Shown in pieces: positions 1-64,000 of a stretch of 64,000 nucleotides of DNA. The stretch spans positions 24,237 through 88,236 of the forward strand of contig NZ_QOHG01000019.1 in assembly GCF_003319125.1 (NCBI RefSeq), read 5' to 3'. Numbering within the stretch: position 1 is the first letter of the stretch; every line of letters starts with the position of its first letter. The DNA comes from Blastococcus sp. TF02A-26. Lineage in GTDB: Bacteria; Actinomycetota; Actinomycetes; Mycobacteriales; Geodermatophilaceae. A program made the translations under genes and the position numbers. The notes under the pieces are model-generated. The model was not told the DNA's origin, ran no database searches, and worked only from the letters and a program-made list of their open reading frames with translations.

Positions 1-161
1 GTGCCGGTGGCCCGGGCGAAGGTGACCAGCGTCAGGTTCACCGAGTTGAGCATCAGCTCGACGCACATGAACACGACGATCGCGTTGCGCCGCACGAGGA
101 CGCCGACGGCGCCGATGGTGAACAGGATCGCGGCCAGCACCAGGTAGTGGCTGAGGGTCAC
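1..161 (-). CDS. nuoK: NADH-quinone oxidoreductase subunit K, partial (runs off window)
   Basis: Only the first 53 codons are inside the window. They read as a small membrane subunit starting [20 protein letters not shown] and carrying the conserved [16 protein letters not shown] stretch with the buried Glu of the second helix, which takes part in proton translocation in NuoK/ND4L. The GTG start follows directly on nuoJ in the same operon (stop of nuoJ at 158, so a GTGA-type overlap of 4 bases). The rest of the gene, and presumably nuoLMN, lies to the left of the window. Confidence 0.93.
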
Positions 162-991
162 CGCAGCGCACCCCCGCCGGAGCTGCCGTCCTGGGTGCCG
201 AGCTGGTGGTCGGGCGAGCCGAGCTGCTCACGGCCGGTGGGGCGCGGCATCTGGTCGACCTCCTGGGGATCGATGCCGGTGGCGAAGCTGTCCTCGGCGA
301 GGCGGCCGTCGGGCAGCAGCGCCGGGGCGGCCACCGAGTTGGCCCGCGCGAAGACGCCGGGGCCGGGGTACGTCTGCGGCCGGTCGGTGGTGAGGAACCG
401 GGCCCGCGAGAGCTCCTTCTGGGTCTGCCGCGTCCCGGGCTCGCGCTCGATGTGGGCCAGCACCATCGCCCCGACCGCGGCGGTGATCAGCAGCGCGCTG
501 GTGACCTCGAAGGCCAGCAGGTAGCGGGTGAACAGCAGCTCGGCGATCGCCTCGATGTTGCCGTCGGGCTGCGCGTCCGCCAGCCCCGTCGCGCCGAGGT
601 CCTGGGTGGCCCGGGCGATCCCGGTGCCGGCCAGACCGGCGAAGCCGACGCCCAGCACGATGGCGGCCACCCGCTGCCCGCGCAGGGTCTCGACCACCGA
701 GTCGGAGGAGTCGCGGCCGACCAGCATGAGCACGAACAGGAAGAGGATCATGATCGCGCCGGTGTAGACGATGATCTGCACCGCGCCGAGGAACGGCGCC
801 TCCTGGACGACGTAGAAGACGCCCAGGACCAGCATCGTGTTCACCAGCCACAGCGCCGAGTGGACGGCGTTGCGGGAGAACACCATCCCCAGCGCCCCGG
901 CCAGGGCGACCGGCGCCAGGACCCAGAAGACGACGGCCTCGCCGGTGCCCAGCGAGACGCCGGTGTCCGCCGCCGCGGCGAGCACGCTCAC
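158..991 (-). CDS. nuoJ: NADH-quinone oxidoreductase subunit J
   Basis: This is a membrane subunit of Complex I, 277 residues long. About five hydrophobic segments are visible, including the NuoJ signature region [20 protein letters not shown] followed by VGRDS. The segment after the last helix (from about residue 180) is a polar Pro/Arg-rich tail, longer than in E. coli NuoJ but usual for actinobacteria. The reading frame stays open far upstream, but the GTG at 991 is preferred because it overlaps the nuoI stop by 4 bases (GTGA) and matches where NuoJ homologues begin. It is co-transcribed with nuoI and nuoK. Confidence 0.95.
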
Positions 992-1614
992 GGCATCTCC
1001 CCGCGCTGGGTCGCGGCCAGGTAGTAGGCCTTCTCGTCGTCGCCGAGGCGCATCGCGTGCGGCGGCGCCTCCATCCCCGGCAGCAGCGGGGCCATCAGCT
1101 GCTCCTTGGTGAAGATCAGGTCCTGCCGGTTGTCGTCGGCCAGCTCGAAGTCGTTGCTCATCGTCAGCGACCGCGTCGGGCAGGCCTCGATGCACAGCCC
1201 GCAGAAGATGCAGCGCAGGTAGTTGATCTGGTAGACGCGGCCGTACCGCTCACCCGGGGAGTAGCGGGCGTCCTCGGTGTTGTCCCCGCCCTCCACGTAG
1301 ATGGCGTCGGCCGGGCAGGCCCAGGCGCACAGCTCGCAGCCGACGCACTTCTCCAGCCCGTCGGGGTGCCGGTTGAGCACGTGCCGGCCGTGGTAGCGCG
1401 GCTTGGTGACCTTGGGGACCTCCGGGTACTCCTCGGTGGTCACCTTCCGGAAGATCTGCGCGAAGGTGACGCCGAAGCCCTGGCCGGGGGCCGGCAGCAG
1501 GCTGCGGCGGATCGCCGGGGCCGAGCCGGAGCCACGACCGGCCCGCTCGACCTCGCCTCCCCGGGTCGCCTGGGCGAGGCCCTTCTCGTCGCCGGTGCGG
1601 CTGGGGTCAGACAT
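988..1614 (-). CDS. nuoI: NADH-quinone oxidoreductase subunit I (two 4Fe-4S clusters)
   Basis: This is the ferredoxin-like peripheral-arm subunit that passes electrons through clusters N6a and N6b towards NuoB. Two complete CxxCxxCxxxCP motifs are present: C90/C93/C96/C100 and C135/C138/C141/C145. The first 40 residues are a polar leader not found in short homologues, and the region from about residue 50 ([15 protein letters not shown]) matches the family. The gene overlaps nuoH by 8 bases. The length of 208 aa fits actinobacterial NuoI. Confidence 0.97.
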
Positions 1615-3115
1615 CGCCGTCCTCCGTGCTGTCGGTCGGGCCGACCTCGGTGCGGGTGCTGCCGCGGCGGCCGGTGGCGACCACGCCGCCCTCGCCGCGG
1701 GTCGCGGCGCCCACCGGCTCGGCGCGACGCAGTCGCGGCGACGGCGGGACCCTGAGGTCCATCGGCGGGATCGGGAAGCCGCCCTCGGCCCGGCTGGGTC
1801 CGGTGCGCTGCGCCGGCCGGCGGCGCGGCCCGGCAGGGGCCAGCACCTCCGGCTCGGGGTCGACCGCGTGGACCGCGCCGGCGGCTGCCTCCTCGGCCAT
1901 GAGCCGGGTGTCGCGGTTGCTCGCCCGGCTGGCGATCGCCAGGCCGCCGAGCACCACCAGCGCGATCGGCACCCCGACGAACAGGGCCACCTGGCCGGTG
2001 GAGAGGTCCGCCTCGCGGGAGACGGTGCGCATGGTGGCCACGGCGAGGATCCACACCAGCGCGGTGGGGACCAGCACCTTCCAGCCGAACCGCATGAACT
2101 GGTCGTAGCGGAGCCGGGGCAGGGTCCCGCGCAGCCAGATGAAGACGAACAGCGCGGCCACGACCTTGAGGAAGAACCACAGCATCGGCCACCAACCGGA
2201 GTTGGCGCCGTCCCAGATCGACAGCGGCCACGGCGCCCGCCAGCCGCCGAGGAACAGCGTCGCGGCCAGCGCGGAGACGGTGACCATGTTGATGTACTCG
2301 GCCAGGAAGAACAGCGCGAACTTCAGCGACGAGTACTCGGTGTGGAACCCGCCGACCAGCTCGCTCTCGGCCTCGGGGAGGTCGAACGGCGCGCGGTTGG
2401 TCTCGCCGACGACGGCGATCGCGTAGATGACGAAGCTGACCGGCAGCAGCACCGCGAACCAGCTGGGCCCGGTGAACTCCCAGCCGAAGAACGACACCTC
2501 GTTGCCGTCGGCCTGGGCGGCGACGATCTCCGAGGTCGACATCGACCCGGCGTAGAGGAACACCGCCACGATCGACAGGCCCATCGCGATCTCGTAGCTG
2601 ACCATCTGCGCGGCGCTGCGCAGGCCGCCGAGCAGCGGGTAGGTCGAGCCGGACGCCCAGCCGGCCAGCACGATGCCGTAGACGCCCATCGCCGAGCAGG
2701 CCAGCACGACCAGGACGCCGATGGGGGCGTCGGTCAGCTGCAGCGGCGTCCGCTCGCCGAAGATGCTCACCGTCGGGCCCATGGGGATCACCGAGAAGGC
2801 GAGGAACGCCGGGACGGCGGCGATGACCGGGGCCAGGAAGTAGACCGGCTTGTCCGCCAGCGCCGGCATGATGTCTTCCTTGAACGCGAGCTTCAGGCCA
2901 TCGGCCAGGCTCTGCAGGTAGCCGCGCGGGCCGACCCGGTTGGGGCCGATCCGCTGCTGCATCCGCGAGACGACCTTGCGCTCGAAGACGATCGCGAACA
3001 GCGTCATCACCACGAGGACGACGAAGACGCCGACGATCTTGATGAGGACGATCCACCAGACGTCGGAGCCGAAGTCCTCCAGCGTGGGCTGGTCGGGGCT
3101 GGCGAGCGTGATCAC
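1607..3115 (-). CDS. nuoH: NADH-quinone oxidoreductase subunit H
   Basis: This is the membrane subunit that forms the quinone-binding chamber with NuoB and NuoD. Eight or more hydrophobic helices are visible. Family hallmarks are the [11 protein letters not shown] loop (residues 55-65) and the acidic quinone-site loop starting [17 protein letters not shown] at residue 238. At 502 aa it is longer than E. coli NuoH (about 325) because of a Pro/Arg-rich cytoplasmic tail from about residue 405 to the end. It overlaps nuoG by 4 bases at the start and nuoI by 8 at the end. Confidence 0.96.
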
Positions 3116-5586
3116 GCGACTCCTCCGACGGACAGACGGACGACGCCGCCGGGTGCCGTCCCCAGCTGGTCGCGGACCTCGCTGCCGGGCGAGCGCATCG
3201 GCAGCCAGACCACGCGGTCGGGCATCTCGGTGACCCGCACCGGGAGCGTGATGGCACCGGCGGCGCCGGTGACGGTGAGCCGGTCACCGTCGACGACACC
3301 GAGGCGGGCGGCGGCCTCGCGGCCCAGGCGGGCGACCGGCGGGCGGGCGGTGCCGGCCAGCTCCGGCTCGTCGCGCTGCAGGGTGCCGACGTCGAGCAGC
3401 TGGCGCCAGGAGGCGAGGACCGCCTCGTCCTCACCGGGCGCCGCCTCGGCGGCGGGCGCGACGTCGAGACCGGTGACCGGGGCGACCGTGGCGGGCAGCC
3501 CGAGGGCGCCGAGCTCGGCCTGCGCCGCCTCGACGACCGGGAGCCGCAGGTCCACGCCCATCTCCTCGGCCAGCCCGTGCAGGACCCGGCCGTCGGTCAG
3601 CTGCCCGGTCCCGTGCAGCGTGGCGTCGAAGGACCGCACGCGGCCCTCCCAGTCCAGGTAGCTGCCGGCCTTCTCCGGCGCCGCGGCGACCGGGAGGACG
3701 ACGTCGGCGTGCTCGGTGACCGCGCTCGGCAGCATCTCCAGGCTGACCACGAACCCGGCCGCGGCGAGCGCCGCCTCGGCCAGCCGCGGGTCCGGGAGGT
3801 CGTGCGGGTCCACGCCGCCGACGAGCAGCCCGCCGAGGGCGCCGTCGCGGACGGCGGTGAGGATGCCGGTCAGGTCGCGGCCGGGGGTCGCCGGCAGCGC
3901 GTCGGGGGCCAGCCCCCACAGCGCCGCGACGTCGGCCCGGTGCGCGGCGTCGGTCACGACCCGGCCGCCCGGGAGCAGCCCGGGCAGGGCGCCGGCCTCG
4001 ACCGCGCCACGCTCGCCGGCCCGCCGCGGGACCCAGGCCACGCGGGCGCCGGTGACCCGGGTGAGCTCGGCCAGGGCGCTGAACGCGCCGGGGAGCTCCG
4101 CCAGCCGCTCGCCGGCGAGCACGACCGCACCCGGCTGCCGCAGCGCCTCGACCGCCGGTCCGCCCCAGGTGCCGGCGGCGAGCGCGGCGAGCGAGCGGGC
4201 CTCGGTGCCGGGGATGGCGCCGAGCACGTTGGCCTGCAGCTTGACCGCGGCGCGGGTGGCGAACGGCGCCAGGTCGAACACCGGCAGACCGCGGGTGCGC
4301 ACGGCGCGGCGGAGCCGGAGGAAGACGATCGGCGACTCCTCCTCCGGCTCGAAGCCGGCGAGCAGCACGGCCGGGGCGTCGCCCAGCTCGTCGTAGGTGA
4401 CCGCACCCGCGCCGGGGAAGCGGCCGGCGACGCGCGCGGCGAGGAAGGCCTCCTCCTCGGCCGAGTGGGCGCGGGCGCGGGCGTCGACGTCGTGGGTGCC
4501 GAGCGCCACGCGGGCGAACTTGGCGTAGGCGTAGGCGTCCTCGACGGTCAGCCGGCCGCCGGGCAGCACGCCGACGCCGCCGGCGGCGCGGGCCGCGGCG
4601 AGCCCGGCGGCGGCCGCCGCCCAGGCCTCGGGCCAGGAGGCCGGCTGGAGGACGCCGTCGCGGCGGACCAGCGGGGTGGTGAACCGCTCGTTGGCGGTCG
4701 CGTAGCGGAACGCCCAGCGACCCTTGTCGCAGTTCCACTCCTCGTTGACCTGCGGGTCCTCACCGGCCAGCCGGCGCTGCACCTTGCCGCGGCGGTAGTC
4801 GGTGCGCTGCGCGCAGCCCGAGGCGCAGTGCTCGCAGACGCTGTCCTCGCTGCGCAGGTCGAACGGGCGGGAGCGGAACCGGTACTGCGCGCTGGTGAGC
4901 GCCCCCACCGGGCAGATCTGGGTCGTGTTGCCGGAGAAGTAGGACTCGAACGGCTCGTCCTCGTAGATCGCCACCTGCTCCAGCGCGCCGCGCTCGAACA
5001 GCTCGATGAACGGGTCCCCGGCGACCTGCTGGGAGAAGCGGGTGCAGCGCGCGCACAGCACGCAGCGCTCGCGGTCCAGGAGCACCTCGCTGCTGATCGG
5101 CAGCGGCTTGGGGTAGGTGCGCTTGACGTCGACGAAGCGGCTCTCGGTGCGGCCGTTGCTGATCGCCTGGTTCTGCAGCGGGCACTCGCCGCCCTTGTCG
5201 CAGACCGGGCAGTCCAGCGGGTGGTTGATGAGCAGCAGCTCCATCGTCCCCTGCTGCGCCTTGTCGGCGACCGGGCTGGTGAGCTGGGTCTGCACGACCA
5301 TGCCCTCGGTCACCGGCATGGTGCAGGAGGCGACCGGCTTGCGCTGGCCCTCCACCTCGACCAGGCACTGGCGGCAGGCGCCGACCGGCTCGAGCAGCGG
5401 GTGGTCGCAGAAGCGGGGGATCTGGACCCCGATCATCTCCGCGGCGCGGATGATCAGCGTCCCCTTCGGGACCGCGACGTCGAAGCCGTCGATCGTGCAG
5501 CGGACGGCGTCCGGCGGGGTGTGCGGCCCGGGGGCGCCGGGCGGCACCGCCGCGGCCGGCTCCGGGCTGGTGGGCGTCAACGTCAC
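3112..5586 (-). CDS. nuoG: NADH-quinone oxidoreductase subunit G
   Basis: This is the large iron-sulfur subunit, 824 aa. Visible cluster ligands are: [2Fe-2S] C60/C71/C74/C88; the His-ligated N5 set H122/C126/C129/C135; N4 C175/C178/C181/C225; and an extra N7-type set C251/C254/C258/C286, found in only part of the family. The rest is a molybdopterin-oxidoreductase-like domain, presumably without cofactor as in other NuoG proteins, that is rich in Ala/Gly and poorly conserved between about residues 300 and 650. The gene overlaps nuoF and nuoH by 4 bases each. Confidence 0.97.
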
Positions 5587-6911
5587 GAGGCGGCCCCCAC
5601 GGGCTCGAGGCGGAGGGACCGGCCCAGCCGCGCCTGCTCCTCGGGCGGCAGCAGCGCGACGTAGTCGTCCCGGAAGTACTTCAGCGAGCTGGCGATGCAG
5701 CTGGTGGCGCCGTCACCGAGGGCGCAGAACGAGCGGCCCAGGATGTTGTCGCAGGTGTCGGTCAACAGGTCGAGGTCCTGTGCCGTCCCTCGGCCGTGCA
5801 CGATCCGCTCCAGGATCTGGACCAGCCAGTAGGTGCCCTCCCGGCAGGGGGTGCACTTGCCGCAGCTCTCGTGGGCGTAGAACTCGGTGAACCGCAGCGT
5901 GGCCTCGACGATGGAGTCGGTCTCGTCGAACACCATGAGCGCGGTGGTGCCGAGCATCGACCCCGCCGCGGCGACCGAGTCGAAGTCCAGCGGGACGTCG
6001 AGGTGCTCGGCGGTGAAGTAGGGCGTCGAGGAGCCGCCCGGCGTCCAGAACTTCAGCTCGTGGCCCGGGCGGACGCCGCCGGCCATCTCCAGCAGCTCGC
6101 GCATCGTCGTCCCCATGGGGGCCTCGTACTGGCCGGGGCGGACGACGCGGCCCGACAGCGAGTAGATCTTCGGGCCGGGGGACTTCTCCGGGCCGAAGGC
6201 CTTGAACCAGTCGGCGCCGCCGCGGACGACGAACGGCACGCTGGCCAGCGTCTCCACGTTGTTGATCACTGTCGGCGCGCCGTAGAGCCCGGCGACCGCG
6301 GGGAACGGCGGCTTGAGCCGGGGCTGACCGCGGTAGCCCTCGAGCGAGTCGAGCAGCGCGGTCTCCTCGCCGCAGATGTAGGCGCCCGCGCCGGCGTGCA
6401 CGACCAGCTCCAGGTCGTAGCCGGAGCCCAGGATGTCGCTGCCGAGGTAGCCGGCGGCGTAGGCCTCCTGCACGGCGTTGACCAGCCGGCGGTGGGCGTG
6501 CACGGCCTCGCCGCGGACGTAGATGACGGCGTAGTGGCACCGGATCGCGTAGGCGGAGATGATCACGCCCTCCACGAGGGAGTGCGGGTCGGTCATCATC
6601 AGCGGCAGGTCCTTGCAGGTGCCCGGCTCGCCCTCGTCGGCGTTGACCACGAGGTACTTGGGCTTGGCCGCCGGGCCGGTCGGGGTCTCCCCCGGCTTGG
6701 GCTGCGGGATGAAGCTCCACTTCATGCCGGTCGGGAAGCCCGCGCCGCCGCGACCGCGCAGCCCGGAGTCCTTGACCAGGGTGACCAGCTCGTCGGGCGC
6801 CATGCCCAGCGCGGTGCGCAGGGCGGCGTAGCCGTCGAGCGACTCGTAGGTGGACAGCCGCCAGGGCTGGTCGGCTCCCCAGCGCGAGGTGAGGACGGGG
6901 GTCAGGGGCAT
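5583..6911 (-). CDS. nuoF: NADH-quinone oxidoreductase subunit F (NADH/FMN site)
   Basis: This subunit oxidises NADH and carries FMN and cluster N3. The glycine-rich [13 protein letters not shown] motif (residues 53-65) forms the NADH/FMN pocket, and EGEPGTCKD and [19 protein letters not shown] are intact. The N3 ligands are C350, C353 and C356 ([11 protein letters not shown]) and C396. At 442 aa it has normal length. It lies 4 bases after nuoE and overlaps nuoG by 4, so the NADH-dehydrogenase module EFG is translated as one unit. Confidence 0.97.
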
Positions 6912-6915
6912 GGGG

Positions 6916-7926
6916 TCACGCCTTCCCGGGACCCTGGCCGGAGGTGCCCGGCTCGGATCCCGCGGGTGTGTCGGTACCGGTCGCGCCGTCGGGCAGCCGC
7001 CGTCCGGCGGGCTCGGGGGCGTCGGGGTGCGAGCCGGCCGCGCCGGCCTTCTCGGCCGGGCTGTCGGCGGCGGCGACGCGGGCGTCGGCCGCCTCCTCGC
7101 CGGGGGACTGCCCGGTGCGGCCGGAGGGCCGGACGGTCTCCCGCGGCTCGCCGGCGTCGGCGGGCTGCGCGCCCGGTCCGCGCATCGGTGGAGCGGACTC
7201 CCCGCGCTCCTCGGCGAGGTGGACGCCGATCAGGGTCGGGCCCGCCTGCCAAGGCGCGTCGACCGCCGCGGCGGCCTCGACCTCGTCGGCGTACTGGGAG
7301 AAGCCGGCCAGCTGCCGGGAGACGCCGCGGAAGTCGGTGAGCGGGGCGCCCCGGGTGGGGTGCGGCTTCTCGCCCCGGCGCAGGGCCGCGACCAGTTCGC
7401 GCGCGCTCTCGACGTCCTGCTGGTCGTAGAACTCGTAGTCGACGGTGACGACCGGCGCGTAGTCGCAGGCCGCCAGGCACTCGGCGTGCTCGAGGGTGAC
7501 CGAGCCGTCGGCGGCGGTCTCGTCGTGGTGGACGCCGAGGTCGGCGCTGAGCGCGTCCATGATCCGCTGGCCGCCGAGGACGTTGCACAGGGTGTTCGTG
7601 CAGACGCTCACCAGGTGCCGGCCGGTCGGGCGCCGCTTGTACATCGTGTAGAAGGTCGCGACCGCGCCGACCTCGGCCTTGGTCAGGCCCAGCTCCTCGG
7701 CGCAGAGCGCGACGCCCTCGGGCGAGACGTAGCCCTGGACCGACTGCACGAGGTGCAGCATCGGCAGCAGCGCCGAGCGCGGCTGCGGGTAGCGGGCCAT
7801 GATCTCCCGCGCCTCGAGCCGGGTCTGCTCGGTCAGCGGCGGCAGGTCGGCCGGGGCCGGCTGCACCGGGCTGCTGTCGAGCCCGGTGACCGCGGTGCCC
7901 TCGGCGGAGCCGGGGAGCGCACTCAT
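6916..7926 (-). CDS. nuoE: NADH-quinone oxidoreductase subunit E with long C-terminal tail
   Basis: This is a thioredoxin-fold subunit carrying the off-pathway [2Fe-2S] cluster N1a. Ligands are C109/C114 and C150/C154 (CTNTLC and CLAAC), after a helical N-terminus. Residues 1 to about 235 are the NuoE domain. The last 100 residues are a low-complexity Pro/Gly/Ala/Glu tail that makes the protein 336 aa instead of 160-250. The ATG at 7926 is chosen because it overlaps the nuoD stop by 4 bases and starts MSALPG just before the domain. The frame is open further upstream only as a shadow of nuoD. Confidence 0.95.
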
Positions 7927-9245
7927 CGGTCGACTCCTCCCATCACGGGGTCGATGGAGGCGATCGCCGCGATGACGTCGGCGATCATGCCGCCCTCGCT
8001 CATCGCGGCCGTGGCCTGCAGGTTCACGAAGCTGGGGTCGCGCACGTGGACGCGCCACGGGCGGGTGCTGCCGTCGCTGACGACGTGGTAGCCGAGCTCG
8101 CCGCGGGGGGACTCGACCGGCACGTACACCTGGCCGGCCGGCACCCGGAAGCCCTCGGTGACCAGCTTGAAGTGGTGGATGAGGGACTCCATCGAGCCGG
8201 CCATGATGTGCTGGACGTGCTCCAGGGAGTTGCCCATGCCGTCGGCGCCGAGCGAGAGCTGCGCCGGCCACGCGATCTTCTTGTCCTCGACCATGACCGG
8301 GCCCGGCTCCAGCCGGTCCAGCGCCTGGGCGACGATCTTCAGCGACTCCTGCATCTCGGCCATGCGGACCAGGTAGCGACCCCAGGCATCGGAGGTGTCG
8401 GCGGTCGGGACCTCGAAGTCGTAGGTCTCGTAGCCGAGGTAGGGCTCGACCTTGCGCAGGTCCCACGGCAGGCCGGCGGCGCGCAGCACCGGGCCGGTGA
8501 CGCCGAGCGCGACGCAGCCGGTGACGTCGAGGTAGCCGACGTCCTTGAGCCGCCGCTGCCAGATCGGCTGGCCGGTGAGCATCCGGTGGTACTCGGCCAG
8601 CCGCTTCGGCATGACCTCCAGCCACTCGCGGATGGACTCCACCGCGCCGGGCGGGAGGTCCTGCGCCAGGCCGCCGGGGCGGATGTAGGCGTGGTTCATC
8701 CGCAGGCCGGTGATCTCCTCGAGGAGGTCCAGGCACAGCTCCCGCTCGCGGAAGCCGTTGGTCATCGCGGTGAGCGCGCCGAGCTCCATGCCGCCGGTGG
8801 CCAGGCCGACCAGGTGCGAGGCGATCCGGTTGATCTCCATGACCAGCACGCGGATGGTCGCCGCCCGCTGCGGGATCTGGATGCCGAGCAGCTTCTCGAC
8901 CGCCATGCAGTAGCCGGCCTCGTTGTACAGCGGGGACAGGTAGTCCATCCGCGTCACGAAGGTCGTGCCCTGCGTCCAGTTGCGGTACTCGGTGTTCTTC
9001 TCGATGCCGGTGTGCAGGTAGCCGATGACCACCCGCGCCTTGGTCACCGTCTCGCCCTCGAGGTCGAGCACCAGCCGCAGCACGCCGTGGGTGGACGGGT
9101 GCTGCGGCCCCATGTTGACGACGAGGCGTTCCTCGCCGCCGAGGTCCTGGCCGAAGGTCTGGTCCCAGTCGCCGCCGGTGACTGTGTAGACCCGGCCCTC
9201 GGTGGTCTCGCGGGACCCTGCGTACGGGTCCTGGGTGGCGGTCAT
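7923..9245 (-). CDS. nuoD: NADH-quinone oxidoreductase subunit D
   Basis: This is the 49-kDa-type subunit that forms the quinone site with NuoB and NuoH. Family motifs include [22 protein letters not shown] near the N-terminus, [11 protein letters not shown], and the C-terminal [14 protein letters not shown] prefer the ATG at 9245 (440 aa) because a GAGGGGGG ribosome site precedes it by 7 bases. An in-frame GTG 27 bases further upstream has no such site and would overlap nuoC. The spacing to nuoC is then 13 bases. Confidence 0.96.
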
Positions 9246-9258
9246 CGGGAGGCCCCCC

Positions 9259-10004
9259 TCATCGGTAGGCACGTCGCGTGTCAGGGGGCGGGATGGTGGC
9301 GTCGTGGTACTCCACCGGGACGCCGCCGAGCGGGTAGTCCTTGCGCTGGGGGAAGCCGTCCCAGTCGTCGGGCATGAGGATCCGGGTCAGCGAGGGGTGG
9401 CCGTCGAAGACGATGCCGAACATGTCGAACGCCTCCCGCTCCTGCCAGTCCGCCGTCGGGTAGACGCCGGTCACCGACGGGACGTGCGGGTCCTCCGCGG
9501 TCACCGCCACCTCCAGCCGGATGCGGCGCCGGTAGGTCATCGACGTCAGGTGGTAGACGACGTGCAGCCGGGGGCGGCCGGGCGTGACCTCCGGACCGCC
9601 GCTGTCGAGGTAGTCGACGCCGGAGACGCTGCTGAGCAGCTCGAAGCGCAGCGCGTCGTCGTCGCGCAGGGCCTGGACCAGGGTCAGCAGGTGCTCGCGC
9701 GCCACGAAGTAGGTGATCTCGCCGCGGTCCACCAGCACCCGCGGGACGGCGGCCGTGTAGGTCGCCTCGCCGACCGCCTCCACCAGCGCGTCGGTGACCT
9801 CGTCGAAGTACCCGCCGTAGGGCCGCTCGGTGGAGTGCAGCGCCACCGCGCCGCCGGGCTCCACGCGGACCAGCCCGCCGAAGCCGGAGGTGTCGCCGCT
9901 GCCGGAGACGCCGAACGCGCCGCGCCGGAAGCCGCCGGCCGGGCCGCCGCCGATGCCCTGCTGGCCGCCGTCCGGGCCGGGGGTCGGGAAGCCGCCGTCG
10001 CTGC

Positions 10005-10008
<4 letters not shown>
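9259..10008 (-). CDS. nuoC: NADH-quinone oxidoreductase subunit C
   Basis: This is the 30-kDa-type peripheral subunit. The signature ERE(A/V)FDMFGI and [19 protein letters not shown] are present near the C-terminus. The first 60 residues are a glycine-rich extension ([15 protein letters not shown]) typical of actinobacterial NuoC. The ATG start overlaps the nuoB stop by 4 bases. The product is 249 aa, and nuoC and nuoD are separate genes here, not fused as in E. coli. Confidence 0.96.
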
Positions 10009-10685
<677 letters not shown>

Positions 10686-10696
10686 GGTCGACTACC

Positions 10697-11059
10697 TCAG
10701 TCCCATTCCAGTCCGCCGCGGCGCCACACGTAGACGTAGGCGATGAACACGGTGGCGATGAACACGACCATCTCGACCAGCCCGAAGACGCCGAGCGCGT
10801 CGTTGGCGACCGCCCACGGGTAGAGGAAGACGATCTCGATGTCGAAGACGATGAAGATCATCGCCGTCAGGTAGTACTTGATCGGGAAGCGGCCGCCGGT
10901 GAGCGGCTGGTCGACCGGCTCGATCCCGCACTCGTAGGCCTGCAGCTTCGCCCGGTTGTAGCGGCGCGGGCCGACGTACGGAGCGGCGGTGACGGAGAAG
11001 AGGGCGAACGCCGCGGCCAGCCCGAACAGGCCGACGATCGGCACGTAGGTCGACAGCAT
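10697..11059 (-). CDS. nuoA: NADH-quinone oxidoreductase subunit A
   Basis: This is a small three-helix membrane subunit of Complex I. The conserved loop YECGIEPV and the segment [18 protein letters not shown] with its buried acidic pair are present. I choose the ATG at 11059 (120 aa, normal for NuoA) rather than a start 72 bases upstream, whose extra residues look like promoter translated by chance. An AGGGTG weak ribosome site and a TAGGGT -10-like hexamer lie immediately upstream. It is the first gene of the nuo operon proper, 87 bases after the menJ-like gene. Confidence 0.95.
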
Positions 11060-11066
11060 CAGCGGC

Positions 11067-11088
11067 ACCCTACGGTGATCCAGGTCAC
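11067..11088 (-). promoter_or_regulatory. nuoA promoter: -10-like TAGGGT next to a CRP-type palindrome
   Basis: Read on the minus strand, GTGACCTGGATCAC is a GTGA-N6-TCAC palindrome, the core of CRP/GlxR-type operators. It is followed two bases later by TAGGGT and, seven bases on, by the nuoA ATG. That spacing would place transcription start at or next to the start codon, with the palindrome over the -35 region. The palindrome also scores as a weak Rex site (8 of 10 core bases), so regulator identity is open. Confidence 0.4.
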
Positions 11089-11146
11089 GATCCGTGCACG
11101 GGAGTGGCACACCGTGTCGATCCGATACCAACTCGTCATGTCGGCC

Positions 11147-12433
11147 TCACACCGCCGGGGTCAGTCGGGTCAGGACGGCCAGGGCCCGGTCGAACCGGTC
11201 CCCCTCGCGGCCGTCGGAGAGGTTGCCCATCAGCCGCAGCGCCCGGTTCACCAGCGCCGGCCGCTTGAGGCCGTGGGCGGTGGCGAAGCGGACGACGTCC
11301 GGACGGTCGAGCAGCGCGAGGAAGCCCATGCCGAGCCGGTGGTGGCGCCCGTACTCCTCGCGCAGCCGGGCGGGGTACCGGCGCAGCGCGACCTCCCGGG
11401 CGGGTCCCTCGGGCAGGCGGAGCGCCGCGACCGCGGTCTCGGCCGCCATCCGGCCGGTCTCCAGCGCGTAGCTGATGCCCTCGCCGTTGAACGGGTTGAC
11501 CACGCCGGCGGAGTCGCCGGCCAGCAGCAGGCCGCGGGTGTAGGCGGGCTGGCGGTGCAGCGCCATCGGCAGCCCGGCGCCGCGCAGCGGGGTCACCGCG
11601 TGCTCCTCGCCCAGCTCCCACTCGGGGGGCAGCGTCGCCAGCCACTGCCGCAGCACGGCGCGGGGCTCGGCGCCGGTGCCGCGCCGGGTGTCCAGCAGCC
11701 CGAAGCCGACGTTGGCGGTGCCGTCGCCCATGCCGAAGGACCAGCCGTAGCCGGGCATCGAGTCGGCGCTGGGGCCCTCGGCGGAGAGGTCGAAGGAGAT
11801 GTCGAGGTAGTCGTCGACCGACCGCGGCGTGCGCACGTACCGGCGCACGGCGACGCCCAGCGGCCGGTCCTCGCGGCGGACGAGCCCGAGGGACTTGGCC
11901 AGCCGGCCCGACAACCCCTCGGCGGAGATCACCAGCGGCGCCCGCCAGGTGACCGGTTCACGGCCGGGCCCCACCAGCGCCCGCACGCCCGCGACCCGGC
12001 CGGCCTCGTCGAGGAACGGATCGGTGACCTGGACGCCGGTGTGCACCCGCGCCCCGGCGGCGGCCGCGTGGTCGGCGAGCAGCGTGTCGAGGTCGCTGCG
12101 CGTGCGGATGAGGCCGTACGACGGCCAGGACCGCAGCTGCGGCCAGTCGACCTCCACGACCTGGCCGCCGCCGAACACCCGCAGGCCGCGGTGCCGGATC
12201 CAGCCGGTGGTGTCGACCCCGAGGTCGTCGAGCGCCTTGACGCCGCGGGGCGTCAGGCCGTCGCCGCAGACCTTCTCCCGCGGGAAGTCGGCCTTGTCGA
12301 CGACGACGACGTCCAGACCCGCGGTCGCCAGCGTCCGGGCGGCCGACGAACCCGCCGGTCCGGCGCCCACGACGACGACGTCGGCACGGAGGTCGCCGTC
12401 CGGCGGCGCCTCCGCGAGCGACCTCGGCGGCAC
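11147..12433 (-). CDS. menJ: Geranylgeranyl-reductase-family FAD oxidoreductase, MenJ-like menaquinone reductase
   Basis: This is a flavoprotein of 428 aa in the family that saturates isoprenoid chains. In mycobacteria MenJ reduces one double bond of menaquinone-9. Visible features are an N-terminal dinucleotide fold VVVVGAGPAGSSAARTL (from about residue 19), DFPREKVCGDGLTPRG, which is characteristic of the family, and a second FAD motif LAGDSAGVVNPFNGEGIS around residue 290. The GTG start has an AGGGGGG ribosome site 6 bases upstream. It precedes nuoA in the same direction, so quinone tailoring and Complex I may share a transcript. The substrate is inferred from family and context. Confidence 0.82.
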   Translation of the reverse strand: MPPRSLAEAPPDGDLRADVVVVGAGPAGSSAARTLATAGLDVVVVDKADFPREKVCGDGLTPRGVKALDDLGVDTTGWIRHRGLRVFGGGQVVEVDWPQLRSWPSYGLIRTRSDLDTLLADHAAAAGARVHTGVQVTDPFLDEAGRVAGVRALVGPGREPVTWRAPLVISAEGLSGRLAKSLGLVRREDRPLGVAVRRYVRTPRSVDDYLDISFDLSAEGPSADSMPGYGWSFGMGDGTANVGFGLLDTRRGTGAEPRAVLRQWLATLPPEWELGEEHAVTPLRGAGLPMALHRQPAYTRGLLLAGDSAGVVNPFNGEGISYALETGRMAAETAVAALRLPEGPAREVALRRYPARLREEYGRHHRLGMGFLALLDRPDVVRFATAHGLKRPALVNRALRLMGNLSDGREGDRFDRALAVLTRLTPAV

Positions 12434-12464
12434 GTCGTTCCCCCCTCGCTGGTTCCCGGTGAGC

Positions 12465-12482
12465 TTGTGAACATTTTCACTA
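12465..12482. promoter_or_regulatory. Rex operator ahead of the menJ-nuo genes
   Basis: The sequence TTGTGAACATTTTCACTA matches 13 of the 14 defined bases of the actinobacterial Rex consensus (TTGTGAA-N4-TTCACAA). It sits 31 bases upstream of the menJ start, a position suited to repression. A weaker partial match (9 of 14) lies at 12510-12527, and a core match GTGAC-N4-TTCAC at 12535-12548, giving a possible cluster of three. Rex is known to control nuo and rex-hem operons in Streptomyces, and the rex gene itself is in this window. Binding here is inferred, not shown. Confidence 0.75.
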
Positions 12483-12544
12483 AGTGGTCCGATCAGAGCC
12501 TACGCCCGGGTGTGAGCCAGGGAACAAGCCCCCCGTGACGAGGT

Positions 12545-13201
12545 TCACGTCCGGGGCGGTCCGCCGGTACCGGCGAGGGCGGCGCGCACGGCGTCGTCGG
12601 AGGTGGGCCGGAAGTCGGTGTAGGCCTGGCCGACGGCCCGGAAGGCCCGCGGCACGGTCAGGCAGACGAGGTCGTCGACCGCGGGGGCGAGCTCGGCCAG
12701 GGCCCGGGGCGAGGCGACCGGTACGGCGAGGACCACCCGCGCAGGGGCCCGGGCCCGCAGCGCCGCCAGGGCCGCGCGCACGGTGGCACCGGTGGCGACG
12801 CCGTCGTCCACGAGCACGACGATGCGGCCGGCGACCGGCAGCGGCGCCCGGCCGGTGCGGTAGGCCTCGGTGCGGCGGCGCAGCTCGGCCAGCTCGCGCT
12901 CGCGCACCGCGGCGAAGGCGGCCTCGTCCACGCCCGCGGCGGAAAGGACCTCGGGGCTGCGCACGGTCTCCACCACCCCGCCGACGGCGGCGAGGGCGCC
13001 CATCGCCAGCTCCGGGCGGCCGGGCAGTCCGAGCTTGCGGACGGCGAGCACGTCCAGCGGCGCGCCGAGGGCCGCCGCGACCGGGGCGGCGACGACGACC
13101 CCGCCGCGCGGCAGGCCGAGCACCACGGCGTCGGCACCGACCCGGCCGGTCACCGCCTCGGCCAGGGCGCGGCCGGCCTCGGCGCGGTCGGCGAAGCGCA
13201 T
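12545..13201 (-). CDS. Phosphoribosyltransferase-family protein
   Basis: The protein is a 218-residue type I phosphoribosyltransferase fold. The PRPP-binding loop is clear as VVLVDDGVATGATVRAAL around residues 128-145, and LGLPRGGVVVAAPVA forms the typical N-terminal strand and helix. RKLGLPGRPELAMGAL resembles the ComF/YqeN-like 'predicted phosphoribosyltransferase' group. The substrate is unknown. It lies between menG and menJ in the same direction, 20 bases after menG, so it may be co-transcribed. No link to menaquinone is evident from the sequence. Confidence 0.8.
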   Translation of the reverse strand: MRFADRAEAGRALAEAVTGRVGADAVVLGLPRGGVVVAAPVAAALGAPLDVLAVRKLGLPGRPELAMGALAAVGGVVETVRSPEVLSAAGVDEAAFAAVRERELAELRRRTEAYRTGRAPLPVAGRIVVLVDDGVATGATVRAALAALRARAPARVVLAVPVASPRALAELAPAVDDLVCLTVPRAFRAVGQAYTDFRPTSDDAVRAALAGTGGPPRT

Positions 13202-13221
13202 GCCGGTGTGCCGCCCTGCGG

Positions 13222-13956
13222 TCAGGCCCGGCGGCGGGCGCGGTGCAGGGCGACGATGCCGCCGGTCAGGTCCCGCCAGGCGACGTCGTCCCAGCCGGCG
13301 GCGCCGATGCGGGCGGCGAGGGCGGCCTGGTCCGGCCAGGCCCGGATCGACTCGGCCAGGTAGACGTAGGCATCGGGGTTGCTGCTCACCGCCCGGGCGA
13401 TCCGGGGCAGCGCGCGCATCAGGTACTCGGTGTAGACGGTGCGGAACGGCGCCCAGGTGGGGCTGGAGAACTCGCAGACGACCAGCGTGCCGCCCGGCCG
13501 CGTGACCCGGGAGAACTCCCGGAGGGCGGCGTCGGGGTCGGCGACGTTGCGCAGCCCGAACGAGATGACGACGGCGTCCACGCTGGCGTCGGCCAGCGGC
13601 AGCGCCATCGCGTCCCCGGCCACCTTGGGCACCGGCCGCTCGGCGCCGGCCCGCAGCATCCCCTGGGAGAAGTCGCAGGCGATCGCGGTCACCCCGCCGG
13701 CGGCCAGCTCGACGGTCGAGACGGCCGTCCCGGCCGCGACGTCGAGCACCGTCTGACCCGGCCGGGCGCCGACGGCCTCACGGGTGGCCCGGCGCCAGGC
13801 GGCGTCGCGGCCGCCGGAGAGCACCGTGTTGGTGACGTCGTAGCGGCGGGCGACGCGGTCGAACATCGCGGCCACCTCGGCGGGTGCCTTGTCGAGCCCG
13901 GCCCGGAGCCCGGCGGGTGCCTCGTCGCGGGGTGCCTCGTCTCGCCGGTCTGCCAC
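13222..13956 (-). CDS. menG: Demethylmenaquinone methyltransferase
   Basis: This enzyme methylates demethylmenaquinone using S-adenosylmethionine, the last step of menaquinone synthesis. UbiE/MenG signatures are present: [18 protein letters not shown] near residue 40, the SAM-binding [15 protein letters not shown], and [20 protein letters not shown] followed by RPGG. The first 25 residues are a polar extension. The length of 244 aa is normal. It is divergent from menF, with 62 bases between the start codons. Confidence 0.93.
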
Positions 13957-14006
13957 GGCGACCGACGTTACAGAGCCTCTCGCGGCAGCGGAGCGCCCCG
14001 GCTGCC

Positions 14007-14012
14007 TACTCT
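14007..14012 (+). promoter_or_regulatory. -10 element TACTCT of menF, leaderless spacing
   Basis: TACTCT fits the actinobacterial TANNNT -10 pattern and ends 6 bases before the GTG of menF. Transcription would therefore start at or very near the start codon, and no Shine-Dalgarno sequence is visible there. The same 6-base spacing is seen ahead of the gene at 51635. Confidence 0.5.
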
Positions 14013-14018
14013 GGAGCG

Positions 14019-15296
14019 GTGACGACCGTGGCCGTGACCTCGCCGGACGCTGCCGCGTCCGCGGTCACGACCGTCGAGCTCCCCGACACCCCGGACCTGC
14101 TCCGGCTGCTGCCGGCCGCCGGCGGGCTGTCCTGGGTGCGCCGCGGCGAGGGCCTGGTCGGCTGGGGCGAGGCCGCGCGGCTGGAGGTCACCGGCCCGCG
14201 GGCGCTGGCCGAGGCGGCCGCCTGGTGGGCGGAGCTGTCCGCGGAGCTGGCGGCCGACGACCCGGTGGCCGTGCCCGGGTCGGGACCGGTGGCCTTCGCC
14301 GGCGTCGCGTTCGACCCCGCGGCCGGGACGTCGGTGTTCGTCGTCCCCGAGGTCGTCGTCGGCCGGCGCGACGGCGTCGCGTGGATGACGACGATCGCTC
14401 TTCCCACCCACCCCGACCCGGCCCCGCGGCCGGCCCGCACGGACCCGGCACCGGCGCCCGGCCGGCTCCGCTACGCCGACGGCGCGCTCGACCCCGTCTC
14501 CTGGTGCGCCGCCGTGGCCGCCGCCGTGCGCCGCATCGGCGAGGGCGAGCTGGCGAAGGTGGTGCTGGCCCGCGACCTGCTGGTCACCGCCGACGTGCCG
14601 CTGGACCCCCGCCGCCTGCTCGACCGGCTGGCCACCCGCTTCCCCGACTGCTGGACGTTCGCCGTCGACGGGCTGCTCGGCGCGACGCCGGAGCTGCTGC
14701 TGCGCCGGACCGGGCGCGAGCTCTCGTCCCGGGTGCTGGCCGGGACCGCGCCGCGCGGCGCCGGCGCCGACGACGAGCGCCTGGCCGCCGCGCTGCTCGG
14801 GTCGGCGAAGGACCGCGCCGAACACGCGCTCGCCGTCGACTCGCTGGTGGAGGCGCTCGCGCCCTTCTGCAGCGAGCTCACCGCGCCGGAGGGGCCGGAG
14901 CTGCTGACCCTGGCCAACGTGCGCCACCTCGCCACCGACGTGACCGGCACGCAGGCCCGCACCGGCGCCGCCGGCCGCGCGTCGCTGCTGGACCTCGTCG
15001 CCGCGGTGCACCCCACCGCCGCGGTGTGCGGCACCCCGCCGGACCGGGCCGCCGCGCTCATCGGCGAGCTGGAGGGGATGGACCGCGGGCGCTACGCCGG
15101 GCCCGTCGGCTGGCTCGACACCCGCGGGGACGGGGAGTTCGGCCTGGCCCTGCGCTGCGCGCAGCTCTCCCCCGACGACCCGGCCAGCGCCCGGCTGTTC
15201 GCCGGCTGCGGGATCGTGGCCGGCTCCGATCCGGCCGCCGAGCTCGCCGAGACCCAGTCGAAGTTCGCCGCGTTCCAGGCCGCCCTCGAGGGCTGA
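14019..15296 (+). CDS. menF: Isochorismate synthase
   Basis: This enzyme converts chorismate to isochorismate, the entry step to menaquinone. The C-terminal chorismate-binding domain (about residues 165-425) shows [10 protein letters not shown], the turn [23 protein letters not shown], and the Mg-binding [17 protein letters not shown] with its conserved acidic residues. The 425-aa length suits an isochorismate synthase without a glutamine amidotransferase partner. An entC-type siderophore role is possible but the surrounding men genes favour menaquinone. The GTG start follows a TACTCT hexamer with no ribosome site, suggesting a leaderless transcript. Confidence 0.9.
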
Positions 15297-15310
15297 GCCG
15301 AGAGCGGCTC
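15295..15310 (+). terminator. Small hairpin at the menF stop codon
   Basis: GAGCCG-AGAG-CGGCTC forms a perfect 6-bp stem with a 4-base loop, beginning inside the menF stop codon. There is no T-run after it, so if it terminates transcription it is a weak or tail-less terminator. Confidence 0.3.
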
Positions 15311-15435
15311 GGACGCTGTCGTTTCCGTCCAAGACCGCCGGCAGCCCAGCACCTAGCGTCGTGTGCGTCGGGAGGCGCGAGGACGTCTCCCGGTCGGAGG
15401 GGATCGCCGATCCCCGTCACACGTGGAGGTAGACC

Positions 15436-16011
15436 ATGTCCCGCGAGCTCGTCTGGACGGGGTTCATGACCCTGGACGGTGTCGTCGACTCCCCCGGTGG
15501 CGCCGTCGAGGGGCACCCGCACGGCGGCTGGGTGCTGCGGACGCCGTTCGACCCCGACTCGTTCGCCCTCAAGGCCGAGGAGCTGGAGGACACCGGCGCC
15601 CTGATGTTCGGCCGGCGCAGCTACGAGGCCTTCGCGAGCACCTGGCCGGACTCCGAGGACCACGCCGCCTACCGCGACCTGCCCAAGTACGTGGTGTCGG
15701 GGACGCTCAGCGAGGACGCGCTGGTCGACGGCTGGGGCCCCCAGCAGGTCCTGCGGACCCTCGACGACGTCGCGGCGCTCAAGCAGACCGACGGGGGCGC
15801 GATCTTCGTGCACGGCAGCGCCGAGCTCGCGCGGAACCTGGCCGACGCGGACCTGATCGACCGCTACAACCTGCTGGTGTTCCCGGTCCTGCTCGGCTCG
15901 GGCAAGAGCCTCTTCAGCCGCACGGAGCGCGAGCGGCCGGGGCTGTCGCTGCGGGAGTCGGCCTCCTACGGCAACGGCGTCCTCAAGGCGATCTACGAGG
16001 TGGTCCGCTGA
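15436..16011 (+). CDS. Dihydrofolate-reductase-family (RibD C-terminal domain) protein
   Basis: The protein is 191 aa of the DHFR-like fold used by RibD and by many stand-alone 'YwjB/YyaP-type' reductases. It shows LVWTGFMTLDGVVDSPGG at the start, LMFGRRSYEAFASTWP, KYVVSGTL and the end motif NLLVFPVLLGSGKSLF. A GGAGG ribosome site precedes the ATG by 7 bases. The substrate is unknown; NADPH-dependent reduction is expected from the family. It overlaps the convergent AraC-type gene by 19 bases, an arrangement that suggests the two travel together. Confidence 0.85.
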   Translation: MSRELVWTGFMTLDGVVDSPGGAVEGHPHGGWVLRTPFDPDSFALKAEELEDTGALMFGRRSYEAFASTWPDSEDHAAYRDLPKYVVSGTLSEDALVDGWGPQQVLRTLDDVAALKQTDGGAIFVHGSAELARNLADADLIDRYNLLVFPVLLGSGKSLFSRTERERPGLSLRESASYGNGVLKAIYEVVR

Positions 16012-16715
16012 GCCGTCGGGCTCTCGGCACCCAGCGCGAGCGCACCGCCGGTCCCGCTGCGCAGCTGGCCGGCGGTGCGCCCGACGTACCGCCGCAGCGC
16101 CCGCGCCAGGTGCGGCTCGTCGTAGTACCCGAGGTCGGCGACGACCGCGGCGGCGGTCGCGCCGCCGAGCAGCAGCGTCGTCGCGGTCCTGGCGCGGCTG
16201 ATCTGGTCGATCGCTCCCCGGGTCAGGCCCGTCGCGGCGCGGAAGCGGCGCTCGACCGTGCGGTCGGAACCGGGCACGCCGCCGCCCCGCAGGGCCGCGG
16301 CGACCAGCGGGTCACGCTCCACCACCCCGCTGCGGACGAGCCGGTCGACCAGTGCCTCCGCGTCGTCGGGGCCAGGGGTCTCCCAGCGGTCGCCGAGGAG
16401 CCGGAAGTGGCGCTCGGTCGTGTCGGGCAGCCCGATCCCCGAGTCGACCAGACCCGAGGTGGGCGTGGCGCGCAGCGAGGTGCCGACGGCGAACTGGATG
16501 CCGGAGAACACCGCACCCTCGGGCACCGCGGCGGAGCTGGTGCGGGTCTCGGGACCGGTCACCGCGGCGTGCGACACCCCGTCCTGCTCCCAGAAGACGA
16601 GCCCCCAGGTCTCCGACGCGACCGACGTCATCTGCGACACCGCGTCGCTGCGGCTGGTCCACACCGCGGCGATCCACGGCGAGTCCGACGCCCGCGTGAC
16701 GATCTCCAGGCCCAC
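15993..16715 (-). CDS. AraC-family transcriptional regulator
   Basis: This is a 240-aa regulator. The C-terminal half carries the paired AraC helix-turn-helices, with RRFRAATGLTRGAIDQISRAR in the first and AAVVADLGYYDEPHLARALRRYVGRTAGQL in the second, matching the DxGYxDxxHLxR consensus. The N-terminal 120 residues are a small DUF6597-like sensor region without recognised ligand residues. It is convergent with, and overlaps, the DHFR-like gene, its probable partner or target. Confidence 0.85.
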   Translation of the reverse strand: MGLEIVTRASDSPWIAAVWTSRSDAVSQMTSVASETWGLVFWEQDGVSHAAVTGPETRTSSAAVPEGAVFSGIQFAVGTSLRATPTSGLVDSGIGLPDTTERHFRLLGDRWETPGPDDAEALVDRLVRSGVVERDPLVAAALRGGGVPGSDRTVERRFRAATGLTRGAIDQISRARTATTLLLGGATAAAVVADLGYYDEPHLARALRRYVGRTAGQLRSGTGGALALGAESPTAQRTTS

Positions 16716-16748
16716 GCCGACAACCTACGACGGACGCCGGCCCGGACC

Positions 16749-16768
16749 GAGGACTACCGGTCGTCCTC
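16749..16768. promoter_or_regulatory. 20-bp near-perfect palindrome upstream of the AraC-type gene
   Basis: GAGGACTACCGGTCGTCCTC is palindromic at 18 of 20 bases and lies 33 bases upstream of the AraC-type start codon. It could be an autoregulatory operator or a hairpin in the leader. The 154-base interval to the ABC gene holds no other clear structure. Confidence 0.35.
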
Positions 16769-16869
16769 CCCGCGCCCGATGCGGTCGGCCCGCTCCCGCC
16801 GGGTGGGGCTCCTGCGGTGCAGCTGCCCGTTCCGGCTCCCCTTCGCACCCGACCCCACGCCCGGATGTG

Positions 16870-18645
16870 TCAGCGGCCCTGCCACGCGGCCCAGAGCGTC
16901 GCGTAGCGGCCGCCGGCGGCGACCAGCTCGGTGTGCGTGCCCTCCTCCACCACCCGGCCCTCGTGGAGGACGACGACGCGGTCGGCGCGCACGGCCTGGG
17001 TGAGCCGGTGGGCCACGACGAGGGTGGTCCGTCTCGCGGTCGCCGCGAAGGCCGCCTCCTCGAGGTCGCGTGCCCCGGAGCTGCCGGCCTCCGCCGTCGC
17101 CTCGTCGAGCACGGCGACCGGCGGATCGGCGAGCACCAGCCGGGCCAGGGCGAGCTGCTGGGCCCGTGCCGGCGTGAGGGCGGTCCCGCCCTCGCCGACC
17201 TGCGTCGCGATCCCCTCGGGGAGCGCGGCCACCCAGCGGGCGCCGACGAGCTCGAGCGCCGCCCGCACCTCGTCGTCGGAGGCGCCGGGCCGGGCGAGCC
17301 GGACGTCGTCGGCCAGGGTGCCGGCGAAGACGTGCACCTCCTGGCTGACGAGGGCGACGAGGTCGCGCAGCCCCCGGCCGGGGAGCGCGGCGGCGGGGAC
17401 GCCGTCGAGCAGCACCTCGCCGACTGCCGGGTCGACCGCTCCGGCCAGGACGGCGGCCAGCGTGGTCTTGCCCGCGCCGCTGGCGCCGACGAGGGCGACC
17501 CGCTCCCCCGGCGCGATCCGGAGGTCGACGTCGGCGAGCACCGCGGGCCCGTCGCCGTAGCGGTGCCCGATGCCGCGCAGCTCCACGGCGGGGCGGTACC
17601 CGGCCGGCGGGCGCTGCGGGACGACCTCCGGGTCGGGCAGGTCCACGACGCCGACGAGACGCACCAGCGCCGCGCCCGCGGCCTGCACCTCGTCGAACGA
17701 GAACAGCAGCGTGCCCAGCGGGGCGAACAGCCGGTGGAACAGCAGCGCCGCCGTCGTCACCTCGCCGACGCTGGCCACCTCCCCGCGCACGAGCACGAAC
17801 CCGACGCCGAGGACGGCGGCCAGGCCCGCGTACTCGGCGGCGTTCATCCGCCAGCCGAGGTCGGTGTAGAGCCGGAACACCCCGACGCCGACGTCGCGGG
17901 CGACCGCGGACCGGCGGGCCACCTCGGCGGTGTGCGGGCCGCTGCGGGCGTAGGCCCGGATCGTCTCGGCGCCCTGGACCGCGCCGAGGAGGGCGTCGGC
18001 GCGCTCGGCGACGGCGACCCGCTCCCGGGCGTAGACCGGTCCCGACCGCGGCAGGTACCAGCGCAGGGCGAGGACGTAGCCGGGGACGGCGAGCAGACCG
18101 GCCAGCGCCAGCCGCCAGTCGAGGACGCCGAGGCCCAGGACGGTCAGCAGGACGGCCAGGCCCGCGCCGATCACCTCGGGCAGGCCGGTGGTCACCGACT
18201 GGCTGACCCGGGCCACGTCGTCCCCGACCCGGGAGAGCAGGTCGCCGCGGCGGACCCGGTCCAGCGTCGCGGAGTGCAGGTGCAGCACCCTGGCGACGAC
18301 GTCCTCGCGCAGCCGGGCCAGCAGGGACTCGCCCAGCCGGCTGATGGCGAGCGCCGCCAGCCCGACCAGCACGGCGGCCAGCACGGCCGCTCCGACGAGG
18401 GCGGCCAGGTAGCCGCCGATCGACCCGCCGTCGGCCACGGCGTCCACCAGGCGGCCCAGGACCGCCGGCGCGAGCAGCCCGGCCGCGGCCGACGCGACGC
18501 TGACGACGCCGGCGACGACCGCGACGCCGGGGCGCTGCCGGACGTACCGGCCGACGACCTGCGCCGCCCGGCGGCCCGTCGCGGTGGGCAGCAGGGCCTC
18601 GGCCGGCACCGCCGTCACCTCCTCCCGCAGGGCCTCGGGCGTCAT
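16870..18645 (-). CDS. ABC exporter half-transporter, catalytic nucleotide-site subunit
   Basis: This is a 591-aa half-transporter with six membrane helices (about residues 30-330) fused to an ATPase domain. Its Walker A (G387ASGAGKT394), Walker B with catalytic Glu (VAVLDE, E515) and H-loop His546 are intact. Its signature loop is degenerate: LTPAR at 490-494 instead of LSGGQ. The ATG overlaps the upstream ABC gene by 4 bases (ATGA). With that partner it should form a heterodimer with a single working ATP site. The substrate is unknown; the family exports lipids, peptides or drugs. Confidence 0.92.
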   Translation of the reverse strand: MTPEALREEVTAVPAEALLPTATGRRAAQVVGRYVRQRPGVAVVAGVVSVASAAAGLLAPAVLGRLVDAVADGGSIGGYLAALVGAAVLAAVLVGLAALAISRLGESLLARLREDVVARVLHLHSATLDRVRRGDLLSRVGDDVARVSQSVTTGLPEVIGAGLAVLLTVLGLGVLDWRLALAGLLAVPGYVLALRWYLPRSGPVYARERVAVAERADALLGAVQGAETIRAYARSGPHTAEVARRSAVARDVGVGVFRLYTDLGWRMNAAEYAGLAAVLGVGFVLVRGEVASVGEVTTAALLFHRLFAPLGTLLFSFDEVQAAGAALVRLVGVVDLPDPEVVPQRPPAGYRPAVELRGIGHRYGDGPAVLADVDLRIAPGERVALVGASGAGKTTLAAVLAGAVDPAVGEVLLDGVPAAALPGRGLRDLVALVSQEVHVFAGTLADDVRLARPGASDDEVRAALELVGARWVAALPEGIATQVGEGGTALTPARAQQLALARLVLADPPVAVLDEATAEAGSSGARDLEEAAFAATARRTTLVVAHRLTQAVRADRVVVLHEGRVVEEGTHTELVAAGGRYATLWAAWQGR

Positions 18646-20351
18646 CGCAGCACCGCCGTCCGGTAGGCCTCGGCGTCGACGAGCTCCGCGTGCGTGCCCG
18701 TGGCGGCGACCCGGCCGCCGTCGACGAGCAGCACCCGGTCGCACCGGCCGAGCAGCGCCGGGCTGCTGGTCACCAGGACCGTGGTGCGCCCGCGGCGCAT
18801 CCCGGTCAGCCCGGCCGCGATCGCCTCCTCGGTGACCGCGTCCACCGCGGTCGTGGGGTCGTGCAGGACGAGCACCGGGGGGTCGGCCAGCAGCGCCCGG
18901 GCGAGGGCGATCCGCTGGCGCTGGCCACCGGAGAGGGTCCGCCCGCGGTCGGCCACCGCGCGCCGCTCGCCGTCCGGGTGGCCGGTGAGCACGTCCTCGG
19001 CGGCCGCGGCCCGGACCGCGGCGAGGAAGCGGTCGTCGGGAGCGGTGCCGTCCGGGTCGACCGCCGTTCGGACGGTGCCCTCGAAGAGCACCACCGCGTG
19101 GGGCTCGACGTGCACGGCGCGGCGGGCCGCGGCCGGCTCCAGGTCGCGCACGTCGGCGCCGTCGACCAGCACCTGCCCGCGGACGTCGGCGGCGGGGAGC
19201 CGGCCGGCGAGCACCGCGACCAGGGCGTCGGCGTCCCGGGGGTCGGGCGCGACCACGCCCACGAGCTGCCCCGGCGATGCGGTGAACGACAGCCCGGCGA
19301 GCGAGCCGGCGCCGACGTCCCGCAGCTCCAGCCGGCCGCCGCCGGACGGCGCGTGCCCCGGCTCGCCGGCGGTCAGCACCGGACGGGCGAGCACCTCGGC
19401 GATCCGGGCGGCCGACGCCCTCGCCTCGGCGAACTTCTGCCCGGCGAAGCCCAGCAGGCCGATCGGCTCGGCGAGGAACTGGGCGAGGCCGACGACGGTG
19501 ACCAGGTCGCCGATGCTCAGCTGGCCGTCGAAGGCCAGCGCCCCGGCGGTCCCGGCGACGGCGGTGAGGAACAGCCCGCTGCCCAGCGTGGTGACCCCGC
19601 GGTAGACGCCGACCGCCCGGGCGGCGTGCAGGGTGGAGGCCAGCGCCGTGCGGCTGGTCCGCCGGTAGCGCTCGGTCGCGGCGTCCTCGGCGCCGATGCC
19701 GCGCAGCGCCCGGACGCCCTGGACCAGGTCGGTGGCCATTCCCGCGGTGCGGGCGACGTCCTCCTGCTGGGTGGCGGTGCGGCGGGTGAGCAGCGGCGCG
19801 AGCAGCTGCAGCGCGCCCACCAGCAGCGGCGCACCGACCAGGACGGCCAGGCCCAGCGGCACGTGCACCACCAGCAGCGAGACCGCCGCCACGGCGAGCG
19901 CGGTCGTGCCGGCGACGACGACCGACGCCGCCTCGATCACCCGCCCGACCCGGTCGGCGTCCGAGGTCGCGGTCGACAACAGCTCTCCGGTCGGCGGCGG
20001 GTCGGCCAGGCCGCGTGGGTCGAGCACCCGGCCGGTCAGCTCCACGCGCAGGAGGTGGGTCTCCTCCCACCACGCCGCGACCACCGCCCGGGCGCCGAAG
20101 CGGTAGGCCTGGGAGAGGACGACGAACAGCAGCCCCGTGCCCAGGAGGGCGAGGACCAGGGCCGGGACCTCGCCGGTGGCCACCGCGCGGTCGATGGTCA
20201 GCCCGATGGCGACCGGGACCAGCGCCTCGCAGGCCTGGTGCACCGACAGCAGGAGGACGGCGGCTCCCAGCCGTCGCGGGTGCCGGCGCAGCGCTCGCCG
20301 GAGCACGGTGCGCGCCGTGGGAGGCAGGGCTCCTCCTCGGCCGCCGGACAA
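18642..20351 (-). CDS. ABC exporter half-transporter, strongly degenerate nucleotide-site subunit
   Basis: This is the 569-aa partner of the ABC gene that follows it. Six membrane helices (about 28-300) precede an ATPase domain whose Walker A is lost: the position holds VVAPDPRDADALVA (367-380) without Gly-Lys-Ser/Thr. Walker B reads VLVLHDP, so the Asp is His497 and the catalytic Glu is Asp498, and the H-loop His is Ser529. The LSGGQRQR signature (473-480) is perfect, as needed to complete the partner's ATP site. The start appears to be TTG; no ribosome site is visible and a TAGGGT lies 11 bases upstream. Confidence 0.9.
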   Translation of the reverse strand: MSGGRGGALPPTARTVLRRALRRHPRRLGAAVLLLSVHQACEALVPVAIGLTIDRAVATGEVPALVLALLGTGLLFVVLSQAYRFGARAVVAAWWEETHLLRVELTGRVLDPRGLADPPPTGELLSTATSDADRVGRVIEAASVVVAGTTALAVAAVSLLVVHVPLGLAVLVGAPLLVGALQLLAPLLTRRTATQQEDVARTAGMATDLVQGVRALRGIGAEDAATERYRRTSRTALASTLHAARAVGVYRGVTTLGSGLFLTAVAGTAGALAFDGQLSIGDLVTVVGLAQFLAEPIGLLGFAGQKFAEARASAARIAEVLARPVLTAGEPGHAPSGGGRLELRDVGAGSLAGLSFTASPGQLVGVVAPDPRDADALVAVLAGRLPAADVRGQVLVDGADVRDLEPAAARRAVHVEPHAVVLFEGTVRTAVDPDGTAPDDRFLAAVRAAAAEDVLTGHPDGERRAVADRGRTLSGGQRQRIALARALLADPPVLVLHDPTTAVDAVTEEAIAAGLTGMRRGRTTVLVTSSPALLGRCDRVLLVDGGRVAATGTHAELVDAEAYRTAVLR

Positions 20352-20373
20352 CAGGTCAGGGCACCCTAACCTG
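20352..20373. promoter_or_regulatory. 22-bp palindrome over the ABC-operon promoter
   Basis: The arms CAGGTCAGGG and CCCTAACCTG, separated by CA, form an inverted repeat with one mismatch. It starts directly at the TTG start codon of the ABC operon and covers its TAGGGT -10-like element, so a bound protein would block transcription. The half-site AGGTTAGG resembles DtxR/IdeR iron boxes, but the 22-bp spacing does not match their 19-bp operator. Confidence 0.45.
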
Positions 20374-20386
20374 CGCCGTCCGACCG

Positions 20387-22072
20387 CTACCGGCGCAGCG
20401 CCCCCGCGGCCGCCGCGCGGAGCCGGCCGGCGAGGTCGGCCTCGGCGCGCTGGTCGGTGCGGACCACCAGCACCCGCGGTCCACCGGCCGACAGCGCGGC
20501 GGGCAGCTGCGTCGCGTCCGGCACCGCGTCGGCCGACCAGCCCAGCGACCGGGCGACGGCGACCAGGTCGCGGCCGTGCGGGGTGCCGAAGACCCGGTCG
20601 TAGTCGGCGGCGTAGCGCGGCCGCCCGGGTTCGAGCTGGGCGAAGATGCCGCCGCCGTCGTTGTCCGGGACGACGACGGCGAGGTCCGGCGCCGGCTCGC
20701 CCTCGCCGAGCAGCAGGCCGGTGAGGTCGTGCAGGAAGGTCAGATCGCCCATGAGCGCCACGGCCGGGCCGCCGCCGGCCCGCCGGTGGGCCAGCGCGGC
20801 GCCGACCGCGGTGGAGATCGTGCCGTCGATCCCGGCCACCCCGCGGTTGGCCAGCACCGCCAGGTCACCGCGGGGGACGGCGAGGCGGTCGACGTCGCGG
20901 ACCGGGGTCGAGGAGCCGAGCACCAGCAGCCCCCCGGCCGGCGTCGCGGCCACCACGTCGCGGGCCAGGCGGGCCGCGGTCCCCGCGGTCTGGGCGAGCA
21001 GGGTGTCGACGGCGGCGCCGATCCGGTCCGCGGCGGCCGTCCAGTCGGCGGCCCACCCCGGGTCGACCGGTCCGCCGGCGACCGGGAGCCCGCCCACGGC
21101 GCTGGCACTGCGGCCGGCGTCGGCCCACCGGCTCCCCGCCGGCACCACCTCCACCCGGACGGCGGGATCGGCCAGCAGCGCGTTCACCGGGCGGGAGAGC
21201 GTGGGCCGGCCGACCACGAGGACCCGCTCGGGCCGGTGGGCGGCCAGCCAGTCGGCCGCGCCGAGCAGCAGCGCTCCGCCGCGCAGGCCCGCGCCCCAGG
21301 CGCCGCCGCTGGGCTCGGCCACCACGGGCCAGCCCTGCCGCCCGGCCAGATCGGCGGCCGCGCGGCCCAGGGCCGCCGGCGCGTCCCCCACCACGACCAC
21401 CGTGCGCGCCGGACCGGCCGGCAGCGGCGCCGGCCCGGGCATCCCGGCACCGGCGGTCGTCCACGGCGAGCCGTCGGCCCGCCCGGCCCACACGCCCTCG
21501 GCGACCGCCGGCCCCTCGGGCAGCAGCGGCTCGCGGAACGGCAGGTCCAGGTGCACCGGGCCCGGGTCGCCGGAGACCAGGCCCCGGGCGATGAGCAGGG
21601 CGCGGGCGACCAGCGCCCGCCAGTAGCGGTTCTGCTGCTCCTCGCGGCCGGCCTCGGGCACGCCGACGTCGGCGGCGAACCGCACCGCCCCGCCGTAGAG
21701 GGCGGGCTGGTCGATGGTCTGGTTGGCGCCGGTCGCCCGCAGCTCCGGCGGGCGGTCCGCGGTCAGCGCGACCAGGGGCACCCCGCTCGCGTCGGCCTCC
21801 AGGACCGCGGCGTGCAGGTGCGCCGTCGCCGTCCCGGAGGTGGTGAGGACCGGCACCGGCCGGCCGGTGGTCCGGGCCAGGCCGAGGGCCAGGAACGCCG
21901 CCGTCCGCTCGTCGATCCGCACGTGCAGGGTCAGCCGGCCGGCGCGCTCGGCGGCGGCCAGCGCCAGGGCGACCGGGGCCGACCGCGAGCCGGGCGCGAC
22001 CACGGCGTCGGTCACGCCGCCGCGGACCATCTCGTCGACCAGCACCGTGGCCAGCGCTGTGGAGGGGTTCAC
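20387..22072 (-). CDS. menD: 2-succinyl-5-enolpyruvyl-6-hydroxy-3-cyclohexene-1-carboxylate synthase
   Basis: This is a thiamine-diphosphate enzyme that joins isochorismate and 2-oxoglutarate in menaquinone synthesis. It shows APGSRSAPVALAL near residue 26, GTATAHLHAAVLEA with the active-site loop, NRGVAGIDGTISTAVGAAL, and the TPP/Mg motif GDLTFLHDLTGLL followed by VVVPDNDGGGIF. At 561 aa it has normal length. The GTG start overlaps the menC stop by 4 bases, so menC and menD are translationally coupled. Confidence 0.95.
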   Translation of the reverse strand: MNPSTALATVLVDEMVRGGVTDAVVAPGSRSAPVALALAAAERAGRLTLHVRIDERTAAFLALGLARTTGRPVPVLTTSGTATAHLHAAVLEADASGVPLVALTADRPPELRATGANQTIDQPALYGGAVRFAADVGVPEAGREEQQNRYWRALVARALLIARGLVSGDPGPVHLDLPFREPLLPEGPAVAEGVWAGRADGSPWTTAGAGMPGPAPLPAGPARTVVVVGDAPAALGRAAADLAGRQGWPVVAEPSGGAWGAGLRGGALLLGAADWLAAHRPERVLVVGRPTLSRPVNALLADPAVRVEVVPAGSRWADAGRSASAVGGLPVAGGPVDPGWAADWTAAADRIGAAVDTLLAQTAGTAARLARDVVAATPAGGLLVLGSSTPVRDVDRLAVPRGDLAVLANRGVAGIDGTISTAVGAALAHRRAGGGPAVALMGDLTFLHDLTGLLLGEGEPAPDLAVVVPDNDGGGIFAQLEPGRPRYAADYDRVFGTPHGRDLVAVARSLGWSADAVPDATQLPAALSAGGPRVLVVRTDQRAEADLAGRLRAAAAGALRR

Positions 22073-23013
22073 GCGGCCACCGCCTCGAGCCGGGCCCGCC
22101 AGCGGGCGTCGACGTCGGCCGGTGCGGCGAGCGCGGCCAGCCGGTCGGGGTCGACGGCCCGCACGGGCAGCGCGCCGTCGACCGGGAGCAGGGGCTCGGT
22201 GGCGACGTCGCCGGTGAACAGGGCGACCGTGGCCAGCCCGCAGGCGAACGGCAGCTCCGGCAGCGCGGCGGCCAGAGCGACGCCGGCGGCGATGCCGACC
22301 GAGCTCTCCAGCGCCGAGGAGACCACGCAGGGCAGGCCGTGCGCCTCCGCGACCCGCAGCGCCGCGCGCACCCCACCCAGCGGCTGGACCTTGAGGACGA
22401 CGACGTCGGCGGCCTCGCGCAGGTCGACCCGCAGCGGGTCGTCCGAGCGGCGCACCCCCTCGTCGACCGCGACCCGCACGTCGACCCGGCGGCGCAGCGC
22501 AGCCAGCTCCTCGAGCGTGGCGCAGGGCTGCTCGACGTACTCCAGCCCCCAGGCGTCGAGCTCCCCGATCCGGGCCGCGGCGGTGTCGACGTCCCAGGCG
22601 GCGTTGGCGTCCACCCGGATGGCGCCGGCGGGGCCGAGCGCGTCGCGCACGGCCTCGACACGGGCGAGGTCGTCGGCCGCCGTCTGACCCGGCTCGGCGA
22701 CCTTGACCTTGGCGGTGCGGCAGCCCGACGCCACGACGATCCCGTGTGCGCGCTCGGCGTCGACGGCCGGGACGGTCACGTTCACCGGCACGCTGGATCG
22801 CACCGGCGCCGGCCAGCCCTCGACCGCGGCCTCGCGCGCGGCGGCCCACCAGCGGCGGCTCTCGGCGACGTCGTAGTCCCAGAACGGGCTGAACTCGCCC
22901 CAGCCGGCCGGGCCGTGCACCAGGACGCCGTCACGGACGTCGATGCCGCGGAAGCGGGTGCGCAGCGGCACCGAGTAGACGTGCGCGGCGTCGATCCCCG
23001 CCGCGTCCGCCAT
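22069..23013 (-). CDS. menC: o-Succinylbenzoate synthase
   Basis: This is an enolase-superfamily dehydratase, 314 aa. Visible catalytic features are the KVKVAEPGQ lysine pair, the metal ligands in VDANAAWD, EYVEQPC and VAVDEGVRRSDDP, and the second-side lysine in VVLKVQPLGG. The ATG at 23013 matches where family members begin (MADAAGIDAAHVYSVPLRTRF). It is divergent from menE, with only 40 bases between the start codons, and is coupled to menD. Confidence 0.94.
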   Translation of the reverse strand: MADAAGIDAAHVYSVPLRTRFRGIDVRDGVLVHGPAGWGEFSPFWDYDVAESRRWWAAAREAAVEGWPAPVRSSVPVNVTVPAVDAERAHGIVVASGCRTAKVKVAEPGQTAADDLARVEAVRDALGPAGAIRVDANAAWDVDTAAARIGELDAWGLEYVEQPCATLEELAALRRRVDVRVAVDEGVRRSDDPLRVDLREAADVVVLKVQPLGGVRAALRVAEAHGLPCVVSSALESSVGIAAGVALAAALPELPFACGLATVALFTGDVATEPLLPVDGALPVRAVDPDRLAALAAPADVDARWRARLEAVAA

Positions 23014-23053
23014 GGTCCGAGCGTAGTTCGGGCGCGCAGTAGCCTCGGACCCC

Positions 23054-24184
23054 GTGGCCCGGCACCTGACCCTCGTGCCCGCCCCCGAGGACCCCCTCCA
23101 GCTGCTGGAGCCGCTGCGCGCCTGCCTGGCCGGCACCGCGCCGCTGGCCGTCCTGCCGGCCGGCCCGCCCGCCGCGGTGTCCGCCGCCCGCGCCGCGCTG
23201 CGCCCGGAGGAGCCCCTGGAGGACGGCGCCGACCTCGCCGTCGTGACCTCCGGGTCGACCGGGAGCGGGCGTGCGGTCCTGCTGCCCGCGAGCGCCCTGC
23301 GCGCCTCCGGGGAGGCCACCGCCGACCGGCTCGGCGGGCCGGGCGCGTGGCTGCTGGCGCTGCCGGTCTCGGCGGTCGCCGGGCTCCAGGTGCTGTGCCG
23401 CTCGCTGCTCGCCGGCACGACACCCACGGTCCTGCGCCGCGGCGAGCCGCTGGCCGCGGCGGTCGCGAGGATGCCGGCCGGCCGCCGCTACGCCTCGCTC
23501 GTGCCCACCCAGCTGCGCCGGTACCTCGGCGCCGAGCCCGACGCCCTGCGCGCGCTGGACGCCGTCCTGGTCGGCGGCGCGGCAACCGACCCCGGGCTGC
23601 TCGCCCGCGCGCGGGAGGCCGGCGTCGCCGTGGTGACCACCTACGGCATGACCGAGACCGCGGGGGGCTGCGTGTACGACGGGCGGCCGCTGGACGGCGT
23701 CGACGTGCGGGTGCGCGACGGCGGCGTCGAGCTGGGCGGCCCGGTCCTGGCGCTGGGTTACCGCGGGGACCCCGAGGGGACCGCCGGGGCCTTCGTCGAC
23801 GGGTGGTTCCGCACGCGGGACGCCGGCGAGCTGACCGACGGCGTCCTCACGGTGCACGGCAGGCTGGACGACGTGGTCGTCACGGGGGGCGTCAACGTCG
23901 CCCCGCAGGCGGTCGAGGCGGTGCTGCGCGAGCACCCGGCCGTCGCCGACGCCGTGGTCTTCGGCCGCCCCGACGACGAGTGGGGGCAGCGGGTCGTGGC
24001 CGCCGTCGTCCCCGCCGCCGGCGCGGACGCGGGCCTGGACCAGCTGCGGCCCTGGGTCACCGAGCGGCTGGGAGCGCCCGCCGCACCGCGGGAGCTGCAC
24101 CGCATCCCCGCCGTCCCGACGCTGCACACCGGCAAGCCCGACCGTCGCGGCGTCGCCGCGGCCCTGACCGGCGGGAGCCGCTGA
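23054..24184 (+). CDS. menE: o-Succinylbenzoate-CoA ligase
   Basis: This is an ANL-superfamily adenylating enzyme, 376 aa, short as in other actinobacterial MenE. It shows the P-loop VTSGSTGSGRAVLL (the usual Lys of PKG is Arg), TTYGMTETAGGCVYDG, WFRTRDAGELTDG, VTGGVNVAPQAVEAVL and the C-terminal catalytic Lys in LHTGKPDRRGV. The GTG start lies 8 bases after a TAGCCT -10-like hexamer with no ribosome site, so it may be leaderless. The stop overlaps the menA start by one base (TGATG). Confidence 0.92.
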   Translation: MARHLTLVPAPEDPLQLLEPLRACLAGTAPLAVLPAGPPAAVSAARAALRPEEPLEDGADLAVVTSGSTGSGRAVLLPASALRASGEATADRLGGPGAWLLALPVSAVAGLQVLCRSLLAGTTPTVLRRGEPLAAAVARMPAGRRYASLVPTQLRRYLGAEPDALRALDAVLVGGAATDPGLLARAREAGVAVVTTYGMTETAGGCVYDGRPLDGVDVRVRDGGVELGGPVLALGYRGDPEGTAGAFVDGWFRTRDAGELTDGVLTVHGRLDDVVVTGGVNVAPQAVEAVLREHPAVADAVVFGRPDDEWGQRVVAAVVPAAGADAGLDQLRPWVTERLGAPAAPRELHRIPAVPTLHTGKPDRRGVAAALTGGSR

Positions 24185-25053
24185 TGGCCACCCCCGCGCA
24201 GTGGGTGGCCGGTGCCCGCCCGCGGACCCTGCCGGCCGCCGTCGCCCCGGTCCTCGTGGGCAGCGGCGCCGCCGCCGCGCTCGACGGCTTCCGCCTCGGC
24301 CCGGCGCTGCTGGCGCTGCTCGTCGCGCTGGCACTGCAGGTGGCGGTCAACTACGCCAACGACTACTCCGACGGCCGCCGCGGCACCGACGCCGACCGGG
24401 TCGGCCCGATGCGGCTCGTGGGCTCGGGAGCGGCGTCCGCGCGGCAGGTGCTGGTCGCCGCGCTGATCTCGTTCGGCGTGGCCGCGGTCGCCGGCCTGGC
24501 GCTGGCGGCGGTGTCGAGCTGGTGGCTGGTCGCCGTCGGCGCGGTGTGCATCGCCGCGGCGTGGACCTACACCGGCGGCCCGCTCCCCTACGGCTACCGG
24601 GCGCTGGGCGAGGTGTTCGTCTTCGTCTTCTTCGGACTGGTCGCGGTCGTGGGGACGACGTTCGCCCAGACCCGCACCGTGGAGGGGCTCGCGTTCGCCG
24701 CCGCGGTGGCGATCGGCCTGCCGATCGTGGCGATCCTGGTCGTGAACAACCTGCGCGACATCGCCGGTGACGCCGCCGTGGGCAAGCGGACCCTCGCGGT
24801 GCTCCTCGGCGAGCGCGGCACCCGGTGGGCCTTCGCCGGGCTGCTGGCCGGCACCTTCGTCGTCGTCGCCGCGATCGGCGTGGTCCGGCCCTGGGCGCTC
24901 ATCGCGCTGCTCGCCGCGCCGCTGGCGGTGCCCCCGGTGCGGCTGGTGCTCTCCGGCGTCCGCGGGCCGGCGCTCATCGCGGGGCTGCAGGCCACCGGTC
25001 TGGTCACCCTCGCCACGGGCGTGCTCCTGGGCGCCGGGCTCGCCCTCAGCTGA
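24184..25053 (+). CDS. menA: 1,4-Dihydroxy-2-naphthoate polyprenyltransferase
   Basis: This is an integral membrane UbiA-family prenyltransferase that attaches the isoprenoid tail, making demethylmenaquinone. The two Asp-rich motifs are NYANDYSDGRRGTDADR (about residues 57-73) and NNLRDIAGDAAVGKRT (about 188-203). Eight or nine hydrophobic segments are visible in 289 aa. It is translationally coupled to menE by a one-base overlap, and its end overlaps the convergent EAL gene by 8 bases. Confidence 0.94.
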   Translation: MATPAQWVAGARPRTLPAAVAPVLVGSGAAAALDGFRLGPALLALLVALALQVAVNYANDYSDGRRGTDADRVGPMRLVGSGAASARQVLVAALISFGVAAVAGLALAAVSSWWLVAVGAVCIAAAWTYTGGPLPYGYRALGEVFVFVFFGLVAVVGTTFAQTRTVEGLAFAAAVAIGLPIVAILVVNNLRDIAGDAAVGKRTLAVLLGERGTRWAFAGLLAGTFVVVAAIGVVRPWALIALLAAPLAVPPVRLVLSGVRGPALIAGLQATGLVTLATGVLLGAGLALS

Positions 25054-26185
25054 CGCCGAAGGGCTCCGGGCGGCCGAACAGCCAGCCCTGGCCGCAGGCC
25101 ACCCCGCGCTCCACCAGCGCCAGGTGCTCGCCCTCGGCCTCGACGCCCTCGGCCACCACGACGGCGCCGACGTCGCGGGCGAACGCCTGCATCGCCGCGA
25201 CCAGCGCCTGCTTGGCCGGGTCGTGGTCCACGCCCGTGACCAGCGCGCCGTCGAGCTTGATCACCTCCGGCTCGAGCTTGAGGACGTGCTGCAGCGAGGC
25301 GTAGCCGGCGCCCGCGTCGTCGACGGCCACCGGCACGCCCGCCTGCCGCAGCTCCCGGCGGGCCGCCAGGAGGGCGGGGTAGTCGTCGACCCGGCGGTGC
25401 TCGGTGACCTCGACCTCGATCCGGTCGCCGGCCGCGGCGAGGACGACGTCGAGCACCTCGCGGTCGGTCAGCGCCTCCGGGGAGAGGTTGACCGCCATCG
25501 GGACGTCGAGCGGCCGGTGCCGTGCCGCGGACAGCGCCGTCCGCAGCGCCAGCAGCTCCAGCTCGACGCTGCGCCCGGCGCGCGCCGCGGCGGCGAACAC
25601 CCGGCCGGTGGGCCCGGCGGGGAACCGGGACAGCGCCTCGTAGCCGACGACGTCCTCGGTGCGCAGGTCGACGACGGGCTGGAAGACCGCCCGGATCTCG
25701 TCCGGACCCGGGGCCGCCCAGCCGCCCTCCTCGGCGGCGGCGGCCCCCAGGTGCTGGCCGAGCAGCTCGGCGAGGAACTCGACGAACCGCGCCGAGTCGG
25801 CGTCCAGGGCGGCGTTCTCCTCGCGGCCGACGCAGCACAGCATCCCGACCGTCCGGTCGCCGGCCACGGTGCGGACGGGCGCACCGACGTAGGAGCCGAT
25901 GCCGAGCTCGCCGGTCACCGGCAGCTCCCGCGTCCGGGGATCGCGGCGGGCCGCGGTCACCACGGGCGGGAGCTCGCCCGACAGCACCCGGATGCAGTAG
26001 GTGTCCTCGATCGGCGCGGACACCCCCGGCCGGATCGGGACCGCCGACGGGTCGCCCACCACGGTGGTGACGACCTGCTGGTCCGGGGTGAACTCCGAGA
26101 GGTAGGCGACGTCGGTGCGCAGCCGGGCCCGTGCCGCGTCCAGCAGCTGCCGCACCCAGGGGTCGCCGATGTACGGGTCCGTCAT
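25046..26185 (-). CDS. GAF-EAL protein, cyclic-di-GMP phosphodiesterase
   Basis: The N-terminal 155 residues are a GAF-like sensor (VAYLSEF, SYVGAPVRTVAGDRTVGMLC), and residues 165-375 an EAL domain. The EAL domain looks active: YEALSRF gives the EAL signature, NLSPEAL, VEVTEH, the DDAGAGYASL loop, KLDG, VVAEGVE and the GQGWLFGRP end are all there. It should hydrolyse c-di-GMP to pGpG in response to a small ligand, light or redox. It stands alone and convergent with menA, overlapping its end by 8 bases. Confidence 0.9.
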   Translation of the reverse strand: MTDPYIGDPWVRQLLDAARARLRTDVAYLSEFTPDQQVVTTVVGDPSAVPIRPGVSAPIEDTYCIRVLSGELPPVVTAARRDPRTRELPVTGELGIGSYVGAPVRTVAGDRTVGMLCCVGREENAALDADSARFVEFLAELLGQHLGAAAAEEGGWAAPGPDEIRAVFQPVVDLRTEDVVGYEALSRFPAGPTGRVFAAAARAGRSVELELLALRTALSAARHRPLDVPMAVNLSPEALTDREVLDVVLAAAGDRIEVEVTEHRRVDDYPALLAARRELRQAGVPVAVDDAGAGYASLQHVLKLEPEVIKLDGALVTGVDHDPAKQALVAAMQAFARDVGAVVVAEGVEAEGEHLALVERGVACGQGWLFGRPEPFGVS

Positions 26186-26252
26186 GCGCCCTCCCCCGCG
26201 CCCGGCCGGACCTCCGATCGGGTTCCGGTACCGGGCCTAGGTGACCAGGGTC

Positions 26253-26594
26253 TCAGACGTCGTCGTCGGCGTCGCCCGACAGGCGGGCGCGGAGTTCCTC
26301 GCGCGCGGTGCGCCGGGCGATGCTGCGCGCCGCGAGCGCGTCGGTGAGCCGGTCGCGGACACCACGCAGCAGCACGTGGGAGACCGGCATCGACAGCAGC
26401 AGCCCGAACAGCAGCGCGGGGAAGCCCGGCAGGCCGGCGACCCAGATGATCGTGACGAGGGCGGCGGTGATCAGCACCCGGCCGACCGTGTACAGCGCCA
26501 GCGGCACCGCCACCCCCGGCGGGGTCGCCGGACCGCCGGTCGGGGCTCCGGGGACCGGGGCTCCGGGGGTGTCCGCTCCGGTCGCATCAGCCAT
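26253..26594 (-). CDS. DUF4229-type small membrane protein
   Basis: This is a 113-aa protein: a Pro/Gly/Ala-rich N-terminus (1-30), two membrane helices (about LALYTVGRVLITAALVTIIW and FPALLFGLLLSMPVSHVLL) and a charged tail rich in Arg then Asp. The layout is that of DUF4229 proteins, which in actinobacteria often sit next to menA. Function is unknown. It overlaps the Lrp-type gene by 8 bases. Confidence 0.75.
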   Translation of the reverse strand: MADATGADTPGAPVPGAPTGGPATPPGVAVPLALYTVGRVLITAALVTIIWVAGLPGFPALLFGLLLSMPVSHVLLRGVRDRLTDALAARSIARRTAREELRARLSGDADDDV

Positions 26595-27024
26595 GCCGGC
26601 CCTCCCACTTCGTCGAGAGCACCACCGTCGTCCGGGTGCGTGCGACTCCTCTGATCCGGTTCAACGCGCTGATGGCCGCTTCCAGTGCCGGGATGTCGGT
26701 CACGCGGACCTTGAGGACGTACCCCTCGTTGCCCGCCACCCGCCAGCAGTCCTCGACCTCCGGCATCGCGGCCAGCGCGGCCTCGACACCGGTCTCGTCG
26801 ACCGAGTCGCTCTCGATGACGCCGATCAGGGCCGTGACGTCGAGCCCCACCGCCGTCGGCTCGACCACCGCGCGGTAGCCGGTGATGACGCCCGCCGTCT
26901 CGAGCTTGCCGACCCGCTCGTGCACCGCCGGCGCCGAGAGGCCCACCTGCCGCGCCAGCTCGGCGTAGCTGGCCCGCCCGTTGGCCTGCAGCAGCTCGAT
27001 GAGCCTGCGGTCGACCGCGTCGAT
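26587..27024 (-). CDS. Lrp/AsnC-family regulator with apparent ATC start codon
   Basis: The frame encodes a typical Lrp protein: an N-terminal helix-turn-helix (DAVDRRLIELLQANGRAS, YAELARQVGLSAPAVHERV) and a ligand-binding RAM domain (about residues 65-140). No ATG, GTG or TTG occurs in frame upstream of the HTH for at least 300 bases. The only early canonical start, a GTG at 26946, would cut the HTH in half. An ATC at 27024 lies 5 bases after a perfect GGAGG and begins the protein just before the conserved helix, giving 145 aa. A rare start (as in infC) or a sequence error are both possible. Confidence 0.75.
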   Translation of the reverse strand: MDAVDRRLIELLQANGRASYAELARQVGLSAPAVHERVGKLETAGVITGYRAVVEPTAVGLDVTALIGVIESDSVDETGVEAALAAMPEVEDCWRVAGNEGYVLKVRVTDIPALEAAISALNRIRGVARTRTTVVLSTKWEGRHG

Positions 27025-27129
27025 GACGTCCTCCGTCCGGAATCGGCGCCGGATCGTCCGGCCCCGCCCCCGAGTATCGCCGCGGACGTACTGTTGTCGG
27101 TGCAGGGGGAGACGGAGAGGTGGCGCCGC

Positions 27130-27354
27130 GTGATTTTCCTGGTGTTCCTGGTGATGGCGATCGCCGTGGTCGTGCTCGTCATGCGGGCCGCGGAGAAGTC
27201 CGGCGGGGCCGGCGGCCCGGGTCCGGGCGCTCCCCGCGCGCCGCGTCGTCCGCGCCCGCCGCGCACCACGCGCCCGCTGGCCCCCGACGACGACCCCGAG
27301 TTCCTCCGCGAGCTGGAGCGGCGCGCCCGCCGCGACGACGGCTCGCCGGCCTAG
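27130..27354 (+). CDS. Small single-helix membrane protein
   Basis: This 74-aa protein has one N-terminal membrane helix (VIFLVFLVMAIAVVVLVMRA) followed by a Pro/Arg-rich linker and an acidic-basic tail (DDDPEFLRELERRARRDD). The GTG start has a GGAGAGG ribosome site 9 bases upstream. Family and function are not recognised. It is divergent from the Lrp-type gene, sharing a 105-base promoter region with a TACTGT -10-like element at 27089-27094. Confidence 0.7.
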   Translation: MIFLVFLVMAIAVVVLVMRAAEKSGGAGGPGPGAPRAPRRPRPPRTTRPLAPDDDPEFLRELERRARRDDGSPA

Positions 27355-27665
27355 GCGGCGCGGCCGCCGAACAGCCGGCGCCAGCGCGCGGCACGCTCCG
27401 GCCTCCGTGCGGGCTGCGGAGCGGGTTCGGCGGCGGTGGTCCCGGGCCAGCCCACGGGTGACCCGCCCGGCGCTCCGTCGTCCTCCCGGCCCGGCCAGCC
27501 GACCGGGCCGCCGTGCCGCTCGCCGGCCTCGTCCGCGTGCCGGGGACCGCTGCCGTCGGGGCCCCGTCGGGCGAGCGCAGCCGCGACGACGGGGTCCACG
27601 TCGGCGCCCGTTGCCGCCGCGTGCCTACCCACAGTGATCAGTCCCGTGCTGGTCCATGGCGGCAT
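27351..27665 (-). CDS. Hypothetical protein, low complexity
   Basis: This is a possible 104-aa protein, convergent with and overlapping the preceding small gene by 4 bases. It is rich in Gly, Pro, Ala and Arg with no domain. The segment GRHAAATGADVDPVVAAALARRG looks protein-like, and the repeated PVGWPG is notable. A start at the internal GTG just before GRHAAA is equally possible. It may be a chance open frame; no ribosome site decides the matter. Confidence 0.35.
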   Translation of the reverse strand: MPPWTSTGLITVGRHAAATGADVDPVVAAALARRGPDGSGPRHADEAGERHGGPVGWPGREDDGAPGGSPVGWPGTTAAEPAPQPARRPERAARWRRLFGGRAA

Positions 27666-27766
27666 TGCAGCACGGACCAGGTGGTCACGTCACCCGCCCG
27701 CGCGCTCGCACGAGTCCGACATCACCCGGAGTGACCACTCCGACCCGGCCGCGGGGGCCGGTGGGG

Positions 27767-28729
27767 TCAGACGCCGGCGTAGCTGTGCAGGCCGGTGGAC
27801 ACCATGTTCACGTAGAGCAGGTTGAAGATCATGACACCCAGGCCGACGACGTTGACCCAGGCGGCCGGCCTGCCCCGCCAGCCGGCGGTCGTACGGGCGT
27901 GCAGGTAGGCGGCGTAGACGACCCAGGCGATGAAGGCCCACGTCTCCTTGGGGTCCCAACCCCAGAACCGCCCCCAGGCGCTCTCCGCCCAGATCGCGCC
28001 GGCGATCACGGCGAACGTCCAGATCGGGAAGCCGAAGACGGCGGTGCGGTGGGCGACGCGGTCGATCGCGGCGGGGGCCGGCAGGCGGTCGAGCAGACCC
28101 CCGGTCTCCGCGGTGCCGGCGGCGACCCGGGCGTCGTGCCGCAGCCGCAGCAGGTACATCACGCTGGCGATGCCGCTGACGAAGAAGATGCCGAAGCCCA
28201 GGATCGCCGTGCTCACGTGGACGGCCAGCCAGCTCGAGCGCAGCGAGGCCACCAGCGGGCCGGCCTCGGCGTACAGGAACAGGCCGATCCCGACCATCGA
28301 GAGCACGACCGGCGCGAGGACGAAGACCCCGAGGTGCCGCAGCGCCGGCCGGCGCACGGCGAGCACGGTGAAGGACACGACCGCGACGAGCACCACCGCG
28401 GTGGCGAACTCGTACATGTTGCCCCAGGGCAGCCGGTCGGTGGCCAGCCCGCGGAACAGCAGCACGCCGGCGTGGGTGAGCGCCCCGAGCAGCGTGAACA
28501 CCATGGCCGCGACGCCGTAGCGGCGGACCGTCGGCGGCTCCGCGGCCCCGGTGGCGGCGGGCGCGGCCGGCTCGACGGGCGCACCGGCGCCGACCAGCTC
28601 GCGGGTGGCCGCGGGACGCCGTCCGAAGGCCAGCTGCGCGCAGAAGGCGACGACGGCCAGCGAGTACAGGCCGACGCTGACGGAGAACAGCGTGTCCGAG
28701 AGGTCGGCCAGGGTGGTGTCGACGGTCAC
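27767..28729 (-). CDS. ccsB: Cytochrome c synthase subunit CcsB (CcsA/ResC-type)
   Basis: This is the heme-handling membrane subunit of the System II cytochrome c synthase, working with ResB. It has 320 aa and about eight helices, and the tryptophan-rich heme-binding motif WAESAWGRFWGWDPKETW (about residues 238-255) is intact, flanked by conserved His. The GTG start overlaps the resB stop by 4 bases (GTGA). The upstream open frame is a shadow of resB. It is the last gene of the operon. Confidence 0.93.
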   Translation of the reverse strand: MTVDTTLADLSDTLFSVSVGLYSLAVVAFCAQLAFGRRPAATRELVGAGAPVEPAAPAATGAAEPPTVRRYGVAAMVFTLLGALTHAGVLLFRGLATDRLPWGNMYEFATAVVLVAVVSFTVLAVRRPALRHLGVFVLAPVVLSMVGIGLFLYAEAGPLVASLRSSWLAVHVSTAILGFGIFFVSGIASVMYLLRLRHDARVAAGTAETGGLLDRLPAPAAIDRVAHRTAVFGFPIWTFAVIAGAIWAESAWGRFWGWDPKETWAFIAWVVYAAYLHARTTAGWRGRPAAWVNVVGLGVMIFNLLYVNMVSTGLHSYAGV

Positions 28730-30396
28730 GGGGTGGGGACCTCCGGGTCCGGGTGGGCCCCGCCGGACGGCGGGGTCGGGGATGCGGGAGCACGGGCGGC
28801 GAGCGCGACCCGCAGCTCGTCGACCAGGGCGGTGAAGCGTTCCCCGCCCTCGCCGCCGCCCCGCGTCAGCGAGCCGACGGTCAGCACGGTACCGCCGCCC
28901 CCCGGAGCGGGGGCGGCGCGGGCGAAGACCCGCTCGCGGCGCAGCAGGAGCATCGCCAGCAGGCCCACGAGGACGGCGATCGCGGCGACGAGCACCCACA
29001 CCTGTCCCGGGTCGTGCGACACCTGCAGGGCGGCGAACTGGGAGTAGCCGGAGAAGGTGATCGCGGTGCCGTCGGGGAGCGTGAGGGTCTCCCCCACGGC
29101 GAGGTTGGCCGAGCCGACCTCCTCGAGGGCGCCGCGGTCGATCTGCTCCTGGTCGATGGCGTACACCGACTGCGGGCGGCCCGAGTCCAGGCCGAGGTAG
29201 CCCTGGTAGGCGATGAGCGCGACCTGCGGCTCGAGCGGGCGGGGGTCGATGCTGGTCAGGATGCCGTCGCGGACGACACCGGTCGGCGCGAAGAAGCCCT
29301 GGATCGCCAGCTGGGAGTCGGCATCGGCACCCAGGTCGGGGAACTTCGCCGCGCCCTCGCTCGCCATCGTCGACTGGTTCGTCGGGAGGAACGGCGCGGG
29401 GACGTCGGTGAACGTCTGACCCGTCGGCGTCGTCACGGTGAACGTCGGCGCGTAGCCGTGGCCGGTGACGTAGACCCGGTCACCGTCGGCGCGCAGCGGG
29501 TCGTTGACGCCGATGGTCCGCGCCTCGCCCTCCTCGTCGGGTCCGCCGAACCGGATGTCGGCGCGGAACGAGGCGGCGGTGAGGTCGGTCTCGTACTCCG
29601 CGCGGAAGTCCTCCAGGTCCACGCACAACGGGCTGAGGTCCTCCCCGTCCACGAGCGGTCCGGCGGAGTAGGTGTCGTACTGCTGGAAGCTGTTGCAGAA
29701 CCCGTCGCCCTCGACGACCAGGATGCTGCCCTCGTACCCCCACAGCTTCCCGCCGGCCAGCGCGAGGAGCAGGCCGACCAGGGAGAGGTGGAACAGCAGG
29801 TTGCCGGCCTCCTTGAGGTAGCCCTTCTCGGCGGAGAGCTCGGCCCCGGTGCCGCTGGACCCGGCGGGATCGGTACCCGCGGTCCCCCGGCGGACGACGC
29901 GGAAGCGGCGCACCCGCAGCTCCTCCTCGACCACGTCGAGGGCGGCCATGCCGTCGAGCGGGGTGTCCAGCCGCCCCGAGTCCGGCAGCCGCAGCAGGTT
30001 CCGCGGCGCCGGCGGCGGTGGGGTGCGCAGGGCGCGGTAGTGCTCCGCGGCACGGGGGAGGACGCAGCCGACGAGCGAGACGAACAGCAGCAGGTAGACC
30101 GCGGCGAACCACGGCGAGCTGAAGACGTCGAACAGGTAGAGCCGGTCCAGCACCGGCGCCAACGTCGGGTGGTCGGCGAAGTACTGCGCGACGTTGGACT
30201 GCGACAGCGAGCGCTGCGGCAGCAGCGACCCGGGGATGGCGGCCAGCGCGAGCAGGAAGAGCAGGATGATCGCCGTCCGCATGGCGGTCAGCCGGCGCCA
30301 CCACCGGACCCACAGGTTCCAGGCACGCCGGCCGGCCGAGGGGCGGGCCGGCGGGGGCGGGGCCGCGGCCTCGCGCGGCGGGGCGGTCACGGTCAC
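28726..30396 (-). CDS. resB: Cytochrome c biogenesis protein ResB (Ccs1)
   Basis: This is the second subunit of the System II cytochrome c synthase, which attaches heme to apocytochrome CxxCH outside the membrane. It has 556 aa, three N-terminal helices (about 37-57, 95-115, 205-225), a large external domain and a fourth helix near residue 480 (VWVLVAAIAVLVGLLAMLLL). The short ResB motif LLFHLSLVGLLLALAGGKL is present. The first of two tandem GTG codons is taken as start because it overlaps the ccdA stop by 4 bases. Confidence 0.92.
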   Translation of the reverse strand: MTVTAPPREAAAPPPPARPSAGRRAWNLWVRWWRRLTAMRTAIILLFLLALAAIPGSLLPQRSLSQSNVAQYFADHPTLAPVLDRLYLFDVFSSPWFAAVYLLLFVSLVGCVLPRAAEHYRALRTPPPPAPRNLLRLPDSGRLDTPLDGMAALDVVEEELRVRRFRVVRRGTAGTDPAGSSGTGAELSAEKGYLKEAGNLLFHLSLVGLLLALAGGKLWGYEGSILVVEGDGFCNSFQQYDTYSAGPLVDGEDLSPLCVDLEDFRAEYETDLTAASFRADIRFGGPDEEGEARTIGVNDPLRADGDRVYVTGHGYAPTFTVTTPTGQTFTDVPAPFLPTNQSTMASEGAAKFPDLGADADSQLAIQGFFAPTGVVRDGILTSIDPRPLEPQVALIAYQGYLGLDSGRPQSVYAIDQEQIDRGALEEVGSANLAVGETLTLPDGTAITFSGYSQFAALQVSHDPGQVWVLVAAIAVLVGLLAMLLLRRERVFARAAPAPGGGGTVLTVGSLTRGGGEGGERFTALVDELRVALAARAPASPTPPSGGAHPDPEVPTP

Positions 30397-31196
30397 AGCG
30401 ACGACTCCCCGAGCCCGGTCTCGGCCAGCCAGGAGCGCAGCCACTCCATCATCTCGGTCCAGGCGCCGGTGACCAGCAGGACGCCGACGAGCACGAGCAG
30501 CCCGCCGCCGACCCGCGTCACCGTCCGGGCGTGCCGGCGCAGCAGGTCGGTGGCCCCCAGCGCCCAGCGCGCACCCAGCGCGACCAGGACGAAGGGGACG
30601 CCGAGGCCGAGGCAGTACGCGACGGAGAGGAAGGCACCGCGGCCCGCGGTGCCCTCCGAGTAGGCGAGGGTGAGGACGGCGCCCAGGGTCGGCCCCAGGC
30701 ACGGCGTCCAGCCCAGCCCGAAGACGACGCCCAGGAGCGGTGCCCCGAGCAGCCCGGTGGCCGGGCGCATCGACAGCCGCTTCGTGCGCTGCAGCAGCGG
30801 TAGCCAGCCCAGGAAGCCCAGCCCGACGAGGATCACCACGACGCCCATGACCCGGGTGATCACGTCGTTGTGCACCAGCAGCAGCCGGCCGAGGCTCCCG
30901 GCCGCGGTGCCGAGGGCGACGAAGACGGCGGTGAAGCCCAGCACGAACAGCAGCGCGCCCAGCACCATCTGCCGGCGGCCGGTGCGCTGGTCGACCGCGG
31001 TCGCCGTGCCCCCGCCGGTCCCGGCAGCGGCGTCGCGGTCCCCGGAGCCGGCGAGGCCGGCGACGTAGGAGAGGTAGCCGGGGACCAGGGGCAGCACGCA
31101 CGGCGAGGCGAAGCTGATCAGACCCACGAGCGCCGCGACGGCGGCGGCGACGAGCAGCGGGCCGTCGGTGACCAGGCCCTCGAAGGTGTCCCCCAC
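30393..31196 (-). CDS. ccdA: Cytochrome c biogenesis protein CcdA
   Basis: This is a six-helix membrane thiol-disulfide transporter, 267 aa. It passes reducing power from cytoplasmic thioredoxin to the external TlpA-like lipoprotein so that apocytochrome cysteines stay reduced. The two redox cysteines are in SFASPCVLPLVPGYLSYV (about residue 32) and GLGWTPCLGPTLGAV (about 157). It is one base downstream of the TlpA-like gene's stop and is coupled to resB. Confidence 0.94.
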   Translation of the reverse strand: MGDTFEGLVTDGPLLVAAAVAALVGLISFASPCVLPLVPGYLSYVAGLAGSGDRDAAAGTGGGTATAVDQRTGRRQMVLGALLFVLGFTAVFVALGTAAGSLGRLLLVHNDVITRVMGVVVILVGLGFLGWLPLLQRTKRLSMRPATGLLGAPLLGVVFGLGWTPCLGPTLGAVLTLAYSEGTAGRGAFLSVAYCLGLGVPFVLVALGARWALGATDLLRRHARTVTRVGGGLLVLVGVLLVTGAWTEMMEWLRSWLAETGLGESSL

Positions 31197-31197
31197 C

Positions 31198-31773
31198 TCA
31201 GCCCTCCGCGATCAGCCGGTCGAGGACGGCGCGCAGGTCCTCCTGCGAGATCTGCGCGGTGTAGACGGCGGCGACCCGGTACTCGCGGTCGAGCACGATC
31301 GTGGAGGGGACGGCGTTGGCGGGGTAGTTCCGGAAGGCCAGCGCCACCTCGCCCCGCGGGTCGAACAGCGACGGGTACTCGATGCCGTTGGAGTCCAGGA
31401 ACGCCTGGGCCAGCTGCTCGTCGTCCTTGACGGTGAGCCCGAGGAACTCGACGCCCTCCTGGCGGACCTCCGAGTAGACCTCCTGGAACTCCGGCGTCTC
31501 CACCCGGCAGGGCGGGCACCAGGAGCCCCAGAAGTTCAGGACGGCGATGTCGCCGGCGAGCTCCGTCGAGTCGAAGTCGCCACCGCCGAGCAGGTCCCCG
31601 GTGAACTCCGGCGCGGTCGCCCGCTCGCCCTCGGGGATGACCTCGCCGGCCGGGGTGCCGGCCTGGAAGCGGAACTGCCCGCCGTTGTTGACGTCGACCG
31701 CGGAGCCCTCGCCGGTCGTGCAGCCGGCCGCGAGCAGCAGGGCACCCACCAGTGCGGGCAGGACGCGCCTCAT
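31198..31773 (-). CDS. TlpA/ResA-like thioredoxin lipoprotein
   Basis: This is a 191-aa exported thiol reductase. The signal peptide ends in a lipobox (LLLAAGC, Cys18), so it is membrane-anchored outside the cell. The redox site is WGSWCPPCRVETPEF (about residues 85-99), and the remainder follows the AhpC/TSA-Redoxin-like TlpA fold (YPSLFDPRGEVALAF, the cis-Pro in NAVPSTIVLD). It takes electrons from CcdA and reduces apocytochrome c. It overlaps the phosphatase gene by 4 bases. Confidence 0.93.
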   Translation of the reverse strand: MRRVLPALVGALLLAAGCTTGEGSAVDVNNGGQFRFQAGTPAGEVIPEGERATAPEFTGDLLGGGDFDSTELAGDIAVLNFWGSWCPPCRVETPEFQEVYSEVRQEGVEFLGLTVKDDEQLAQAFLDSNGIEYPSLFDPRGEVALAFRNYPANAVPSTIVLDREYRVAAVYTAQISQEDLRAVLDRLIAEG

Positions 31774-32417
31774 GCGCCCGGTACCGCGTCGGGGTCGGTG
31801 GCGCCGGCGGGCTCGGCGTAGGTGACGCCGGCGAACCGGTCGCCCTCGAAGGTCACCGACGTGACGCTGGCCAGGGCGCACTCGCGGCGGCGGGGGTCGT
31901 GCACGTAGCGGCGCCCCTCGAGGTGCAGCCGCAGCGTCCAGATGGGCAGCTGGTGGCTGACGCAGACCGCCGCCGAGCCGCGGGCGGCGTCCCGGGCGGC
32001 CTCGACGGCGAGCAGCATGCGGGCGGCGATCTCCACGTAGGGCTCGCCCCACGACGGCCGGAACGGGTTGCGCAGCTTCCACCAGTGCCGGGGGTCGCGC
32101 AGCGCGCCGTCGCCGACGGCGACCCGCAGGCCCTCGAAGTCGCTCGCCGCCTCGATCAGCCGGTCGTCGGTGGCGACGGGCAGGCCCAGCGCCTCGGCGA
32201 TCGGTGCCGCGGTCTGCTGCGCGCGCTCGAGCGGGCTGGACACCAGGTGGGTGACCGGTGGGTCGGCGGCCACGCCGGTGAACCAGCGCGCGGCGTCCCG
32301 GGCCATGCCCTCCCCCGCCTCGGACAGCCGGTAGCCGGGCAGCCGGCCGTAGAGGACCTTCGCCGGGTTGAACACCTCGCCGTGCCGCAGAAGGTGGACG
32401 ACGGTGGTCTCGCTCAT
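31770..32417 (-). CDS. Histidine phosphatase family protein (phosphoglycerate-mutase-like)
   Basis: The protein has 215 aa with the branch-2/1 histidine phosphatase core: HLLRHGEVFNP with the phospho-His near residue 11, SSPLERAQQTAAPIAEALG, and the second His in AVCVSHQLPIW. It lies between hemL (one-base overlap) and the cytochrome c maturation genes, a position I recall as conserved in mycobacteria (Rv0525). The substrate is unknown. Confidence 0.88.
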   Translation of the reverse strand: MSETTVVHLLRHGEVFNPAKVLYGRLPGYRLSEAGEGMARDAARWFTGVAADPPVTHLVSSPLERAQQTAAPIAEALGLPVATDDRLIEAASDFEGLRVAVGDGALRDPRHWWKLRNPFRPSWGEPYVEIAARMLLAVEAARDAARGSAAVCVSHQLPIWTLRLHLEGRRYVHDPRRRECALASVTSVTFEGDRFAGVTYAEPAGATDPDAVPGA

Positions 32418-33796
32418 CAGGTGCTGACCTCGCTCGGGTCCTGGCCGCTGGCGCGCGGCGCCTCGTCCGGGGTGGCCTCGGCGGCCGCCCGGGCGGCGGC
32501 CGGCAGCGCCTCGAGCACCTGCTCGACGGCGGCGTCGTCCAGCGCGGCGCTGACGAACCACGCCTCGAACGCCGACGGCGGCAGGTACACCCCGCGGCTG
32601 AGCATGGCGTGGAAGAAGGCGGTGTAGCGGAAGGTCTCCTGGCTGCGCGCGTCGTCGAAGTCGCGCACCTGGCGCTCGTCGGGCACGAAGAAGACGGAGA
32701 ACATCGACCCGGCCTGCTGCACGCGGTGCTGCACGCCGGCGGCGAAGAGCGCGGCACTGGCGGCGCCGCGCAGGGTGGCCGCCACCTGGTCGCAGCGGGC
32801 GTAGACCTCGTCGGTGCACAGCCGCAGGGTGGTCAGCCCGGCGGCGACCGCGACGGGGTTCCCCGACAGCGTGCCGGCCTGGTAGACGGGGCCGGAGGGG
32901 GCGAGCTGGTCCATCAGGTCGGCGCGGCCGCCGAACGCCGCGGCCGGCAGACCGCCGCCCATGACCTTGCCGAAGGTGAACAGGTCGGCGTCCACCGGGT
33001 CCAGGCCGTACCAGCCCGACCGGGACACCCGGAAACCGGTCATCACCTCGTCGAGCACCAGCAGGGCGCCGTGCTCGGCGGTGATCCGGCGCAGCTCGGT
33101 GTTGAACCCGGACAGCGGCGGGACGACGCCCATGTTCCCCGGCGCGGCCTCGCTGATGACGCAGGCGATCTCGGCACCGCGCTCGGCGAAGACCGCCTCG
33201 ACCGCGGCGACGTCGTTGTAGGGCAGCACCACGGTGTCCGCGGCCGCGCCGGTGGTCACGCCGGGGGTGTCGGGCAGCCCGAGCGTGGCCACGCCCGAGC
33301 CGGCCGAGGCGAGCAGCGCGTCGACGTGGCCGTGGTAGCAGCCGGCGAACTTGACGACCAGCCGGCGGCCGGTGACGCCGCGGGCCAGGCGGATCGCCGA
33401 GAGCACCGCCTCGGTGCCGGAGTTGACCAGCCGCACCCGCTGCACCGGCGGCATGCGGGCGATGATCTCCTCGGCCAGGTCCAGCTCACCAGCGGTGGGC
33501 GCGCCGAACGACGTGCCCCTCCGGGCAGCGGCGGTGACCGCCTCGACGACCGCCGGATGGGCGTGGCCGAGGATCATCGGCCCCCACGAGGCGACGAGGT
33601 CGACGTAGCGGCGACCGTCGGCGTCGGTGAGCCAGGGGCCCTGCCCCTCCGCCATGAAGCGGGGGGTGCCACCGACGGCGCGGAAGGCACGCACCGGGCT
33701 GTTCACCCCGCCCGGGGTCACCCGCTGGCCGCGGGCGAACAGCTCGGCGGAGACCGGGGCCTCGTAGGGGTAGCGGGAACCGTCCGGCGAGGTCAC
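32417..33796 (-). CDS. hemL: Glutamate-1-semialdehyde 2,1-aminomutase
   Basis: This is a PLP enzyme that forms 5-aminolevulinate, the second step of the C5 heme pathway after HemA. It shows [39 protein letters not shown] and the PLP lysine in [18 protein letters not shown] (about residue 275). At 459 aa it has a normal core plus a short Ala-rich tail. It is separated from hemB by one small membrane-protein gene that it overlaps by 4 bases. Confidence 0.96.
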
Positions 33797-34329
33797 GTCC
33801 CCAGTGTCCCCTCTGTCCCTGGCAGCCGGGGTGGGGCCTCCGTCTCACCGCCCGCCCCCGGCGCGGCCGCCAGAAGCGCGCGGGTGAGGGCGGACGGGTC
33901 CCGGGTCGGCACCAGGACGGTGCGCCCGTCGGTCAGCCGCAGCGGGAGGCCGGTGCGCCCGCGGGGCAGCGACCAGCCCCCGCCGAGGATCGGCGCACCC
34001 GCGTCGACGCCGGCCTCGCCGTCGGTGGCGGCGCGGAGATGGGCGGTGTCGACGTCGGCCAGGGGCACCCGTTCGCGGCCGACCGCGAGCACCGGCTCCG
34101 CCTCGCCGTCCGCACGTCCCGCCGACACGCGGACCGTCCAGACCCGGCCGGCCGAGACCGCACCGGCGGCCACGATGCCGAGGACGACGACGAGGGCACC
34201 GGCCCACAGCAGCGGCGGCACGTCGGGGCCGGGCAGCACCAGGTCCATGACGAGCAGGAGGACCATCGCCCCGGCGACCAGCCAGAACGGTCGCCAGGAG
34301 CCCCCGGGCTCGACGTACTCCTCGGCCAC
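33793..34329 (-). CDS. Two-helix membrane protein of the heme cluster (possibly DUF3093-like)
   Basis: The protein has 178 aa with two adjacent helices (about [18 protein letters not shown] and [19 protein letters not shown]) followed by a compact, probably beta-rich cytoplasmic domain ([39 protein letters not shown]). The layout resembles DUF3093 proteins; I am not certain of the family. It lies between hemB (17 bases) and hemL (4-base overlap), where M. tuberculosis also has a small membrane protein as I recall (Rv0513). Confidence 0.7.
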
Positions 34330-34346
34330 GACCCGTCCCGTCCGGG

Positions 34347-35339
34347 TCAGCGACGGAGCAGGCGGGCCGCCTCGACCGCCCAGTAGGTCAGCACGGAGGA
34401 CGCTCCGGCACGCCGGATGGCGGTCAGCGTCTCCAGGATGGCGCGGTCGCGGTCCACCCAGCCGTTGGCCGCGGCCGCCTCGACCATCGCGTACTCGCCG
34501 CTGACCTGGTACGCGCTCACCGGCACCCGGACCTCGTCGGCCACCCGGGCGATGATGTCGAGGTAGGCCAGCGCCGGCTTCACCATCACGGCGTCGGCAC
34601 CCTCGGCGAGGTCCTGCTCGACCTCCCGCAGCGCCTCGTCGGCGTTGGGCGGGTCCATCTGGTAGGTCGACCGGTCACCGAACTGCGGCGCGCCCTCCGC
34701 GGCCTCGCGGAACGGGCCGTAGAAGCACGACGCGTACTTGGCCGCGTAGGCCAGCACCGGCAGCTCCGTGAACCCGCCGCCGTCCAGCGCCCGGCGGATC
34801 GCCGCGACCTGGCCGTCCATCATCCCGCTGGGCGCGATGACGTGCGCCCCGGCCTGGGCCTGCGCCAGCGCGACGGCGGCATAGCGGTCCAGCGTCGGGT
34901 CGTTGTCGACGACGCCCGCGGGCGTCACGACTCCGCAGTGGCCGTGGTCGGTGTACTCGCACAGGCAGAGGTCGGCCATGAGAACGAGCTCGTCGCCCAG
35001 GTCATCACGGAGCCGGCGCAGCGCTTCGTTGACCACGCCGTCGGCGGCGTCGGCCTGGGTGCCCAGCGGGTCCTTGTCGGCGGGGATGCCGAACAGGATC
35101 AGCCCGCTGATGCCGGCCTCGGCCGCCTCGTGCGCGGCCTTCCGGAGCGAGTCCTGGGTGTGCTGGACGACGCCCGGCATCGAGGTGATCGGCTGCGGCT
35201 CGGAGATGCCCTCCTTGACGAAGACCGGGAGCACCAGGTCGGCCGGCGACAGCCGCGTCTGGGCGGTCAGCCGCCGCAGCGCGGGCGTCGACCGCAGTCG
35301 ACGCCCGCGCGCGAAGCCCGGGTTGGCTCCGGCACTCAC
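34347..35339 (-). CDS. hemB: Delta-aminolevulinic acid dehydratase (porphobilinogen synthase)
   Basis: This enzyme condenses two 5-aminolevulinates to porphobilinogen. The zinc-type cysteine cluster ADLCLCEYTDHGHCG (about residues 118-132) indicates a Zn-dependent enzyme, and the two active-site lysines are in AYAAKYASCFYGPFREA and DAVMVKPALAYLD. At 330 aa it has normal length. The GTG start overlaps the hemD stop by 4 bases. Confidence 0.96.
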   Translation of the reverse strand: MSAGANPGFARGRRLRSTPALRRLTAQTRLSPADLVLPVFVKEGISEPQPITSMPGVVQHTQDSLRKAAHEAAEAGISGLILFGIPADKDPLGTQADAADGVVNEALRRLRDDLGDELVLMADLCLCEYTDHGHCGVVTPAGVVDNDPTLDRYAAVALAQAQAGAHVIAPSGMMDGQVAAIRRALDGGGFTELPVLAYAAKYASCFYGPFREAAEGAPQFGDRSTYQMDPPNADEALREVEQDLAEGADAVMVKPALAYLDIIARVADEVRVPVSAYQVSGEYAMVEAAAANGWVDRDRAILETLTAIRRAGASSVLTYWAVEAARLLRR

Positions 35340-36877
35340 TTGGAGTCGCCTTCCTCCCGGCGCGCCTCGGCGAAGGCCGCGAGCGCGTCGACCAGCGGGC
35401 CGACCGCGGCGGTCTCGGGCTGCACGTCCACCCGCAGGCCGAACTCCTGCGCGGTGGCCGAGGTCTGCGGCCCGATCACCGCGACGACGGTCTTGGCGTG
35501 CGGCTTGCCGGCGATGCCGACCAGGTTGCGCACGGTGCTGGACGAGGTGAAGCACACCGCGTCGAACCCGCCGCCCTTGATGGCCTCGCGGACCGCGGCC
35601 GGCGGCGGCGCCGCCCGGACGGTGCGGTAGGCGGTGACGTCGTCGATCTCCCAACCGCGCTCCTTGAGCCCGGCGGCGAGGGTCTCGGTGGCGATGTCGG
35701 CCCGCGGCAGCAGCACGCGGTCGATCGGGTCGAGCACGTCGTCGTACTCCGGGAAGTCGGCCAGCAGGCCCTCGCTGGACTGCTCACCGGAGGGCAGCAG
35801 CTCCGGCACGATGCCGAAGTCGCGCACCGCGGCGGCGGTCTGCTCGCCCACGCAGGCCACCTTCACGCCGGCGAACGCCCGGGCGTCGAGGCCGAGCTCG
35901 GCGAACTTCTCGCGCACGGCCTTCACCGCGTTCACCGAGGTGAACACGATCCAGCCGTAGCGGCCGGTGACCAGGCCCTTGATGGCGCGGTCCATCTGCG
36001 CCGGGCTGCGCGGCGGCTCGACGGCGATGGTCGGCACCTCGACCGGCACCGCGCCGTAGGCCCGCAGCCGGTCGCTCATGTCGCCGGCCTGGTCCTTGGT
36101 GCGCGGCACCAGCACCCGCCAGCCGAACAGCGGCCGGCTCTCCCACCAGGAGAACTTGCCGCGCTTGTCGACCACCGCGCCGACGGTGACCACCACGGCC
36201 CCGCCGATCGCGTCGAGGCCGGCGGTCTTCTCGGCGACCGCGGCGAGCTTCGTGGGGACGCTCTTCTGGTCGGTGGTCGAGCCCGCGGTGGTGACGACGA
36301 CCGGGGTCCCGCCGGGCAGGCCGCCCTCGACCAGCCGGCCGGCGGCGTCGGGCAGGTCCGCGGCGTCGCCGGTGAGCACCAGCGGCGCGCCCAGGCCGTG
36401 CGCGGCCGAGGCCAGCGCGGCCAGGTCGGCGGTGCCGCGCAGCTCCGCGGTGAGCGTCGTGCTGCCGAGGGCGACACCGGCGAACGCCGGCACGGCCGAG
36501 GCCGGGGCGACGCCCGGGACGACGTCGAACGGCACCGAGGTGCGGCCGACGGCGAGCACCTCCTTGACCACCGCGTCGGAGGTGAACGGGTCACCGGCGA
36601 CCAGCCGGACGACGGTGTCGCCCTTCTTGGCCGCGGCGACGGCGGCCTTGGCCACCTCGTCGGGCTCGCCGGTGGCCGTCGTCGGCTCCAGGTCGGGCCG
36701 GCTCTCGCGGACGGCGGCGGTGACGGCGGGGGCCACCCCGGCGTCGACCACGAGGACGTCGGCCTCGCCGATCGCCGCGGTCGCCCGGGCGGTCAGCATG
36801 CCGGGATCGCCCGGGCCGGCGCCGACGAAGACGACCGTGCCGGCCGCCCCGCCGCTCTTGCTGCGGAAGCGCGTCAT
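35336..36877 (-). CDS. hemD: Fused uroporphyrin-III C-methyltransferase-like / uroporphyrinogen-III synthase
   Basis: This is a two-domain protein. Residues 1 to about 240 are SUMT-like, with FVGAGPGDPGMLT and PFDVVPGVAPASAVPAFAG, but the RLKGGDPF loop is altered to RLVAGDPF and the following FGRG/E motif is missing, so methylation activity is uncertain. Residues 255-513 are uroporphyrinogen-III synthase (GWRVLVPRTKDQAGDMSDRL, VFTSVNAVKAV, CVGEQTAAAV, CFTSSSTVRNLV). I prefer the ATG at 36877 because AGGAG precedes it by 7 bases; an in-frame GTG 18 bases upstream is weaker. It follows hemC by about 100 bases. Confidence 0.9.
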   Translation of the reverse strand: MTRFRSKSGGAAGTVVFVGAGPGDPGMLTARATAAIGEADVLVVDAGVAPAVTAAVRESRPDLEPTTATGEPDEVAKAAVAAAKKGDTVVRLVAGDPFTSDAVVKEVLAVGRTSVPFDVVPGVAPASAVPAFAGVALGSTTLTAELRGTADLAALASAAHGLGAPLVLTGDAADLPDAAGRLVEGGLPGGTPVVVTTAGSTTDQKSVPTKLAAVAEKTAGLDAIGGAVVVTVGAVVDKRGKFSWWESRPLFGWRVLVPRTKDQAGDMSDRLRAYGAVPVEVPTIAVEPPRSPAQMDRAIKGLVTGRYGWIVFTSVNAVKAVREKFAELGLDARAFAGVKVACVGEQTAAAVRDFGIVPELLPSGEQSSEGLLADFPEYDDVLDPIDRVLLPRADIATETLAAGLKERGWEIDDVTAYRTVRAAPPPAAVREAIKGGGFDAVCFTSSSTVRNLVGIAGKPHAKTVVAVIGPQTSATAQEFGLRVDVQPETAAVGPLVDALAAFAEARREEGDSK

Positions 36878-36979
36878 CGCGTGCTCCTGTTCCACTTCAC
36901 TTGAGAGCCCCTCCCGGGGCTCGTTCTGGGGTCTGGGTGCCGGGCCGCGGTGCCCGGCGGGGGGAGGTCGGGGGTCGGC

Positions 36980-37921
36980 TCACCGGGAGGCGGCCATCAG
37001 CTCGGCCGCGCCCCGGTCGAGCAGCTCGGCCGCGAGCTCGCGCCCCAGCCGGACGGCGTCCTCCGCCGGGCCGGTGACCGACCCGCGGACGCCGTCGCTG
37101 CCGTCCAGGGCGGTCACCGAGGCGCGCAGGAACAGCTCGGCGCCGTCCTCCCCCTCGGCGAGCTCGGCGTAGGCCGCGACCGGCGCGCTGCAGCCGGCCT
37201 CGAGCGCGGCCAGGACCGTCCGCTCGGCGAGGACGCAGGTGCGCGTGACGGTGTCGTCCAGCGCCGCCAGCACGGCCAGGGTCGCCGCGTCGTCGGCCCG
37301 GCACTCCACGGCGAGCGCGCCCTGCGCCGGCGCGGGGAGCACCTGCAGCGGGTCGAGCGTCTCCGTGACCGCGTCCAGCCGGCCGAGGCGGGTCAGCCCG
37401 GCACGGGCCAGGACGACGGCGTCCAGGTCACCGGGCACGACCCGGGCCATGCGGGTGTCCACGTTGCCGCGGATGGGGACGATCTCCAGGCCCAGGCCCA
37501 GCGCGCGCAGCTGGGCGACCCGGCGCGGCGCCCCGGTGCCGACGCGGGCGCCGGCGGGGAGCTCGCCGAGGGTCAGCCCGTCGCGGGCGACCAGCGCGTC
37601 GCGCGGGTCCTCCCGCGGCGGGACGGCGGCCAGCGCCAGACCCGGCTCGGGCGCGGTGGGCAGGTCCTTGTAGCTGTGGACGGCGACGTCGACGGTGCCC
37701 TCGTGCAGGGCCTGCCGGATCGCGGTGACGAACACCCCGGTGCCGCCGAGCTGCGCGATCGCCGCGGCCGAGCGGTCGCCCTCGGTGCTGATGTGCACCA
37801 GCTCGACCGGGACGCCGGTGGCGGCGGTGATCGCGTCGGCCACGTGCTGGGACTGGGTCGTCGCGAGCTGGCTGGCGCGGGTGCCCAGCCGCAGCGTCGT
37901 CGTGGTCTGCGTCGAGGTCAC
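36980..37921 (-). CDS. hemC: Porphobilinogen deaminase (hydroxymethylbilane synthase)
   Basis: This enzyme polymerises four porphobilinogens. The dipyrromethane-cofactor cysteine is C244 ([15 protein letters not shown]), and substrate-binding motifs [17 protein letters not shown] and the N-terminal [14 protein letters not shown] are present. At 313 aa it has normal length. Its start overlaps the hemA stop by 4 bases. Confidence 0.96.
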
Positions 37922-39276
37922 GCCGTCCCCCCGAGCTCGTCGGGGTCGACGGACACGGCGTCGGCGAGGCGGCCGTGCTCGGCGGGCACGCCGGTGTCGA
38001 TGCCCAGGCCGAACAGCTCGCGCAGCGCGTCGGCGTAGTCGACGCCGCCCGGGGTGCTGGCCAGTTCCTTCACCCGCACGGTCGGCTCGTGCAGCAGCTT
38101 GTCGACGACCCGGCGGACGGTGCGCGCGATCTCCGACCGGGCCCGCGCGTCGAGGTCGGGCAGCCGGGTGGACAGCCGCAGCAGCTCGGCGTCCACCACC
38201 TCCGCGGCCTGGCTGCGCAGCGCCGAGACGGTGGGCGCGACCGCCGCGGCCTGCCGCTCGGCCCGCAGCAGCGCGGTCTCGGCCTCGATGAGGGCGTGGG
38301 CGGCGGCGATGTCGTCGGCGGCGACGGCGCCGGCCAGGGAGGCGTCGTCGGCCGCTGTCCGCTCCCCCTGCAGCAGGGCCAGGTCGACGACGTGCACGCC
38401 GGGCAGGCCCGCGACGGCCGGGTCGACGTCGCGGGGCAGCGCGAGGTCGACGACGGCCAGCGGCCGGTCGGTCCGGGCGCGCATGGCGCCGGCGACCGCG
38501 TCGGTGCCGACGACGAGGCCGGTCGCCCCGGTGCAGGTCAGCAGCAGGTCGGCCGCAGCGATCGCGGCCGGGAGGTCGTCGAGGTCGGCGGTCGCGCCGT
38601 CGACGGCGGCGGCCAGGCGGGCCGCCGACTCCGGCGTCCGGCTGGCCACGGTGACCAGCGCGCCGCGGCGGGACAGGGTGGCCGCGGCCAGCGCACCCAT
38701 GGACCCGGCGCCGACGACGAGCGCCGTCTGGCCCCGGAGCGGGCCGATCCGCTCCTCGGCGTGGTCGAGGGAGACCGACACGAGGGAGGCGCCGGCCTTG
38801 TCGATGCCGGTCTCGGAGTGCACCCGCTTGCCGACCCGCAGCGCGTGCTGGGCGACCGGGTGCAGCTCGCGGCCGACCGTGCCCTGGTCGCGGGCCAGGG
38901 CGTACGCGTTGCGCAGCTGGCCGAGCACCTGCGTCTCCCCGACCACCATGGAGTCCAGTCCGGCGGCGACGGTGAACAGGTGCGCCACGGCCTGGTCCTC
39001 GTAGTGGACCGTGACGTACGGCGAGAGCTCCTCGACGGTGGCGCCGGCCTGGCGGGCGAGCACCCGGCTGACCTCGGTGACCCCGCCGTGGAAGCGGTCG
39101 ACGCCGGCGAAGACCTCGACCCGGTTGCAGGTGGCCAGCACGATGGCCTCGCTGACGTGGTCGTTGCCGACCAGTTCGTGCAGCGCCTTGACGGTGTCGT
39201 CGGAGGTCATCGCGAACTGCTCGAGCAGGGAGACCGGCGCGGTCTGGTGGCTGATGCCGACGGCCAGCAGGCTCAT
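37918..39276 (-). CDS. hemA: Glutamyl-tRNA reductase
   Basis: This is the first committed enzyme of the C5 heme pathway. The catalytic cysteine is C50 in [13 protein letters not shown], followed by [17 protein letters not shown], the NADPH fold [20 protein letters not shown] and the C-terminal dimerisation helix. It is 452 aa. The ATG overlaps the rex stop by 4 bases, so production of HemA is coupled to the redox repressor. The extra frame open upstream is a shadow of rex. Confidence 0.96.
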
Positions 39277-39965
39277 GACATCCCCCCGAGCGCCGGCACG
39301 CGGACGACGTCGTCGCTGTCCCGGCTGGTGTCCAGGAAGGCCAGGACCTGAAGCTCGACGGAGAGGTCCACCTGGCGGACGTCGACCCCGGCCGGCGCGG
39401 CGAGGGTGACCGGCGCGAAGTTGAGGATGCTCCGCACCCCAGCGGCGGTCAGCCGGTCGCACACCGACTGGGCGACCTCGGCGGGGGTGGCGATGACACC
39501 GATGGTGGCCGACGTCGTGGCGACCACCTCGTCGAGCTCGGTCAGCGGCCGCACGGGGCGGCCGCCGATGTCCTGCCCGATCCGCTCGGGCGAGCTGTCG
39601 AACAGGCCGACGAACTCGAATCCGCGGCTGCCGAAACCGGCGTAGTCGGCCAGCGCGGAGCCCAGGTTGCCCAGGCCCACGAGGACGCAGGCGCGGGAAC
39701 GCTCGACACCGAGGACCCGCGCGATGCGGTCCCGTAGGCCGGCCACGTCGTAGCCGACGCCGCGCACGCCGCACGGGCCCAGGTGCGAGAGGTCCTTGCG
39801 CAGCCCCGCCGGGTTCACCCCGGCCGCGCCGGCCAGCTCACCGGAGGAGACGCTGGACCGTCCGCTGTCGGCGAGCCCGCCGAGCACCCGGAGGTACACG
39901 GCCAGGCGGGCCACGGTGGCCTCCGGGATCCGGGGCCTCGACGGGTTCACGGGAACTGTCTCCAC
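39273..39965 (-). CDS. rex: Redox-sensing transcriptional repressor Rex
   Basis: This repressor senses the NADH/NAD+ ratio. The N-terminal winged helix ([36 protein letters not shown]) binds DNA. The Rossmann domain [19 protein letters not shown] and the C-terminal swapped helix bind NAD(H). It is 230 aa with a GTG start and heads rex-hemA-hemC-hemD-hemB, the order reported for Streptomyces. A Rex-type operator lies about 95 bases upstream, implying autoregulation. Confidence 0.95.
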
Positions 39966-40059
39966 AGCGGGCGCGCCGTCCGGCCGGCGGGTGCCGGTGC
40001 GCGACGGTCGACATCGGGATCCGAGCGGGAGACCGCCCGGCGCCGCCCACGTTAACCGC

Positions 40060-40077
40060 TTGTGAACGCAGGAACAA
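40060..40077. promoter_or_regulatory. Rex-type operator upstream of rex-hem
   Basis: TTGTGAACGCAGGAACAA has a perfect left half (TTGTGAA) and the outer ACAA of the right half at exactly the right distance, 11 of 14 defined bases. On the minus strand it overlaps a possible promoter (TTGTTC about 16 bases before TTAACG), so binding would repress rex and the heme genes. The rest of the 207-base interval between rex and the glutaredoxin-like gene shows no other clear structure. Confidence 0.6.
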
Positions 40078-40172
40078 AGTCGCTGCCGGGCTCGTGGGCC
40101 GCTGGGCAGCGCGAATGCGGCCGGCTGTGGTGAGGACCATAGCCGCGCGGCGGTCCGGCCACCCGAACGGGG

Positions 40173-40418
40173 TCAGAGACCGAGGTCGCGGCGCAGCCGG
40201 GGGACGTCGACGGTGAAGTAGGAGTGCTCCCGCCCGTCGAGCAGGAGCACCGGCACCCGGTCCCCGTACTCGGCCTGCAGCCCGGGATCGGCGTCGACGT
40301 CCACCGGGACGACGGCGAGGCCGGCCTCCGCGGCGACCGGCGCGACCGCGCCCGCGGCCGTCTCGCACAGGTGGCAGCCCTCCCGGACGACCAACTGCAG
40401 CCGGCCCGGGTCAGGCAC
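40173..40418 (-). CDS. Glutaredoxin-like protein (DUF836 type)
   Basis: This is an 81-aa thioredoxin-fold protein with the redox motif REGCHLCETA near residue 15 and the cis-Pro region DRVPVLLLDGREHSYF. It belongs to the small NrdH/DUF836 group; partners are unknown. It overlaps the ligase gene by 8 bases and lies upstream of rex. A glutaredoxin-like gene occupies the same place in M. tuberculosis as I recall (Rv0508). Confidence 0.85.
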   Translation of the reverse strand: MPDPGRLQLVVREGCHLCETAAGAVAPVAAEAGLAVVPVDVDADPGLQAEYGDRVPVLLLDGREHSYFTVDVPRLRRDLGL

Positions 40419-41955
40419 CGGGCGTCACCGCCCCGGCCGGCTCCTCCTCGGCCCGCGTCAGTCCCAGCTCGCGCAGCCGGGCGCGGCTGACCTTGCCGGT
40501 CAGCGAGTGCGGGAGCGCCCCCAGGAAGTGCACGGAGGTGGGCACCTTGTACCGGGCGAGGGACGACGCCGCGTGCTCCTGCAGGTCCTCGAGCGTCGCG
40601 GAGCTGCCCGGCTCCAGGACGACGACGGCGCGCACCGCCTGGCCGGTCCGGGCGTCGGGCACACCGATGACCGCGCTCTCCCGCACCGCGGGGTGCGCGT
40701 CGAGCACGCGCTCCACCTCGGCGGGGTAGACGTTGAAGCCGCTGACCAGGATCAGGTCGCTGCGCCGGTCGACCAGGTGCAGGTCGCCGTCGTCGTCGCG
40801 GTAGGCCAGGTCGCCGGTCGCCAGCCAGCCCTCGGCGTCGGGCCCGTCGGCGCCGTCGGGCCAGTAGCCGGAGAAGAGGTTGTCGCCGCGGACCCAGATC
40901 TCGCCGGGCCCCTCGTCGGCGACCTCCTCCGCGGGCACGTCCGGGTCGACCTCGTGGGTGGCGGTGTCGCGCAGCTGGATCTCCACCCCGGGCAGCGGGC
41001 CGCCGATGCAGGCGGGCTTGGACCGCCCGGTGGCCAGCGTGCTGGCCACCACCGGGCAGGCCTCGGTCAGGCCGTACCCCTCGTGGACGCGGACGGCCGC
41101 GCGGTCCCGCATCGCCGTCCACACCTCCTCGGGCAGCGGGGCCGCGCCGGAGGAGGCGATGCGGACCGCGGCGAAGGCACGCCGCAGGACGGCGTCCCCC
41201 TCGGCGTCGGCGACGGCCAGCCAGGCCTGGTACATCGGCGGCGCGCCGGGGACGGCGGTGACCTGCTCGTCCGTCATCAGCGCCAGGGCCGCCCGCGGCT
41301 CGAAGGCCTCCATCAGCACGGCGCAGGCGCCGGTGGCGGCGACCAGGCCGAAGCCGGCGTTGAGGCCGTAGACGTGGAACAGCGGGAGCACGAGCAGCAC
41401 GCGGTCGTCGGGGCGGACCGGCGGCGGGTCCATCGCCAGGCACTGCTCCTGGTTGGCCCGGACCGCGGCGGTGCTCAGCATCGCGCCGCGCGGCCGGCCG
41501 GTCGTGCCGCTGGTGTAGGCGAGGAACGCCAGGCCGTCGGGGGCGGCCTCGACGTCGGGCGGGGCGCCGTCGCCCTCCGGCGGCCCGGGGCAGACCGGCA
41601 CGCCGGCGATCGGCGCGCGGTCCTCCCCCGCGACGAGCAGGGTCGCGCCGGAGTCGGTGAGGACGTGCTCGAGCTCGGGATCGGTGTAGGCCGTGTTCAC
41701 CGGGACGACGACCAGTCCCGCGCGCAGCGCGCCGAGCGTGGCGCGCAGCCACGCCAGGCCGTTGGGCAGCTGGACGGCGACCCGCTCGCCGGGCGCCATG
41801 CCGCGCTCGGCGTACCCGGCGGCGGCGCGGTCGACCAGCGCGTCCAGCTCCGACCAGGTCAGGCGGGCGTCGCCGGCGACCACCGCGGGCGCCTCGGGTC
41901 GCTCGCGCGCGGCGGTGCGGACCAGCGCGGAGAGCGAGGGCGGTGCTCCGGACAC
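40411..41955 (-). CDS. AMP-binding acyl-CoA ligase
   Basis: This is an ANL-superfamily enzyme of 514 aa. The P-loop AYTSGTTGRPRGAMLS (Lys of PKG replaced by Arg), VHEGYGLTEACPV, WLATGDLAYRDDDGDLHLVDRRSDLI and the C-terminal catalytic Lys in SLTGKVSRARL are present. The overall match is to long-chain fatty-acid-CoA ligases; substrate chain length is not deducible. A GGAGGAG ribosome site lies 7 bases before the GTG start. It is divergent from the sigma factor, with 204 bases between them. Confidence 0.88.
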   Translation of the reverse strand: MSGAPPSLSALVRTAARERPEAPAVVAGDARLTWSELDALVDRAAAGYAERGMAPGERVAVQLPNGLAWLRATLGALRAGLVVVPVNTAYTDPELEHVLTDSGATLLVAGEDRAPIAGVPVCPGPPEGDGAPPDVEAAPDGLAFLAYTSGTTGRPRGAMLSTAAVRANQEQCLAMDPPPVRPDDRVLLVLPLFHVYGLNAGFGLVAATGACAVLMEAFEPRAALALMTDEQVTAVPGAPPMYQAWLAVADAEGDAVLRRAFAAVRIASSGAAPLPEEVWTAMRDRAAVRVHEGYGLTEACPVVASTLATGRSKPACIGGPLPGVEIQLRDTATHEVDPDVPAEEVADEGPGEIWVRGDNLFSGYWPDGADGPDAEGWLATGDLAYRDDDGDLHLVDRRSDLILVSGFNVYPAEVERVLDAHPAVRESAVIGVPDARTGQAVRAVVVLEPGSSATLEDLQEHAASSLARYKVPTSVHFLGALPHSLTGKVSRARLRELGLTRAEEEPAGAVTPGA

Positions 41956-42159
41956 TGGGCATCTCCTCCGTGGCGCGCGGGGTCTCCACCCGGCGGAGGG
42001 ACACCCGCGAGGGGCGGCTCCCCGGGTGGCGTGGACGGGCTCCCGCGATGTTGTCACCATGTGACCAGCACCGCAGCACGCGCGCGGCCTCCGGACGGGG
42101 CGCGCCCCGGACGAGCCGGTCCCGATCCCCCCGGGCCGACGAGGAGGTCGACGCCGCGC

Positions 42160-43035
42160 ATGGCCTCCTCCCGACCCCTGGACGAGCGGTCCGCCGCCGT
42201 CCCGGAAGGGGCCACGGGGCTGGCTCCCGCCCCGCGCCGGCCCAGCCCCCGACCCCGGCCCACGCCGCACCCCCGGGTCAGCGGGGAGTCGGTGGCCGCG
42301 CCGCCCCGGCTGCCGAACGTGGTGGCGGACCTGGCGCCGCTGCCCGCCCCGGCACCGACGGCACCCGTCGGGGACGCCCCCGAGCACACCGACCCCAGCG
42401 CCCTCGCCGACGACCCGACCGCCGAGGCGGAGTCGGAGGCGGAGTCGGAGGCGGAGGACGCCGCGCTCACCGACGCGCTGCCCGACGACCAGGTCGACGT
42501 CTGGGAACTGGTCCGGCTGGCGCAGGAGGGCGACGCCGAGGCCTTCGGCCGGCTCTACGACCACTACGTGACGATGGTCTTCCGGTACCTCTACCACCGC
42601 GTGGGCGACCGGACCCTGGCCGAGGACTTCACCAGCGAGACCTTCGTGCGGGCGCTGCGCCGGATCGACTCGCTGTCGTTCCAGGGCCGCGACGTGGGCG
42701 CCTGGCTGGTCACGATCGCGCGCAACATCGTCCGGGACCACGTGAAGAGCAGCCGGTACCGGCTGGAGGTGGCGACCGCGGACATGCGCGACGCCGACCG
42801 GGCGACCGAGGGCCCCGAGGACGCCGTCGTCTCCCGGCTCACGCACGAGCAGCTCCTGGCTTGCGTCCGGCAGCTGGGCAGCGAGCAGCAGGAGTGCATC
42901 TCGCTGCGGTTCCTGCAGGGGCTGTCGGTGGCCGAGACCGCGGCGGTCATGGGGAAGAAGGACGGCGCGATCAAGGCCCTGCAGCACCGCGCCGTCCGTC
43001 GGCTGGCGAGCCTGCTCCCGGAGGGTCTGCGGTGA
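42160..43035 (+). CDS. ECF sigma factor, BldN-like, with long N-terminal extension
   Basis: This is a 291-aa extracytoplasmic-function sigma factor. Region 2 spans about residues 118-190 (AFGRLYDHYVTMVFRYLYHRVGD, AEDFTSETFVRALRRID) and region 4 about 228-285 (CISLRFLQGLSVAETAAVMGKKDGAIKALQHRAVRRL). About 115 Pro/Ala/acidic residues precede region 2, comparable to the pro-sequence of Streptomyces BldN/AdsA. The next gene is an RsbN-like anti-sigma, and the neighbouring rex-hem cluster also adjoins bldN in Streptomyces as I recall. Assignment as BldN orthologue is inference. Confidence 0.85.
   Translation: MASSRPLDERSAAVPEGATGLAPAPRRPSPRPRPTPHPRVSGESVAAPPRLPNVVADLAPLPAPAPTAPVGDAPEHTDPSALADDPTAEAESEAESEAEDAALTDALPDDQVDVWELVRLAQEGDAEAFGRLYDHYVTMVFRYLYHRVGDRTLAEDFTSETFVRALRRIDSLSFQGRDVGAWLVTIARNIVRDHVKSSRYRLEVATADMRDADRATEGPEDAVVSRLTHEQLLACVRQLGSEQQECISLRFLQGLSVAETAAVMGKKDGAIKALQHRAVRRLASLLPEGLR
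42424..42457 (+). repeat. 12-bp tandem repeat inside the sigma-factor extension
   Basis: The unit GAGGCGGAGTCG is repeated almost three times, coding for AESEAESEAED in the N-terminal extension of the sigma factor. Such a repeat can change copy number by slippage without breaking the frame. Confidence 0.6.
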
Positions 43036-43081
43036 GCGCGGGGCCGGCCGGGAGAATTTCTGTGGTTACCCGTGAGTACCC

Positions 43082-43110
43082 CGTAACGACTCCCCGTCAG
43101 GGGTCGTTGG
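43082..43110 (+). promoter_or_regulatory. ECF-type promoter-like element with overlapping hairpin, ahead of the anti-sigma gene
   Basis: CGTAAC (43082-43087) and CGTTGG (43105-43110) are 17 bases apart, resembling the CGTAAC / CGTT promoter class I recall for BldN. The same stretch forms a hairpin: AACGACTCCCC and GGGGTCGTT (43085-43108) pair around GTCA with one bulged T. No T-run follows. It lies 59 bases upstream of the anti-sigma start, so it could be an autoregulated promoter, an attenuator, or both. Confidence 0.45.
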
Positions 43111-43168
43111 TCTGCCGGATGCGGGTCCCGGGGAGTGGGATCCGCCGGGGATCGACCGGAGGGACGCG

Positions 43169-44296
43169 ATGAGGACGGAGGACAGCGCCGTACCCCCCTT
43201 CCGTTCCGCCGGCGCGCGGGACCGGGAGGAGCTGGTCGTCGAGCGGCTCCGGAACCTGAGCACCGCGCTGGACGACGAGCCCTCGGCCGACTTCCGCGCC
43301 GCGACTCGCGCCCGCCTGGTGGCGATGGCCGCGGTCCGGTCCCCCGAGCCGGCGCCCGAGGGTCTCGCCGGGCGGCTGCTCCGTGCGCGGGCGTCGGACG
43401 GCCCGCGGTCGCGCTGGCGCACCCGGGTCACCGCCGGGCTCGCCGGCGCCGCGCTCGCCGTCAGCGCCCTGGGCACCCTCGTCGCCCTCTCCGCCGACGC
43501 CCAGCCGGGCGACCTGCTGTACCCGCTGAAGCGGGGCACCGAGCAGACGCAGCTCGCGCTGGCCGGCGACGACCGGGCGCTCACGCTGCTGGAGTTCGCG
43601 AGCACCCGGCTCGACGAGCTGGCCGCCACCCCCGAGGACCCCGAGCTGGTCGTCCAGACGCTCGCGACGATGGACGAGCAGACCGCCGAGGGCACCGCCC
43701 TGCTGGTCGGTTCCGCGCTCGGGTCCGGGTCCGCGGCACCCGTCGACCGGCTGGCCGCCTGGAGCGAGGAGCAGTCGACCGCCCTGGCGGAGCTGCAGCC
43801 CGCCCTGCCCGCGGCCACGACCGGCGCGGCACAGGCGTCGCTCGAGCTGCTGGACGCCGTCGACGCCCGGGTCGCCGCCGTCCAGGCCGCGCTCGGGTGC
43901 GCCGCCCTCCCGCCCAGCCGTGGCAGCGACGACCTGGGGCCGATCCCCGGCGTCTGCGAGGTCGTCGCCCCGCCGTCGGCGGCGCCCGCTCCCCCGGCCG
44001 ACCCGGCGGGTCCTCCGGCCGGCGAGCAGCCGCCGGCCCCGTCGGCGCCCAGCGCGGCACCGTCCGGTCCGCCGGCTCCCCCGGCGGGCACCGGGAGCGG
44101 CACCGGCTCCGGGGGTGGGGCGCCGTCCACCGCTCCGCGCCCGCCGGCGCCGTCGCTGCCCCTGCCGCTGCCCGGTCCGGGCGGGACGACGCCGACCGTG
44201 CCGTCGCTGCCCACCGCGACGACGACGCCGGGCCTGCCCCCGCCGCTGATCGACCTCCCGCTGCCGTGCATCCTCGGGCTGCTCTGCGACCGCTGA
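43169..44296 (+). CDS. RsbN-like membrane anti-sigma factor (DUF5667 type)
   Basis: This is a 375-aa single-pass membrane protein. Residues 1-85 are a cytoplasmic, mostly helical segment ([31 protein letters not shown]) that would bind the sigma factor. The membrane helix is about 87-108. The external region starts with the DUF5667 motif [24 protein letters not shown] and ends in a 130-residue Pro/Ser/Gly-rich tail. The GGAGGG ribosome site is 5 bases before the ATG. RsbN of Streptomyces, next to bldN, has the same plan. Orthology is inferred. Confidence 0.83.
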
Positions 44297-44381
44297 GCTG
44301 AGCGGGGCCCGGGGTCGCACTAGGGTCCAGGGTGCAGGTCCGCTGCAGCTCGTGGCGGGCCCGGAGCCGAGGAGGTCGCCC

Positions 44382-45335
44382 GTGCCGGTCCTGCCCTTCC
44401 GCGGCCGCCGGGTCCCGGAGAACCCGGGAGTCGGCGAGGAGTCACGGGCGTCGGTCGCCGGCGCCGCCTCCGCCGCCGCGGCCGAGGTCGAGCCACCGGC
44501 CGCGGTCGTCCCCGACGCCACCGGCGCCGCCTTCTTCGACGTCGACAACACGATGATGATGGGCGCGTCGCTGTTCTGGTTCGCCCGGGGACTGGCGGCG
44601 CGGAAGTACTTCACCGCGCGCGACCTGGCCCGCTTCGCCTGGCAGCAGGCGAAGTTCCGGATGGCCGGCAACGAGAGCGCCGACGACATGCACACCATCC
44701 GGGAGAACGCCCTGGCGTTCGTCACCGGACGACCGGTCAGCGAGATCATCGAGGCCGGCGAGGAGATCTACGACGAGCTGATGGCCGACCGGATCTGGGC
44801 CGGCACCCGGGTGCTCGCGCAGAAGCACCTCGACGCCGGCCAGCGGGTGTGGCTGGTGACGGCGACGCCGGTGGAGCTGGCCAGCATCATCGCCCAGCGC
44901 CTCGGGCTGACCGGCGCCCTCGGCACCGTCGCCGAGGTCCGCGACGGCCACTACACCGGGCGCCTGGTCGGCGAGCTGATGCACGGCGAGGCCAAGGCCG
45001 AGGCCGTGCGCGCGCTCGCCGAGCGCGAGGGGCTGGACCTGTCCCGCTGCACGGCCTACAGCGACTCGTCCAACGACCTGCCGATGCTCACGCTCACCGG
45101 GACCGCGGTCGCGGTGAACCCCGACACGGAGCTGCGCGCGGTGGCGCGGTCGCGCGGCTGGCAGATCCGCGACTTCCGGACCGGACGCAAGGCCGCCAAG
45201 ATCGGCATCCCGACGCTGGCCGCGGCCGCGCTGTCCGGCGGCGTCGTCGGCGGCACGCTGGCGATCCGCCGCCGCAACCAGCCGGTCGCGCCGCCGCCCC
45301 CGGCCCCGAAGCGCCTGCTCGCCCGCCTCTTCTGA
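44382..45335 (+). CDS. HAD-IB family phosphatase (SerB-like) with C-terminal membrane segment
   Basis: The protein has 317 aa. The HAD motifs are [13 protein letters not shown] (nucleophile Asp), [10 protein letters not shown] and the Mg-binding [14 protein letters not shown]. The family includes phosphoserine phosphatase-like and phospholipid phosphatase proteins, and the substrate is not clear. A C-terminal helix ([20 protein letters not shown]) suggests membrane attachment. The GTG start has AGGAGG 8 bases before it; an in-frame GTG 30 bases upstream is less likely. TAGGGT at 44321-44326 may be its -10 element. Confidence 0.85.
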
Positions 45336-45339
45336 GCGG

Positions 45340-46248
45340 TCAGCCGAAGACGGAGGGGCGCTTCAGCAGGAGCTGGTAGAGCGACTGCTGGATGGTCTCG
45401 CGGACCTGGTCGGTCAGGTTGAACACGAGCATCGGGTCCTCGGCGGCGGCGGGACCGTAGGAGGCGGTCTCGATGGGCTCGCCGAACGCGATGAGCCACT
45501 TCGAGGGCAGCGGCACCAGACCCAGCGGGCCGAGGAGCGGGAACGTCGGGGTGATCGGCAGGTAGGGCAGCCCGAACAGCCGCGCGGCCGTCTTGGCGTT
45601 GCCGATCATCGGGTAGATCTCCTCGGCCCCGACGATGGCGCAGGGGATGATCGGCACGCCGGTCCGCAGAGCCGCTGTGACGAAACCGCCCCGACCGAAC
45701 CGCTGCAGCGTGTAGCGGTCGCGGAACGGCTTCCCGACTCCCTTGAAGCCCTCGGGGAAGACCCCGACCAGCTCGCCGTCGGTGAGGAGCCGCTCGGCGT
45801 CCTCGCTGCAGGCCAGGGTGGCACCGAACTTGCGAGCCATCGCACCGATGAACGGCAGCTCGAAGACCAGGTCCGCGCCCAGCAGGCGGAACCGCCGCTG
45901 CGCGGGGTGGTCGTCGTGGAGGGCGACGGTGGTCATCAGCCCGTCGACCGGGATGGTGCCGGAGTGGTTCGCCACGACGAGCGCGCCGCCGGTGGCCGGC
46001 ACGTTCTCGACGCCGTGGGTCTCCACCCGGAACCAGCGGTTGAACAGCGGCCGGAGCATCGGCAGCAGCACGTTGTCGGTGAGGTCGGGGTCGAACCCGA
46101 ACTCGTCCGTCGCGTACTCGCCGGTCAGTCGGCGTTGCAGGAACTCGAGGGTGTCGGTGAGCTGCCGGTCCCAGCTCGGCGGCGACGACGGCGGGACGTG
46201 CGGCTCGTCGTCGTCGGGCCGCAGCGGGATGACGCGGGCCTCAGGCAT
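45340..46248 (-). CDS. Lysophospholipid acyltransferase family protein (PlsC-like)
   Basis: The protein has 302 aa with the acyltransferase fold: VVANHSGTIPVDGL holds the catalytic His and Asp (spaced HX6D rather than the usual HX4D) and GVFPEGFKG the glycerol-phosphate motif. The product GAEEIYPMIGN and later PLPSKWLIAFGEPI also fit. It probably acylates a lysophospholipid at the membrane. It overlaps the epimerase-like gene by 8 bases; the same pair occurs in M. tuberculosis (Rv0501-Rv0502) as I recall. Confidence 0.85.
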   Translation of the reverse strand: MPEARVIPLRPDDDEPHVPPSSPPSWDRQLTDTLEFLQRRLTGEYATDEFGFDPDLTDNVLLPMLRPLFNRWFRVETHGVENVPATGGALVVANHSGTIPVDGLMTTVALHDDHPAQRRFRLLGADLVFELPFIGAMARKFGATLACSEDAERLLTDGELVGVFPEGFKGVGKPFRDRYTLQRFGRGGFVTAALRTGVPIIPCAIVGAEEIYPMIGNAKTAARLFGLPYLPITPTFPLLGPLGLVPLPSKWLIAFGEPIETASYGPAAAEDPMLVFNLTDQVRETIQQSLYQLLLKRPSVFG

Positions 46249-47347
46249 CGCGCACCGCCCGCAGCCCCGGCGCCGGCGGGGCCGGGCGCAGCCGGTCCCC
46301 CACGGAGGCGGCGGTGTGCCCCAGGCGCCCGATCACCCGCTCGGCCCGGCCGGTCACCCCGGCGACGAGCTCGGGCGAGACCACGGGGGAGACCGTCCGC
46401 GCGTAGTCGGCGAGCGCCTCCTCGGTGGTGTACCGGGGCGTGTAGCCGAACTCGGTGCGCAGCACGGAGGTGTCGACGACGCGGCCGAAGTTGAGGAAGC
46501 GCATCTGTTCCGGGGAGTAGTCGATGAAGCCGAACCGGCGGGTGAGCCGGCCCAGGGAGCCCAGGGTGGGTGAGGGCAGCGGCACCTGCAACCGGCCGAG
46601 CCGCCGGATCACCTGGGAGAGCAGCAGCGTCCCGTCGCCACCGACGTTCACCGTGCCGGCGAAGTCCCCGGTGGTGGCGCGGGTCAGCACGGACAGGGCG
46701 TCGTCCTCGTGCAGGAGCTGGACCCGGGCGTCGTAGCCGAGCGCCGTCGGGACGACCGGCATCCGCAGGAAGCCGGTGAGCAGCGAGTCGATCCGCGGCC
46801 CGATGAAGTTGGTGAAGCGCAGCACCGCCACGCCCACGTCGGGACGGCGGCGCGAGAAGGACCGCACGTAGCTCTCGATGTCGAGGCTGTCCTTGGCGAA
46901 GCCACCGGACGGCACCCGCCGGGCCGGCATCGCCTCGGTGAAGACGGCGGGATCACGCGGGGACGCCCCGTAGACGGCGCTCGTCGACTTCAGCACCAGC
47001 CGGCGCACCGAGGGCGCGCGCTGGCAGGCCGCCAGCAGCTGCATGGTCCCGATGACGTTGAGTTCCTTCATCGGTCCGCGGCCACCGGCCCCGGCCGGGG
47101 TGGAGCTGATGTTCATGTGCACGACGGTGTCGACCGACGCCGTCGTGATCACCTTGCCGATCAGCGGGTTGCGGATGTCGGCGCGCACGAACTCGGTGCG
47201 GCCCAACCGGCGCAGCATCTCCGCCGACGGGGGGACGGTGTCCACCCCGATCACCCGCCCGACGGCGGGATCGTGGGCGAGCTCGGCCGCCAGCGCACCA
47301 CCCAGCCACCGGCTGACACCGGTGACCAGGACGACCGCGGGCGGCAC
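46241..47347 (-). CDS. NAD-dependent epimerase/dehydratase family protein lacking the YxxxK dyad
   Basis: This is an extended SDR of 368 aa. The nucleotide motif reads LVTGVSRWLGGALAAEL (TGxxxxxG). The usual catalytic YxxxK is replaced by F-A-K-D-S in SGGFAKDSLDIE, losing both Tyr and Lys. Later parts (VLRFTNFIGPR, LLHEDDALSVL, FGYTPRYTTEEAL) follow sugar epimerases. It may bind a nucleotide sugar or be catalytically altered. The annotation galE-like would be too specific. It begins 10 bases after the bS22 gene. Confidence 0.8.
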   Translation of the reverse strand: MPPAVVLVTGVSRWLGGALAAELAHDPAVGRVIGVDTVPPSAEMLRRLGRTEFVRADIRNPLIGKVITTASVDTVVHMNISSTPAGAGGRGPMKELNVIGTMQLLAACQRAPSVRRLVLKSTSAVYGASPRDPAVFTEAMPARRVPSGGFAKDSLDIESYVRSFSRRRPDVGVAVLRFTNFIGPRIDSLLTGFLRMPVVPTALGYDARVQLLHEDDALSVLTRATTGDFAGTVNVGGDGTLLLSQVIRRLGRLQVPLPSPTLGSLGRLTRRFGFIDYSPEQMRFLNFGRVVDTSVLRTEFGYTPRYTTEEALADYARTVSPVVSPELVAGVTGRAERVIGRLGHTAASVGDRLRPAPPAPGLRAVRDA

Positions 47348-47357
47348 GAGCGTCAGC

Positions 47358-47456
47358 TCACTTCTTGTTGCGACGCTGGACGCGGGTCTTCTTCAGGAGC
47401 TTGCGGTGCTTCTTCTTCGCCATCCGCTTGCGGCGCTTCTTGATGACCGAACCCAT
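47358..47456 (-). CDS. Tiny basic ribosomal protein, bS22 / AURKAIP1-COX24 domain
   Basis: This is a 32-residue protein, [20 protein letters not shown] then [12 protein letters not shown], almost entirely Lys and Arg. It matches the AURKAIP1/COX24-domain peptides, identified as ribosomal protein bS22 in mycobacteria. It lies in the same direction between the HTH gene and the epimerase gene, as Rv0500B does in M. tuberculosis as I recall. The start is an ATG, and the following gene begins 10 bases after the stop. Confidence 0.88.
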
Positions 47457-47725
47457 GGTCTGTGCTCCTGAGGTCTACGGGTGCGGCACCGCGACCGTGA
47501 GGTCGACAGGTGCCACGGGGGGTGATCAGCTCGTGCGCGGCCGGTCGGGGACGGTGCCCCGAGCCGCATCGCGCCGAGGATACCCGGCAGGCCCGCGGCC
47601 ACGCTGCCGCGGGAGCCGGAGACACCCCGCTCGAGGGTGAGGCAGCTGACCGACCGCCACACCTCCGCCCCCTCCCAGGGGCCCACCCGGAGCCTGCGAA
47701 GGGTGGGGACGAAGGGGGTCCTTCC

Positions 47726-48076
47726 TCAGGCGATGTCGGTGTAGGCGTCGCGCAGGTAGTCCTGCACGGCGCGCTCCGGCACGCGGAAGGAGCGGCCGAC
47801 GCGGACGGCGGAGAGCTCGCCGGCGTGGACGAGGCGGTACACGGTCATCTTGGAGACGCGCATCATGCTGGCGACCTCGGCGACGGTCAGGAAGGTGACC
47901 GAGGCGCGGGGGGCCGGAGCGGCCGGGCGGCCGACGGGCATCGCGGCCGGGTGCTGCGGGCCGACCGGGCGGGCCATCGTGGCGGCCGAGATGGGCCGGC
48001 CGACGGGACGCGGAGCCGGGACGCCCTGGCGGGGGGCGGCGTACTGGGCTGCGTGACGCTGCTGGGGCATGGTCAT
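47726..48076 (-). CDS. Excisionase-type helix-turn-helix protein
   Basis: The protein has 116 aa. Residues 1-58 are a Pro/Ala/Gly-rich disordered arm, and 60-113 a MerR-like winged helix: FLTVAEVASMMRVSKMTVYRLV, HAGELSAVRVGRSFRVPERAVQDYL. It is the Rv0500A-type protein found next to proC and bS22 in many actinobacteria; its targets are not known. Despite the excisionase label there is no phage or integrase nearby. The 245 bases upstream are slightly AT-richer than elsewhere and contain the probable promoter. Confidence 0.87.
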   Translation of the reverse strand: MTMPQQRHAAQYAAPRQGVPAPRPVGRPISAATMARPVGPQHPAAMPVGRPAAPAPRASVTFLTVAEVASMMRVSKMTVYRLVHAGELSAVRVGRSFRVPERAVQDYLRDAYTDIA

Positions 48077-48321
48077 GACTTCGTCTCCGGACTAGCACGT
48101 ATCGGGTGCCGGCTTCCCCACCGGCTACGGGACACGCACGTGCTGATACAGAGAGTAGGGGGGCCGGCGTGACAGATGCGACGTATGAAACGGACATGCG
48201 GACCGGTCCGTCCTGGGCAGAAATACACCTATGTAGCTCTGTCGACATGTCCCTCGGGCGCGTCGGCCGACCCGCGCGCGCGACATGCCTCCCGGATGCG
48301 CCGCGGAGGGCCCGTCGACCC

Positions 48322-49152
48322 CTATCTTGAGGGGTTCTGCGCGCCCAGCTCGAGGCTCCGGGCGTGCGCGGCCTCGGCCGCTGCGGCGAGCGCGGCGCGG
48401 ACGCCGTGCGCCTCCAGCGCGCGCAGCGCGGCCGCCGTCGTCCCGCCCGGGCTGGTCACCGCCTCGCGCAGCTGCACCGGGTGCTCGCCGGAGTCCCGGA
48501 GCATCGCCGCGGCGCCGACGGCGGTCTGCACGACCAGGTCGGCGGCGAGCGTCCGGGGCAGGCCGAGCAGCACACCCGCGTCGACCAGGGCCTCGACGAC
48601 GTAGAAGAAGTAGGCCGGCCCGCTGCCCGACAGCGCGGTCACCGCGTCCTGCTGCGCCTCGGGGACCCGCCGCACCGCGCCGACGGCGGCCAGCAGCGCC
48701 TCGGCCTCGTCCAGGTGCTGCTCGCCCGCGTGGGCACCGGCGGAGACCACGCTCATGCCCTCCCCGACCAGGGCCGGGGTGTTCGGCATGACGCGGACGA
48801 CGGGCACACCGGCCGGGAGCGCGGCCTCGATCCGGGCCGTCGGGACGCCCGCGGCCACCGACACCACGAGGTGGCCGGCGTCCACCGAGCCGGCGAGCGC
48901 GCTCAGCAGGGAGTCGACGTCCTGCGGCTTCACCGCCAGCAGCAGCACCCGGCACCGCGCGGCCGCCTCGGTCAGCCCGAGCACCTCGACGCCGTGGCGG
49001 GCGGTCAGCTCGGCGGCCCGCGCCTCGCTGCGCTCGCAGACGACGACCTCGCCGGGGCCGCTCCGCGCGACGAGCCCGGCCAGCAGCGCCTCGCCCATCT
49101 TGCCGCCGCCGACGACGGCCACACCGGTTCGCCTCTGCACCGGTCCGGTCAT
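48322..49152 (-). CDS. proC: Pyrroline-5-carboxylate reductase
   Basis: This is the last enzyme of proline synthesis, reducing pyrroline-5-carboxylate with NAD(P)H. It has the N-terminal Rossmann motif VAVVGGGKMGEALLAGL, LLAVKPQDVDSLL, VRVMPNTPALVGEGMS, and the conserved C-terminal dimer region ALSGSGPAYFFYVVEAL followed by TSPGGTTAAALRALE. At 276 aa it has normal length. It is monocistronic or leads into the HTH gene after 245 bases. Confidence 0.95.
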   Translation of the reverse strand: MTGPVQRRTGVAVVGGGKMGEALLAGLVARSGPGEVVVCERSEARAAELTARHGVEVLGLTEAAARCRVLLLAVKPQDVDSLLSALAGSVDAGHLVVSVAAGVPTARIEAALPAGVPVVRVMPNTPALVGEGMSVVSAGAHAGEQHLDEAEALLAAVGAVRRVPEAQQDAVTALSGSGPAYFFYVVEALVDAGVLLGLPRTLAADLVVQTAVGAAAMLRDSGEHPVQLREAVTSPGGTTAAALRALEAHGVRAALAAAAEAAHARSLELGAQNPSR

Positions 49153-49274
49153 GCGCCCGCTCTCCCTCGCTCGTCCGCTGCTCCCGCCGTCCGCGGGACC
49201 AGGAGCCGAACCGTATCCGGGCGCCGTCTGCCGGCCGGGTGTGCCGCCCGGGGTCGCGGGGTAGCCGCCGCCCC

Positions 49275-49850
49275 ATGTCTGACGAGCTGAGCGGGATGAG
49301 GGTCGCCGTCCTGGCGACCGACGGGGTCGAGCAGGTCGAGCTGGAGCGGCCCTGGCAGACGCTCGAGGAGGCCGGAGCCGAGCCGGAGCTGGTGTCCCTG
49401 GACTCGGGGCAGATCACCATGTACCAGCACATCGACAAGGGCGACCCCAGGAAGGTCGACACCACCGTGGGCGACGCCGATCCCGACGACTACGCCGCTC
49501 TGGTGCTCCCGGGCGGGGTCATCAACGGCGACTTCGTCCGGGCCGACGCCGACGCCGTCGCGTTCGTGAAGGCCTTCTTCGACGCCGGCAAGCCGGTCGC
49601 CGCCATCTGCCACGCCCCCTGGGTGCTGGCCGAGGCCGACGTCGTCCGGGGACGGCGCATGACCTCGTGGCCGTCACTGCAGACCGACCTGCGCAACGCG
49701 GGCGCCACGTGGGTGGACGAGGAGGTCGTCGTCGACGGGACGCTGGTGACCAGCCGCAACCCCGACGACCTCGACGCGTTCGGAGCCGCCATCGTGGACG
49801 TCTTCGCCCGGGCCGACGCCGAGACCGATCCCGAGGAGGAGCAGGCCTAG
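49275..49850 (+). CDS. DJ-1/PfpI family protein (YhbO/PfpI-like)
   Basis: The protein has 191 aa with the class I glutamine-amidotransferase-like fold. The nucleophilic elbow Cys is in [15 protein letters not shown] (about residue 111), with the acidic partner in the [11 protein letters not shown] helix. Members act as deglycases or stress-protective hydrolases; the exact activity is not certain. It is divergent from proC, in an interval of 122 bases, and ends 4 bases before the convergent membrane-protein gene. Confidence 0.88.
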
Positions 49851-49854
49851 GGGC

Positions 49855-50619
49855 TCAGATCCGGTTCACCAGCGCCGCGGCCGGTGCCACCGTCAGCAGC
49901 GTCCCGGCGAAGACGAGGACGACGACCAGGCGCAACCCCAGGGGCTCGCCGCCGAACCGGTGCCGCCAGGCGCCGACCGCGCCGACCAGGGCGGTGACCG
50001 CGAGGGGGGCGATCACGACGGTGGCCCGGGGCAGCTGCTCCCAGAGCACGGTGAACAGCAGGTAGATCCCGACACCGGCCGCCAGCGCGACGACCATCTC
50101 GCCGGCGAACCGCAGCCAGGCGAGCGCGCCGCCGGCGGGCTCGTCCTCCAGCAGCGGCGGGTCGTCGTCCCGGACGACGGGGATCGGACCGGTCGAGGGC
50201 CCGGAGTCCTCGCCCGGCGCGCCGGGCACCCCGGGCTTGCGGGAGGGGCGCAGTCCGGGGATGGCCGCGGTCGACGGCCCGCCCGAGTCGCGCCCGCGAG
50301 AGGCGGGCAGGTCGGGCGACGGCGGGCGGACCCGGCCGGCGAGCGGGTCGGCGGGGACCCGTCCCCGGGCCTTCACCGGGTCGGCGGGCGCGATCGGCGG
50401 GGTCTTGCCGGTGTCCCCCGCCCGGCGGCCGAACGCCGGCCCGTCGGCGACCCGGCCGGTGTCGCCGTCGCCCCGGGAGCCGCGCTGCCGGACGACGGGC
50501 TCCTCGACGCTGTCCCCGCGACGGCGCCGGCCGGTCCGCGGCGACTCGACCCCGGCCTCGCGGAGGATGTCCGCCAGCGACCGGCCCCCGGTGTCGGGGT
50601 CCCTGCGCGGAGCGGACAT
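49855..50619 (-). CDS. Conserved membrane protein with disordered N-terminus
   Basis: The protein has 254 aa. Residues 1-160 are low complexity, rich in Arg, Gly, Pro and Asp, after a short conserved-looking start ([23 protein letters not shown]). Three membrane helices follow (about 172-192, 200-218, 228-248). The same plan and place next to Ppx/GppA is found in M. tuberculosis (Rv0497) as I recall. Function is unknown. It overlaps the phosphatase gene by one base. Confidence 0.8.
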
Positions 50620-51563
50620 CACACGCCTCCCAGAGAATCCAGCCGCCGGAGGATGACGCCCTCCCGCAACGCCCACGGACCGATGCGGACGAACGGTACT
50701 TCCAGGGCGCGCATCGCCGCCTGCGCCACCACGGCGCCGGCAGGGACTTGGTGCGCGCGGTCGGGCGACACGCCCTGCAGCTCGGCCAGCGCGGAGCTCT
50801 CGATGCGGGAGACGAAGCCGAGCAGCTGCCCCAGCCCGTCGGCGGTCAGCTCGCGCGGGACACGCAGACCGGCGGAGTAGGGCGCCGCGCCGGTCAGCCG
50901 GGCGAGGGTCCGGAAGGTCTTGCTGGTCGCGACGACGAGGTCGGGCGGTCCCACCGCCCGGAGCTTCTTGGCCGCGGGCGCCAGCAGGTCGTCCGCGTGC
51001 TCCTGGAGCTCGCGCAGCGCAGCCAGGTCGGGCCGGCCACCCGAGGCGGCCTCCGGGAGGAAGCGCCGGGTCATCCGGCCGGCACCCAGCGGGAGGGAGA
51101 GCGCGACATCCGGGTCCTCGTCCATGCCGGCTGCCAACTCGAGCGACCCGCCGCCGATGTCGAGCACGAGCAGCCGCCCGGCGCTCCAGCCGAACCAGCG
51201 CCGGACGGCGAGGAAGGTCAGCCGGGCCTCGTCCTCGCCGCTGGTCACCTGCAGCTCGACGCCGGTCTCGGCCCGCACCCGCTCGAGGACCTCCATGCCG
51301 TTGCGGGCCTCCCGGATCGCCGAGGTCACCAGCCCCAGCAGCTCCTCGCAGCCCAGCTCCTCGGCCTGGGCGCACGCCTCGCGCACGGCGCGGATCAGCG
51401 CCTTCTCCCCCGCCTTGGACAGCAGGTCGTCGTCGCCGACGTGCTCGGCCAGGCGCAGCAGCCACCGGTCGTCGTGCGTCGGGGTGGGGTGACCACCCCG
51501 GTGGGCGTCGACCACGAGGAGGTGGACGGTGTTCGATCCGACGTCCAGCACCCCGAGCCGCAT
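50619..51563 (-). CDS. Exopolyphosphatase / guanosine pentaphosphatase (Ppx/GppA family)
   Basis: The protein has 314 aa with the sugar-kinase/HSP70-like ATPase fold. Phosphate-binding loops are [15 protein letters not shown] at the N-terminus and [13 protein letters not shown] around residue 145. It carries only the two N-terminal domains, like short actinobacterial Ppx proteins that hydrolyse polyphosphate or pppGpp. This links to the phosphate regulators SenX3-RegX3-PhoU nearby, but whether they are functionally linked is inference. Confidence 0.9.
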
Positions 51564-51622
51564 GCGGTCAGTCTGCCGGGCGCCCGCGAGCGCGGCCGCG
51601 CGGGCACCGGCGCCGGGCTCCC

Positions 51623-51628
51623 TACCCT
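51623..51628 (+). promoter_or_regulatory. -10 element TACCCT, leaderless spacing
   Basis: TACCCT ends 6 bases before the GTG start of the next gene, the same geometry as ahead of menF, and there is no Shine-Dalgarno sequence. The transcript probably begins at the start codon. Confidence 0.5.
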
Positions 51629-51634
51629 GGGTCC

Positions 51635-52513
51635 GTGCCGCACGAGAACGACCCCGAGGTCCCGGTCGAGGTGGACCCCGACCACCCCCGCGAGTGGCTG
51701 GAGTTCCCCGACCCGGCCGACCCGGGCCGCGTCGTCCGCGCCGACCTGACCTGGCTGAACTCCGCCTGGACGTGCGTCTTCGGCCGCGGCTGCGCCGGCG
51801 TGGTCGAGGGCCGCGCCGACGACGGCTGCTGCAGCCACGGCGCGTTCTTCAGCGAGGAGGACGACCTCCTGCGGGTCACCGCCGCGGTGGCCGAGCTCAC
51901 CGACGAGGACTGGCAGCTCGCGCCGGTGGGCCGCGGCGCGTGGACCGAGGCCGACAGTGCTGACGAGGGGCAGGCCCCCGACGCCGAGGACGGCGCCCGG
52001 GCCCTGCGCACCCGGCTGGTCGACGGCGCCTGCGTGTTCCTCAACCGGCCCGGGTTCCCCGGGGGCGCCGGCTGCGCGCTGCACCGGATGGCGGTGCGCG
52101 AGGACCTGCACCCGCTCACCACCAAGCCCGACGTGTGCTGGCAGCTGCCGGTCCGCCGCGAGCAGGAGGTGGTCGACCGCCCCGACGGCAGCCGCGTCCT
52201 GGTGACGACGCTCGGCGAGTTCGACCGCCGCGGCTGGGGCCCCGGCGGGGCCGACCTGCACTGGTGGTGCACCGGCTCACCGGCCGCCCACGTCTCCCCC
52301 GAGCCGATGGTGCTCACCTACGCCGCCGAGCTGATCGCGCTCATCGGCGCCCCCGCCTACGAGGAGCTCCGGCGGCTCGCCGAGGCCCGCCTGGACCTCG
52401 GCATGGTCGCCCCGCACCCGGCCAGCCCGCCGCCGCGACGGCAGCCGCAGCCCGTGACGCTGCAGGTCCGCCGTCCGGGTGGAATCCACTCCCCCGGGCT
52501 CCAGGAGCCCTGA
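51635..52513 (+). CDS. Conserved Cys-rich protein of unknown function (Rv0495c-like)
   Basis: This is a 292-aa soluble protein with conspicuous cysteines: [11 protein letters not shown] (about residues 46-56), [11 protein letters not shown] (about 63-73), a later [20 protein letters not shown] and [12 protein letters not shown]. The CC-HG pairing suggests a metal or iron-sulfur site like the YkgJ-type zinc/iron-chelating proteins, but the CxxC spacing does not fit exactly. Position beside Ppx/GppA is shared with M. tuberculosis Rv0495c as I recall. The last 30 residues are Pro-rich. GTG start, probably leaderless. Confidence 0.75.
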
Positions 52514-52574
52514 TCGGGGGAGCCCCGCCACTACCCTCCCCGTCGTACCGACCGACGAGCGAACGGCGAGGCCA

Positions 52575-54770
52575 GTGACCGAGGACCACGCGAGCGCGCG
52601 TCCTCCCCGGGGTCCCGCGCCGCCCGACAGCGGGCTCCTGGGCCTCGTCCGGATCCCGGTGTTCCGCCGGCTGTGGCTGGCCGTCACCGTCTCCAGCCTC
52701 GGCGACTGGCTCGGCCTGCTCGCCACCACCGCGATGGCCGCACAGCTCACCCGGCAGGAGTCGGTGGCCGTCCAGGGCGCGGCGATCTCCGGCGTGATCC
52801 TGACCCGGCTGCTGCCGGACCTGCTGCTCGCCCCGCTGGCCGGAGCCCTCGCGGACAAGCTCGACCGGCGGGTGACCGCCGTCGTCGGCGACCTGCTGGC
52901 GCTCGGCCTGTACCTGTCGATCGCCGTCAGCTACGAGCTGACCTGGCTCTACGTCGCCCAGTTCCTGGTCGAGGCGGTCGGGCTGTTCACGAACCCGGCC
53001 AAGCAGGCCATGCAGGTGGCGATCGTCCCCCGCGAGCGGCTGGCGACGGCCAACCAGCTGATGCAGTTCTCCATCTACGGCGCCGTCCCGATCGCGGCGC
53101 TGGCCTTCGCCCTGCTGTCGACGCTGACACGTGCCGTCTCCGACGGCCCCGGCGCCGAGCAGACGGCGATCCAGGTCGCGCTCGTCTTCGACGCGCTGAC
53201 CTACGGGGTGACGGCGTCCACGATCTTCCTGTCCCGTCACCTGCTGCCCGGGCGGGCCGCCGAACGCAGCGAGGGGACGAACGTCTTCTCGCTGATCGTC
53301 GAGGGGGTCTCGTTCCTCCGCGGGCAGCCGACCATGCGCGCGCTCTACATCGGCACCGTCGGGGCGTTCGGCGCCGGCGGGCTGATCATCGGCGTGGCCC
53401 AGCTCTACATCGCCACGCTGCGGGCCGGGCCGGCCGGCTACGGGATCATCTTCGGCACCGTGTTCACCGGCCTGGCGCTCGGCATGCTGGTCGGACCGCG
53501 CATCCTGCCGACGGTGCCGCGGCGCACCCTCTTCGGCCGCGCCATCGGCATGGCCGGCCTGGCGCTGCTGGCGATGAGCCTGCTGCAGGACTTCGTCCTC
53601 GCCACGGCCGCGGCCTTCCTCGTGGGCCTGTTCGCCGGGATGAGCTGGATCATCGGCTACACGCTGATCGGCCTGGAGGTCGAGGACCGGCTGCGTGGCC
53701 GGGTCTTCTCCTTCGTCGTCTCCTCGGTCCGGATCGTGCTGCTGCTGGCCGTCGCGGTCGGCCCCGGTCTCGCCGGCGTCCTCGGCTCGCACGAGTTCTG
53801 GATCGGCGACCTGCTGTTCAGCGTCACCGGCCCCGGGCTCACCCTGCTGGTCGGCAGCGCCATCGCGCTCCTGGTCAGCGTCTACGCCACCCGGCAGGTG
53901 GCGCCCCGGCACCGCAGCCGCGCGCGGGACATCCTGCGGCTGCTGTGGGGCAGCTCCGACATCCTCACCAGCACCTCGCAGTCGGCCGGGCTGTTCCTCG
54001 TCGTCGAGGGCGCCGACCGCGAGCTGACCCGGCGGTACACCGAGGCGCTGGCCGACGTCGTCCGCGACCGCGGCTGTCCCGTCGTCGTCACGTCCGAGCC
54101 CAGCGACACCGACCTGGGCCGTCGGGTCGGCCGCCTGCTCTACCCGCCGCGGCCGGCGACGACGTCGCACGAGCCCGGCTGGCCCGCGCCGGTCCCCCGC
54201 CCCGCACGGGGGGACGACGGCGAGGGCCCCCGGGTGGAGGCCTACACCGCGGCCCTGCTCGCCGCCGCCGACCGCGCCCAGCACGTGGCCACCGTCATCC
54301 GCCCGGCGCTGGCCGCCGAGCAGGTGGTGATCAGCTCGCACTACGTCGACGCCTCGATCGCCTTCCACGGCGCCGGGCAGGGCCTGGACGCCGAGCGCAT
54401 CCTGCGGACCTCGATGTGGGCCACCCGCGGCCTGCTCCCCGACCTCACCGTCGTCGTCGACGCACCGGTCACCGAGGCGCCGGTCGACGCCGACCCGGCC
54501 GCGGTGCGCCGCGCGTTCGTCGGCCGTGCGGACGCCGCTCCGGACCGCTACGTCGTCGTCGCCGGGGAGGAGCTGGGCGCCGAGGCGCGGGAGACCGGGG
54601 TCGGACTGGTCTCGCCGGCGGTCCGCCAGCGGGTCGGGACCCTCCTCGGCCTGCGCTTCCCCGGCCGCGCCGGTCCGCCCCCAGCGGGCACGGCGCCGCC
54701 GGTCGAGGTCGGCCCCGCTGCAGGGGCCCGCGGCGAGCTCGCGAGGCGCGGGGGGCAGCGGGCTCCTTAG
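52575..54770 (+). CDS. MFS transporter fused to a degenerate dTMP-kinase-like domain
   Basis: The protein has 731 aa. Residues 1-430 are a 12-helix MFS transporter of the MFS_3/enterobactin-exporter type (FRRLWLAVTVSSLGDWLGLLA at the start). Residues 465-680 resemble thymidylate kinase: LFLVVEGADRELTRRY replaces the P-loop, TSEPSDTDLGRRVGRLL matches the TREPxxT region, ADRAQHVATVIRPAL the substrate helix and SSHYVDASIAFHGAGQGL the DRYxDSSxAYQG loop. The P-loop Gly-Lys-Ser/Thr and the DR of DRY are missing, so kinase activity is doubtful. TACCCT at 52532-52537 may be the -10. Confidence 0.85.
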   Translation: MTEDHASARPPRGPAPPDSGLLGLVRIPVFRRLWLAVTVSSLGDWLGLLATTAMAAQLTRQESVAVQGAAISGVILTRLLPDLLLAPLAGALADKLDRRVTAVVGDLLALGLYLSIAVSYELTWLYVAQFLVEAVGLFTNPAKQAMQVAIVPRERLATANQLMQFSIYGAVPIAALAFALLSTLTRAVSDGPGAEQTAIQVALVFDALTYGVTASTIFLSRHLLPGRAAERSEGTNVFSLIVEGVSFLRGQPTMRALYIGTVGAFGAGGLIIGVAQLYIATLRAGPAGYGIIFGTVFTGLALGMLVGPRILPTVPRRTLFGRAIGMAGLALLAMSLLQDFVLATAAAFLVGLFAGMSWIIGYTLIGLEVEDRLRGRVFSFVVSSVRIVLLLAVAVGPGLAGVLGSHEFWIGDLLFSVTGPGLTLLVGSAIALLVSVYATRQVAPRHRSRARDILRLLWGSSDILTSTSQSAGLFLVVEGADRELTRRYTEALADVVRDRGCPVVVTSEPSDTDLGRRVGRLLYPPRPATTSHEPGWPAPVPRPARGDDGEGPRVEAYTAALLAAADRAQHVATVIRPALAAEQVVISSHYVDASIAFHGAGQGLDAERILRTSMWATRGLLPDLTVVVDAPVTEAPVDADPAAVRRAFVGRADAAPDRYVVVAGEELGAEARETGVGLVSPAVRQRVGTLLGLRFPGRAGPPPAGTAPPVEVGPAAGARGELARRGGQRAP

Positions 54771-55781
54771 TCAGGCCGCGGCGTCGTCGTCCGCGGGGAT
54801 GCTGTCGGCCCGCACCGCCCGGCGGAAGGTCTGCCGGTAGGCCCGCGGGGAGACGCCGCGGCGCCGCGCGAACTGGTCGCGGAACCCGGCCGCGGTGCCG
54901 AACCCGACGAGCCGGGCGATCTCCTCGATCGGGGCGTCGCTCTCCTCCAGCAGCGTCTCCGCGGCGGACAACCGCTGGGCGAGCAGCCAGGCGTGCGGGG
55001 TGGTGCCGGTGGTGGCCTTGAACCGCCGGGCGAAGCTGCGCGGGCTCATGAGGGCCCGGCGGGCCAGCACCTCGACGGTGATCTCCTCGGCCAGGTGGCC
55101 GCGGGCCCACTCGAGGACCACGCCGAGCAGGTCGTCCTCGCACGCGGCGACCGGGGCGTCGATGAACTGCGCCTGGCCACCGTCGCGGTGCGGCGGCACG
55201 ACCATCTCGCGGGCCAGCGCGTTGGCGGCGGCGGCTCCCCACTCCCGGCGGACGAGGTGGAGCATCGCGTCCACGCCGGCCGCGGTGCCCGCGCCGGTGA
55301 TGATCTGCCCGCAGTCGACGTAGAGGACGGCGGGGTCGACGTCCACCGCCGGGTAGCGGGCCGCGAGCTCGCCGGCGTAGCGCCAGTGGGTCGTCGCGCG
55401 GCAGCCGTCGAGCAGCCCCGCCGCGGCGACGGCGAAGGCGCCGGTGCAGTGGCTGACGATGATCGCGCCGCGGGCGTGGGCCGCACGCAGGGCGTCGAGG
55501 AGCTCGCCGGGCGGGTTGTCGTACATGCCCTCCCACGCGGTCATGAGCACCACGTCGGAGATCGCCAGCCGCTCGAACCCGTGCTCGACCACGATCGGCA
55601 TGCCGATGTCGGTCCGGATGATCCCCGGCTCGTCGGTGACCAGCGCGAAGTCGAACGGCGGGAGCCCCATGGCGGTGCGGTCGTAGCCGAACACCTCGGC
55701 GACGACCCCGATGCCGAAGGTGCCGACGAGGCCGTCGGCGACGATGGCGCTGACGACGACCGGGCGCTGCGCAGTGGTCAT
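54771..55781 (-). CDS. GlxA-type transcriptional regulator (DJ-1/PfpI plus AraC)
   Basis: The protein has 336 aa. Residues 8 to about 185 are a DJ-1/PfpI-like domain with the elbow cysteine in VSHCTGAFAVAAAGLLDG (about residue 116). Residues 225-325 hold two AraC helix-turn-helices (RALMSPRSFARRFKATTG, EEIARLVGFGTAAGFRDQFARR). Regulators of this plan often control amine or carnitine catabolism; its target is unknown. It is convergent with the MFS fusion gene and ends on the very next base after it. Confidence 0.9.
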   Translation of the reverse strand: MTTAQRPVVVSAIVADGLVGTFGIGVVAEVFGYDRTAMGLPPFDFALVTDEPGIIRTDIGMPIVVEHGFERLAISDVVLMTAWEGMYDNPPGELLDALRAAHARGAIIVSHCTGAFAVAAAGLLDGCRATTHWRYAGELAARYPAVDVDPAVLYVDCGQIITGAGTAAGVDAMLHLVRREWGAAAANALAREMVVPPHRDGGQAQFIDAPVAACEDDLLGVVLEWARGHLAEEITVEVLARRALMSPRSFARRFKATTGTTPHAWLLAQRLSAAETLLEESDAPIEEIARLVGFGTAAGFRDQFARRRGVSPRAYRQTFRRAVRADSIPADDDAAA

Positions 55782-55862
55782 GCAGTCACTATGGCAGGAA
55801 TGACGCGATCCGTGTCACTCCGGCCACTCGTGGGTGCGATCACCGACGGCCAGGCTGATCGC

Positions 55863-56117
55863 ATGTTGCTGATCACCTGCCCCGTCTCGCAGTCCGACGA
55901 GCTCGTCGCCGACCGGCGCATCCGGTCGGTCGTCAACCACCCGACGCACGTCGCCCTCTCGGTCGAGTGCCCCGCCTGCGGCAGCGTGCACGTCTACCGC
56001 ACCGGCCGGCGCTGGGAGGACGCCCGCCGCCGGGTCGCCGAGGCCGACACCCGTTCGGCCACGGCCGCGGCGACCGCCGCCTCGGCTCGGGCTGCGCAGG
56101 AGCTCACCCGGGCCTAG
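55863..56117 (+). CDS. Small protein with a zinc-ribbon-like CPACG motif
   Basis: The protein has 84 aa. It starts MLLITCPVSQSDELVADRRI, has SVECPACGSVHVYRTGRRWE in the middle and an Ala/Arg-rich helical end. C6 with the later CPACG could bind one metal. The family is not recognised. An in-frame GTG about 35 bases upstream is an alternative start. It is divergent from the GlxA-type gene and followed after 10 bases by the DUF3072 gene. Confidence 0.7.
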   Translation: MLLITCPVSQSDELVADRRIRSVVNHPTHVALSVECPACGSVHVYRTGRRWEDARRRVAEADTRSATAAATAASARAAQELTRA

Positions 56118-56127
56118 GCTCGAACAC

Positions 56128-56322
56128 ATGAGCGAAGCCAACAGCACCGAGAAGGACCCGAAGGACTGGGTGACCGGGGACGAGCCGGCCACCGGGGCGC
56201 AGAAGAGCTACCTCAACACCCTGGCCCGCGAGGCCGGTGAGGAGGTGCCCGACGACATCACCAAGGCCGACGCCTCGGTGAAGATCGACGAGCTCCAGGA
56301 GGAGACCGGCCGGGGCCAGTAG
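56128..56322 (+). CDS. DUF3072 small acidic protein
   Basis: The protein has 64 aa and matches DUF3072: TGAQKSYLNTLAREAGEEVP, DITKADASVKIDELQEETGRG. The family is widespread in actinobacteria and proteobacteria, and the sequence recalls a SAP/LEM-like helix-turn module. Function is unknown. Its stop codon lies inside a strong terminator hairpin, so its transcript probably ends there. Confidence 0.85.
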   Translation: MSEANSTEKDPKDWVTGDEPATGAQKSYLNTLAREAGEEVPDDITKADASVKIDELQEETGRGQ

Positions 56323-56332
56323 CCCCGGCCGG
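56306..56332. terminator. Bidirectional terminator hairpin between the DUF3072 gene and regX3
   Basis: CCGGCCGGGGC and GCCCCGGCCGG form a perfect 11-bp GC stem around the 5-base loop CAGTA. It overlaps the DUF3072 stop codon and lies just before the convergent end of regX3, so it can serve both genes. No T-tract is present, usual for this GC content. Confidence 0.65.
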
Positions 56333-56339
56333 CGAGCTC

Positions 56340-57020
56340 CTAGGCCTCGAACTTGTAGCCGAGGCCGCGGACCGTCACCAGGTACTCGGGGTTGGCCGGA
56401 TCCGGCTCGATCTTGGCCCGGAGCCGCTTCACGTGGACGTCGAGGGTCTTGGTGTCCCCGACGTAGTCCGAGCCCCAGATGCGGTCGATGAGCTGGGCGC
56501 GGGTGAGCACCCGGCCGGCGTTGCGCAGCAGCAGCTCGAGCAGGTCGAACTCCTTGAGCGGCAGCGACACCGGCTGCCCCTCCACGGAGACGACGTGCCG
56601 GTCGACGTCCATCCGCACGGGGCCGGCCTCGAGCGCCCCGTCGGCCGTGACCTCGGGCTCGCCGCGACGGCGCAGCACGGCCCGGATGCGGGCGACGAGC
56701 TCGCGCGCGGAGTACGGCTTGGTGACGTAGTCGTCGGCGCCGAGCTCCAGGCCGACGACCTTGTCGATCTCGCCGTCCTTGGCGGTCAGCATGATGATCG
56801 GGACGTTGCTGCGGCTGCGCAGCGTCCGGCAGACCTCGGTGCCGGGCAGTCCGGGGAGCATCAGGTCGAGCAGCACGATGTCGGCGCCCTGCCGGTCGAA
56901 CTCGTCGAGCGCCTGCGGGCCGGTGGAGGCCACGACGGCGTCGAAGCCCTCCCGGCGCAGCATGTACGACAACGCGTCGGAGAAGGACTCCTCGTCCTCC
57001 ACCACGAGCACCCGGGTCAT
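56340..57020 (-). CDS. regX3: Phosphate-responsive response regulator RegX3 (OmpR/PhoB family)
   Basis: The protein has 226 aa: a receiver domain with acidic pocket DE and phospho-acceptor D52 (LLDLMLPGLPG), Thr/Lys switch residues (LTAKDGE and K101 of TKPYSARELVARI), and a PhoB-type winged helix (LKEFDLLELLLRN, RIWGSDYVGDTKTLDVHVKRLR). It is coupled to the kinase gene upstream by a 4-base overlap. RegX3 activates phosphate-starvation genes in mycobacteria. Confidence 0.93.
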   Translation of the reverse strand: MTRVLVVEDEESFSDALSYMLRREGFDAVVASTGPQALDEFDRQGADIVLLDLMLPGLPGTEVCRTLRSRSNVPIIMLTAKDGEIDKVVGLELGADDYVTKPYSARELVARIRAVLRRRGEPEVTADGALEAGPVRMDVDRHVVSVEGQPVSLPLKEFDLLELLLRNAGRVLTRAQLIDRIWGSDYVGDTKTLDVHVKRLRAKIEPDPANPEYLVTVRGLGYKFEA

Positions 57021-58267
57021 GGCCGTCCTTCCGTGTGTCCGCCGGCATGCGAGACGGCGGACGGGGACTCCTGCGCGGCGGCGGGTTCGCTGCCGGTGTC
57101 TGTGGGGGTCTGCCCGGCGGTGTCCGGGGCGTCGGCGGCGGCCAGCGGGATCCGCAGGGTGAAGGTCGACCCCAGGCCCTCCTCGCTCCACACCGAGACC
57201 GAGCCGCCGTGGTTGCTGGCGACGTGCTTGACGATGGCCAGGCCGAGACCGGTGCCGCCGGTGCTCGAGGCCCGGGACTGGTCGACGCGGTAGAAGCGCT
57301 CGAAGACGCGGGCCCGGTCCTCCCGCGGGATGCCGATGCCGCTGTCGGTGACCGCGATCTCGGCGAAGCCCGAGCGGGCGCGCGCGGCGACCGCGATGCG
57401 GGTGTTCTCCGGGCTGTAGTGCACCGCGTTGGCCAGCAGGTTGGTGACGGCGGTGGCCAGCTGGGCCTCGACGCCGCGCACGACGAGCCCGCGCTCCCCG
57501 CCCACCACCAGGTCGATCTTCTTGGCCGCGGCGGCGAGGCCGGTGCGGTCGGTCGACTCGTGGAGCACGGTGTCGACGTCGACCGGGACCAGCTCGGGCA
57601 GCGGCTCCCCGCCCTGCAGGCGGGAGAGGTCGACCAGCTCGCGGACCAGCCGCGCCAGCCGGTCGGCCTCGTGCGACATGCGGGTGGCGAACCGCTGCAC
57701 CGTCTCCGGGTCGTCGGCGGCGTCCTGCACGGCCTCGGCCAGCAGCGCGAGCGCGCCCACCGGCGTCTTCAGCTCGTGGCCGACGTTGGCGACGAAGTCC
57801 CGGCGGACCTCCTCCACGCGGCGGGCCTCCGTCACGTCCTGCAGCACGAGGGCGACGGGTCCGGGCACGGGGGCGGAACCGCTCTCCAGCCGGACCCCGT
57901 GCACCCCCACCCGCCGCGGGCCCGATCCCACGAGGTCTCCGGGCAGCGAGACGTCGGCCCGGCGGCTGCCGCCGTCGCGGACGTCGCGCACCACCTGGAG
58001 CAGCTCCGGGACCAGCAGGCGCGTCCCACGCACGATGCCGAGCGCCCGCGCGGCCGGGTTGGCCAGGAGCACGGCCTCGTCGAGGTCGACGACCACGACC
58101 GCGGGGTCCATCAGGTCGAGCAGCCGCCGCGAGAGCAGCTGCTCGAGGGTCGGGTCCGGCTGGACCCGCACCGGCTCCTCGGCCAGCCGACGGCGCGTGA
58201 CGACGACGGCCCCGACCAGGACAGCACCCAGGACGAGGCCGGTCACGAGGGCGACCGTCGGGCTCAC
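57017..58267 (-). CDS. senX3: Sensor histidine kinase SenX3
   Basis: The protein has 416 aa. A single N-terminal membrane helix (about 5-24) is followed by a PAS-like domain (about 45-145), the dimerisation helix with phospho-His H164 (FVANVGHELKTPVGAL) and an ATPase domain with N-box (NLLANAVHYSP), G1 (VTDSGIGIP) and G2 (GTGLGLAIVKHV). This is the SenX3 layout. It is divergent from phoU, 227 bases away, and coupled to regX3. Confidence 0.92.
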   Translation of the reverse strand: MSPTVALVTGLVLGAVLVGAVVVTRRRLAEEPVRVQPDPTLEQLLSRRLLDLMDPAVVVVDLDEAVLLANPAARALGIVRGTRLLVPELLQVVRDVRDGGSRRADVSLPGDLVGSGPRRVGVHGVRLESGSAPVPGPVALVLQDVTEARRVEEVRRDFVANVGHELKTPVGALALLAEAVQDAADDPETVQRFATRMSHEADRLARLVRELVDLSRLQGGEPLPELVPVDVDTVLHESTDRTGLAAAAKKIDLVVGGERGLVVRGVEAQLATAVTNLLANAVHYSPENTRIAVAARARSGFAEIAVTDSGIGIPREDRARVFERFYRVDQSRASSTGGTGLGLAIVKHVASNHGGSVSVWSEEGLGSTFTLRIPLAAADAPDTAGQTPTDTGSEPAAAQESPSAVSHAGGHTEGRP

Positions 58268-58340
58268 GAGGCCGATGCTAGGCCGGGGGGATCTCCCGTC
58301 ATCCCCCGTGCGAGTGGTGCCACGACGGGGTCGCGGGACT

Positions 58341-58369
58341 GTTCACGTCCCCGTGCCCCCTCGTTCACC
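58341..58369 (+). promoter_or_regulatory. PHO-box-like direct repeats between senX3 and phoU
   Basis: GTTCACG at 58341 and GTTCACC at 58363 are 22 bases apart, twice the 11-bp unit of actinobacterial PHO boxes (consensus GTTCACC); the unit between them is degenerate. They lie 33 bases upstream of a TACCCT -10-like element (58402-58407) for phoU. RegX3 or a PhoP-type regulator probably binds here. Confidence 0.55.
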
Positions 58370-58494
58370 TCACCGCGCCGACGACGTCAGAGAGCCCGGC
58401 CTACCCTCGGGGCCCGGAGCGTGGACGCCGGAGCGACCGGCGGCCGTCCCAGGCCGCCCCCGGCCCGTGGCGGGCCGACGAGGAGGGACCAGCC

Positions 58495-59151
58495 GTGCGC
58501 GAGCACTACCGCGAGGAACTCGAGGACATCAACTCCTGCCTGGTGGAGATGGCGAACTCCGTCGGTTCCGCCATGAGCACCGCCACCACGGCGCTGCTCG
58601 ACGCCGACGTCGCCCTGGCCGACCGCGTGATCGCCGGCGACGAGCACATCGACGCGGTGCGCGAGAGCATCGAGCAGCGGTGCTTCGCCCTGCTCGCCCG
58701 CCAGCAGCCGGTCGCCACCGACCTGCGCACCGTCACCGCCGCGATGCGGATCGTCGCCGACCTCGAGCGGATGGGCGACCTCGCCGTCCACGTGGCCAAG
58801 GTGGCCCGGATGCGGTTCCCGGACCCGGCCGTGCCGCAGGAGGTCCGGCCGCTGTTCCTCGACGCCGGCCACATCGCCGAAAGCCTGGTCAGCAAGACCG
58901 CCACGGTGATCGCCAAGCTGGACGTCGAGGCCGCGGCGCAGCTCGAGGCCGAGGACGACCTCATGGACCAGGTGCACCGGCAGCTGTTCCGCGAGTTGCT
59001 GTCCGACAGCTGGCCGCACGGCATGGAGCAGGCGATCGACGTGACGCTGCTCGGCCGGTACTACGAGCGCTTCGCCGACCACGCCGTCAGCGTCGCCCGC
59101 CGCGTGGTCTACCTGGTGACCGGCGAGATGGAGATGCGCAGCTCGGTGTGA
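58495..59151 (+). CDS. phoU: Phosphate signalling protein PhoU
   Basis: The protein has 218 aa, all helical, with two PhoU repeats. The metal-binding ExxxD-type signatures are seen as VATDLRTVTAAMRIVADLERMGD in repeat 1 and DVTLLGRYYERFADHAVSVARR in repeat 2. PhoU restrains phosphate signalling through the SenX3-type kinase and the Pst transporter, though no pst genes are in the window. The GTG start has a GAGGAGG ribosome site 7 bases upstream. Its stop codon abuts the first long palindrome. Confidence 0.94.
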   Translation: MREHYREELEDINSCLVEMANSVGSAMSTATTALLDADVALADRVIAGDEHIDAVRESIEQRCFALLARQQPVATDLRTVTAAMRIVADLERMGDLAVHVAKVARMRFPDPAVPQEVRPLFLDAGHIAESLVSKTATVIAKLDVEAAAQLEAEDDLMDQVHRQLFRELLSDSWPHGMEQAIDVTLLGRYYERFADHAVSVARRVVYLVTGEMEMRSSV

Positions 59152-59160
59152 CGCCTCCTT

Positions 59161-59228
59161 CCCGGGCATGGGTACCGATACCTGCGCTCCGGAGGTCGTG
59201 GGCGTAGGTATCGGTACCCATGCCTGGG
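59161..59228. repeat. Long palindrome, copy 1 (phoU side of the nuclease-like gene)
   Basis: Two 26-bp arms (59161-59186 and 59203-59228) pair with 2 mismatches around a 16-base loop containing the small palindrome CTCCGGAG. The core GGTACCGATACC is followed by TGCG. The left arm with flank (59150-59186) recurs almost unchanged at 60243-60278, including an identical 22-base core, so the nuclease-like gene is bracketed by direct copies. It begins within a few bases of the phoU stop codon. It may be a mobile-repeat end, a terminator, or both. Confidence 0.85.
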
Positions 59229-59316
59229 TGCGCACGGCCGTCGTGACTCGCCGGGGGTTGTCCACAGGACGCCGGCCCTTCGCCCGAGGACCCGGCGAGT
59301 TGGTCACGCTGCGGCC

Positions 59317-60240
59317 GTGGACTGGCGAGCGGCGATCCGGACGGCGATGGCGGAGCACGGGCAGCTGGCGACGCGGCGGCAACTGCTCGGGCACGTCCCG
59401 GCCCTCGTCCTCGACGGGCACATCGGGCGGCGCAACCTCGTGCGCGTGTTCCCCCACGTCTACCGGCTCCGGGACGCCGCGGTCGACGAGCACATGGTGC
59501 TGCGTGCCGCGCTCGTGCACGCTGGGCCGGTATCCGCCCTGAGCCACACCACGGCCCTGGCGGTGTGGGGGGTCCGCACCCTGGAGCGCCCCCTTCACCT
59601 GACCGTCGACCACGGTCTCCAGCGCGTGGGTGCACCCGACCTCGTGGTGCACCGGCGGCTCTCGTTCGATCCGACCTCCGCGCAGTGCGTGGAGAGACGG
59701 GGTCTGCGCGTGACACAGCTGGCCCGGGCACTGGTCGACTCCTGGCCTCTGCTCCCGACCGAGGAGCGTCGTCCGCTGCTGCTGGACGTCGCCCGGCGCC
59801 GTCTCGTCACGGCCGACCAGGTGAGGGACGCGCTCGCCGAGCGTCCCAACGTCGCCGGTCGACGCGCTCTCGCTCAGACGGTCGACCTCATCGCTGACGG
59901 CGTGCAGAGCGAGCTGGAGGCCCATGGCGTGCTGCGGGTCTTCCGGCACCGGTCGCTGCCGCGCAGCGTCGGCCAGTTCCGGGTCACATTGCCGACGGGC
60001 GACGTGTTCCTGGACCGCTGTTGGCCCGAGGTCAAGCTCGTCGTGGAGCTGGACGGCGCGGCGCACCACACCTCGCCGGAGGACCGCCGCCGTGACCTGG
60101 CGCGCGACCGCGCGCTCGCCGCACTCGGCTGGGTCGTACTCCGCTTCAGCTACGCGGACGTCGTGCGCGACCCCGAGGGTGTGCGAGTTGCCGTGCTCGC
60201 GGCGTACCGGGAGCGGGCCCAGCAGTTGCGCACCCGCTGA
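59317..60240 (+). CDS. AbiEi-like / DUF559 (Vsr-type endonuclease fold) protein
   Basis: The protein has 307 aa. The N-terminal 90 residues resemble AbiEi-type winged helices (QLATRRQLLGHVPALVLDGHI, GRRNLVRVFPHVYRL, ALSHTTALAVWGV). Residues 205-300 resemble DUF559, a PD-(D/E)XK/Vsr-like fold: VELDGAAHHTSPEDRRRDLARD, RALAALGWVVLRFSYADV, where E and D near 235 could be metal ligands. A second component is not visible nearby. Third-position T is more frequent than in its neighbours (CGT, GCT, CCT codons), suggesting transfer. GTG start; no clear ribosome site. Confidence 0.8.
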   Translation: MDWRAAIRTAMAEHGQLATRRQLLGHVPALVLDGHIGRRNLVRVFPHVYRLRDAAVDEHMVLRAALVHAGPVSALSHTTALAVWGVRTLERPLHLTVDHGLQRVGAPDLVVHRRLSFDPTSAQCVERRGLRVTQLARALVDSWPLLPTEERRPLLLDVARRRLVTADQVRDALAERPNVAGRRALAQTVDLIADGVQSELEAHGVLRVFRHRSLPRSVGQFRVTLPTGDVFLDRCWPEVKLVVELDGAAHHTSPEDRRRDLARDRALAALGWVVLRFSYADVVRDPEGVRVAVLAAYRERAQQLRTR

Positions 60241-60245
60241 GCGAC

Positions 60246-60327
60246 GCCTCCCCCGAGGCATGGGTACCGATACCTGCGTCCTGGCGCCCGCCAGAGGGGG
60301 TATCGGTACCCATGCCTCGGGAGGGGC
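60246..60327. repeat. Long palindrome, copy 2 (gpm1 side of the nuclease-like gene)
   Basis: Two 29-bp arms (60246-60274 and 60299-60327) pair with 2 mismatches. The loop holds a nested hairpin CTGGCG-CC-CGCCAG. The arm core is the same GGCATGGGTACCGATACC as in copy 1, in the same orientation, 1,092 bases away. It fills the space between the convergent nuclease-like and gpm1 genes and could act as a bidirectional terminator. Confidence 0.87.
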
Positions 60328-60328
60328 G

Positions 60329-61078
60329 CTACTTCTTGCCCTGGTTCTTGACCGCCTCGATGGCGGCGGCCGCGGCCTCGGGGTCCAGGTACTCGCCGCC
60401 CGGCTTCAGCGGCTTCAGGTCGTCGTCGAGGTCGTAGCGCAGCGGCACGCCGGTGGGGATGTTGAGGCCGACGACCTCGTCCTCGCCCATGCCGTCGAGG
60501 TGCTTCACCAGCGCCCGCAGGCTGTTGCCGTGCGCGGCGACCAGCACGGTCTTGCCCTCGCGCAGGTCCGGGACTATGGCGTCGTACCAGTACGGGAGCA
60601 TCCGGACGACGACGTCGGCCAGGCACTCCGTGGCCGGACGGACCTCGGGCGGCAGGAACGCGTAGCGCGCGTCGCCGTCCTGGCTGTACTCGCTGCCGGC
60701 CTCGATCGGCGGCGGCGGGGTGTCGTAGGAGCGGCGCCAGATCATGAACTGCTCCTCGCCGTACTCGGCGAGCGTGGCGGCCTTGTCCTTGCCCTGCAGC
60801 GCGCCGTAGTGCCGCTCGTTGAGCCGCCATGACCGCTTCACCGGGATCCAGTGCCGGTCGGCGGCGGCCAGCGCCAGCTCGGCCGTGGTGATCGCGCGCC
60901 GCAGCAGGGAGGTGTGCAGCACGTCGGGCAGCAGCCCGGCCGCGGCGAGCAGCTCCCCGCCGCGGGTGGCCTCGGCCCGGCCCTTCTCCGACAGGTGCAC
61001 GTCGACCCAGCCGGTGAAGAGGTTGGCCTTGTTCCACTCGCTCTCGCCGTGGCGGAGCAGCACCAGAGTCCCGGTCAC
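60329..61078 (-). CDS. gpmA: 2,3-Bisphosphoglycerate-dependent phosphoglycerate mutase
   Basis: This glycolytic enzyme interconverts 3- and 2-phosphoglycerate. It shows [20 protein letters not shown] with the phospho-His, [13 protein letters not shown], and the second His in [18 protein letters not shown] take the GTG at 61078 (249 aa, beginning [11 protein letters not shown] as homologues do), because an AGG ribosome site is 9 bases upstream, whereas the ATG 9 bases further upstream has no room for one. It is convergent with the nuclease-like gene. Confidence 0.95.
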
Positions 61079-61103
61079 GGCGATCATCCTGCCCGACGCC
61101 GGC

Positions 61104-61631
61104 TCAGGAGGCCGGGCCCGCCCCCGAGCGCCGGGTGGGGTCGGCGAAGTCGGCGAACGCCTCGAGGTTGCGCAGGGACTCCCCGCGCTTGACCCGCCAG
61201 GCCCACTCCCGCTTGATCGAGGTCCCGAAGCCGATCTCGAGCATCATGTTGAAGTGGTCGTCGGCGTAGCTGAGCACCGAGCCGAGGACCCGGTCGAGCT
61301 CCTCGGCGGTGACCGCGGCGTGCGGCAGCCGGCCGGTCAGGTAGACGTCGCCCACGGCGTCGATCGAGAACGCCACCCCGTACATCCGGGCGTTGTGCTG
61401 CAGCAGGTAGGTCCACAGCTGCTCGCGGTTCTCGTCGGGCTGGCGGCAGACGAACGCCTCGACCCGCAGCGCGTGGTCGCCGACCACCAGCCCGCACACG
61501 GTCTTCAGCTTCTTGGTGCCGGGGAGGTCGACCAGCCACTGCCCGGGCGCGGGGTGCTCGTGGACGAGCTCGCTGTCGCGCAGCGTCGCGGCGATCACCG
61601 CATCGAGCTCCTCGACCGAGCGCCGGGTCAC
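61104..61631 (-). CDS. YbjN-domain protein (type III secretion chaperone-like fold)
   Basis: The protein has 175 aa and matches the YbjN family: [37 protein letters not shown], then [29 protein letters not shown] and [24 protein letters not shown]. Function is unknown. It lies between mshA (4-base GTGA overlap) and gpm1, as I recall Rv0487 does in M. tuberculosis. A role near mycothiol metabolism is inference from position only. Confidence 0.87.
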
Positions 61632-62950
61632 CGGGCCACCTGCGCGCTGCCCACGGCCCGCAGCAGCCCGCTGCGCCGGCGGCGCGGCGCCCCGGCCATC
61701 TCGGCCGCCGCGGAGGTGTAGGCGTCGACCAGCGAGTCCGCGGTCCGGTCCCAGGAGAGGGCGGCCGCGTGCCGGCGCGCACCGGCCGAGAGCAGCTCGC
61801 GGCGGGCCAGCACGGACCGGACGGCGGCGGCGTAGTCCGCCGGGTCGCGGCCCTCGACCAGGACCCCGGAGAACCCGTCGCGCACGGCGGTCGGGAGCCC
61901 TCCGACCGCGGCGGCGACCACGGGGGTCCCGCAGGCCTGCGCCTCCAGGGCCACCAGCCCGAAGGACTCGTTGTGGCTGGGGACGACGGCGACGTCGGCG
62001 GCGCGGTAGTGCTCGGCCAGCCGGTCGGGTGGCTGCGGCGGGAGGAACCGCACCAGGTCGGCGATGCCGAGGGAGACCGCCAGCTCCTGCAGCTGCCGCG
62101 GCGCCTCCAGCCCGGAGCCGCTGGGCGCGCCGACCACCTGCACGCGCAGCCGGTCGCGCAGCGCCGGGTCGTCGGCCAGCATCCGGGCGGCGGTCTCGAG
62201 CAGCAGGTCGGGGGCCTTGAGCGGCTGGATCCGGCCCACGAACAGCAGGACGACGGCGTCGTCCGGCAGGCCGACCGCCCGGCGGGCGGCGCTGCGGTCG
62301 CCGGGCCGGAACCGGTCCAGGTCGACCCCCGGGGGGACGACGAGGGTGCGGCGCGGATCGGCGCCGTAGTGGCGGACGAGCTGCGCGGCCTCGTCCTCGG
62401 TGTTGGCGATCAGCCGGTCGGCCTCGGCGACGACCTGCTCCTCGCCGATGACGCGGGCCCGCGGCTCGGGGCGGTCCCCGGCGGCGAGCGCGGCGTTCTT
62501 CACCTTCGCGAGGGTGTGCGCGCTGTGGATCAGCGGCACGCTCCACCGGTCGCGCGCCAGGTAGCCGACCTGCCCGGAGAGCCAGTAGTGCGAGTGGACG
62601 ACGTCGTAGTGGCCCGGCTCGTGCTGGGCCTCCTCGCGCAGCACCGCCGCGGTGAACGCGCACAGCTGGGCCGGCAGCTCCTCCTTGCCCAGACCCTCGA
62701 ACGGCCCCGCGGTGACGTGGCGGACGAGCACGCCGGGGCTCATCTCCACCACGGGCGGCAGGTCGCTGGAGGTGGCGCGGGTGAAGACCTCGACGTCGAT
62801 GCCGCGGGCGGCCAGCCGGCGGGAGACCTCGACGATGTAGACGTTCATCCCTCCGGCGTCACCGGCACCGGGCTGGTCGAGCGGGCTGGTGTGCACCGAG
62901 AGCGTGGCCACCCGGCGCAGCGGACCGGGGGTGTGCAGGCGGGAGACCAC
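61628..62950 (-). CDS. mshA: D-inositol-3-phosphate glycosyltransferase MshA
   Basis: This is the first enzyme of mycothiol synthesis, joining UDP-GlcNAc to 1-L-inositol phosphate. It is a GT-B glycosyltransferase of 440 aa: [19 protein letters not shown] with the acceptor loop, [41 protein letters not shown] and the donor-binding [20 protein letters not shown]. The GTG at 62950 has AGGAGG about 10 bases upstream; a longer open frame upstream is unlikely to be translated. It is divergent from the SDR gene. Confidence 0.95.
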
Positions 62951-63022
62951 GCGCGTGCGACCTCCTGACCGGACCTGCGGGGGATGCGAGCCGTGGTGCC
63001 GGTGTGGCACCCCTGTCGACCT

Positions 63023-63049
63023 CCCATCCTGCAACAGCGCCAGGATGGG
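63023..63049. promoter_or_regulatory. Perfect 9-bp inverted repeat just before the SDR start codon
   Basis: CCCATCCTG and CAGGATGGG form a perfect stem around a 9-base loop and end 3 bases before the ATG of the SDR gene. In RNA the stem would hide the GATGGGGG ribosome-site region; in DNA it could be an operator shared with the divergent mshA promoter. Confidence 0.45.
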
Positions 63050-63052
63050 GGC

Positions 63053-63826
63053 ATGTCCGGTTCGTCACGTCCCCCCGCCGACCTGCCCGGATCCGGGCGC
63101 ACCGCCGTCGTCACGGGCGCCTCCAGCGGCATCGGGGCCGCGACCGCCGAGCGCCTGACCGCCGAGGGCTTCGACGTCGTCCTCGGCGCCCGGCGGCTGG
63201 ACCGGCTGACCGCGCTGGCCGAGCGGATCGGCGGGCGGGCGCTGCCGCTGGACGTGACCGACCCCGCGTCGGTCGAGGAGTTCGTCGCGGCGCTGGACCG
63301 GGTCGACGTCCTGGTGAACAACGCCGGCGGCGCGTTCGACGCGAAGCCGGTCGCCGACGCCGACCTCGACTCGTGGCAGCGCGCGTTCGACGTGAACGTG
63401 CTGGGGGCCGTCCGGCTGACCAAGGCGCTGCTGCCGGCGCTGCGGGCGTCGGGGGCCGGCGACGTCCTCTTCGTCGGCTCGACCGCGGGGATGGTCAGCT
63501 ACGAGGGCGGCGCCTCGTACACGGCGGCCAAGCACGGGGTGCACACGCTGGCGGGGACGCTCCGGCTGGAGCTGGTCGCCGAGCCGATCCGCGTCATCGA
63601 GATCGCGCCGGGGATGGTCCGCACCGACGAGTTCGCGCTCAACCGCACCGGGTCGGCGGAGTCGGCCGCGGCGGTCTACCGCGGGGTGCGCGAACCGCTG
63701 GTCGCCGAGGACGTCGCCGACTGCATCGCCTGGGCGCTGACCCGGCCGCACCACGTGAACGTCGACCTGCTCGTCGTCCGTCCCCGGGCCCAGGCCGCCC
63801 AGCACAAGGTCCACCGCGAAGAGTGA
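63053..63826 (+). CDS. SDR-family oxidoreductase
   Basis: This is a classical short-chain dehydrogenase, 257 aa. The cofactor motif is [17 protein letters not shown], then [13 protein letters not shown], the catalytic Ser in [13 protein letters not shown] and Tyr/Lys in [12 protein letters not shown] (YxxxK). The ARRLD after the second strand suggests NADP(H). The substrate is unknown. It is divergent from mshA; its transcript is ended by the strong hairpin that starts at its stop codon. Confidence 0.9.
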
Positions 63827-63870
63827 GTGGAGTCGCTCGAGTGCGGAAAACGCACTCGAGCGACTCCGCT
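63826..63870 (+). terminator. Strong terminator hairpin after the SDR gene
   Basis: Arms 63826-63845 and 63851-63870 pair over 20 positions with one mismatch, around the loop GAAAA. The stem carries GGAGTCGCTCGAGTGCG. It directly follows the stop codon. The T-run of a classical intrinsic terminator is missing. Confidence 0.75.
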
Positions 63871-64000
63871 AGGTGTACTGACCGGAGACGTTGGTCGAGG
63901 ACGTGTGACGACACGATCTGATTGATCTTGTTCGGGGAGGACCTCCGGACGTGGAGTGGAGCTGCTGAAGGCACCCATTCCACGAGCTCCGGAGGTCCTC
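63871..64000. other. Non-coding tail of the window with a long inverted repeat at the edge
   Basis: There is no convincing gene. GAGGACCTCCGGA (63937-63949) and TCCGGAGGTCCTC (63988-64000) are a perfect 13-bp inverted repeat, extended inward by CGTGGAGTGG / CCATTCCACG with one mismatch. The part before it (TGATTGATCTTGTTC) is AT-richer than the rest of the window. It may be a terminator for a gene beyond the edge or the end of a mobile element; the window stops before this can be decided. Confidence 0.5.

Follow-up and report, generated by a model that had tools for sequence, protein, structure and literature searches.

Palindrome pairs bracket AbiEi-DUF559 nuclease-like genes in Geodermatophilaceae: a likely REPIN-like system in Actinobacteria

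The phoU-gpm locus

The window considered here is a 64,000-nucleotide stretch of contig 15 in a 53-contig genome (G000, Blastococcus sp. TF02A-26) of the family Geodermatophilaceae, and all coordinates refer to it. A phoU gene with a Pfam PhoU match occupies positions 58495-59151, and a gpm-like gene with a Pfam His_Phos_1 match lies on the opposite strand at 60329-61087. The sole gene between the two, at 59317..60240 on the plus strand, encodes a 307-aa protein that is AbiEi-like over residues ~1-195 and carries a DUF559/Vsr-fold, nuclease-like domain over residues ~196-302. Both flanking reading frames are complete, placing the unit in intergenic DNA. The relaxed codon use that a first-pass annotation had ascribed to this gene is apparent from the GC content at third codon positions, which is 0.890 as compared with 0.959-0.987 in six neighbours.

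The same annotation had described the gene as bracketed by palindromes of 68 and 82 bp. The bracketing and the first length are confirmed, while the second palindrome measures 84 bp. The upstream hairpin extends over 59161-59228 (68 bp, with 27-nt arms) and contains a 60-bp palindromic element (59165..59224, no strand assigned) made up of the 18-bp arm GGCATGGGTACCGATACC, a 24-bp spacer and the inverted arm; it is 1 of 18 near-identical copies in the genome. The downstream hairpin extends over 60245-60328 (84 bp, with 30-nt arms), and its 60-bp element (60257..60316, no strand assigned) begins 16 nt past the stop codon of the DUF559 gene. As had also been claimed, both palindromes open with the left arm GGCATGGGTACCGATACCTGCG, whose 22 bases are identical and run the same way in the two copies, both are preceded by shared flanking bases (the 9-nt GACGCCTCC), their spacers are unlike each other, and the RNA fold of the second copy has a nested hairpin. 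The GACGCCTCC repeat could be either a target duplication or a product of chance. If as many as 2 mismatches are allowed, the 12-mer GGTACCGATACC has 20 matches in the window versus 2.1 expected and a maximum of 7 over 100 shuffles, and the bracketing of the DUF559 gene by the two palindromes is real and far from chance.

The encoded protein

The N-terminal part of the protein matches an AbiEi-fold antitoxin. Its nuclease domain matches the homing endonuclease I-Bth0305I and has a Vsr-type catalytic fold with conserved acidic residues, and the nuclease residues are invariant in 82 homologues. According to extracts of one report (PMC7319586), the promoters of AbiEi and Rv2827c carry 23-bp inverted repeats to which the respective protein binds, the paired repeats of Rv2827c being 13 bp apart; two repeats and their gap are together as long as the elements described here (59-60 bp).

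One alternative built on such binding would treat the palindromes as operators or terminators and not as mobile DNA, with the protein as an AbiEi-like autoregulator, the scattered copies described below as its regulon or as selected terminators, and any coevolution as that of a regulator with its sites. This account is unlikely. The own-promoter repeats of AbiEi and Rv2827c speak for it, as do the strong hairpins into which the element copies fold, but one palindrome stands behind the gene, which is the wrong end for autoregulation, and the retention of nuclease residues across the 82 homologues also speaks against it.

Dispersed palindrome families in the genome

Over the genome, the 12-mer has 31 exact copies, 16 of them forward and 15 reverse, as against 0 for the reversed control. 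Genome-wide, 18 elements make up family 1, in which the spacer is exactly 24 bp each time and different in sequence every time, and both 12-mers are intact in 13 of them. The arms are almost invariant, with 15 of the 18 arm pairs unchanged across all copies. Sixteen of these elements adjoin none of the five DUF559 matches in the genome. A covariance model built from family 1 found at least 16 further places, 1 of them weak (E 0.009), and this is a lower bound, with 150 of 9,546 first-look candidates scored. These 16 places, a bracketing pair included, constitute family 2, and most of them read GGCATGGGAAGCGATCCCCACGTC or near it.

That pair flanks the DUF559 gene of contig 50 on both sides. 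A third gene, on contig 11, has a copy of yet another, unrelated palindrome on either side, and in all, three of the five DUF559 matches lie between palindrome pairs of three different sequences. No bracketing palindromes were found at the matches of contigs 10 and 13, the latter gene being apparently degenerate.

The neighbours of 33 of the 34 element places (the one on contig 24 was left out) were called as convergent genes in 19 cases, tandem in 10 and divergent in 2, while 2 could not be called. In most cases (28/33) a stop codon is no more than 20 nt away. These positions, with 19 of the 31 classified sites between convergent genes, count in favor of the operator or terminator account.

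Covariation between the arms was not above shuffles in family 1 alone, a result that is uninformative because the arms there hardly vary. Five other genomes supplied 69 of 77 listed elements (omitting 6 of other length in their genome and 2 of G064), and just two positions beat all 300 within-genome shuffles. These were position 16 of G062, with 15/16 pairs kept as against a shuffled mean of 8.7 and maximum of 13, and position 23 of G063, with 15/16 pairs kept and a shuffled maximum of 13. When the 69 elements were pooled, nine positions beat all 300 shuffles, but pooling mixes the palindrome dialects. Arm covariation is weak evidence here. Membership of a known Rfam RNA family was considered and rejected: there were six matches up to E 1, every one of them well short of its gathering score (33.6 bits against 124 bits for the best), and they were taken as generic hairpins.

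Palindrome pairs at other DUF559 loci

A survey covered 93 DUF559 loci (389 kb) from this genome and its relatives, taken nearly in order of E-value; six higher rows (three near contig ends and three skipped), one cut locus (L058) and all lower rows were left out. Matching palindrome pairs spaced 500-1700 nt apart occurred 42 times, and 41 of them bracket the DUF559 gene, in 36 loci. Since loci centered on a gene favor bracketing pairs, a control was made over all 90 pairs at this spacing, in which 41 of 61 bracketing pairs matched each other versus 1 of 29 other pairs. Among the 62 longer loci, all 29 matched pairs bracketed the gene. Strong palindromes concentrate 1,000-1,100 nt before the DUF559 stop codon and within 100 nt of it, and where a locus has both an upstream and a downstream palindrome, the two match in 35 of 44 cases, whereas 1000 shuffles across loci gave 2.1 on average and 7 at most.

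The palindrome sequences are of many kinds and differ between different DUF559 genes. Four loci with matched pairs belong to other families of the order (G036, G045, G051 and G052). The 36 loci are not all independent, because about 10 of them hold an orthologue, or a near-orthologue, of the window gene, and a matched pair is absent at 57 of the 93 loci. Close orthologues of the window gene have one in 29 of 31 rows. The first-pass annotation had proposed a search of this genome and its relatives, and had named as adverse an outcome in which palindromes were spread without enrichment near DUF559 genes. Dispersed copies do exist, and the 16 of 18 noted above do adjoin unrelated genes, yet matched pairs are strongly enriched at DUF559 genes.

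An exact pattern for another DUF559-associated palindrome matched in 8 of 112 genomes, with 1-3 copies. As this second palindrome clade is not highly dispersed, dispersal is not attributed to DUF559 units in general; high dispersal is seen only for the clade of the window gene.

Co-occurrence of gene and elements across genomes

Of 112 genomes of the family, 44 contain the element-type pattern (GGCATRGG...), in up to 38 copies, and control matches were 0 in all genomes. A close relative of the window protein, defined by E up to 1e-100 and at least 59% identity, is present in 23 of the 112. By this cut-off, nine genomes of genus g3, most of them with relatives at 51-57% identity, were counted as lacking the gene, and 4 of the 9 have elements. 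All 23 genomes with a close gene relative have elements (mean 16.7), versus 21 of the 89 without (mean 1.3). The contrast persists within genera (stratified permutation p 5e-5); in genus g12, the mean number of elements is 19.8 in 8 genomes with the gene versus 2.6 in 15 without.

The sequences of gene and palindrome also vary together. Protein distance and palindrome distance are correlated over 23 of 24 units (Mantel r 0.43, p 1e-4; the unit of G008 was under threshold), and the correlation between genera only is just significant (r 0.17, p 0.045). Over 20 arm positions, the two palindromes of one unit differ by 2.3 on average and those of different units by 5.4. Scattered copies follow the bracketing pair to varying degrees: in G034 they are nearest to their own pair, in G063 they are slightly nearer to the pair of G076 than to their own, and the listed copies of G062 are closer to the G076/G063 dialect than to their own bracketing pair.

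It is conceivable that these are ordinary repeats spread by other machinery, such as IS elements, RAYTs or recombination, with the DUF559 gene a chance passenger between two copies. The 21 genomes that have elements and no close gene relative would suit this idea. It is nonetheless very improbable, given that 41 of the 42 matched pairs bracket DUF559 genes and that the palindromes of different DUF559 genes are unrelated. In addition, the Y1 transposase domain (Y1_Tnp, PF01797), the only transposase family searched for, was found in 0 of the 44 element-bearing genomes, the control search being positive in 5 of 14.

Gain and loss of elements at orthologous sites

Sixteen solo sites of family 1 were compared with the corresponding junctions of two congeners, giving 26 comparable cases that were read by eye. 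A two-sided alignment was lacking for L023 in either congener, for L001 and L028 in G002, and for L014 and L021 in G001. The congener junction holds an element in 7 cases, a degenerate one in 1 and none in 18. All 7 of the elements are AAGC-type and none is TACC-type, the type found at these sites in the present genome. The 18 junctions lacking an element are nearly bare (7 and 2 nt unaligned), carry a hairpin of unrelated sequence, or contain other sequence. This comparison indicates that elements have been gained or lost, and that the dialect differs as a block at the sites that are shared.

For the operator or terminator account, the hairpins of other sequence at several orthologous sites in relatives are a supporting point, and the 18 of 26 sites where the congeners have no element of this kind are an opposing one. 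Read together with the location of the gene described next, the scattered palindromes appear to come and go while the gene mostly stays at one locus.

Location of the unit and origin of the window copy

In 28 genomes, including the contig 50 copy of this one, the unit shares one site between a gene for a CorA-family transporter and a TP_methylase gene. The latter is presumably of RsmI type, and the site is referred to here as corA-rsmI. It accounts for 29 of 32 entries, which correspond to 28 genomes with the row of Modestobacter DSM 44400 being identical to that of G133, a genome of the same family whose protein is identical to that of Modestobacter sp. DSM 44400. The G021 and G028 hits, and the second copy in each of G115 and G116, were outside the survey. 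The possibility that the unit lies at a different place in each genome was ruled out by this shared locus. With a single site occupied in so many genomes, the unit is mostly inherited in place. The units of G115 and G116 occupy another site, common to both.

The window unit is the sole one between phoU and gpm. These two genes adjoin in 24 of 24 genomes examined, and a relative of the DUF559 gene was found at the junction in 0 of 23 relatives. Between the aligned ends, the two congeners have 27 and 37 nt, 20 other genomes have from 16 to 429 nt, and G005 has ~1.3 kb of other sequence. An empty phoU-gpm site in related genomes, which the first-pass annotation had suggested looking for, was found in this way, and the presence of the whole unit there in this genome only is a further point against palindromes that are simply operators or terminators. 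The description of the unit as mobile needs qualifying, in that the unit mostly keeps to the single corA-rsmI site of 28 genomes, while the scattered palindromes vary between genomes and the window copy is the exception. Nothing was found to support its description as defence-like.

The window protein is 77% identical to that of G033 and 76% to that of G034, as compared with 70% to the resident contig 50 copy. In a tree, the resident copy groups with both congeners and a pair of genomes from genus g4 (support 100/99) and the window protein falls outside, at a fork that is poorly resolved. These identities and this placement favor a horizontal origin. The window copy appears to be an exceptional relocated or acquired unit, additional to the one at corA-rsmI, and its simplest reading would be an incoming unit with its own palindrome dialect. 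A search for the window protein in plasmids and phages gave no match, and a scan of genome contigs with it gave one named locus.

A different process, akin to homing and gene conversion, could also be envisioned. The nuclease would cut a palindrome of foreign dialect or an allele that lacks the unit, and repair from the resident copy would homogenize the elements and keep the unit at its locus, with little true transposition. The match of the nuclease domain to I-Bth0305I, the one locus held in 28 genomes, and the 7 shared sites that are TACC-type here and AAGC-type in congeners, as en bloc conversion would give, are all compatible with it. A homing endonuclease normally cuts the empty allele, however, and not the flanks of its own gene. 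Moreover, conversion from a template should copy the spacer as well, which is different in every copy, and the congener sites that lack an element require insertion or loss. This process is accordingly judged a rather poor prospect as the main explanation.

Comparison with known systems

The closest parallel is with REPINs and RAYTs. In extracts of the relevant reports, REPs lie on both sides of RAYT genes, the two coevolving (PMC2817692), a genome with three RAYTs has a separate REPIN family next to each (PMC3116915), and REPINs are inverted repeats with a diverse spacer that are commoner in those E. coli genomes that have a RAYT (PMC8049555). The present system resembles such a "REPtron", as far as those extracts describe it, in having a gene bracketed by palindromic repeats, and several families per genome that each lie beside their own gene. 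The elements are likewise hairpin-forming inverted doublets around a short, diverse spacer (here 18-bp arms and a 24-bp spacer), and they are extragenic and near 3′ ends or convergent junctions, like the distribution given for REPs in part of PMC3733652. Mostly vertical inheritance and more copies where the gene is present are further likenesses. By the pattern used, the elements reach up to 38 copies per genome.

There are also differences. The protein has an AbiEi part and a DUF559/Vsr fold and is not a Y1 HUH tyrosine transposase. A GT(A/G)G tetranucleotide is found near either edge in 1 of the 18 aligned copies; CGTC, which tags another REP group, is carried by 13 of 18 copies in the inner part of the left arm and not at the foot, and is absent from dialects such as TACGG or GCGGA. 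The portion of PMC3733652 consulted lists GTAG and CGTC repeats for several phyla, Actinobacteria not being among them. Given the absence of Y1_Tnp from all 44 element-bearing genomes and the lack of a GTAG foot, the system is REPIN-RAYT-like but not a member of that class. The analogy with REP-RAYT units, drawn in the first-pass annotation with a different nuclease fold in mind, is well supported as an association by dispersal, matched bracketing pairs and gene-specific sequences, and a new REPIN-like system in Actinobacteria is likely. The open-licence literature searched contained no description of palindromes at DUF559 genes.

Other known systems share single features with the unit. The AbiEi-fold part recalls AbiE type IV toxin-antitoxin systems, but here that part is followed by a fused nuclease-like domain, there is another palindrome downstream of the gene, copies are scattered, and there is no adjacent gene for a nucleotidyltransferase toxin (DUF1814, AbiEii), the neighbours in the window being phoU and the gpm-like gene. 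The Vsr-type fold and conserved acidic residues are shared with Vsr and with Vsr-like homing endonucleases such as I-Bth0305I; in contrast to the latter, the unit is free-standing and intergenic (at phoU-gpm and corA-rsmI) with palindromic borders, and involves no intron, intein or interrupted gene. MITEs, ERIC, NEMIS and the TIR repeats of TIRYTs are, in the accounts excerpted, also short, non-coding, dispersed inverted-repeat elements, and transposase genes bracketed by terminal inverted repeats do exist (TIRYTs, in part of PMC3733652). The present elements differ from these in that the spacers vary in every copy, a clean target-site duplication is not evident, and the partner gene is not a known transposase.

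A proposed mechanism

The reading preferred here is that the AbiEi-DUF559 protein likely binds the palindrome arms and is predicted to nick or cut there, which would allow the palindromes to be copied into new places behind genes in a REPIN-RAYT-like manner; its probability is put at roughly 0.6. Sequence comparison shows the bracketing, the gene-specific dialects, the dispersal, the joint occurrence of gene and elements across genomes, orthologous sites with and without an element, and a complete extra unit at phoU-gpm. Recognition, cutting and spreading by the protein are inferred, and the first-pass annotation had said as much of recognition.

In such a scheme, two protein molecules would bind the two arms through their AbiEi-like winged-helix parts. 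The 42 bp between arm centers amount to about four helical turns and would suit two proteins bound on the same side of the double helix. The nuclease part could then nick or cut the palindrome, and repair or strand transfer might copy the element to a new junction behind genes or, alternatively, convert a foreign element. The element may double as a terminator, and would therefore be tolerable behind genes. In the case of the window unit, arrival from outside the lineage could have been followed by the spread of its dialect beside or over the older dialect of the corA-rsmI resident.

A broader proposal is more tentative and falls somewhat short of even odds. AbiEi-fronted DUF559 proteins could represent a second, independent REPIN-RAYT-like solution, in which palindrome-programmed nucleases of Actinobacteria, with one dialect each, place copies of small palindromes downstream of genes, recast the palindrome population on the arrival of a new dialect, and are able to carry their own gene as a palindrome-gene-palindrome unit.

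REPINs are, in extracts of PMC8049555, a leading example of palindromes that are dispersed over bacterial genomes and maintained by a single-copy enzyme, and the reason why such systems persist is treated there as open. If the present reading is true, convergence on this scheme in another phylum, through an unrelated nuclease, would show it to be independent of HUH chemistry. It would also provide a function for proteins that are named only "very-short-patch-repair endonuclease" or "DUF559 domain-containing protein". This genome, with two dialects side by side and an own gene for each, is a natural experiment in that respect.

A further feature of these loci is the TTGTCCACA motif, found in the window at 59258..59266 on the plus strand, 59 nt ahead of the start codon of the DUF559 gene, which resembles a DnaA box. 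TCCACAG is present upstream in 29 of 31 rows of window-gene orthologues, and the motif occurs in the 470-nt 5′ region of 52 of the 93 DUF559 genes, versus 0.018 expected.

Elements with and without an intact gene

The palindromes of the window-gene type do not always go with an intact gene of that type. In G132, the orthologue of the window gene (locus L165, with the gene in mid-locus at the corA-rsmI site) carries an in-frame TAG, and despite this the genome still has nine elements. Three further genomes (G059, G060 and G013) possess 10–14 elements, yet a close relative of the window gene is absent from them. The elements of G059 and G060 resemble the palindrome dialect of G064, and those of all three genomes perhaps represent orphan populations.

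Different sequence has also been found at comparable junctions. At the phoU-gpm junction of G005 (L176) there is about 1.3 kb of other sequence, in which no relative of the window gene was found. In the congener G001, positions where the Blastococcus sp. TF02A-26 genome has palindromes are occupied by a different repetitive sequence, GCGCGGAATTGCCCCGGGGCAGAA and similar repeats (L209, L217, L219 and L227), and these are perhaps a separate dispersed family.

Other DUF559 genes and a shared upstream motif

A third DUF559 gene of the TF02A-26 genome, on contig 11, is bracketed by its own palindrome pair (L053, 2078-2140 and 3074-3144). These palindromes (CGACGAGATCTGCACA...) are unrelated in sequence to the others and contain an inner hairpin (CATCAGCGCCTGATG) within their spacers. 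Contig 13 of this genome has another DUF559 match (L052, about 2062-2479), whose front part looks broken. It lacks palindromes, adjoins genes that, judged by eye, resemble purine synthesis genes, and is apparently a decayed gene.

Upstream of the window gene lies a TTGTCCACAG-like motif (window 59258-59266), which is DnaA-box-like. TCCACAG occurs 48–97 nt upstream of the start in 29 of the 31 orthologue rows (L143-L173). Among 93 DUF559 genes from this genome and its relatives, 52 carry TCCACAG in the 5′ region, versus 0.018 expected per region, and the bearers include genes both with and without palindromes. The DnaA-box-like motif may link expression to replication.
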